Positions 1 through 39,826 of a stretch of DNA of 39,826 bases are shown one piece after another. A model generated the notes under the pieces. That model was not told the DNA's origin, did not search any database, and was given only the letters and a program-made list of their open reading frames with translations. The stretch spans positions 1 through 39,826 of the forward strand of contig JAOPZS010000126.1 in the NCBI GenBank assembly GCA_025963965.1, in the 5' to 3' direction. How positions within the stretch are numbered: position 1 is the stretch's first letter; every line of letters begins with the position of its first letter. Both the position numbers and the translations under genes were made by a program. The DNA is from Solirubrobacterales bacterium. Lineage in GTDB: Bacteria; Actinomycetota; Thermoleophilia; Solirubrobacterales; Solirubrobacteraceae.

Positions 1-224
1 GTTCCCGGCGGGACCGGCGGGCGCGCACGCGGCTGAGCCGCGGTCACCGCAGCCAGGAGCGTGCGCCCGCGGAGCGCCTGCCCCCGCCGGCGGCGAGCGC
101 GTACAGTACGGGGCCGAGGAGCCGGTCGGCGACGACCACGCCCGTACGGGCGCGGTGCCCCGCCGCCCTCGCGGGCGCTCATGCGCCCCCATCCGCAGCG
201 TCCACCGACCCGACTGAAACGCCC
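1..224. other. Upstream region with no supported gene
   Basis: I find no convincing gene here. The open frames are short, arginine- and proline-rich, and do not look like any family I know. A 45-codon minus-strand frame ends at a stop at 44-46, but it has no clear start and is too short to call. A promoter for the B12-binding protein at 225 may lie here; TACAGT near 102-107 resembles a -10 box but lacks a good -35 partner. Confidence 0.4.
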
Positions 225-656
225 ATGTCCCCCGCCGCCCCTTCCGCCCAGAGCAAGATCCGCGTGGTCGTCGCCAAGCCGGGCCTCGACGGCCACGACC
301 GCGGCGCCAAGATCATCGCGCGGGCGCTCCGCGACGCCGGCATGGAGGTGATCTACACCGGGCTGCACCAGACCCCGGAGCAGATCGTCGAGACGGTCAT
401 CCAGGAGGACGCCGACGCCGTCGGCCTTTCGATCCTTTCGGGCGCCCACATGACGCTTGTCCCGCGCGTCGTCGAGCTCCTGCACGAGCAGGGCGTCGAC
501 GACGTGCTCGTCACGGTGGGTGGCACGATTCCGGCCGAGGACATCCCCGAGCTCAAGAGCCTGGGGGTCGCCGAGGTCTTCACACCCGGTGCGCCCACTC
601 AGGCGATCGTGGATTTCATCCGCGGCGCCGCGGGGCGACGCGCCTCGAGCGCTTGA
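225..656 (+). CDS. Methylmalonyl-CoA mutase-type cobalamin-binding subunit
   Basis: This 143-residue protein is a stand-alone B12-binding domain of the methylmalonyl-CoA mutase small-subunit type. The hallmark D-x-H-x-x-G reads DGHDRG at residues 22-27, so His24 would be the lower axial ligand to cobalt. The later SGAHM (72-76) and VGG (98-100) segments form the rest of the cofactor pocket in this fold. It has no catalytic TIM-barrel domain, so it should work with a separate large subunit that is not in the window. Such pairs rearrange acyl-CoA skeletons, for example methylmalonyl-CoA to succinyl-CoA. The following etf genes fit acyl-CoA catabolism. The ATG at 225 was chosen because homology begins about ten residues later; its ribosome-binding site is weak. 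The exact substrate cannot be read from this subunit. Confidence 0.88.
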
Positions 657-672
657 TTGACTCGTCAGTCAA
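657..672. promoter_or_regulatory. Inverted repeat, candidate repressor operator before etfB
   Basis: TTGACT (657-662) and AGTCAA (667-672) form a perfect 6-bp inverted repeat around a 4-bp spacer. It starts at the stop codon of the B12-binding gene and lies 55 bp before etfB. Sites of this form are typical of TetR-family regulators, including regulators of fatty-acid catabolism, which would suit an etf operon. That assignment is inference. A -10-like TAGCAT lies at 686-691, but TTGACT is 23 bp from it, too far for a standard -35 element. Confidence 0.4.
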
Positions 673-726
673 CCGCCCGAGCAGATAGCATTCGCTGGCA
701 ACAGACCCCAAGGAGAAGCTCTGAGT

Positions 727-1518
727 ATGAAGATATGCGTCCTGGTGAAGGAGGTCCCGGACGCCGCCGTCGAGAAGAGGATCGATCCCTCGACGGGGCG
801 AATGGACCGCAGCGGGGAGAAGAACCTCAACCCGTATGACACGCACGCCATCGAGGCTGCGATGCAGATCAAGGAGGGTGGCGCCGTGCCGGTCGAGGAG
901 ATCGTCGCCGTCACGATGGGCCCGGAGAGCGCCGTGCGCGCTCTGCACAAGGCCGTCTCACTGGGCGCCGACCGCTCGGTGCACCTCGCCGACCAGGCCG
1001 TCGCCGGCTCGGACGTCGCGGCCACCGGCTACGCGCTGGCCAAGACGCTGCAGCGCGAGAACCCCGATCTGGTGCTGCTCGGCCAGCAGTCCGATGACGG
1101 CGAGTGCTACACGATCGGCGCCGTCGTCGCCGAGCACCTGTCGATGCCCTCGCTGACGCAGGTGATCAAGATGGACGTCGACAGCGACAGCCTGCGCTGC
1201 GAGCGCCAGGCCGAGTATGGCTACGACACCGTGCAGATCAAGCTGCCCGCCGTGATCTCGGTCGGCGACGCGATCAACGAGCCCCGCTACCCGTCCCTGA
1301 AGGCGATCATGGGCGCCAAGAAGAAGCCGCTGGACACGGTCGGCATCGGCGACGTCGAGATCGACGCCTCGAAAGTCGGCGGCGAGAACTCGGCAGCGCA
1401 GTGGGTCGCCGCGAAGGCGCCGCCGGCGAAGTCGGCCGGGGAGATCATCGAGGACGAGGACACGGGCGAAACGGTTGAAAAAATCATCGCCTGGCTCGAC
1501 GAGCGGAAGCTCATCTAA
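727..1518 (+). CDS. etfB: Electron transfer flavoprotein beta subunit
   Basis: This 263-residue protein is the ETF beta subunit, which binds AMP and forms a soluble heterodimer with EtfA to collect electrons from acyl-CoA dehydrogenases. The N-terminus MKICVLVKEVPD, the NPYD segment near residue 37 with the following helix, and the GQQSDDGE region near residue 120 are typical of the family, and the length is normal. A strong AAGGAG at 711-716 sets the ATG at 727. The gene ends 16 bp before etfA, so the two should be co-transcribed and made in equal amounts. The inverted repeat at 657-672 is the most obvious candidate control site. Confidence 0.95.
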   Translation: MKICVLVKEVPDAAVEKRIDPSTGRMDRSGEKNLNPYDTHAIEAAMQIKEGGAVPVEEIVAVTMGPESAVRALHKAVSLGADRSVHLADQAVAGSDVAATGYALAKTLQRENPDLVLLGQQSDDGECYTIGAVVAEHLSMPSLTQVIKMDVDSDSLRCERQAEYGYDTVQIKLPAVISVGDAINEPRYPSLKAIMGAKKKPLDTVGIGDVEIDASKVGGENSAAQWVAAKAPPAKSAGEIIEDEDTGETVEKIIAWLDERKLI

Positions 1519-1534
1519 GGAGATTCAGAACGAC

Positions 1535-2515
1535 ATGGCAAACATCCTGGTCTACGCGCTGCACTACGACGGCGCGATCAACAAGAACTCCCTGGGTGCC
1601 GTCTCCGAGGGCGCCAAGCTGGCCGCTGAGCTCGGCGGCGAGGCGCACGCGATCCTGCTCGGCGAGAACGTCCCGCAGGACCTCGCAGCATCGCTCGGCA
1701 AATACGGCGCCAAGAAGGTGCTCGTCGCCGAGGGGCCCGAGGGTCTGGCCCAGCCGCTCGTCGACGCGATGGCCAAGGCGATCACCGACGGGGGCTACAA
1801 GTACGCCCTGTTCGGCGGCGGTCTGCTCGGCTTCGAGATCGGAGCCGGCCTGGCCGCCCGTCTCGGCGCCGGCGTGGTCATGGAGGTCACGAACGTCCGA
1901 GCCGAGAACGGCGAGCTGATCGCCGAGCGCCCGATCCTCGGCGACTCGTCGATCTCCGAAGTCAAATACCGCTCCGAGGTGGGGATCGTGATCGGCCGCC
2001 TCAACGCATTCGAGATCAAGGACGCAGGCGGCGCCGACGCCGCGGTCGAGACGCTCAGCTTCGACCTGAGCCCGCAGTCCTCACAGGCGACGATGGTGAC
2101 GCGCGGCGAACAGCGCGGCGCCGACGTCGACATCGAGGGCGCCGACGTGCTGATCGCGGGCGGCCGCGGCCTCGGCAAGGCCGAGGGCTTCGAGCTCGCC
2201 GAGCAGCTCGCGGCGGCGTTCGGCGGCAACTCGGCCGTGGCGGCCACGCGCGCCGTGGTCGACGCCGGGTGGTACCCCTACGCAGCGCAGATCGGCCAGA
2301 CCGGCAAGACCGTCTCGCCGAAGCTGTACCTCGCCGCCGGCATCTCCGGGGCGATCCAGCACAAGGTCGGGATGCAGAGCTCGGAGAACATCGTCGCGAT
2401 CAACAAGGACGCCAACGCGCCGATCTTCGAATTCTCCGATCTCGGGATCGTCGGCGACCTGAACAAGATCCTGCCGAAGCTGACCGAAGCGGTGAAGGCC
2501 AAGAAGGGATCCTGA
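1535..2515 (+). CDS. etfA: Electron transfer flavoprotein alpha subunit
   Basis: This 326-residue protein is the FAD-binding partner of EtfB. The C-terminal half carries the family's FAD signature: VDAGWYPYAAQIGQTGKTV, then GISGAIQH, then AINKDANAPIF and the final GIVGDL. The ATG at 1535 was chosen over an in-frame start 60 bp upstream because it follows AAGGAG (1518-1523) and gives the normal N-terminus MANILVYALH; the longer form would overlap etfB. It lies 16 bp after etfB and only 2 bp before the quinone oxidoreductase, so the three genes form one electron-transfer operon. Confidence 0.95.
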   Translation: MANILVYALHYDGAINKNSLGAVSEGAKLAAELGGEAHAILLGENVPQDLAASLGKYGAKKVLVAEGPEGLAQPLVDAMAKAITDGGYKYALFGGGLLGFEIGAGLAARLGAGVVMEVTNVRAENGELIAERPILGDSSISEVKYRSEVGIVIGRLNAFEIKDAGGADAAVETLSFDLSPQSSQATMVTRGEQRGADVDIEGADVLIAGGRGLGKAEGFELAEQLAAAFGGNSAVAATRAVVDAGWYPYAAQIGQTGKTVSPKLYLAAGISGAIQHKVGMQSSENIVAINKDANAPIFEFSDLGIVGDLNKILPKLTEAVKAKKGS

Positions 2516-2517
2516 GC

Positions 2518-4284
2518 ATGTCCTCCAACGGCTCCAGCAACCACTCATCTCGGGGGGCGGGCGGGAAGGTCGCACCCGCCGCCTTCCCGCCCCCGGTCGA
2601 CTCGCAGAAGGAGTTCATCAAGCGCGGCCTCGACGACGAGGACGAGCTGATCGAGGTCGGCGTGGCGATCATCGGCGGCGGCACCGCGGGGCTGGCCTGT
2701 GCGAACCGCCTGCTGCAGCTGCTGGCCGAGGACCCGGAGACGATGGAGCGCCTGGGGGAAGTCCCCGTGGCGGTCGTCGAGAAGGCCAAGACCTGCGGCG
2801 GGCACAACCTGTCCGGAGCCGTGATGCGCCCCGGGGCGCTGCAGGAGCTGTTTCCGGACCTGAGCCGGGAGGACTGGCGCAAGGAGGGCTTCGCGTTCGG
2901 CGAGGTCAAGAAGGAGGCCGTCTACATGACGCCGACCTCCAAGATCAAGCTGCGCATCCCGCCGCCGCCGCCGTTCAAGAACCACGGCAACGAGGTGATC
3001 TCGGTCTCCGCGCTGGCACGCTTCCAGCAGCGCCAGGCCGAAGAGGGCGGCGCCTACGTCCTCACCGAGACGGCGGCGACGCAGCTCGTCGTCGAGGACG
3101 GCCGCGTCGTCGGCGTGCGCTCGGGCGACAAGGGCAGGGGCAAGGACGGGGAGCCGCTCGGCAACTTCGAGCCCGGCACCGACATCAAGGCGAAGGCCAC
3201 GGTCCTCGCCGAGGGTTGCTGGGGGCATCTGACCGGCGCTGCGATCAAGGAGTTCGATCTCGCCGAGGGACGCGAGCCGCAGGTCTGGGAGCTCGGCGTC
3301 AAGGAGGTCTGGAAGGTTCCCAAGCCGCTCGACCGCCTGATTCACACGATCGGCCCCTGGCCGCTGAAGATCTCCTCGAAGTACGGGCAGATCGGCGGTA
3401 CCTGGATCTACCCGATGAAGGACGAGAAGACCGGTGAGGACCTTGTCTCGATCGGCTTCGTGGTCGACCTCGAGTACGCCGACGCGACGACCTCCGCGCA
3501 CGACCTGCTGCAGCAGTTCAAGATGCACCCGCTCGTCAAGGGCATCCTCGAGGGCGGCGAGCGCGTGGCCTGGGGGGCGAAGGCGCTGCCCGGCGGCGGC
3601 TACTGGTCGATGCCGAAGCTGACGATGCCCGGCGCGCTGCTCGTCGGCGACGCCGGCGGGATGGTCGACACTGTCGCCCTGAAGGGCGTGCACCACTCGA
3701 TCATGTCCGGCAAACTGGCCGCCGAGTCGATCTACGCGGCGCTGAAGCGCGGCGAGAGCAACTTCGAGTCATACGAGCAGGTGATCGAGGACTCGCAGGT
3801 CGGCAAGGAGCTCTACGAGGTGCGCAACACGCGCCAGCCGTTCCAGCGCGGATTCCTGCAGGGCGGCCCGATCGTGAACCTGGCGATCGCGACCAAAGGG
3901 CTGCTGCCGCCCGGCCGGCTGTCCTGGCACCGCAACGACGCGAAGCCGATGTTCATCGGCAAGACCAAGGACAGCTATCCCAAGCCCGACGGCAAATACA
4001 CCTTCGACAAGCTCTCGTCGGTGTTCATCACCGGCAACGCGACGCGAGACGACGCGCCGAACCACATCAGGCTGCAGAAACACGTGCCGCGCGAGATCGC
4101 CGAAACGTGGCGCTGGATGTGTCCGGCCGGTGTCTACGAGATCCCGGAGGACGCTCCCGAGCACGGCGAGGTCGACGTGATTGTCAACTACACGAACTGC
4201 ATCCAGTGCGGTGCGATCACGGCCAAGGGGGGACGCCTGACGACGCCCGAGGGCGGCGACGGGCCGCTCTACCAGGTGACCTGA
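2518..4284 (+). CDS. Electron transfer flavoprotein:quinone oxidoreductase (ETF-QO)
   Basis: This 588-residue membrane-associated flavoprotein takes electrons from reduced ETF and passes them to the quinone pool. The FAD-binding loop GGGTAG is at residues 53-58, followed by a family-typical GGHNLSGAVM. The C-terminal domain normally binds a [4Fe-4S] cluster through four cysteines. Here Cys535, Cys561 and Cys564 are in place with canonical spacing, but the fourth position is Ile567 (codon 4216-4218), so a standard cluster looks unlikely. The start at 2518 follows the etfA stop directly; an upstream in-frame start would run through etfA. Family membership is secure; whether it handles electrons in the usual two-cofactor way is open. 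Confidence 0.93.
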   Translation: MSSNGSSNHSSRGAGGKVAPAAFPPPVDSQKEFIKRGLDDEDELIEVGVAIIGGGTAGLACANRLLQLLAEDPETMERLGEVPVAVVEKAKTCGGHNLSGAVMRPGALQELFPDLSREDWRKEGFAFGEVKKEAVYMTPTSKIKLRIPPPPPFKNHGNEVISVSALARFQQRQAEEGGAYVLTETAATQLVVEDGRVVGVRSGDKGRGKDGEPLGNFEPGTDIKAKATVLAEGCWGHLTGAAIKEFDLAEGREPQVWELGVKEVWKVPKPLDRLIHTIGPWPLKISSKYGQIGGTWIYPMKDEKTGEDLVSIGFVVDLEYADATTSAHDLLQQFKMHPLVKGILEGGERVAWGAKALPGGGYWSMPKLTMPGALLVGDAGGMVDTVALKGVHHSIMSGKLAAESIYAALKRGESNFESYEQVIEDSQVGKELYEVRNTRQPFQRGFLQGGPIVNLAIATKGLLPPGRLSWHRNDAKPMFIGKTKDSYPKPDGKYTFDKLSSVFITGNATRDDAPNHIRLQKHVPREIAETWRWMCPAGVYEIPEDAPEHGEVDVIVNYTNCIQCGAITAKGGRLTTPEGGDGPLYQVT

Positions 4285-4295
4285 CGGCGACGCGC

Positions 4296-4319
4296 CGGCC
4301 GCGGCGAGGAACGCGGCCG
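4296..4319 (+). terminator. Hairpin after the etf operon
   Basis: CGGCCGCG (4296-4303) and CGCGGCCG (4312-4319) form an 8-bp GC stem with an 8-base loop, 12 bp after the ETF-QO stop. There is no T-run, so it may terminate poorly on its own or mainly protect the mRNA end. Confidence 0.5.
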
Positions 4320-4362
4320 CGCCAGCGCGAAACATGCGCGCACTTCGAGTGTTAGGGGGGAT

Positions 4363-4920
4363 GTGAGAAGCACGCTCAACAAGCGGTCGGGGGCCACTCG
4401 TCTGCGGGCACCGGCGCTCGCGACAGCGGCCGGCGCCATGCTCGCTTCGCTGGCGCTCGCCGCGCCCGCGACATCGGCGGCCGGGGGCGGTCAGGCGAGC
4501 GCTGCGACGCCGGCGAAGCCCGTCCAGTCGGCAACGCTCGAACAGTGCCTGACCTCGAGCGTCCAGGCCGAACGAGCCGCGACGTTCTCCGGAGAAATGA
4601 CGGCGATCCCGGGCAGCGCGAAGATGGAGATGCGGATCGAAGTGCTCGAGCGAGCGCCCAGGGAAATGGCTTTCCACACCGTCACGGCGGCAGGTCTCGG
4701 TGTGTGGCGGGTGGCGGCCCCCGGTGTCAAGACGTACAAGTACCTCAAACAGGTAACCAACCTCGCGGCGCCCGCCTACTACCGCGGGGCGATCCGCTTC
4801 CGGTGGCTGAACGCGAGGGGCAAGCTGATCCGCTCGGCCGAACTGCGCACGGCCCGCTGCCTGCAGACGATCCAGGCTGAAGGACCCGTGGCCGGAGAAG
4901 CGCCTGCGAAGCCCGCCTGA
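4363..4920 (+). CDS. Small secreted protein of unknown function
   Basis: This 185-residue protein matches no family I recognise. It starts at a GTG (4363) behind a run of six G residues that can serve as ribosome-binding site. The first 40 residues look like a Sec signal peptide: a basic stretch, a hydrophobic core around residues 17-35 and an alanine-rich cleavage region. The mature part has one cysteine near residue 62 (EQCLTSS) and one near residue 167 (TARC), which could form a disulphide. The middle is a beta-rich stretch resembling generic outer-surface or lipid-carrier folds, but this is too weak to name. It sits alone between the etf operon and rpmE. Confidence 0.7.
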   Translation: MRSTLNKRSGATRLRAPALATAAGAMLASLALAAPATSAAGGGQASAATPAKPVQSATLEQCLTSSVQAERAATFSGEMTAIPGSAKMEMRIEVLERAPREMAFHTVTAAGLGVWRVAAPGVKTYKYLKQVTNLAAPAYYRGAIRFRWLNARGKLIRSAELRTARCLQTIQAEGPVAGEAPAKPA

Positions 4921-4945
4921 CGTGGGTGGGCGGCCCCGCTAGAAT
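4917..4945 (+). promoter_or_regulatory. Probable rpmE promoter
   Basis: CTGACG (4917-4922) and TAGAAT (4940-4945) are separated by 17 bp and fit a sigma-70-like promoter. Transcription would begin about 4951-4953, leaving almost no leader before the ATG at 4955. Confidence 0.55.
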
Positions 4946-4954
4946 CATCTGAGG

Positions 4955-5182
4955 ATGAAGACCGAGATCCACCCGACATACGAGCAGGCCCACGTGCGGT
5001 GCACGTGCGGCAACGAGTTCATCACGCGCGCGACGCGCGCCGAGCTCCACGTCGAGGTGTGCTCGAACTGCCACCCGTTCTACACGGGCCGGCAGAAGCT
5101 GATGGACACCGGCGGCCGCGTCGAGCGCTTCCAGCGCCGCGTCGCCAAAGGCCGCCTGGCGCAGTCCCGGTCCGCCAAGTAG
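4955..5182 (+). CDS. rpmE: Ribosomal protein L31
   Basis: This 75-residue protein of the large ribosomal subunit is the zinc-binding (C+) form of L31. Cys16, Cys18, Cys36 and Cys39 make up the zinc site, within the typical [10 protein letters not shown] segment. Having the zinc form, rather than the cysteine-free paralogue, is the default for zinc-replete growth. The tail is slightly extended and basic. It is followed 4 bp later by the DUF1385 gene, a pairing common in Actinobacteria and Firmicutes. Confidence 0.96.
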
Positions 5183-5186
5183 AGCG

Positions 5187-6314
5187 ATGGCGGCGCGTTC
5201 GGCCGCTGGGTCGCCGAGTGGGCCGGTCGCAGTCAGCGCCGTAGCCGCGCCGGTCAATGCAGAGACGCGCGACGCGGCAGGCCTCCCCGGCGCCGAGCTG
5301 ATCGACGGCCAGCTGACCGCCATCCGCGACGCGCCGCTGGGCGGGCAGGCGGTGCTGGAGGGCGTGATGATGCGGGGCGTCTCGCACTGGGCCGTGGCCG
5401 TGCGCAAGCCGACTGCCGAGCAGCTCGCCTCGGGCGAGCGCTCCCCCGATGACGCGGCGCTCGGCGAGATCGCCGTCACGACCTATCCGCTGGACTCGGT
5501 GATGCGCCGCCACCGCGTGCTGCGCCTGCCGGTGATTCGCGGCGTCGTCGCGCTCGGCGGCTCGCTTGCGATCGGCTTCCGCGCGCTGGAGGTGTCGGCG
5601 AACGCCCAGCTGCCGCCCGAGGAGCCGAGCGAGGGGGGAGCCACCGAGGACCCTCAAGAGATCCCCAAGGCGGTCTGGTTCGGGACGATCGTGCTCGCCT
5701 TGGCGCTGGCGGTCGTGCTGTTCTTCCTGATCCCCGTAGGCCTGACGAGCCTGATCAAGGGGCAGCTGCACTCCTCGCTGCTGTTCTGGCTGATCGAGGG
5801 CCTGCTGCGGACGTCGATATTCCTCGGCTACATGCTGCTGCTCTCACGCCTGCGCGACCTGCGCCGGGTGTTCGAGTACCACGGCGCGGAGCACAAGACG
5901 ATCTCCTGCTACGAGGCCGGCCTGCCGCTGACGCCCGAGAACGCCCAGCGCTTCTCACGCCTGCACCCCCGGTGCGGGACCAGCTTCCTGCTCGTCGTGA
6001 TGATCGTCGCGATCTTCGTGTTCGCGCCGATCGGGCTGCCGGCCTGGTACTGGCTGGTAGCGACACGCATCCTCGGCGTCCCCGTGATCGCCGGGATCTC
6101 CTTCGAGCTGATCAAGTTCGCCGGGCGCAACCGCCGGCGGCGCTGGGTGCGCGCGGTGATGTGGCCCGGTCTGAAGCTGCAGCTGCTGACGACCCGCGAG
6201 CCCGACCTCGACGAGCTTGCCGTGGCGATCGCGGCGCTTGAGGCGGTGCTCGCGCTCGAGCAACCGGGCGAGCTGAGCGCCGAGGATCTCGTCGGCGTCG
6301 AGGTCGTCGCCTGA
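5187..6314 (+). CDS. DUF1385 family membrane protein
   Basis: This 375-residue protein belongs to the DUF1385 family (YqhQ-like), whose function is unknown. The family signatures are clear: GGQAVLEGVMMRG near residues 52-64, the histidine-rich EYHGAEHKTISCYE and HPRCGTSFLL. Two hydrophobic helices lie in the middle (around 165-190 and 205-225), and two more follow the HPRCGTSF motif. The conserved His/Glu/Cys residues suggest a metal-binding or catalytic role, but none is established. It starts 4 bp after rpmE. In relatives it often sits beside prfA; here a tetR-yceI-reductase module lies between them. Confidence 0.9.
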   Translation: MAARSAAGSPSGPVAVSAVAAPVNAETRDAAGLPGAELIDGQLTAIRDAPLGGQAVLEGVMMRGVSHWAVAVRKPTAEQLASGERSPDDAALGEIAVTTYPLDSVMRRHRVLRLPVIRGVVALGGSLAIGFRALEVSANAQLPPEEPSEGGATEDPQEIPKAVWFGTIVLALALAVVLFFLIPVGLTSLIKGQLHSSLLFWLIEGLLRTSIFLGYMLLLSRLRDLRRVFEYHGAEHKTISCYEAGLPLTPENAQRFSRLHPRCGTSFLLVVMIVAIFVFAPIGLPAWYWLVATRILGVPVIAGISFELIKFAGRNRRRRWVRAVMWPGLKLQLLTTREPDLDELAVAIAALEAVLALEQPGELSAEDLVGVEVVA

Positions 6315-6563
6315 TCAGGCGGCCGGGAGCGCTTCGCCAGGCGGCGTCCTCGGTCGCTCGTGTGCAGAGCACACATCGCTCCCTGCGTCCTTGCCTGGCT
6401 CGACTCCCGGCCGCCTGACCCGGGGCAGGCCCGGGAGTGTTTCCCGGCCGCCTGACCCGGGGCAGGCCCGGGAGTGTTTCGCCAGGCGGCGTCATTGGTC
6501 GCCTGACCCGGGTAGGCCTGGAGTGCCTCGCGAGGCGGCGGCCTGATCCCGGGAGGCCGGAGC
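6315..6563. repeat. Cluster of direct and inverted GC-rich repeats
   Basis: Between two converging genes lies a repeat block. Two exact tandem copies of a 37-bp unit occupy 6405-6441 and 6442-6478. Each contains the hairpin CCCGGG-GCAGG-CCCGGG (6419-6435 and 6456-6472). Decayed copies follow near 6501-6525 and 6541-6563. The 15-bp sequence at 6315-6329 is repeated inverted at 6404-6418, and a hairpin GTGTGC-AGA-GCACAC sits at 6360-6374. The stretch at 6331-6357 recurs with few changes at 6476-6502. It could act as a bidirectional terminator or be a REP-like repetitive element. Confidence 0.8.
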
Positions 6564-6565
6564 GG

Positions 6566-7183
6566 TTAGACCGGCTGGACCTGCTCGGCCTTCAGCGCGC
6601 CCTCGACCAGCACCTGCCACGCCCCCTTGAGTCGTTCCAGGCCCGCCTGGCGGGCGTCGCGCTGGTAGAGGAACAGCCCTGCCGAGAGGCTCGCCATCAG
6701 CGTGTCGGCGAGTACCTCGGCGTCGCACGCCGGGTCGATCTCGCGCAGCAGCAGCGCGACGTGCAGGCGGCTGGCGGCGTAGGGCTCGGAATCGAGGTGG
6801 GCGCCGGCGACTTCCCCGGCCGCGATCAGCTCGGCGTGGGCGTCGAGAAGGTCCAGGCGGGCACAACCGAAGGCGATCAGGCGCTCGCGAGGCGGCGCTC
6901 CCGGGCCGAGCGGCGGCTCGCCGCGGATGAAGCCTTCCTGCAGCTCGGCCTCGTTCTCGCTGAGGACCGCCGTGGCGAGGGCCGCGCGGGAGCCGAAGCG
7001 GCGGAACAGCGTGCCCTTCCCGACGCCGGCCGCGTCGGCGATCTCGTCCATCGACACGCAGCTCGGGCCACGTTCGTCGAACAGCCGCCGCGCGGCGCCC
7101 AGGATGCGCTCACGGTTGCGCGCCGCGTCCGTGCGCTCAGCGCGCTGTGACTGGATGACGGGTAGCTCGAGTGGTTCGCTCAC
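6566..7183 (-). CDS. TetR/AcrR family transcriptional regulator
   Basis: This 205-residue repressor-type regulator has an N-terminal DNA-binding domain at about residues 22-70. The helix-turn-helix reads MDEIADAAGVGKGTLFRRFGS, a near-consensus TetR motif. The C-terminal two thirds is the helical ligand-binding and dimerisation domain, too variable to predict a ligand. It is transcribed away from yceI and the flavin reductase. Two near-identical palindromes in the shared region (7201-7214 and 7245-7258) are its likely binding sites, so it should repress both itself and the divergent genes. It converges on DUF1385 across the repeat cluster. Confidence 0.93.
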   Translation of the reverse strand: MSEPLELPVIQSQRAERTDAARNRERILGAARRLFDERGPSCVSMDEIADAAGVGKGTLFRRFGSRAALATAVLSENEAELQEGFIRGEPPLGPGAPPRERLIAFGCARLDLLDAHAELIAAGEVAGAHLDSEPYAASRLHVALLLREIDPACDAEVLADTLMASLSAGLFLYQRDARQAGLERLKGAWQVLVEGALKAEQVQPV

Positions 7184-7200
7184 ACCTTCATCCTACTAAA

Positions 7201-7258
7201 CGGACCACGGTCCAGTTGTCTGCTACAGTGATTCTACGTTGAAACGGACCACGGTCCG
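7201..7258. promoter_or_regulatory. Twin operators between tetR and yceI
   Basis: CGGACCACGGTCCA (7201-7214) and CGGACCACGGTCCG (7245-7258) share the palindromic core GGACC-AC-GGTCC. Their centres are 44 bp apart, about four helical turns, so two dimers would lie on the same face of the DNA. They flank a TAGAAT on the minus strand (7231-7236), which fits a tetR -10 box, and plus-strand candidates TACAGT and TACGTT for yceI. This is the classic layout for a self-regulating divergent TetR system. Confidence 0.75.
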
Positions 7259-7300
7259 CCAGCTGTGAACCGACCAAAACCCACCGCAAGGAGACGTCAC

Positions 7301-7852
7301 ATGAGCACCACCGCAACACAGCCCGTCGCCACCGGCAACTGGACGATCGACCCGATCCACTCCCACGTCGGCTTCTCGGTCAAGCACATGGTCGTCGCGA
7401 CCTTCCGTGGCTACTTCGCGGAGTACGACGGCGCCCTCACGAGCAGCGAGGACGGCACGCCCGTACTGAAGGGCAGCGTCAAGGCCGACTCGATCGTCGT
7501 CAAGGACGAGAACCTCGCCGCCCACCTCAAGTCGCCGGACTTCTTCGACACGGCGGCCTACCCGGAGATCAGCTTCTCCTCGACGGGCCTGAGCCTGGGC
7601 GAGGACGGCAGCGTCGAGGTCGACGGTGACCTCACGATCAAGGGCAACACGCACCGCGTGACCGCACGCGGCACGCTCAGCGGCCCCCACGCGGACGTCG
7701 CCGGAAACGACAAGATCGGCGTCGACCTCGAGGCCGTCATCGATCGTCGCGAGTTCGGCCTGGAGTGGAACGCGCCGCTGCCGAAGGGCGGCTTCGCACT
7801 CGACAACGACGTCAAGCTCGAGATCACGCTCGAGCTCGTCAAGGAGGCCTAG
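7301..7852 (+). CDS. YceI family protein
   Basis: This 183-residue protein belongs to the YceI family, lipocalin-like beta-barrels that bind polyisoprenoids or other long lipids. The opening WTIDPIHSHVGFSVKHMVVATFRGYF is the family hallmark, and FFDTAAYPEISFSS and LTIKGNTHRV follow in the expected order. There is no signal peptide, so it should be cytoplasmic, unlike E. coli YceI. The ATG at 7301 has AAGGAG at 7288-7293; an upstream in-frame start at 7265 lacks one. It begins 43 bp after the second TetR operator and is followed 5 bp later by a flavin reductase, so the pair is probably one repressible operon, perhaps responding to lipid, quinone or oxidative stress (inference). Confidence 0.93.
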   Translation: MSTTATQPVATGNWTIDPIHSHVGFSVKHMVVATFRGYFAEYDGALTSSEDGTPVLKGSVKADSIVVKDENLAAHLKSPDFFDTAAYPEISFSSTGLSLGEDGSVEVDGDLTIKGNTHRVTARGTLSGPHADVAGNDKIGVDLEAVIDRREFGLEWNAPLPKGGFALDNDVKLEITLELVKEA

Positions 7853-7857
7853 CGATC

Positions 7858-8409
7858 ATGCGGATCCTCGGACTGTCCGGCAGCCTGCGGCGCGAGTCGC
7901 ACAACACGCGCCTGCTGCGCGCCGCCGGCACGCTGCTGCCCGCAGGGGCGGAACTGGCCGTGTTCGACCGGCTCGGGGAGATCCCGCTGTTCAACGAGGA
8001 CGACGAGCACACCCCGCCGGCCGCGGTGATCGCCTTCAAGGAGGCGATCGCCGAGGCCGACGGCCTGCTGATCGCCACACCCGAGTACAACCACTCGATC
8101 CCAGGCGTGCTGAAGAACGCGCTCGACTGGGCCTCGCGGCCGTCGGCCGACACGCCCCTGCGCGGCAAGCCCGCCGCTGTGATCGGAGCCTCGACGAGCC
8201 TGTTCGGGGCCGTCTGGGCGCAGGCCGAGACGCGCAAGGTGCTCGGTGCGACCGGCGCGCGGGTCGTGGACCGCGAGCTGCCCGTGCCGCAGGCCGAGGA
8301 GGCGCTCGGCGCCGATGGCCTGCCCGTCGAGCTCGACGCGCGGGAGGCGCTGTCGGCGACGCTCGACGAGCTCCTCGACCTGGCGACGCCCGCGACGGTG
8401 GCGGCCTGA
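7858..8409 (+). CDS. NAD(P)H-dependent FMN reductase
   Basis: This 183-residue flavodoxin-fold enzyme belongs to the NADPH-dependent FMN reductase family (ChrR/YieF and azoreductase relatives). The FMN phosphate loop GSLRRESHNTRLL is at residues 7-19, and PEYNHSIPGVLKNALDWASR near 78-97 is the diagnostic flavin-binding segment. Members reduce quinones, azo dyes or chromate using NAD(P)H; the physiological substrate is usually unknown, but two-electron quinone reduction is a common guess. It lies 5 bp after yceI and should share its TetR control. Its stop codon overlaps the first hairpin of the structured region before prfA. Confidence 0.92.
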   Translation: MRILGLSGSLRRESHNTRLLRAAGTLLPAGAELAVFDRLGEIPLFNEDDEHTPPAAVIAFKEAIAEADGLLIATPEYNHSIPGVLKNALDWASRPSADTPLRGKPAAVIGASTSLFGAVWAQAETRKVLGATGARVVDRELPVPQAEEALGADGLPVELDAREALSATLDELLDLATPATVAA

Positions 8410-8587
8410 GGAGCCGGTGGGGCTCCTGAAGGCCCGTCGGAAGGGGCGCGTGCGCAACTGCATCCACGGCGAGTGGATGCGACCGCGCATGCGCCCCTTC
8501 ACGCCGTTGCGAGCAGGCGAAGGTCGTGTCTTTCCGATCGAGGCCGCGAGACGGCGACTCGAAGGACACGACCGGAGCGTTACGCTC
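8409..8587 (+). promoter_or_regulatory. Multi-hairpin leader before prfA
   Basis: Four stem-loops fill the gap before prfA. (1) AGGAGCC/GGCTCCT at 8409-8427, a 7-bp stem. (2) A 61-base element at 8440-8500: a 16-bp outer stem with one G-U pair (8440-8455 with 8485-8500), a 4x4 internal loop, an 8-bp inner stem (8460-8467 with 8473-8480) and the 5-base loop GGCGA. (3) A 13-bp stem with one G-U pair, 8522-8534 with 8561-8573. (4) GAGCG-TTA-CGCTC at 8575-8587, ending 8 bases before the ATG. No T-run follows. I do not recognise a known riboswitch. It could end the yceI transcript, control prfA translation, or both. Confidence 0.65.
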
Positions 8588-8595
8588 GGACGAGG

Positions 8596-9641
<1,046 letters not shown>

Positions 9642-9645
<4 letters not shown>

Positions 9646-10565
9646 GCGGCACGCGGGCCCGGACCGGAGCGGACGGGGCAGGGACGGGCGGCGCCGGCCC
9701 CGGCGGGACGCGGCCGGGCGCGACGGGGCCGGGCGGGACTCCCGTCAAGGAGGCGCTTCAGGGCGCTGTCACGGCGATCGCGGCGGCCGGCTGCGAAACC
9801 CCCAGGCTCGACGCCGAAGTGCTGCTGGCGAGCGTTCTCGGAGTCGGTCGCGAGCGGCTCCTGACCGACCCGACGCTGAACGTCCGCGGTCCGGCCGTGC
9901 GTGCCTACCAGAACGCCGTGCGCCGCCGTTCGGTCGAACGCGAGCCGGTCGCCTACATCACCGGCCGCCGTGGCTTCCGTTACATCGAGCTGAAGGTCGA
10001 TCCTCGCGCGCTGGTGCCGCGAGCAGAGACCGAGCTCCTCGTCGAGGCCGGTCTCGCCGCTGCACCCGGAGCGGCCGTGCTCGACATCTGCACGGGGAGC
10101 GGCGCCGTCGCGCTGGCGCTCAAGCAGGAGCGCCCGGACCTCGACGTGTGGGGCAGCGATCTCAGCGAGCCGGCGCTCGCCCTGGCGCGGGAGAACGCCG
10201 CGGCGCTCGGTCTGGAGGTCGGTTGGCTGCACTCCGACCTGCTCGACGAAGTGCCGGACCGCTTCGACGTGGTCCTCGCCAACCCCCCGTACGTGGCCGA
10301 CGGCGAAAGGCCAACGCTCGCGCCTGAGATCCTCCGCCACGAGCCCCCCGGCGCGTTGTTCGCGGGACCGTACGGTCTCTCCGTGATCGCCCCGCTCGCC
10401 GCCGCGCTCGGCGCCCGCAGGCGGGTCGCGACGGTCGCGATCGAGGTCGGCGCGGGCCAGGCGGAGCGGGTCGGAGAGCTGTTGCGCGAGGCCGGCTTCG
10501 GGTCGCTGCGCTTCGAAGCGGACCTTGCGGGTATAAACCGTGTGGTGATCGGGGGAAGGGATTGA
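9642..10565 (+). CDS. prmC: Release factor glutamine methyltransferase
   Basis: This 307-residue SAM-dependent methyltransferase modifies the GGQ glutamine of release factors. The SAM-binding loop is DICTGSGAVALAL (residues 148-160) and the catalytic NPPY is at 214-217, followed by VAD as usual. The N-terminal helical substrate domain starts near residue 35. The first 33 residues are an odd Gly/Thr/Arg/Pro-rich low-complexity run that is not part of the family. The GTG at 9642 was kept because its overlap with the prfA stop implies coupled translation and no later start is obvious. It overlaps the following Sua5 gene by 4 bases. Confidence 0.95.
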
Positions 10566-11194
10566 CCTTGACGCTTGACGAAGACGCCGCGGAGCGGCTG
10601 CGCGACTGCATCACCTCCGGCGGCGTCGCCGTGTTCCCGAGCGACACCGTCTACGGGCTGTGCTGCGACCCCGACGACGAGCAGGCGACGCGGCGGCTGT
10701 ACGCGCTGAAGGGCCGGCCCCCGGCGCGCGCATGCGCCGTGATGTTCTTCTCGCGCGAGGACGCGCTGGCGCGCCTGGACGATCTGCACGAAAGCGAGCG
10801 CGATGCGCTTCACGCGCTGCTGCCCGGCCCGGTGACGGTGCTGCTGGCCAACCGCAGCCGCCGCTTCGCCTGCGCGTGCCGCGTCGACCCCGGAACCCTC
10901 GGCCTGCGAGTGCCCGAGCTGAGAGGGGCGCTGGCGCCGCTGCAGGCCGTCGGCGTCCCCGTCCTGCAGTCCAGCGCCAACCTCTCCGGCGAGCCGGACG
11001 CTCGCACGCTCGAGGAGATCCCGGCGAAGCTGCGTGAAGGCGCCGACCTCGTGATCGACGGCGGCGAGCTTCCCGGCACGCCGTCGACCGTGATCGACCT
11101 GCGCGACCTCGACGCCGAGCGGCGCTGGTACGTACTGCGCGACGGAGCGCTCCCGCGCGAGGACGTCGAGCAGGCGCTCGCGGCGCTGGCCTGA
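10562..11194 (+). CDS. Threonylcarbamoyl-AMP synthase (Sua5/YrdC/YwlC family)
   Basis: This 210-residue enzyme makes threonylcarbamoyl-AMP from threonine, bicarbonate and ATP, the first step of t6A formation at position 37 of ANN-decoding tRNAs. Family motifs include AVFPSDTVYGL (residues 24-34), ALKGRP near 48-53 and SSANLSG near 138-144. Its length suits the short YrdC/YwlC type without the extra Sua5 domain. The start is a TTG at 10562 overlapping the prmC stop; another TTG at 10568 is possible. The prfA-prmC-sua5 order is widely conserved and groups translation-fidelity functions. A hairpin follows the stop. Confidence 0.93.
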   Translation: MTLTLDEDAAERLRDCITSGGVAVFPSDTVYGLCCDPDDEQATRRLYALKGRPPARACAVMFFSREDALARLDDLHESERDALHALLPGPVTVLLANRSRRFACACRVDPGTLGLRVPELRGALAPLQAVGVPVLQSSANLSGEPDARTLEEIPAKLREGADLVIDGGELPGTPSTVIDLRDLDAERRWYVLRDGALPREDVEQALAALA

Positions 11195-11201
11195 GCAACG
11201 C

Positions 11202-11230
11202 GGCGCCCGTCGCCACCTCGGTCGGGCGCC
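11202..11230 (+). terminator. Hairpin after the prfA-prmC-sua5 operon
   Basis: GGCGCCCG (11202-11209) and CGGGCGCC (11223-11230) form a perfect 8-bp stem around a 13-base loop, just after the Sua5 stop. There is no T-run. It separates this operon from the glyA riboswitch. A weak -10-like TAGCCT at 11236-11241 may start the glyA transcript. Confidence 0.5.
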
Positions 11231-11250
11231 CATGCTAGCCTCGGGGTAGC

Positions 11251-11322
11251 TGCCGCAACTGGCGCGGAAGGTGGAATCGACCACCGGGAAGCGGACAGCG
11301 AGCACGCCGCGCGCCTGGGCAC
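11251..11322 (+). promoter_or_regulatory. ZTP riboswitch (pfl motif) upstream of glyA
   Basis: The sequence carries the conserved core of the ZMP/ZTP-sensing pfl RNA in order: AACTGGCG (11257-11264), a GGTGG/CCACC hairpin (11270-11274 with 11281-11285), the ACCGGGAAGC that follows it (11283-11292), and the distal CGCCTGGGCA (11312-11321). ZTP and its monophosphate ZMP accumulate when 10-formyl-tetrahydrofolate runs short; in known examples the ligand turns on folate and purine genes, and glyA is a classic target. The glyA ribosome-binding site AAGGAG (11344-11349) lies 22 bases after the motif, and no T-run is seen, which favours control of translation. The match was made by eye. Confidence 0.88.
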
Positions 11323-11355
11323 CAGAATCGTTCATCCAGCGTCAAGGAGAGCGCC

Positions 11356-12654
<1,299 letters not shown>

Positions 12655-12723
12655 GCGCCGGCCCGCAAGTCGGCGGACGGGCGACGCTCCCGACCCCCTT
12701 GCCTGCGATGCTGTGGCGAGCCG

Positions 12724-14076
12724 ATGGCTCATCCCTCCGAGCTCGAAGCGCTATACGCCTTCCTCGCGGCGCTGGCAGTCACCGCGGCGCTTACGCCTTT
12801 GACGATGCGGCTCGCGCGAGCGGTCGGCGCGGTCGACCGTCCCCGCGCGCGCGGCCTCTCCGAGCGTGACACGCCGCTGCTCGGCGGCCTGGCGATCTTC
12901 GCCGGGGCGCTCGTCGCCGGACTGATCTGGCTGCCCGCGGGCTACGGCGGCTCACCGGATCTGTGGCACGGCGTCCTGCTCGGTGCCGGCGTGATCGCGA
13001 TCGTCGGCGCGCTCGACGACCGCTTCGACCTGCATCCGCTCGCGAAGCTCATGGGGCAGGTCGTCGCCGCTGTGATCGTCGTGCACTACGGCGTGGCCGT
13101 GAAGGCGATCACGCTGCCGTTCGTCGGCAAACTGCAGTTCCCGAACGCAGGCGTCACGAACGCCGGGCCGATCCTCACCGTCATCGGCCTCGTCTTCATG
13201 ATGAACGTCGTCAACTTCTCCGACGGCGTCGACGGCCTAGCTGCGGGCGTCTGCGCGATCATCGCCGGGGCGATGGCCGTGATCGCCTATGACCTCGGCC
13301 GCCAGCAGCCGGGGGTGCTCGCGGCGATCGCCGCCGGGGCGGCGATCGGCTTCCTGCTGTTCAACTTCCCGCCCGCCTCGAGCTTCATGGGCGACTGCGG
13401 AGCGAACCTGCTGGGTCTGCTGATGGGCGTGATCACGGTCGAGGCGGCTGTCAAGACGACCGCCGTCGTGTCGTTCGTGCTTCCCCTGATCCTGCTCGCC
13501 GTGCCGTTCCTCGACACGACTTTCGTGATGCTCAAGCGGCTCAAGTACAAGCAGCCCGTGTACCGCCCCGACAGCGAGCACTTCCATCACCGCATGGCTC
13601 GCATCGGCTTCTCGAGCAGGCGCACGATCGCCTACCTGTACGCGTGGTCGCTGATGCTCGCCGGCCTGGCGCTGGCGCTGCGCTTTGTCCCGTACAGCAA
13701 CCACCACGGTCATCTCTACACGGGCTGGGTGATCGTGATGGTCGCGCTCGGCGTGATCGTCGTGGCGGCGAGCGTGTACCTCGTCTACGTGCTCGAGATC
13801 CTCAAGTTCCGCCGCCTCGACACGATGCGGCTGCGGCGGCTGCGCCCAGAAGCCTCACCAGCGGAGATCGCGGCTGACGTGGCCAAGGATTTCGAGACCG
13901 GCGAATTCAACGCGGTCGCGCAGCAGGGGCGTCCCGACCCGGGGGGGCAGCGTCCCTCCCCGCGGCTTGGCGGGGCTGAGCAGGGGGTTGGCGAGGGGCA
14001 GATGAATGAGGACGGCGTAGGCGCACAGCAGGAGCGCAGCGCCACGCAGGCGCCGATTGCCGCAGACGGCCGCTAG
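12724..14076 (+). CDS. WecA/TagO/MraY-family phosphoglycosyltransferase
   Basis: This polytopic membrane enzyme transfers a sugar-1-phosphate, probably GlcNAc-1-phosphate, from UDP-sugar to undecaprenyl phosphate, the first step of many lipid-linked envelope glycans. About 11 hydrophobic helices are visible. Active-site motifs are ALDDRFDLHP near residue 97, NFSDGVDGLAAG near 161, FMGDCGANLLG near 221 and the HFHHRM loop near 280. HHRM and the lack of a MurNAc-pentapeptide motif favour WecA/TagO over MraY. The 450-residue reading is long: the last 50 or so residues are low-complexity and lie antisense to the converging gene, overlapping it by 222 bp (13855-14076), so the true functional end is probably near residue 400. 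Confidence 0.93.
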   Translation: MAHPSELEALYAFLAALAVTAALTPLTMRLARAVGAVDRPRARGLSERDTPLLGGLAIFAGALVAGLIWLPAGYGGSPDLWHGVLLGAGVIAIVGALDDRFDLHPLAKLMGQVVAAVIVVHYGVAVKAITLPFVGKLQFPNAGVTNAGPILTVIGLVFMMNVVNFSDGVDGLAAGVCAIIAGAMAVIAYDLGRQQPGVLAAIAAGAAIGFLLFNFPPASSFMGDCGANLLGLLMGVITVEAAVKTTAVVSFVLPLILLAVPFLDTTFVMLKRLKYKQPVYRPDSEHFHHRMARIGFSSRRTIAYLYAWSLMLAGLALALRFVPYSNHHGHLYTGWVIVMVALGVIVVAASVYLVYVLEILKFRRLDTMRLRRLRPEASPAEIAADVAKDFETGEFNAVAQQGRPDPGGQRPSPRLGGAEQGVGEGQMNEDGVGAQQERSATQAPIAADGR

Positions 14077-15336
14077 CGGCAGCGGCCAGATCGCGTACCA
14101 CGGCAGCAGCCACGCAGTCGAGACGAGCAGCGCGAGCGTCGCCCAGCCGGCCGCCGCGCGCCAGTCGGCGCCCCGGGCTGTCCGCCAGAGCGCATAGGCG
14201 AGGGCCAGCAGGAAGCCGGCCGCCCACGCCTGCCGCCACCACCCCGGGGTTCCGCTCAACCCGACCAGCCGTGCGGTCTCGGCGGGAACGCTGTGCGTGG
14301 AGACGAGCTGCTGCTGCTCTCCGATCGCCGTCAGGAAGCCGAGCGCGTGCGGGCCGAAGCCGATCACGCCGACGGCGGCCACGGCGAGCAGCCCGGCCGC
14401 GGCGGCGAGCGTCACCTCCAGGCGCCGCCGCCAGCGCGGCTCGCCGAGCACGAGGAACGGAAGCAGCAGCCCGGCGGTCAGCTTCACGCCGACGCCGGCG
14501 GCTAGCGCCAGCGCCGCGCCGCGGGGTCGCCCCCCGGCGCTGAGCGTGAGCCCGACAGACAGAGCGAGGATCAGCAGCGTGTCGTTGTGGGCGCCGCCGA
14601 CAGCCAGCACCAGCAGCACCGGGTTCAGCCCGACGAAGACCGTCGCGAACGCCGCCGAGCGGCCGAGCCTCGAAGCCGTGCGCGCCGTCAGCCAGACGGC
14701 GCCGAGGCTGCACAGCGCCGTCAGGACTTTCAGCGTCCACAGCGCGCCGGCAAGCCCGAGCGGCGCCGTCGCGTAGCTCGCGAGCGTGAAAAGAGGCCCG
14801 TACGGGGAGTGCTGAAACGGCCAGCCGATGAAGCCGAAGACAGGGTCGGTGGCGGCTTCCGCCGGGAAGTGCGTGTACGGGTCGAGACCGTGCAGAGCCC
14901 CCATACGGGCGAACGCGATGTAGCCGAACACGTCCTGGGAGATCAGGGGCGGGCCGAGCGCGAGAATCACGTGAGCAGCGAGCACGGCGGCCGCGATCCA
15001 GCGCAGTGGCAGCGAGCGGGCGCTCGCGAGCGCCAGCAGGTAGGCGCCGCAGACGATCAGCATCAGCGTCTGGAAGTCGCCGCTGCCGAGGTGCGAGCCC
15101 GCGCCCCTGAGCGGACCCGCGAGCCAGTCCGGCCAGCCGCCGCTCTCGGCCGGCACGTAGCGCGACGGAGCCTGCGCGGCGTCGAACGCGAGCACGATCA
15201 GGGCTGCGAGCAAGGCCAGCAGCGCGGCGCTGCCGGCGAGCCGAGCCGCGCCGCGCAGCCGGTCGGAGTTCCGTGCCGCGGCGGCACGCGGGCCGCCGGG
15301 CGCGGGGAGGAGCGTCGCTGGCCTGGCCGCCTGCAT
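13855..15336 (-). CDS. Polyprenyl-phosphate-mannose-dependent GT-C-type glycosyltransferase (MptB/GT87-like)
   Basis: This 493-residue membrane protein has ten or more hydrophobic helices and resembles polyprenol-phosphomannose-dependent mannosyltransferases of Actinobacteria. The first external loop, SQDVFGYIAFARMGALHGLDPY, matches the acidic loop that serves as catalytic site in GT-C enzymes, and SPYGPLF follows as usual. It should add sugars on the outer membrane face. I chose the ATG at 15336; another ATG at 15375 adds 13 residues and is equally possible. The last 30 or so residues after NPLLSPAKPRGG are low-complexity and antisense to the wecA-like gene. Sugar and acceptor cannot be read from the sequence. 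Confidence 0.82.
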   Translation of the reverse strand: MQAARPATLLPAPGGPRAAAARNSDRLRGAARLAGSAALLALLAALIVLAFDAAQAPSRYVPAESGGWPDWLAGPLRGAGSHLGSGDFQTLMLIVCGAYLLALASARSLPLRWIAAAVLAAHVILALGPPLISQDVFGYIAFARMGALHGLDPYTHFPAEAATDPVFGFIGWPFQHSPYGPLFTLASYATAPLGLAGALWTLKVLTALCSLGAVWLTARTASRLGRSAAFATVFVGLNPVLLVLAVGGAHNDTLLILALSVGLTLSAGGRPRGAALALAAGVGVKLTAGLLLPFLVLGEPRWRRRLEVTLAAAAGLLAVAAVGVIGFGPHALGFLTAIGEQQQLVSTHSVPAETARLVGLSGTPGWWRQAWAAGFLLALAYALWRTARGADWRAAAGWATLALLVSTAWLLPWYAIWPLPLAAVCGNRRLRGAALLLCAYAVLIHLPLANPLLSPAKPRGGTLPPRVGTPLLRDRVEFAGLEILGHVSRDLRW

Positions 15337-15387
15337 GAACCCATTCTCACTGCTCGCCGCCCGCCGGGTGTCCATCCGCCCATGTAC

Positions 15388-15401
15388 GCTGTCGAGACAG
15401 C
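15388..15401. promoter_or_regulatory. Palindrome between two divergent glycosyltransferase genes
   Basis: GCTGTC (15388-15393) and GACAGC (15396-15401) are inverted around GA in the 140-bp region shared by the two divergent genes. It could be an operator for one or both. A -10-like TAATTC lies at 15469-15474, only 5 bp before the ATG at 15480 of the plus-strand gene. Confidence 0.3.
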
Positions 15402-15476
15402 CGCGCCGCCGGGGACGCCCGGACGAAGGCGCGCCCATGCGTGCTGTAACCCCCGTGGGTCGGCGGGCTAATTCCA

Positions 15477-17297
15477 GTGATGCGACGCCCAAGACGCAAA
15501 CGCCTCCTGCGCGCGGCTCCCGATGTGGACCGGCCGCGTCGCGTCCTGATCCTCTCGGCCGACGTCGGCGAGGGACATGCCGCTGCCGCGCGCGCCCTGG
15601 CCGGCCAGGTAGAGGCGTCCACCCAGCCGGCCGAGGTGACGGTGATCGACGGCCTCGCCGCGATGGGGCGCGTGCTGCGTCCGATCGTCGAGGACGGGTA
15701 TCGCGTGCAGCTGCGCCTGTTCCCGTGGACCTACACGGTCGTGTACTGGATGCTCGAGCACGTCGTGCCGTTCCGGCTCCTCGCGCGGAGGCTGCTCTGC
15801 GCGTTCGGCTCCAGGCCGCTGGCGCGGACGATCGCCGAATACGACCCCGACGTGGTCGTCTCGACCTACCCGGCCGTGACGGTCGTGCTCGCCCGGTTGC
15901 GCCGCCGCGGCGAGATCGAGGCGACGACCGTGGCGACGATCACAGATCTCACTGGCCTGTTCTTCTGGGCACAGCCGGGCATCGACATGCATCTCGTCAT
16001 GTACGGCGAGTCGATGCGCTCGGTCGAGCGGATCGCGGGCGAGGGCAGCGTGCGGCTCGTGCGCCCGCTGATCTCGGCGGAGTTCCTAGAGCCGCGCTGC
16101 GCCACCGAGGCTCGGCGCGGGCTGGGGCTGCCGGAGGACGGGCGCATGGTCGTCGTCTCGGGTGGCGGCTGGGGCGTCGGCGACATCGCCGGCGCGGTCG
16201 GCGAGTTCGTGCGAACACCCGAGGTGACGAGCATCGTCTGCCTGGCCGGCCACAACGACCAGCTCCATGAGAAGCTCGGAGCGGCGTTCGCCGAGGAGCC
16301 GCGCGTGCACGTGTACGGGTTCACCGACAAGATGCCCGAGCTCCTGGCGGCGGCCGACGTGCTCGTGCACTCCACCGGCGGCGTCACCTGCCTGGAGGCG
16401 CGCGCGGCCGGCACGCCCGTCGTCTCCTACGGGCTGCCGGTCGGGCACGCCCGTCTGAACACGCGGGCGATGGCCGCGCTGGACCTGCTGCTGCTGGCGA
16501 ACGACACCGATGAGCTGCGCCAGCACGTCGTCGCGAGCTTCGCCTCCGAGTCAGACCTCGCTGCCGGGAGCGATGCGCCGGCCCCGGATCCCGCCGCTGT
16601 CGAGGTCGTGCTCTCGGCGCCGCGGCGCGTGCGTCCGATTCCGCGCTGGCGGCTGCGGCTCGTCGCGCTCGGCACGCAGTTCGCCGCGATGATCGTGCTG
16701 GGCTCGTGGATGATGTCGACCGACGAGGTGACGAGCCTCGCCGCGAAGGTGCTGCGCGTGCACCCGCTGTCGCACGTGAACACCCAGCGGCGCGCCGTCG
16801 CCGTGATCGTGAAGGCCCCGTCAGGCGAGATCTCGGTGCTGGCCCGCCGGCTGGCAGAACGGAAGATCCACGTGTCCTTCGCCGACGACGCGGGCGTTCC
16901 GACGCCGCAGCGGATCACCGAGCTGCACAGCCTGGGCGACCAGCTGCTGCCCGAAGTACCGAAGTCCTCGCCGTTGCGCTGGCCGGGGACGCGCAGCGCG
17001 CTTCACCGACAGGCAAGGGCGCTTGGCCTGCACCACCGCTTCTACTACGTCCAGCCCTCGAGCGGGCTGTCAGTCGGCCAGCTCGTCCTCGCGCGGACCG
17101 ACGGCGCGACGCCGGTGGTCGGGGCGATGCGGATCAGCGCGACCCGCGGGCTGCCTCAGCGGCCGATCCGCGCCGGCGACGTGTTGGTCGTCGAAGGCGA
17201 CGCCTCGGCCGCGTCGGTTGCGGGACTCGAACGGATCGTGTCGCGGCTCTCCTCCGCGGGGTTGGCGACCGAGACGCTCGAATCGCTCGTGCGCTGA
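15477..17297 (+). CDS. MGDG-synthase-like (GT28) glycosyltransferase fused to a NodB-like domain
   Basis: This 606-residue protein has two parts. Residues 20-360 match the diacylglycerol glycosyltransferase/MurG (GT28) fold: [17 protein letters not shown] (25-41) is the MGDG-synthase N-terminal motif, and [22 protein letters not shown] (281-302) with [11 protein letters not shown] is the nucleotide-sugar site. A single membrane helix follows at 395-412. Residues 438-606 look like a polysaccharide deacetylase fold, but the metal-binding TFDDGP and HxxxH motifs are gone (VIVKAPSG at 443-450 replaces the first), so it should be catalytically dead. The protein probably glycosylates a membrane lipid. 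Starts at GTG 15477 or ATG 15480. Its 3' end overlaps the converging transporter gene by 142 bp. Confidence 0.82.
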
Positions 17298-18151
17298 GGA
17301 TCCATCAGCGCAAGCAGCAGCGGCGAGCGCGCCAGCATCGCCGCGCCGGCGAGCAGCAGCAAGAGCGCCGCGGCGAGCGGGATTCCGCCGAGGGGCGAAG
17401 CGGTGAAGTGCTCTTCCAGCAGCGTCGGCGCGAGCACCACGGGAACGACCGTCTGTGTCACGAACACGACCGGCGCGACCTGGATCGCCGGGCGCGACTG
17501 CAGCGCGCTCATCTCGCTCAGCACGCCCACGCCGGAGGCGAGCGCGGTCGAGACGCCCCACGCGGCGGCGACCAGCAGATGGCCGGAGGACAGGTCGTCG
17601 GAGGCGAGCTTCGTTGCCACGCCGCTCCAGCCGAAGGCGAGTCCTGCGCAGACCATCGTCAGCTCCGGGCGGGAGCGGCCGATCAGGCGCAGGGCGTAGG
17701 GCAGCAGGGCGGCCGCCCCCAGCACCAGCAGCGCGAGGGTGATCGTGAGCTGCTGGGAGGTGTGGGTGACCGAATGCGGCGGCGCGCACAGCGCCGCGCC
17801 GAGCACGCCGGCGAGGATCGCCGCCATCGCCGTGTACTCGTAGCGCCCCGCACGCTCGCCGAGCAGGCGCTCGGCCAGGAACATCAGCGCCAGCAGCCCC
17901 ACGGCGAGCGCGGGCTGCACGACCACCAGCGGCGCCAGCATCAGCGCCACCACCTGCAGCGGCCAGCCCAGGATCGATAGTCCGGTGCCGAACAGCCAGC
18001 GGGCGCGTTTGACCAGCCTGAGCGCCAGCGCCAGCCGCAGGTTCTCATCCGGCGGCGCGTCGCGGGCGTCCATCGCCTGAAAGGCGATCCCTAGGCTGTA
18101 CAGGGTGGAAGCGCCGACCGCGGCGGCTATTCCCAGAACGAGATCGACCAT
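17156..18151 (-). CDS. DMT-superfamily (EamA/NIPA-like) transporter
   Basis: This protein of about 331 residues has nine or ten hydrophobic helices and the two-fold repeat layout of drug/metabolite transporters. The [27 protein letters not shown] segment resembles the fourth helix region of that superfamily. No substrate can be predicted; in an envelope locus a lipid-linked intermediate or a cation is possible. The start is the ATG at 18151, or a GTG at 18157 that adds two residues. Its start codon overlaps head-to-head that of the deacetylase on the other strand. The hydrophilic tail of about 45 residues lies antisense to the glycosyltransferase end. Confidence 0.8.
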
Positions 18152-18869
18152 GTCCACTGACGATCATCGCACTCGCACGGCGCCGATCGCGGGTGCGCTG
18201 GCCGGCGCGGCAGTGGTGGGCTACGCGCTGCCGGCGCTCGCCGGCGTCTGGCCGGCGCTGCGCCGTCCGCTCGGCGTCGAGGACCGCACCGCCACCGGCC
18301 GTGGCTACGCGCTGACGTTCGACGACGGGCCGCACGCGCGGGGCACGCCGGCCGTGCTCGAGCTGCTCGCCGCCGAGCGCGTTCGCGCGACGTTCTTCCT
18401 GGTCGGCGAGCAGATCCGCCGCAATCCGTCGCTGCCCCGCGAGATCGCCGACGCCGGGCACGAGATCGCGCTGCACTGCGATCGCCACCGCAACCTGCTG
18501 CGGCTGGGCCCGCGTCAGGTTCGCGAGGACATCGCTCGCGCCGAGGACGCGATCGGGACCGCCACGGGCCTCGCCCCGCGGCTGTACCGGCCGCCATACG
18601 GCGTGCTCAACGCCGCGGCGCTGCGCCTGGCCGGAGCGCGCGGCTGGCGAACGCTGCTGTGGAGCCACTGGGGCAGGGACTGGGAGGCCGGCGCGACGGC
18701 CTCGTCGATCGCCTCGAAGGTCACCCAGGGCGCGGGCGAGGGAGCCGTGCTGCTGCTGCACGACGCCGACGACTACTCGGCGCCCGGCTCGTGGCGGCGC
18801 ACCCTCGCTGCGTTGCCCGCCGTGATCGAGACGATGCGCGAGCGGGGGGTCGAGCCGGTGCTTCCCTAG
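18150..18869 (+). CDS. Polysaccharide deacetylase (NodB/CE4 family)
   Basis: This 239-residue protein has an N-terminal hydrophobic helix (residues 11-32), either a signal anchor or signal peptide, then a CE4 deacetylase domain. The catalytic and metal residues are all present: TFDDGP at 56-61 (Asp58 and Asp59), HCDRH at 109-113, RPPYG at 147-151 and LLLHD near 208-212. It should remove acetyl or other acyl groups from N-acetylated sugars of envelope glycans, outside the membrane. The intact motifs contrast with the degenerate NodB-like domain two genes upstream. The ATG at 18150 shares bases with the start of the minus-strand transporter; a longer form from 18105 would overlap that gene further. 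Confidence 0.92.
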   Translation: MSTDDHRTRTAPIAGALAGAAVVGYALPALAGVWPALRRPLGVEDRTATGRGYALTFDDGPHARGTPAVLELLAAERVRATFFLVGEQIRRNPSLPREIADAGHEIALHCDRHRNLLRLGPRQVREDIARAEDAIGTATGLAPRLYRPPYGVLNAAALRLAGARGWRTLLWSHWGRDWEAGATASSIASKVTQGAGEGAVLLLHDADDYSAPGSWRRTLAALPAVIETMRERGVEPVLP

Positions 18870-18879
18870 CCACGGCACG

Positions 18880-19827
18880 GTGGTCCCTCGGGCGCGCTCG
18901 TGCAGGGCCGTTCGAGGTCAGGCCGCGTCGGGCGGCGCGGGTAAGATCGACTACTTGTCGACCGTCATCTCCCCGATCGACGCGACCGTCGAGGCCCCGG
19001 CGGGGGAGCTGAGGAGCGCCGCCGTCGCGCGACCCCTCGGCGTCGAAGGTCTCGGCCGCCGTGCCGCCGCGCAGCCTGCGCAGGCGCAGGCGCCCACGGT
19101 GCGACGCACTCGCTGGTGGGTCGAGGCGCTGACGATCGTCTGGCTCTGCTGGGTCTATGACGCGGTCACGAACCTCGCGCCGCTTCGGCTGGGCGTCGCG
19201 CTCGAGCACGGCCGCGAAATCCTCGGTTCCGAGCGCGCGCTGGGGATCGCTCCCGAGCAGGCCCTCGACCGCTGGCTTGCCAACCATCACGGCCTCGGAG
19301 TCGCGCTCTCCTACTACTACGACAACGCCCACTTCCTCGTCACGCTCGGCCTGCTCGGCTACCTGTGGTTGCGCCGCACGGACGTCTACCGCCCGCTGCG
19401 CAACTCGCTGGTGCTGATCAACGTGCTCGGCTTCGTGGTCTTCTGGCGCTACCCGGTCGCGCCGCCGCGGATGCTCGACGGCTTCACAGACGTGGTCGCC
19501 GCCAGCCACGCCGTCGGCTCGTGGCACACCGGCGCGTTGGCCTCGAACGCCAACCAGCTCGCGGCGATGCCCTCGCTGCACATCGCGTGGGCGGCCTGGT
19601 GCGTGGTCGCCGTGTGGCGCCTGACGAGCCGCCCGGCGATCCGTGCGCTCGGCGTCATCTATCCCTTCCTGACCGGCTTCGCTGTGCTCGCCACAGGCAA
19701 CCACTACGTTCTGGACATCGTCGGCGGCGCGATCCTCGCGGCGGCCGCGGTGGCGATCATCGCGTGGGCGCCGCGGGCCCGGGCGCGATGGAGCTCCGGG
19801 GCTCGCCGCCAGCCTGCAGCCGCCTAG
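18880..19827 (+). CDS. PAP2 superfamily phosphatase (Aur1-like)
   Basis: This protein of up to 315 residues belongs to the PAP2 superfamily branch that includes inositol phosphorylceramide synthases. It has about six membrane helices from residue 80 onward. The catalytic motifs are RYPVAPPRML (190-199), MPSLHIAWA (230-238, His234) and GNHYVLDIVGG (273-283, His275 and Asp279). It could dephosphorylate a lipid or polyprenyl phosphate, or transfer a phospho-head group. The first 75 residues are not conserved-looking. GTG 18880 gives the longest form; a TTG at 18955, seven bases after TAAGAT (18942-18947), is an alternative. It starts 10 bp after the deacetylase and may be co-transcribed with it. 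Confidence 0.88.
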   Translation: MVPRARSCRAVRGQAASGGAGKIDYLSTVISPIDATVEAPAGELRSAAVARPLGVEGLGRRAAAQPAQAQAPTVRRTRWWVEALTIVWLCWVYDAVTNLAPLRLGVALEHGREILGSERALGIAPEQALDRWLANHHGLGVALSYYYDNAHFLVTLGLLGYLWLRRTDVYRPLRNSLVLINVLGFVVFWRYPVAPPRMLDGFTDVVAASHAVGSWHTGALASNANQLAAMPSLHIAWAAWCVVAVWRLTSRPAIRALGVIYPFLTGFAVLATGNHYVLDIVGGAILAAAAVAIIAWAPRARARWSSGARRQPAAA

Positions 19828-19957
19828 CGGGCGGGCCCATCAGCCGACCCGGCCCCGGGAGCGCCGGCGCAAGCGTCGCGCGCCGGGCGGGCCGTCGCCG
19901 GACCGTCCAGAGAGCCGAGAAACCGACGTCACAAGCCCCGTGGCTCATGTCACAAAC

Positions 19958-19986
19958 TTGTTACGAAGTCCAGGTTCGGGTAGAGT
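19958..19986 (+). promoter_or_regulatory. Promoter of the ATP synthase operon
   Basis: TTGTTA (19958-19963) and TAGAGT (19981-19986) with exactly 17 bp between them form the best sigma-70-like promoter in the window, set in a locally AT-richer patch. Transcription should start near 19993. The region from the PAP2 stop to 20079 otherwise holds only GC-rich sequence with a GGAGCGCTCC palindrome near 20011. Confidence 0.75.
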
Positions 19987-20079
19987 GGCGGGGCTGTCGC
20001 GGAGTGTTGAGGAGCGCTCCGACCGACCTGCCACTGCAGAGCGCGGGCGTCCCTGCCTCTGTAGGGTGGCCCCATTCAC

Positions 20080-20376
20080 ATGCCAGAATTCGACGCCAAC
20101 GACGAGGACACGCGCACGCCCGGCCAACGGCCGGAGAGCTCGCACGATCCCGCTGAGATCGAGCCGCCCGTCACGCCCCGCCGCGTCCGCCTGACAGGCG
20201 GACGGCGCCGTGCCTCGCGGGGGCGGCGCGAGCGCCGCGTCGCACGCACCCTGACGGCGCGCCGGCGTGCCCGGCGCCTCGCCTGCGGGCCGTCGCGCTC
20301 GGCAGCAGGAGCTATCCGACGCCCTCGCCGCGCGCGGTGCCAAGCGCCCGCTCAGGCTCCCGGAACGTCGAGCTGA
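20080..20376 (+). CDS. Possible small charged protein, or the N-terminus of the atpI-like protein
   Basis: This 98-codon frame starts with an acidic stretch (MPEFDANDEDTRTPG) and becomes very arginine-rich. Third codon positions are strongly G/C as in real genes from 20080 to about 20285, then the bias decays, while the next frame becomes coding-like from about 20255. It lies in the leader of the ATP synthase transcript and its stop is 1 bp before the ATG at 20378. It may be an independent small gene, or the true N-terminal part of the atpI-like protein separated by a frameshift near 20255-20285. I do not recognise a family. Confidence 0.35.
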   Translation: MPEFDANDEDTRTPGQRPESSHDPAEIEPPVTPRRVRLTGGRRRASRGRRERRVARTLTARRRARRLACGPSRSAAGAIRRPRRARCQAPAQAPGTSS

Positions 20377-20770
20377 GATGGTCCTCCTGCGATACCTCGA
20401 CGTGTGCCTCGTGCTCGCGACGGCCCCATTCGTGCCGATCGCGGGCCTGCCTCTGCTCGGCTATCTCATAGCCGCTGTCGCCTGGCTGCTGACGCGCCTC
20501 GGGACGACCTTCGCGCAGGAGCGCGCACTGAGGGTCGGCGATCCAAAGCTGCGCGCGGGGCTGCAGGTCGGAAGCATGATGGGCCGCATCTGGGTCGTCG
20601 CCCTGGCGATCATCATCGCGCGCTTCGCAGGCGGCAAGAGCGACGGCATCATGGCCGCCGCGCTGATGCTGGCGGCGTTCACCGTCTACTTCGTGATGTC
20701 GTTCTTCACCGGAAACCCGCTTCAGGCCGGTCGGCGCCCTCCGGCGCAGGGGAGACCGAGCACGTCATGA
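20267..20770 (+). CDS. AtpI-like small membrane protein
   Basis: This protein of up to 167 residues has four hydrophobic helices (roughly residues 45-60, 65-80, 103-120 and 127-147 of the long form). It sits directly before atpB, overlapping it by 4 bases, the usual place of the ATP synthase assembly protein AtpI (protein I). The sequence is too divergent to assign by motif, so position is the main evidence. GTG 20267 gives the longest frame; ATG 20378 begins just before the first helix and gives 130 residues. The basic stretch between them looks coding by codon bias. Confidence 0.6.
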   Translation: MPGASPAGRRARQQELSDALAARGAKRPLRLPERRAEMVLLRYLDVCLVLATAPFVPIAGLPLLGYLIAAVAWLLTRLGTTFAQERALRVGDPKLRAGLQVGSMMGRIWVVALAIIIARFAGGKSDGIMAAALMLAAFTVYFVMSFFTGNPLQAGRRPPAQGRPSTS

Positions 20771-21753
20771 GCGACGCACAGGCGGGGGGAATCGGCGGGG
20801 TTCCACCACCCGATGCCGCGGTCAAAAGGCCGGGGCCCGGGGCGGGCGACCTCAAGCCGCCCAAGAAGAGCATCAAAAAAACGCTGCTGCTGCTGGTCGG
20901 CGTGTGGATCGGCGGCGTGATCCTGCTCTATGCCCTATTCGGCAGCGGCGGGCGCAACAACAGCTACCAGCCGCAGAACGAGTTCAAACTCGACAACTGG
21001 ATCAACGCGGGTGTCTTCTCGATCAACAAGGCCGTCCTATACCTGTTCCTGGCGGCGATCGCGACCTGCGTTTCGATGATCTACGTCGCCAACCGCATGC
21101 AGGCGCGTCCGAACAAGGTGCAAACGGCCGTCGAGGTCCTCTACCAGCTGATGCGCGACAACATCACCGGCGGCAACCTCGACGAGAAGATGGCGCGGCG
21201 CTGGTTCCCGTTCATCGGCACGCTGTTCCTGTTCATCATGTTCTCGAACCTCGTCGGCTACATCCCCCTGCCGACGAACACCGAGGAGAAGATCAACATC
21301 TTCGGCGCGCACATCCCCTCGTTCTCCCTCTACGCGGCGACGGCGAACCTGTCGATCCCGCTCGTGCTGGCGCTGCTCGTGTTCGGCTCCTACACCTTCG
21401 AAGGGATTCGCGCGAAGGGGCCGATCGGCTACCTGAAAGGGCTGATCCCGAGCGGAGTGACCGGCGGCATGGCCGTCTTCATCTTCTTCCTCGAGGTGCT
21501 CTCGAACATCATGCGGCTGATGTCGCTCTCGATTCGTCTGTTCGCGAACATCCTCGCCGGGCACCTGATCATCCTCTTCATGGCGGGGGCGCTCGCGGTG
21601 ATCCTGGGCGTCTCGGCGCTGGCCTGGTTCACGATCCCGGCCGGGATCGCCCTGTTCGCCTTCGAGGTCGGGCTTGTCGCCGCCCTGCAGGCCTTCATCT
21701 TTGCCACCCTCACAGCTATCTACCTCGGCGGCGCCGTCGCCGAAGACCACTAA
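20767..21753 (+). CDS. atpB: ATP synthase Fo subunit a
   Basis: This 328-residue membrane subunit forms the two proton half-channels against the c-ring. The essential arginine is in LSIRLFANILAGH, at about residue 257, and the preceding NIMRLMS segment and final helix EVGLVAALQAFIFATLTAIYL are canonical. It has an unusually long N-terminus: about 35 hydrophilic residues rich in Gly, Pro and Lys, plus an extra hydrophobic helix (about 40-60), before the usual core. The ATG at 20767 overlaps the upstream stop (ATGA). Confidence 0.95.
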   Translation: MSDAQAGGIGGVPPPDAAVKRPGPGAGDLKPPKKSIKKTLLLLVGVWIGGVILLYALFGSGGRNNSYQPQNEFKLDNWINAGVFSINKAVLYLFLAAIATCVSMIYVANRMQARPNKVQTAVEVLYQLMRDNITGGNLDEKMARRWFPFIGTLFLFIMFSNLVGYIPLPTNTEEKINIFGAHIPSFSLYAATANLSIPLVLALLVFGSYTFEGIRAKGPIGYLKGLIPSGVTGGMAVFIFFLEVLSNIMRLMSLSIRLFANILAGHLIILFMAGALAVILGVSALAWFTIPAGIALFAFEVGLVAALQAFIFATLTAIYLGGAVAEDH

Positions 21754-21767
21754 AGGAGTCAAACGAC

Positions 21768-22037
21768 GTGCACATCGCCCTAATCACGATCCTCGCCGTA
21801 GCCGAAGAAACGGCCAAGGCCGGCAAGTCGATCGGTCTCGGAGTCGGTGGCGGGCTCGGTGCCGTGGGCGCCGGCGTCGGCATCGGCATCATCTTCGGAA
21901 AGGCGATCGAAGCGATCACGCGCCAGCCGGAGATGCGCGACGAGATCACCCAGCTGCAGTGGCTGGGCTTCGCGCTTACCGAGGCGTGCTTCTTCTACGG
22001 CCTCGTCGCGGGCCTGCTCGCCGCGTTCATCGTCTGA
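21768..22037 (+). CDS. atpE: ATP synthase Fo subunit c
   Basis: This 89-residue hairpin protein forms the rotating c-ring. Helix 1 is glycine-rich (residues 21-45), the polar loop is RQPEMRD (52-58), and the ion-carrying carboxylate is Glu72 in LTEACFFYGL. Ala follows Glu72 where sodium-binding rings have Ser or Thr, so protons are the likely coupling ion. The GTG at 21768 is preceded by a strong AAAGGAG at 21752-21758, fitting the high copy number needed for this subunit. Confidence 0.96.
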   Translation: MHIALITILAVAEETAKAGKSIGLGVGGGLGAVGAGVGIGIIFGKAIEAITRQPEMRDEITQLQWLGFALTEACFFYGLVAGLLAAFIV

Positions 22038-22041
22038 CGCG

Positions 22042-22620
22042 ATGATCGCCACGCTCGCAAACATCTCCGTGACCGGTGCCCAGGTGATCGCCTCGAGCGG
22101 CGGCTTCCTGATCGAACCCAGCGTCGGGTTGATGGTGTGGACGCTGCTCGTCTTCGGGGCGACCATGTTCCTGCTCTCGCGGCTCGCCTTCCCGCGCATC
22201 AGCGAAGCGCTCGGCAAGCGCCAGAAAGCGATCGAAGACTCGATCGACACGGCCGAGCGCACCCGCAAGGAGGCCGAGGAGCTGCTCACGGAATACCGCG
22301 AGCGACTGAAGGAGGCACGTGCCCAGGCCGACGAGATCGTGCATCGTGCGCGCCAGGCGGCCGACGCCCACGAACAGGAGGCCAAGCAACGCGGGCAGGA
22401 GCTGCTCGCGGAGGCCGCGGGGCGCGCTGAGCGCGACATCGAGGCGGCAACCGAGCGGGCGCTGTCGGATATCCGCCGCGAGGTCGCCGACCTGACCGTG
22501 TTGGCAACCGAGAAGGTGACCAAAAAGGTGCTCACCGACGCAGACCAGCGCCGTCTGGTCGAGGAGGCGCTCGGCGAGCTCGACTTCTCCTCCATCTCGG
22601 CGGGACCCGCGAGCAACTGA
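22042..22620 (+). CDS. atpF: ATP synthase Fo subunit b
   Basis: This 192-residue subunit forms the peripheral stalk. One membrane helix near residues 27-48 (SVGLMVWTLLVFGATMFLL) is followed by a long charged coiled coil from about residue 55 to 160 that reaches up to F1. The ATG at 22042 is 4 bp after the atpE stop. The gene's final base is the first base of the atpH start codon. Confidence 0.95.
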   Translation: MIATLANISVTGAQVIASSGGFLIEPSVGLMVWTLLVFGATMFLLSRLAFPRISEALGKRQKAIEDSIDTAERTRKEAEELLTEYRERLKEARAQADEIVHRARQAADAHEQEAKQRGQELLAEAAGRAERDIEAATERALSDIRREVADLTVLATEKVTKKVLTDADQRRLVEEALGELDFSSISAGPASN

Positions 22621-23156
22621 TGGAGGAGCTCGCCCAGGTATATGCGCGGTCGCTGTTCGAGGTCGGCCGCGAGCAAGACAAGCTGGACGTGCTGCGCGAG
22701 CAGCTCGGCGAGTTCGCCGAGGCGCTGGACCAGCACCGCCAGCTGGCGACTTTCTTCTTCTCCCCCTACTTCAACACGAAGGAGAAGGAGGACGGCCTGG
22801 AACGCATGCTCGTCGACGCCGACGAGAGCTTTGTGAACTTCGCGAAGTTGCTGATCGAGAAACACCGCATGCCGGTGATCTTCCGCATCCGCAGGGAGTA
22901 CGAGCGGCTGTGGGACGAGGAGAACCGCGTGCTCCCCGTCGAGATCACGAGCGCGATCGAGCTCGATCAGGCGACGACGGAGAACCTCGGCCGCACGATC
23001 GGCGAGCGGGCCGGACGCAAGATCCAGCTCGCGGCGCACGTGAACCCCGACATCCTGGGCGGCATCGTGGTCAGGGTCGGCAACTCGATCCTCGATGCCT
23101 CAATTCGAAACCGACTGGAGCAGCTGCGCAGGCACGTTGCCCAAGGAGCTTCCTAG
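22620..23156 (+). CDS. atpH: ATP synthase F1 subunit delta
   Basis: This 178-residue subunit caps the F1 head and joins it to the b-subunit stalk. The N-terminal helical domain begins MEELAQVYARSLFEVGRE, and the C-terminal GGIVVRVGNSILDASIRNRLEQLRR (near residues 148-172) is the family signature for the OSCP/delta fold. Its ATG overlaps the atpF stop by one base. A GNRA-capped hairpin follows the gene. Confidence 0.95.
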   Translation: MEELAQVYARSLFEVGREQDKLDVLREQLGEFAEALDQHRQLATFFFSPYFNTKEKEDGLERMLVDADESFVNFAKLLIEKHRMPVIFRIRREYERLWDEENRVLPVEITSAIELDQATTENLGRTIGERAGRKIQLAAHVNPDILGGIVVRVGNSILDASIRNRLEQLRRHVAQGAS

Positions 23157-23167
23157 AGGAAGGCGAA

Positions 23168-23185
23168 GCCGGCCGCAAGGCCGGC
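23168..23185 (+). other. GNRA-tetraloop hairpin between atpH and atpA
   Basis: GCCGGCC (23168-23174), the loop GCAA and GGCCGGC (23179-23185) form a perfect 7-bp stem with a stable GNRA tetraloop. It lies between atpH and the strong atpA ribosome-binding site (AAAGGAG). A structure here could partly terminate transcription or stabilise the downstream message, raising F1 subunits relative to Fo (inference). Confidence 0.55.
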
Positions 23186-23216
23186 AAGCCGGGCCCCTCG
23201 CCCCCAAAGGAGAAAA

Positions 23217-24770
23217 ATGCAGATCAACCCAGACGAGATCACCAGCATCCTCAAGAGCCGCATCGAGGGACTCGACGCCGGTACGGCCGAGCTGACCGAG
23301 GTCGGCACCGTGCTGTCGGTCGCCGACGGCATCGCCCGCCTGCACGGCCTGGAGAACTGCATGTCCTTCGAGATGCTCGAGTTCCCACACGGCGTCACGG
23401 GCCTGGCGCTGAACCTCGAGTCCGACAACGTCGGCGCCGTGCTGTTCGGCGAGTGGGAGCGCGTCGTCGAGGGCGATACGGTCAGGCGCACCGGGCGGCT
23501 GCTCGACATCCCCGTCGGCGATGGGCTGCTCGGCCGGATCGTCGATCCCCTCGGCCGGCCGCTCGACGGCAAAGGCGACATCGACGTCAGCGAGACACGC
23601 CCGGCGGAGTTCAAGGCCCCCGGCGTCGTGCAGCGCCAGCCGGTGAAGGAACCGATGCAGACCGGCATCAAGGCGATCGACGCGATGATCCCGATCGGCC
23701 GAGGTCAGCGAGAGCTGATCATCGGCGACCGGCAGACGGGCAAGACGGCGATCGCCGTAGACACGATCATCAACAACAAGGACACGGGGATCGTGTCGGT
23801 GTACGTCGCGATCGGCCAGCGCATGTCCACCGTCGTGGCGCTCGCGGACACGCTCGAGGAGAGCGGCGCGATGGAGAACACGATCATCGTCGCCGCCGGC
23901 GCCGACGAGGCGGCGCCGATCAAGTACATGGCGCCGTACGCGGGGTGCGCGATGGCAGAGCACTTCCTGTACAGCGGTCGCCACGCGCTGTGCGTGTACG
24001 ACGACCTCACCAAGCACGCCTACGCCTACCGGCAGATGTCGCTGCTGCTGCGGCGTCCCCCGGGCCGCGAGGCCTATCCCGGCGACGTCTTCTACCTGCA
24101 CTCGCGGCTGCTGGAGCGCGCGGTGAAGCTCAACGACGACCTCGGCGGAGGCTCGCTGACGGCACTGCCGATCATCGAGACGCAGGCCGGCGACGTGTCC
24201 GCGTACATCCCCACGAACGTGATCTCGATCACCGACGGACAGATCTTCCTGGAGTCGGGCCTGTTCAACGCCGGCGTTCGCCCGGCGATCAACGTCGGCA
24301 TCTCCGTGTCCCGCGTCGGCGGAAACGCCCAGATCGGGCCGATGAAAAAAGTGGCCGGCCGGCTCAAGCTCGAGCTGTCGCAGTACCGCGACCTGGAGGC
24401 GTTCTCACAGTTCGGCTCCGACCTCGACGCCGAGACCCAGCGTGCGCTGGCGCGCGGCGAGCGCCTCGTCATGACGCTCAACCAGGGCGAGCGCGAGCCG
24501 CTCCCGGTCGAGGATCAGGTCGTGCAGATCTACGCCGCCACGAACGGCTTCCTCGATCGCCTCAGGGTCGAGCGCGTGCCCGAGTTCCTGCAGTCGCTGA
24601 CCGAGCGGGTGCACGCCCAGCACGCCGATCTGCTGAAGAAGATCACCGAAGGGGACTGGTCGGATGAGATGCAGAAGGGCGTGCGCGACGCGATCGAGGC
24701 GTTCGCCCGCGACTTCGGCTACGACCTCGACGAGGAAGGACAGGCGCTGGAGGAGGTCCAGGCGGCTTAG
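23217..24770 (+). CDS. atpA: ATP synthase F1 subunit alpha
   Basis: This 517-residue non-catalytic nucleotide-binding subunit alternates with beta in the F1 hexamer. The P-loop is [11 protein letters not shown] (near residues 170-180) and the arginine finger is in SVSRVGG (near 364-370), which reaches into the catalytic site of beta. The length is normal. The ATG follows AAAGGAG closely. Its stop is 15 bp before atpG. Confidence 0.97.
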
Positions 24771-24785
24771 CCGCCTGCGCGAGCC

Positions 24786-25691
24786 ATGGCCAGCCAACGC
24801 GACGTCAGGAACCGGATCTCCTCGGTGAAGAACATCCAGAAGATCACGCGTGCCCTGGAGGCGGTGTCCGGCGCCCGGCTGCGCCGCGCTGAACAGCGGA
24901 TCGAGGCGCTGCGCCCCTACGCCGACGCGATCCGGCGCATGACCCGCCAGGCCGCCGAGGCGGCCGGCGCCGAGGCCGCCAGGCTGCCGCTGCTGACCGA
25001 GCACGAGTCCGAGAGGAACGTGGCCCTGCTGCTCATCACGGGCGATCGTGGGCTCGCCGGCGCCTTCAACTCGCAGATCATCCGTGCCGGCGTGCGTGCG
25101 GCGGCCGAGTTGACGGACGGCCAGCGCAACCCCGTGTGGTACGCCACAGGACGTCGCGGGGCGTCCTCCCTGAGCTTCCGCGGCTACGAGCTGGCAGGCA
25201 CCTACACGGGCTTCGCCGACCATCCCGGCTACGCCGACGCCCGCTCGGTCGCCGACGATCTCATGACCGGCTACATCGACGGGCAGCTCGACCGTGTGGA
25301 GCTGATCTACAACGCCTACATCTCGCCGCTCAGCCAGCACGTGCGGCGTGAAACGCTGCTGCCGCTTTCCCAGGCGACGGTCACCGGCGCGACGGAGGAC
25401 GAGGAGCAGGAGGCCGACGCCGAGGGTCCCCACGCGCTCGTCGACTACGAGCCCGGCCCCGAGGAGATCCTCAGGCGGCTGATCCCCGACTACGTCGAGA
25501 TCTCGATCTACCGGGCGCTGGTCGAGTCCGCTGCGGGCTTCTTCGGCGCGCAGATGACCGCGATGCGCAGCGCGTCCGAGAACGCCGGGGAACTCATCAC
25601 CGATCTGACGCTGCAGATGAACCGTGCCCGCCAGGCCGAGATCACCCAGGAGATCATGGAGGTCGTGGCGGGAGCAGAGGGACTCAGCTAG
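24786..25691 (+). CDS. atpG: ATP synthase F1 subunit gamma
   Basis: This 301-residue subunit is the central rotor shaft. The N-terminal coiled-coil strand has the canonical RNRISSVKNIQKITRALEAVSGARLRRAE, LLITGDRGLAGAFNS lies near residues 78-92, and the C-terminal helix has ENAGELITDLTLQMNRARQAEITQEI. An acidic insertion (ATEDEEQEADAEG, near 202-214) is in a surface region where actinobacterial gammas vary. Confidence 0.96.
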   Translation: MASQRDVRNRISSVKNIQKITRALEAVSGARLRRAEQRIEALRPYADAIRRMTRQAAEAAGAEAARLPLLTEHESERNVALLLITGDRGLAGAFNSQIIRAGVRAAAELTDGQRNPVWYATGRRGASSLSFRGYELAGTYTGFADHPGYADARSVADDLMTGYIDGQLDRVELIYNAYISPLSQHVRRETLLPLSQATVTGATEDEEQEADAEGPHALVDYEPGPEEILRRLIPDYVEISIYRALVESAAGFFGAQMTAMRSASENAGELITDLTLQMNRARQAEITQEIMEVVAGAEGLS

Positions 25692-25711
25692 CCGGCTGCT
25701 AAACAACTTGA

Positions 25712-27228
<1,517 letters not shown>

Positions 27229-27229
<1 letters not shown>

Positions 27230-27636
27230 TGCCGCGCACCAGCTTCCCCGCGGAAGTGCTGACCCCCGAGGGCGAGGTGTTCTCCGAGGAGATCGAGATG
27301 CTCTCCACGCGCACGGCGGTGGGCTCGATCGGAATCCTCGCCAACCACGAGCCCGTGCTCGCCATGCTCGAACCCGCCGAGCTGCGGCTCTACCGCTCCG
27401 ATTCCGACGTCGTGCGCTTCGCCCAGGCCGAGGGCTACCTGCAGTTCGCCGAGAACCGCGCACTCGTGCTCGTCGAGGAGGCAATCGCGCCGGACGCGCT
27501 TGACCGCTCGACCATCGAGAGCAAACTCTCGGAGGCCCGTGCGGCTGCCGAGCGCGCCGAGGAGGGCAGCGAGGAAGAGGCGCGGGCGCAGCGCGACATC
27601 CGCCGCTACGAGGCGTTCCTGGCAGTCGGCCAGTAG
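27229..27636 (+). CDS. atpC: ATP synthase F1 subunit epsilon
   Basis: This 135-residue subunit binds gamma and the c-ring and can inhibit ATP hydrolysis through its C-terminal helices. The N-terminal beta-sandwich has the typical PEGEVFSEEIEMLSTRTAVGSIGILANHEPVLAML, and the C-terminal helical hairpin runs from about residue 88 to 130. Its ATG shares a base with the atpD stop. It ends the operon; no clear terminator hairpin follows. Confidence 0.95.
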
Positions 27637-27647
27637 GCTTTTCGGGC

Positions 27648-28124
27648 GTGGAGACGGGCAGTCCAGCCACAGCTCACTTCGAGCGCAAGCGCCCGGGCTG
27701 GTTCACCGCGCACGTCTTCAACCCGCTGGTTGCGCTGCTCACCCGCCTGGGCATCAGCCTGCTCGGCTCGCGCGTCCTCGAGGTCCGCGGACGCAGCTCC
27801 GGAGCGCTCCGGCGCACCCCCGTCAACCTGCTGGAGCTGGAGGGCGAGCGCTACCTGGTCGCCCCGCGAGGCGAGACGCAGTGGGTGCGCAACCTGCGCG
27901 CCAGCGGCGAGGGCCGGCTGCTGCTCGGCAGGCGCGGCGAGAGCTTCGCAGCCGCCGAGATCGCCGACGGGCAGAAGGCCCCGATCCTCCGGGCCTACCT
28001 GAAGCGGTGGAAGGCCGAGGTGGGCGTGTTCTTCGACGGGGTGGGGCCTGACTCGCCCGAGGATGAGCTGCGGCGAGTGGCCGCCAAGCATCCGGTTTTC
28101 CGGCTGTTGCCTAGCGGCTCGTGA
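27648..28124 (+). CDS. Nitroreductase/deazaflavin (F420)-dependent oxidoreductase family protein
   Basis: This 158-residue protein belongs to the Ddn-like (DUF385) family, whose members bind coenzyme F420 and reduce quinones or nitro compounds. The family pattern is visible: EVRGRSSGALRRTPVNLLELEGERYLVAPRGETQWVRNLRASGEGRL (about residues 45-91) matches the R-G-R-x-SG...T.......G..Y.V.....G...W..NL segment. The N-terminal helix with a hydrophobic patch may touch the membrane. It starts at GTG 27648, 11 bp after atpC, and might be transcribed with the ATP synthase operon. Its physiological substrate is unknown. Confidence 0.85.
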   Translation: METGSPATAHFERKRPGWFTAHVFNPLVALLTRLGISLLGSRVLEVRGRSSGALRRTPVNLLELEGERYLVAPRGETQWVRNLRASGEGRLLLGRRGESFAAAEIADGQKAPILRAYLKRWKAEVGVFFDGVGPDSPEDELRRVAAKHPVFRLLPSGS

Positions 28125-28185
28125 CGCGTCTGCCGCCGGCCAGACAGCTCGCCGCCACCCCTCACCTACTAGCCTTCCCCGCCTC

Positions 28186-29475
28186 ATGAGCGCCGACCGC
28201 CAGCCAATCGGAGTCATCGGCACCGGCTACGTGGGGCTGGTCACCGCCGCCGGCTTCGCGGAGCTCGGCAGCGACGTGTGGTGCGTGGACATCGACGCCG
28301 AGAAGGTCGAGCGCCTGAAGCGAGGCGAGGTGCCGATCTACGAGCCGGGCCTCGAGGAGCTGCTGGCGCGCAACAAGGCGCGCCTGCACTTCTCCACCGA
28401 GCTCGATGGCGCGCTGGAGCACGCGCGGCTGCTGTTCGTCGCCGTGGGAACCCCGCCGACGTACTCCGGCGACGCCGATCTGTCCGCGGTGCACGCCGTC
28501 GTGGATGGGCTACCTGCCTCCGCGGAGCACGCGCTCGTGATGAAGTCGACAGTTCCCTGCGGCACCGGGACGTCGCTCGCACGCGCCTTCGGCGAGCAGG
28601 GCAAGGACGGGCTCGGATATGTCTCCTGCCCGGAGTTCCTCAAGGAGGGCTCCGCCGTGAACGACTTCCTGCACCCGGACCGGGTGGTCGTGGGCGACGA
28701 CGGGAACTGGGCCGGCGACGCCGTCGTCGAGCTCTACGCGCCGCTCGGTGCCCCGCTCGTGCGCACCGACGTGGCCAGCGCGGAGATGGTGAAGCTCGCC
28801 TCCAACGCGTTCCTCGCGACGAAGATCTCGTTCATCAACGAGATCGCGAACGTTTGCGAGGAGACGGGAGCAGACGTCGTGGAGGTCGCCCGGGGGATGG
28901 GTCTCGACGACCGCATCGGTGCGAAGTTCCTGCAGGCCGGCATCGGCTTCGGCGGCAGCTGCTTCCCGAAGGACGTCGATGCGCTCAAGCAGCTGGCGGG
29001 CAACTCCGGCTACCACTTCCAGCTGCTCACGGCGGTGATCGAGGTCAACGAACTGCAGAAGCGACGGGTCATCGGCAAGCTGCACAAGCATCTCGGCGGG
29101 CTCGTCGGCAAGCGGGTCGCGTTGCTCGGCCTCGCTTTCAAGCCGAACACCGACGACATGCGGGAGGCATCATCGCTCGTGCTCTCTGCACGGCTGAACG
29201 CCGACGGGGCGAGCGTCAGCGCCTACGACCCGGTCGCCGAGGAGCAGGCGCGCAGGCTCGTCACGGGCATCACCTTCGCCGACTCCCCGCTGAGCGCCGT
29301 GCGCGGGGCCGACGCGGTCGTGCTCGTCACCGAGTGGCAGGAGCTGCTCGAGCTCGACTGGGCCCAGGTGGCCGAGGCGATGAGCGGGGATCTGGTCATC
29401 GACGGGCGAAACGCGCTGGACCCGCAGGCGGTGCGCGCCGCCGGGCTGTCCTACGAGGGCATCGGGAGGCGGTGA
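28186..29475 (+). CDS. UDP-glucose/GDP-mannose 6-dehydrogenase family protein
   Basis: This 429-residue NAD-dependent enzyme oxidises a nucleotide sugar at C6, most likely UDP-glucose to UDP-glucuronate. The NAD-binding IGTGYVGLVTA is at residues 11-21, and the catalytic cysteine is Cys259 in GFGGSCFPKD. The helix VKLASNAFLATKISFINEI (202-220) and the third domain LGLAFKPNTDDMREASS are typical. It opens a sugar-nucleotide operon: the next gene starts 5 bp after its stop. The start at 28186 has no good ribosome-binding site, but a TAGCCT (28170-28175) lies 10 bp upstream, suggesting a short-leader or leaderless transcript. Confidence 0.92.
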   Translation: MSADRQPIGVIGTGYVGLVTAAGFAELGSDVWCVDIDAEKVERLKRGEVPIYEPGLEELLARNKARLHFSTELDGALEHARLLFVAVGTPPTYSGDADLSAVHAVVDGLPASAEHALVMKSTVPCGTGTSLARAFGEQGKDGLGYVSCPEFLKEGSAVNDFLHPDRVVVGDDGNWAGDAVVELYAPLGAPLVRTDVASAEMVKLASNAFLATKISFINEIANVCEETGADVVEVARGMGLDDRIGAKFLQAGIGFGGSCFPKDVDALKQLAGNSGYHFQLLTAVIEVNELQKRRVIGKLHKHLGGLVGKRVALLGLAFKPNTDDMREASSLVLSARLNADGASVSAYDPVAEEQARRLVTGITFADSPLSAVRGADAVVLVTEWQELLELDWAQVAEAMSGDLVIDGRNALDPQAVRAAGLSYEGIGRR

Positions 29476-29479
29476 GCCG

Positions 29480-30580
29480 GTGCAGGCCGTGATCCTCGTG
29501 GGGGGGGAGGGGACGCGGCTGCGCCCGCTGACCTCGACGCTTCCCAAGCCGGTCGTGCCGCTGGTGGACAGGCCGTTCATCGCGTTCATGCTCGAGTGGC
29601 TTCGCGCGCACGGCGTCGACGATGTGATCATGTCGTGCGGCTTTCTCGCCACGGCGGTACGGGACGTCCTCGGCGACGGCTCCCGGCTCGGCATCCGCCT
29701 GCGGTTCGTCGAGGAGCCAGATCCGCGCGGCACGGCGGGCGCGCTGAAGCTCGCCGAGCCGATGCTCGACGAGCGCTTCCTGATGCTCAACGGCGACGTG
29801 CTCACCGACATCGACCTGACGCGCCAGATCGCCCAGCACGAGGCGACCGGCGCCACCGCGACGCTTGCGCTCGTCCCGGTCGCAGACCCCTCGGCATACG
29901 GCCTCGTGATCCTCGAGGAGGACCGCTCTGTGCGCGACTTCGTCGAGAAGCCGAGCTCCAAGGAGCTGCCGAGCAACCTGATCAGCGCCGGCGCGTACGT
30001 GCTTGAGCGCACGATCCTCGAGCTCGTGCCGGCCGATCGCAACGTGTCGATCGAGCGGGAGGTGTGGCCTCTGCTGGTCGGCAAGGGCCTCTACGGCTTC
30101 CCCTCAGACAGCTACTGGCTCGACATCGGCACGCCGGCCCGTTACCTGCAGGGAACGTTCGACATCATCGAGGGCAACGTCGAGACCGCCGTACGGGAGC
30201 GGCTGGGCAGCGACTGGCTGGCGATCGGCGAGGGTGCCCAGCTCGACGGCCGCGTGGTTCCTCCGGCCGTGCTGGGGCAGGGCGTCCGCGTCGCCGAGGG
30301 CGCGCACGTCGGGAGCCTCGCGGTGCTCGGCGCCGACGTGTCGGTCGGCGCGGGCAGCATCGTGGAGCGTGCGGTGGTCCTCGGCGGCACGCAGATCGGG
30401 GCCGGATGCGAGCTGCGCGACTGTATAGTCGCCGCCGGCTGTCGCATCGGTGACCACACCCAGATCAGCGGGGGCGCGGTGCTCGGGGAAGGCGTCAACG
30501 TCGGGGCGGACAACGTGATAACCCGTGGGGCGCGTATCTTCCCTGGGGTCGCGCTACCCGACGGCGCGATCGAGTTCTAG
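29480..30580 (+). CDS. Sugar-phosphate nucleotidyltransferase (mannose-1-phosphate guanylyltransferase-like)
   Basis: This 366-residue protein activates a sugar phosphate with an NTP. The N-terminal Rossmann-like domain carries GGEGTRLRPLTSTLPKPVVP (residues 8-27), the catalytic signature, with the metal-binding LNGDVLTDIDL near 105-115. From about residue 245 to the end runs a left-handed beta-helix of hexapeptide-type repeats. This architecture fits GDP-mannose pyrophosphorylases, but glucose-1-phosphate enzymes look alike. Starts at GTG 29480. A second paralogue lies downstream at 33277 in the same operon. Confidence 0.88.
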   Translation: MQAVILVGGEGTRLRPLTSTLPKPVVPLVDRPFIAFMLEWLRAHGVDDVIMSCGFLATAVRDVLGDGSRLGIRLRFVEEPDPRGTAGALKLAEPMLDERFLMLNGDVLTDIDLTRQIAQHEATGATATLALVPVADPSAYGLVILEEDRSVRDFVEKPSSKELPSNLISAGAYVLERTILELVPADRNVSIEREVWPLLVGKGLYGFPSDSYWLDIGTPARYLQGTFDIIEGNVETAVRERLGSDWLAIGEGAQLDGRVVPPAVLGQGVRVAEGAHVGSLAVLGADVSVGAGSIVERAVVLGGTQIGAGCELRDCIVAAGCRIGDHTQISGGAVLGEGVNVGADNVITRGARIFPGVALPDGAIEF

Positions 30581-30669
30581 GCTCCAGGTCCGCAGATCCT
30601 CCGGCGACCCTCGGTTACGACAGGCCGAACGGCCACAATTTCCACAGCCCCACAGGAGAAGAGCACCAG

Positions 30670-31752
30670 ATGAGCGAAGGCAGCGCCACCGCCCCACCGG
30701 CCGCAGAAGAGCTCTCGCGCGCGGTCATCGCGCGCGTCGACGCCTCCGACCAGCTCGGCGACGTGCTTGCGCTCCCAGAGCACCTGCGCGACGCCGTCTG
30801 GCGCGTCGAGTCGGCGATCATGCAGGGCTGGGACACCGCCGACGGCCTGGTGGTCGCCGGCATGGGTGGGTCGGCGATCGGCGGTGCGCTCGCCCGGGCG
30901 GCGCTCGGCGATCACGCCTCCCGCCCGATCTTCGTGACCCGCGCCTACGGCCTGCCCACCTGGACGACGCCCGACACGATGGTGCTGTGCGCCAGCTACT
31001 CCGGCGACACCGAGGAGACGCTCGCGTGCTACGAGTCGGCGGGCGCCCTCGGCGCGAAGCGGACCGTCGTGACCACCGGCGGTCGCCTAGGCGAGATGGC
31101 TCGCGCGGACGGCGTGCCGGTGATCCCGCTCCCGGGCGGATTTCAGCCGCGCGCCGCCGTCGCGTACATGATCGTCGCCGCCCTCGAGGTCGCAGCGCTG
31201 TCCGGGGCCGGGCCGCGGCTGACCGCCGAGATCGACGTCGCCGCCTCACACATCGAGCAGCTCGTCGCCGAGTGGGGCCCGGACGCGCCCGAGGACTCCC
31301 TGGCGAAGGACATCGCCCGCCGGCTGCTTGGCACCACTCCGGTGATCGCCGGTGCCGGGCTGACCACGCCGATCGCCTACCGCTGGAAGACGCAGATCAA
31401 CGAGAACGCCAAGCAGCCCGCCTTCTACCACGAACTGCCAGAGCTCGACCACAACGAGCTCGCCGGCTGGGAGGGCGCGCGCGAGCTCGGGCGCTTCTCC
31501 GCAGTCTTCCTCGACGACTCCGACGCACACCCCAGGGTGAAGGAGCGGATGGAGCTCACCGAGCGCCTGATCGCCGACAACGCCGCGATGAGCTGCCGAC
31601 TCGAGACCCGCGGGCAGACGGCGATCGAGCGGGTCCTCTCGCTCGTGCTCCTCGGCGATCTCGTCTCTATCTACCTCGCCGCGCTGCGCGGCGTTGATCC
31701 CGGGCCGGTGAAGGTGATCGACGAGCTGAAGGCCGCGCTCGCCAACCGCTGA
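30670..31752 (+). CDS. Bifunctional phosphoglucose/phosphomannose isomerase
   Basis: This 360-residue enzyme interconverts fructose-6-phosphate with glucose-6-phosphate and mannose-6-phosphate. It has two SIS domains; the first holds GMGGSAIGG (near residues 59-67) and SYSGDTEE (near 107-114), the second [24 protein letters not shown] (near 240-263), which is specific to the small PGI/PMI family. Length matches that family, not classical 550-residue PGI. It would supply mannose-6-phosphate for the neighbouring nucleotidyltransferases. AGGAG precedes the ATG. Confidence 0.93.
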
Positions 31753-31781
31753 GCTATCACTATGACCATGGAGATCTACAG

Positions 31782-33260
<1,479 letters not shown>

Positions 33261-33276
33261 GCGCCGGCCACAGCCG

Positions 33277-34266
33277 ATGAGAGCGATGGTCCTTGCGGCG
33301 GGCCTGGGCACGCGCCTGCGCCCGCTGACGTATGAGATAACCAAGCCGATGGTGCCGGTGCTCGACAGGCCCGTCATGGAGCACATCGTGGACCTGCTCG
33401 ACAGGCACGGCTTCGAGGAGGTGATCGCGAACCTCCACTACTTCCCCGACACGATCCGCGAGCACTTCGGCGAGCGGCTCGAGTACCGCTTCGAGCCCGA
33501 GCTGCTCGGCACCGCCGGCGGAGTTCACGCCTGCGCGGAGTTCTTCGGGGACGAGCCGTTCCTGGTGATCTCCGGCGACGCGCTCACCGACATCGACCTC
33601 GGAGCGCTCGCCGCAAGGCACCGCCAGGCCGGCGGCGTGGCGACGCTCGCGGTCAAGCAGGTGGCGGACACGCGCGAGTATGGCGTCGTCCTGCACGACG
33701 ACGACGGACGGATCACCGGCTTTCAGGAGAAGCCCGAGCCGGATGACGCGCTCTCCGACCTCGGCAACTGCGGAATCTACGTCTTCGACCCGCGGATCTT
33801 CGACTACTTCCCCGACCGGCCGTTCGTGGACTGGGCCCAGGACGTCTTCCCCGTGCTGCTCGAGAACGACGTTCCCTTCTACATCCACGAGGTGCACGAG
33901 TACTGGAACGATGTCGGGTCGCTCAGCGAGCTGCGCCAGGGCACCTTCGATGCGCTGCGCGGCGAGCTGCAGCTGCAGATCGAGGGCGAGGAGGTCCGGC
34001 CCGGGGTGACCGTCGCCGGCGGCTCGCCGATCCCCGAGGACACCGACATCGACGGGCGCGTGTGGGTCGGGCACGACGTGCGTATCGGGCACGGCGTGCG
34101 CCTGATGGGGCCGATCGTGCTCGGCGACGGTGTGAGCGTGGGCGACCATGCCCAACTGCGCTCGAGCATCGTGTTCCCCGGCACCGTGATCGCCCCGGAC
34201 TCGATCCTGATCGGCGCGATCGCCGGCCACGGCGGCATCCTTAAGAGCCTGCGCCGGCGGGACTAG
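33277..34266 (+). CDS. Second sugar-phosphate nucleotidyltransferase
   Basis: This 329-residue protein is a paralogue of the enzyme at 29480. The catalytic signature GLGTRLRPLTYEITKPMVP is at residues 9-27 and ISGDALTDIDL near 99-109. The beta-helix domain after residue 230 is shorter than in the first copy, with about four coils. It could make GDP-mannose or a dTDP/UDP-sugar, so the two copies may serve different sugars. It begins 16 bp after the ahcY frame and closes the operon; the converging ctaG stop is 10 bp away. Confidence 0.88.
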   Translation: MRAMVLAAGLGTRLRPLTYEITKPMVPVLDRPVMEHIVDLLDRHGFEEVIANLHYFPDTIREHFGERLEYRFEPELLGTAGGVHACAEFFGDEPFLVISGDALTDIDLGALAARHRQAGGVATLAVKQVADTREYGVVLHDDDGRITGFQEKPEPDDALSDLGNCGIYVFDPRIFDYFPDRPFVDWAQDVFPVLLENDVPFYIHEVHEYWNDVGSLSELRQGTFDALRGELQLQIEGEEVRPGVTVAGGSPIPEDTDIDGRVWVGHDVRIGHGVRLMGPIVLGDGVSVGDHAQLRSSIVFPGTVIAPDSILIGAIAGHGGILKSLRRRD

Positions 34267-34276
34267 GCGGCGCGCC

Positions 34277-35089
34277 TCACACGAGGCCGTAGCGCTCGCG
34301 ACGCTGCTGCTCGCGCTCTGACTCGCTCAGCGCGCGCATGAACAGCACGACGAGCGCAATGCCCATCACGAGTGACTGCTCGACCGCCATGATCAGGCCC
34401 GCGAGCGACTGATCGTCTCCGGCGCTGATGCCCCACACGCGGCCCAGGTGCTCGTAATAGGGGTAGAGGGCGGCCGGCGCGAAAGCGAGCCCCATTCCGA
34501 GCGCGCCGACGAACAGCTTGGTGGAGGCCATGTAGAGCACCGGGCCCATACCGTTCAGCCGAAGGCGTCCACGGATCGGGGAGAGCAGATGCCACCAGTA
34601 GAGCGAGCCGGCGAGCAGGAAGCTGGCGTGCTCGAGGACGTGCGCGAACGGGTGACGCACGGCGAAGTCATACGCCGATGGCACGTGCCACGCCCAGATC
34701 ACGCCGACATAGAGCAGCACGGCGAACGCCGGATGCGCGAGCGCGCCCGCGCGATGCTCGATGCCGCGGACCAGGCGCGTGACCGGTCTGAGGAGGACCT
34801 TCGTGAAGCCCGCGATGGCGAGGATCGGCACCACGTCCAGCAGCAGCATGTGCTGCACCATGTGCATGAAGAACAGCTGGTCGGCGAGCGAGTCGAGGGG
34901 GGACACGAGCGCCGCAAGCGCAACCAGCACCGCCGCGGCGAAGCAGCCCAGGCGCCATACCGGCGCCTCGGCGCCCGGGCGTGCGGACTCGCGCCGCACC
35001 TGCCGCCAGCGTCTGCCGTAGATGCCCGCCGCCAGCGCCGCACCGATCAGCACGCCGGGGCTCAGCGTCCAGATTATGTTTGCGCGCAT
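34277..35089 (-). CDS. Cytochrome c oxidase assembly factor CtaG (caa3 type)
   Basis: This 270-residue protein has seven hydrophobic helices and matches the Gram-positive caa3-type CtaG family, involved in copper delivery to or assembly of cytochrome c oxidase. The diagnostic stretch LFFMHMVQHMLLLDVVPILAIAG (near residues 75-97) holds the conserved histidines. AWHVPSAYDFAVRH follows in the central loop. The ATG at 35089 is just before the first helix, but GGAGG touches it directly, which is too close to work well; an upstream start at 35143 adds 18 uncharacteristic residues. It is divergent from hpf. Confidence 0.88.
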   Translation of the reverse strand: MRANIIWTLSPGVLIGAALAAGIYGRRWRQVRRESARPGAEAPVWRLGCFAAAVLVALAALVSPLDSLADQLFFMHMVQHMLLLDVVPILAIAGFTKVLLRPVTRLVRGIEHRAGALAHPAFAVLLYVGVIWAWHVPSAYDFAVRHPFAHVLEHASFLLAGSLYWWHLLSPIRGRLRLNGMGPVLYMASTKLFVGALGMGLAFAPAALYPYYEHLGRVWGISAGDDQSLAGLIMAVEQSLVMGIALVVLFMRALSESEREQQRRERYGLV

Positions 35090-35114
35090 CCTCCGGCCAT
35101 TTTGTCGAACCCCA

Positions 35115-35143
35115 TGGACATCCGCCGTGCCCCGGCGTAGCAT
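35115..35143 (+). promoter_or_regulatory. Probable hpf promoter
   Basis: TGGACA (35115-35120) and TAGCAT (35138-35143) are 17 bp apart and fit a sigma-70-like promoter, one base off consensus at -35. Transcription would begin near 35150, about 30 bases before the hpf ATG. Confidence 0.6.
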
Positions 35144-35181
35144 CGATGTCCGACACGCAAAGACACCGAAGGGAGCCTACG

Positions 35182-35556
35182 ATGCAGATCGACATCAAGG
35201 GTCGAAATGTCCCGGTCACCGACAAGATCCGCGCCCACGCGGAGCGTCGCCTGGCCAAGGTCGCGCGGCAGGTCTCGGACCTCGCCCGGCTTGAGATCGA
35301 GATCTTCAAGGAGCCCAACCCGCGGGTCGCCGACTGTCACGTCGCCGAGGCGACGCTCTACCTGAAGGGCGTCACGCTGCGCGCTCACGATGCCTCTCCG
35401 GAGATGCTGCACTCGCTGAACCTGGTGGTGGACGAGCTCGCGCGGCAGGTCAAGCGCCACCGCGACAAACTTCGCCACCGCCGCGAGGCGCACGCCGCAG
35501 CCGCCCGCGAGGCGGCCCGGGCAGCCCGCCTCCGGGCTGCGCAGCCGTCGCTCTAG
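35182..35556 (+). CDS. Ribosome hibernation promoting factor family protein (short form)
   Basis: This 124-residue protein belongs to the HPF/RaiA family, which binds the decoding centre of idle ribosomes. MQIDIKGRNVPVTDKIRAHAERRLAKVAR opens the beta-alpha-beta fold, followed by AEATLYLKGVTLRAHDASPEMLHSLNLVVDELARQVKRHRDK. It ends in a basic, alanine-rich tail and lacks the C-terminal domain that dimerises ribosomes in long-form HPF, which is the usual actinobacterial version; if correct it cannot make 100S dimers in that way. GGGAG precedes the ATG at 35182. Confidence 0.92.
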   Translation: MQIDIKGRNVPVTDKIRAHAERRLAKVARQVSDLARLEIEIFKEPNPRVADCHVAEATLYLKGVTLRAHDASPEMLHSLNLVVDELARQVKRHRDKLRHRREAHAAAAREAARAARLRAAQPSL

Positions 35557-35588
35557 CGCTCCGCGCCTCGCGCGAGGGGGGGCGATGT

Positions 35589-37916
35589 TTGGACCCCGCC
35601 CCATGCGGGTATTGCCGATCGCGGGTGAGGGTACGTGTTCTTCTCGGGGTGACGGGGGCGCTGGCGGTCAGCTGGCTGCTTCCGGGCGCAGCCGGCGCGG
35701 CAGTCTCGCCGTCGCTGCCCGCCAAAGTGGGGACCGCACCGCGGCCGGGTCCGGCGGTGCTCTACGAACGCCCCGCTCGCGCGCCCCAGCTCGAAAACGC
35801 GCCGGGCTCCGCCTGGCATGCGCCGTCGATCCTCGTGTCGGGGGCCAGCGCCTACCGGCTGGGTGAGTTCGTCTACCAGGGGTACGTCTACGACGACCAC
35901 GGCGCCAAGGGGCTGACCGACCCGACCAACCCGATGCACTCGCCCGGTGGCGACTCCTCCGGCGGAGACCTCTTCTCGGCGCCCGACGGCACCTACGACT
36001 ATCCGACGGGGCCCGGATACGACGAAAACGCCGCCAACCTCGTGGAGCTGCGCGTCAAGCCGCTCGTCAGCTCGACCGCGATCCGCATCACGCTCAACAC
36101 GCTGGAGAAACCGGACCTCGTAGCGACCGCCATAGCGATCGGCGGCAGCGAAGGCCACAGCCACCCGTTCCCGTTCGGCGCGAACGTGAGCGCCCCCGCG
36201 CAGTACTTCCTGACCGTGCACGGAGAAACCGCGGTGCTCACCGACGCGGTCACCGGCACCGAAGTGCCGGGTCCGGCGCCGACGGTGAGCGTCGACCTCG
36301 CGCGCCGCCAGATCACCGTGCTCGTGTCGCACAGCCAGTGGAACCCCGGCAGCTCCGCGGTCCGCCTGGCCGGCGGCGTCGGCCTGTGGAACGCGTCGGC
36401 CAACAGCTACCTGCTGCCTGTGGCGGAGCGCTCTGCGACGCAGCCCGGCGGCGCCGGTGTGAACACGGCTCCGCCCGCCTTCTTCGACGTGGCCTACCGG
36501 TTCAATGCCCAGGAGCCCGTCCCCGGCACCCCGGGGCCCGCGACCACAGCCGACCCCGCCTGGTGGCGCGAGTCGGCGCAGGCGCGGGCGCTGGCGAGCG
36601 GTGACATCAGCGCCTTCCACGCCGAAGTCGACTTCGCCAAGCTGAAGGCGAAGGTCAACGACGACATGCCCGGATCTGCCACCGGCGTGCCACAGACCGG
36701 CACCATCGACCGGATCCTCGCCTCCCATTTCTCGCCCGGCCAGGGCGCGGACTACGCGACCGGCGGCTGCGGCTCCTCGACGGCGTGCATCGGCGCGATG
36801 CGCGGCCAGCTCCTGCCCTACGCGGTCTACGTGCCCGGCGGCTCCGCGCCGGCGGGCGGGTGGGGCCTGACGCTGCTGCTTCACTCGCTGTCGGCGAACT
36901 ACAACCAGTTCGCCGGGTCGCGAAACCAGTCGCAGTTCGCCGCCCGCGGGCCAGGATCGATCGTCATCACGCCGTCCGGGCGCGGGCCGGACGGGTGGTA
37001 CTACGACCACGCCGGAGCGGACACCTTCGAAGTGTGGGCCGACGTCGCCGCCCACTACCAGCTCAACCCCTCCTTCACCGACGTCGCCGGCTATTCGATG
37101 GGGGGATACGGCACGTACAAGCTGACCAGCCAGTTCCCTGACCTGTTCGCCAGGGCGCAGCCCACGGTGGGGCCGCCGGGCCTCGGCATCTGGCTGCCTC
37201 CGGGCGAACCGCAGCCGGGAGGCAACCGGTCGCTCACCCAGCGCATGCTGCCGTCCGTGCGCAACGTGCCGTTCCTGATCTGGAACGAGACGACCGACGA
37301 GCTCGTGCCGATCGCCGGCGTGCTCGAACAGGTCGCCAAGTTCGACTCGCTCGGCTACCGCTACGAATTCGACCAATTCCAGGCCGGCGACCATCTCACG
37401 CTGGCGATCAACGACGAATACTCGCCGGCTGCGGCCTTCCTCGGCACCGAAGGCGTCGAGCCCAACCCGCCGCACGTGACCTACGCCTACAACCCGACGA
37501 TGGACTTCCCCGCTGACGGGACGACCGCCGGGCACGCCTACTGGCTCTACAACATCGGCCTGCGGGAAAGCAGCGGCAGCGCACCGCTGGGCACGGTCGA
37601 CGTGCGCTCCGAGGGGTTCGGCGTCGGGGACCCGGCGGCCTCGGAAACCCAGCACGGCGCGGGAGTGCTCACCGGCGGCCAGCTCCCGGCGATCCCCTTC
37701 ACGAGCCAGGCGAAGAGCTGGGGGGCGGCGCCGGCGCAGGCGGTCAACGACGCCCTCGACCTGACCGCCGGCAACATCGCGCACGCCACCATCGACGCGA
37801 AGCGGGCGAAGATCGACTGCACAGCGCACCTGAACGTCAAGACCGATGGTCCGCTGAAGCTGACGCTGGCGGACTGCCCCGGCGGCGGCTCCAAGACGTT
37901 CTCGTTCGCCGGCTGA
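35589..37916 (+). CDS. Large secreted alpha/beta hydrolase with an N-terminal sugar-binding-like domain
   Basis: This protein of up to 775 residues has a Sec signal peptide (hydrophobic core about residues 18-38). Residues 60-290 form a beta-rich domain resembling the C-terminal binding module of glucodextranases (DOMON-like); this is a weak, by-eye match. Residues 390-620 are an alpha/beta hydrolase: nucleophile Ser in [11 protein letters not shown], a candidate acid in ETTDELVP, and His in AGDHLTLA. An esterase or S9-like peptidase role is plausible. A third, C-terminal domain ends with a Cys pair (KIDCTAH and LADCPG) likely to form a disulphide. TTG 35589 follows GAGGGGG well; GTG 35625 is the alternative. 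It separates hpf from secA. Confidence 0.8.
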
Positions 37917-37934
37917 GCCCCAGCGTGACGCGCG

Positions 37935-37950
37935 CGGGGGCCACCCCCCG
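37935..37950 (+). terminator. Short hairpin between the hydrolase gene and secA
   Basis: CGGGGG (37935-37940) and CCCCCG (37945-37950) form a 6-bp stem with a 4-base loop, without a T-run. It could end the hydrolase transcript. A -10-like TATCCT (37956-37961) follows it directly, 7 bp before the secA ATG. Confidence 0.4.
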
Positions 37951-37968
37951 GTAGCTATCCTTGGGCAG

Positions 37969-39826
<1,858 letters not shown>

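What the first reader, a model, noticed from the sequence alone, without database searches (positions are those of the whole stretch)
4120..4284. ETF-QO lacks one of four Fe-S cluster cysteines
In characterised ETF-QO proteins the cluster is held by C-(x24)-C-x2-C-x2-C. Here Cys535, Cys561 and Cys564 are in register, but residue 567 is Ile (ATC at 4216-4218), in CIQCGAI. The rest of the protein, including the FAD loop, is normal. The enzyme may carry a three-cysteine cluster, use another ligand, or work with FAD alone, which would change the electron route from ETF to quinone.
Basis: partly seen in the sequence, partly recalled or inferred. Interest (0 to 1): 0.52.

Follow-up and report, generated by a model that had tools for sequence, protein, structure and literature searches.

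The report
Lineage-wide three-cysteine ETF-quinone oxidoreductase
A respiratory enzyme that passes electrons from fat breakdown to the membrane has, in one large group of soil bacteria, stably swapped one of the four cysteines that hold its iron-sulfur cluster for isoleucine, so it probably carries an unusual three-cysteine cluster.

Summary
The window encodes an ETF:quinone oxidoreductase (2518-4284, +, 588 aa) directly after etfB and etfA. Cys535, Cys561 and Cys564 match cluster cysteines of porcine ETF-QO (2GMH); the fourth position is Ile567 (ATC, 4216-4218). It is not an error, decay or a shifted cysteine. Among 131 distinct relatives of this type, residue 567 is Ile in 130 and Thr in 1; the three cysteines are kept in 130, 131 and 131; residues 560-574 are the most conserved block of the protein. 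No other cysteine is universal. Eight four-cysteine ETF-QOs lie on the other side of one branch in both trees. Within the phylum the exact motif turned up only in the window's class. So this is an old, fixed variant, not a peculiarity of one genome. Strict conservation of three cysteines argues that a cluster is kept and against 'FAD alone'. Its type is undecided: I lean to a native [3Fe-4S] cluster, since E. coli SdhB and FrdB have Ile or Val at the same C-x-x-[I/V] spacing. A [4Fe-4S] cluster with a non-cysteine fourth ligand is nearly as likely. Other phyla could not be surveyed.

The parts
2518..4284 (+). etf-qo gene: ETF:quinone oxidoreductase, 588 aa; three-cysteine type
   Evidence: translation; Pfam ETFQO_UQ-bd 76.1 bits and Fer4_ETF_QO 52.7 bits, both over cut-off; best PDB sequence match 2GMH E 5.3e-91; best fold match 2gmh, TM 0.78
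4120..4122 (+). Cys535 codon, first cluster cysteine
   Evidence: Cys in 130 of 131 distinct three-Cys proteins
4198..4200 (+). Cys561 codon
   Evidence: 131 of 131
4207..4209 (+). Cys564 codon
   Evidence: 131 of 131
4216..4218 (+). Ile567 codon ATC, in place of the fourth cluster cysteine
   Evidence: Ile in 130 of 131, Thr in 1; codons ATC, ATT, ATA
4195..4239 (+). residues 560-574 (NC[VI]QCGAI[TN]AKGGRL), the most conserved block of the protein in this lineage
   Evidence: mean column identity 0.99, 73% of positions at 99% or more, against 17% for residues 24-588
3991..4275 (+). Fer4_ETF_QO (PF05187) domain, the only match in this genome
727..1518 (+). etfB, ETF beta subunit
   Evidence: Pfam ETF
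1535..2515 (+). etfA, ETF alpha subunit (from the first Met of the mechanical ORF 1475-2515)
   Evidence: Pfam ETF and ETF_alpha; order etfB-etfA-etf-qo in 59 of 72 testable loci

Best explanation
This is a genuine ETF:quinone oxidoreductase of a lineage in which the fourth cluster cysteine is fixed as isoleucine. It most likely keeps a cubane-type iron-sulfur cluster on Cys535, Cys561 and Cys564, and that cluster is most likely a native [3Fe-4S](1+/0), because isoleucine cannot bind iron and no replacement cysteine exists. Proposed route: ETF semiquinone gives single electrons to the cluster and FAD, and reduced FAD reduces menaquinone. Shown here: the substitution, its conservation, the FAD and quinone domains, the etfBA linkage and menD in the genome. 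Inferred: that a cluster is bound, its type, its potential and the electron route. My estimate: a cluster on three cysteines about 0.85; [3Fe-4S] as its type about 0.45 to 0.5.
For: Three cysteines kept in 130, 131 and 131 of 131 distinct proteins and Ile567 in 130. Block 560-574 is the most conserved in the protein, 73% of positions at 99% or more against 17% overall. Codons at 567 and at the Cys positions vary synonymously. Trees: three-Cys (80 rows) and four-Cys (8 rows) separate by one change, support 86 with a FixC outgroup and 100 without FixC and without the cluster domain. Ile or Val at the same spacing in E. coli SdhB CHSIMNC and FrdB CTFVGYC; PMC8097209 (passages) says SDH and fumarate reductase hold a [3Fe-4S] centre and that it is native. 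The genome has menD (446 bits); MK-7(H4) is the major quinone of Conexibacter woesei and Solirubrobacter pauli (PMC3035278, passage).
Against: No metal, EPR or structural data. Three-Cys [4Fe-4S] clusters with another ligand are well known (PMC11138216, passages), and clade-specific Asp511 (conserved 1.00) or Thr568 (126 of 131) could serve. The AlphaFold model is weak just here (mean pLDDT 63 for 561-570, 46 for 571-580), so no geometry supports either type. In SdhB and FrdB the replaced position is the middle one of C-x-x-[I/V]-x-x-C; here it is the last of C-x-x-C-x-x-I, so the analogy is partial.
Confidence: 0.48

Rival explanations
1. A [4Fe-4S] cluster is kept on three cysteines, with the fourth iron bound by a non-cysteine side chain (Asp511, Thr568 or another) or by water or hydroxide.
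For: Such sites are common (Pyrococcus ferredoxin Asp, RirA non-protein ligand, LipA Ser: PMC11138216, passages; CyuA variant: PMC12647591, passages). Asp511 is conserved in the three-Cys proteins where four-Cys ones have Glu (7 of 8); Thr568 replaces an Asp found in 8 of 8.
Against: No clade-specific universal Cys or His; conserved His96, His276 and His516 are kept in 8 of 8 four-Cys proteins too, so they are not new ligands. Thr568 is Asn in 4 and Ser in 1.
Confidence: 0.38
2. The cluster has been lost; the protein works with FAD alone and the cysteines are structural or bind another metal.
For: One of four ligands is gone and four residues after the site are deleted.
Against: The three remaining cysteines are near-invariant in 131 proteins down to about 50% identity, and the block is the most conserved in the protein; after cluster loss they would be expected to drift.
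Confidence: 0.12
3. Sequencing or assembly error, or a decaying gene in one genome.
For: The genome is a draft of 147 contigs, 89.7% complete.
Against: The same motif occurs in independent isolates and metagenome assemblies, including complete genomes such as Paraconexibacter antarcticus (L081) and Conexibacter sp. DBS9H8 (L119); the frame is open over its whole length.
Confidence: 0.01

Closest known systems
Mitochondrial/proteobacterial ETF-QO (ETFDH; porcine structure 2GMH)
   Same: Whole length, FAD and quinone domains, three of four cluster cysteines; 2GMH is the best sequence match and best fold match, TM 0.78
   Different: Fourth cluster Cys is Ile; GAITAKGG in place of KTCDIKDP; 4-residue deletion after it; about 35-38% identity to four proteobacterial ones
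Four-Cys ETF-QO of family f8 in the same class (L142-L145)
   Same: Same class, same Pfam domain
   Different: Classic CxxCxxC kept; 35-39% identity; separate branch; extra cysteines before Cys535
FixC/FixX (EtfCX) quinone reductase of electron-bifurcating ETF (7KOE)
   Same: FAD domain homologous (7KOE chain C, E 7.7e-20)
   Different: FixX is a separate small ferredoxin with complete Cys motifs, not fused
SdhB/FrdB [3Fe-4S] site
   Same: Ile or Val at the C-x-x-X place of the absent cysteine
   Different: Not shown to be homologous; motif position differs; a resemblance only
Mycobacterial EtfD (ETF:menaquinone oxidoreductase)
   Same: Same overall task in Actinomycetota; also has a non-standard cluster where a Cys is replaced by Thr (PMC13083937, passages)
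   Different: Not homologous to ETF-QO; linear [3Fe-4S] and non-cubane clusters in CCG domains (same passages)

Membership tests
ETF-QO family | Fused Fer4_ETF_QO domain (PF05187) | tested here: met
   52.7 bits, cut-off 24
ETF-QO family | Quinone-binding domain (PF21162) and FAD domain | tested here: met
   PF21162 76.1 bits over cut-off; DAO and FAD_binding_2 over cut-off
ETF-QO family | ETF-QO fold | tested here: met
   AlphaFold model, mean pLDDT 80.1; top PDB match 2gmh, TM 0.78/0.79, rmsd 4.9
ETF-QO family | Gene beside the ETF subunit genes (usual, not obligatory; recalled) | tested here: met
   etfB-etfA-etf-qo in the window; 59 of 72 loci
Classic [4Fe-4S] ETF-QO | Four cluster cysteines C...CxxCxxC | tested here: not met
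   Fourth is Ile567; 0 of 131 three-Cys relatives have Cys there, 8 of 8 comparison proteins do
ETF-QO family | Oxidises ETF and reduces quinone | not testable with these tools
   needs enzyme assays
Native [3Fe-4S] proteins | Three Cys ligands and a non-ligating residue at the fourth place | tested here: met
   sequence only; compare SdhB, FrdB
Native [3Fe-4S] proteins | EPR signal near g 2.01 when oxidised, about 3 Fe | not testable with these tools
   needs purified protein
EtfD | CCG domains and membrane helices in one protein | tested here: not met
   the window protein has no CCG hit; the genome's only CCG hits lie in one 402-residue open frame beside an Fe-S protein

The most novel reading that the evidence does not exclude
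A whole class of menaquinone-using bacteria has rebuilt ETF-QO around a native three-cysteine [3Fe-4S] cluster, a natural ligand swap whose changed potential may suit electron delivery from ETF to low-potential menaquinone. It would be a natural experiment on what the ETF-QO cluster is for.
Probability: 0.4. Interest if true: 0.6.

Novelty: new variant of a known kind. Interest (0 to 1): 0.42.

Why it matters
ETF-QO is the textbook entry of fatty-acid and amino-acid electrons into the quinone pool, and its cluster is assumed to be a four-cysteine [4Fe-4S]. Automatic annotation (Pfam 'Fer4_ETF_QO ... 4Fe-4S') carries that assumption onto these proteins. A lineage that fixed Ile at one ligand lets one ask directly what the cluster does, which cofactor ETF reduces first, and whether cluster type follows quinone type (menaquinone against ubiquinone).

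Tried and rejected
Error or pseudogene: rejected, the motif is lineage-wide. Shifted or compensating cysteine: rejected; the next most frequent Cys columns are window positions 93 (99 of 131), 61 (90) and 234 (73), none universal. New His ligand: His96, His276 and His516 are also in the four-Cys proteins. A second, classic ETF-QO in the same genome: none; one PF05187 match. EtfD as an alternative route: the only CCG hits in this 90%-complete genome are two in one frame, next to a two-motif Fe-S protein, which looks like a succinate dehydrogenase or Hdr-type pair (recalled resemblance), not EtfD.

Led nowhere: a survey of other phyla. The single genome-contig scan kept 80 loci, all close kin, and the genome search accepts only genome handles as centre. 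The plasmid collection gave no relative at 60% identity or more (0 of 442 records; 0 of 37 with the C-terminal piece); the four fetched were all classic four-Cys. So 'confined to this class' holds only inside the phylum as sampled. Structure: the model's cluster region is too weak, and its coordinates were not among the files I could read, so no distances were measured. Literature: ten searches listed no paper, judged by title and start of abstract, about a three-Cys ETF-QO; most subscription papers are not held. A look-up by the PubMed id that I recalled for the 2GMH structure paper found nothing held; ETF-QO ligand mutagenesis is recalled only and not used as evidence.

Rows dropped before counts: of 196 loci, 18 were dropped (partial, with a stop, or FixC-like) gave no match. 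Of the dropped ETF-QO ones, L007, L022, L134, L140, L060 and L162 also read CxxCGAI; L053 reads CVQCGAT and then leaves the family sequence; L133 ends before the site. Loci from the genome search and genome contigs overlap; 160 three-Cys rows reduce to 131 distinct sequences. The trees used 80 of the 160 three-Cys rows, thinned at 85% identity.

Full report
Observation. The ORF 2518-4284 (+) encodes a 588-residue ETF:quinone oxidoreductase that starts two bases after the etfA stop. Pfam finds ETFQO_UQ-bd and Fer4_ETF_QO over their cut-offs; the best PDB sequence match is porcine ETF-QO 2GMH, E 5.3e-91. In that alignment the C-terminus is in register: CPAGVY with CPAGVY, NCIQCGAI with NCVHCKTC. 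Three cluster cysteines are present (535, 561, 564) and the fourth is Ile567, ATC at 4216-4218. The spacing Cys535-Cys561 is x25, not x24. That these four cysteines are the ligands in characterised ETF-QO is recalled, as in the finding; no call showed it.

Is it one genome's oddity? No. PF05187 matches were found in 57 of 61 genomes, the window's own included, of its close relatives. I extracted ETF-QO proteins from these, from the 80 loci of a genome-contig scan, from 61 genomes of the class, 55 with a match (further loci), and from four plasmids. In the alignment of 168 rows, window included, the four ligand positions read CCCI in 158, CCCC in 8, GCCI in 1 and CCCT in 1. The 160 rows without the fourth Cys are 131 distinct proteins: Cys535 in 130, Cys561 and Cys564 in 131, residue 567 Ile in 130 and Thr in 1. 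Identity of order- and class-level members to the window is mostly about 49-60%.

Selection. Residues 560-574 have mean column identity 0.99, with 73% of positions at 99% or more, against 17% for residues 24-588. Ile567 is written ATC 115, ATT 12 and ATA 3 times, and the cysteine codons also vary between TGC and TGT. So the site is held as protein and not merely through recent common descent.

Distribution. In the relatives and class samples, families f1-f5, f7 and f10 have the three-Cys form where a sequence was read; family f8 has four proteins with the classic CVHCKTC or CLHCKTC motif (L142-L145); the f6 and f9 matches that could be read are short FixX-like ferredoxins with complete Cys motifs. 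In a phylum sample 19 of 198 genomes matched PF05187: 16 belong to the class and 3 (G165, G196, G206) do not; those three are weak matches (30-36 bits), and the window's ETF-QO gave no tblastn match at 1e-20 in their loci. The exact motif as a DNA pattern occurs in 24 of 396 phylum genomes, all in the class; being exact it misses variants such as GAIN.

Tree. With 80 three-Cys, 8 four-Cys and 8 FixC rows, each group is one side of a branch; support for three-Cys against four-Cys is 86. Without FixC and without the C-terminal domain that carries the trait it is 100. The program warns of long branches, and with only 8 four-Cys rows the direction of change is inferred: loss of the cysteine is the natural reading, because the FixX-like relatives and all 8 other ETF-QOs have full motifs.

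Structure. An AlphaFold model from 53 sequences (the window and 52 of the 80 loci) has mean pLDDT 80.1 and pTM 0.85, but 561-570 is at 63 and 571-580 at 46. Its closest PDB structure is 2gmh, TM 0.78. The fold is thus supported, while the cluster geometry is not resolved.

Mechanism. Conservation of exactly the three remaining ligands is the strongest evidence that a cluster is kept. Isoleucine cannot bind iron. Two readings remain. First, a native [3Fe-4S]: E. coli SdhB has CHSIMNC and FrdB has CTFVGYC, with Ile or Val at the +3 place, and these enzymes hold a [3Fe-4S] centre, shown to be native in fumarate reductase (PMC8097209, passages; that this motif holds that centre is recalled). Second, a [4Fe-4S] with a non-Cys fourth ligand, of which there are many examples (PMC11138216, passages; PMC12647591, passages). 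Clade-specific candidates are Asp511 (conserved 1.00; Glu in 7 of 8 four-Cys proteins) and Thr568 (126 of 131; Asp in 8 of 8). I lean slightly to [3Fe-4S].

Quinone. The genome has menD (446 bits, cut-off 244.2) and no PF02621 match; MK-7(H4) is the major quinone in Conexibacter woesei and Solirubrobacter pauli (PMC3035278, passage). Menaquinone has a lower potential than ubiquinone (recalled), so tuning of the cluster to menaquinone is a possible reason, untested.

Role. ETF-QO is the only PF05187 protein in this genome, follows etfB and etfA, and that order holds in 59 of 72 loci with enough upstream sequence; the 13 exceptions lacked EtfA within 300 bases upstream. The genome's only CCG hits lie in one frame beside a two-motif Fe-S protein, so no EtfD was seen, in a 90%-complete draft.

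Verdict. A real, conserved variant of a known enzyme; cluster type open; no paper on it was found in ten searches of an incomplete library.

Noticed in passing
L142-L145 (family f8 genomes of the same class): These four classic ETF-QOs have three extra cysteines just before Cys535 (C-x3-C-x7-C-x3-C-PAGVY in L142), as in FixX; they may hold part of a second cluster.
   Followed up: partly
L058 (G003:C252, window's genus): The only member of the 131 with Thr instead of Ile at 567 (CVQCGATTAKGG); a second ETF-QO copy that groups with family f2 in the tree, perhaps contamination or transfer.
   Followed up: partly
L069: The only three-Cys protein that also lacks the first cysteine (Gly, GGC, at 535); could be an error or a further loss.
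   Followed up: no
L053 (G022:C194), L134: Likely broken copies: L053 leaves the family sequence right after CVQCGAT; L134 has an in-frame stop.
   Followed up: no
L071, L105, L110, L114, L139, L140, L141: Records titled Chlamydiae, Bifidobacterium breve or Bacillota carry ETF-QOs that belong with the Solirubrobacterales set; the titles are probably wrong.
   Followed up: partly
window 225-656: A 143-aa B12-binding-domain protein (Pfam B12-binding) lies directly before etfB; it resembles a stand-alone methylmalonyl-CoA mutase small domain (recalled).
   Followed up: no
L197 1318-3266 (G000:C16), - strand: A CCG-domain protein beside an Fe-S protein with CIQCGACVSDC and CTHCFKCVEACP motifs, perhaps an SdhE-type succinate dehydrogenase or Hdr-like pair.
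   Followed up: partly
L112, L118, L120, L121, L122, L127, L132, L134, L135, L138, L139, L141, L053: In these 13 of 72 loci EtfA is not found directly upstream of ETF-QO; 8 of them have EtfB only.
   Followed up: no
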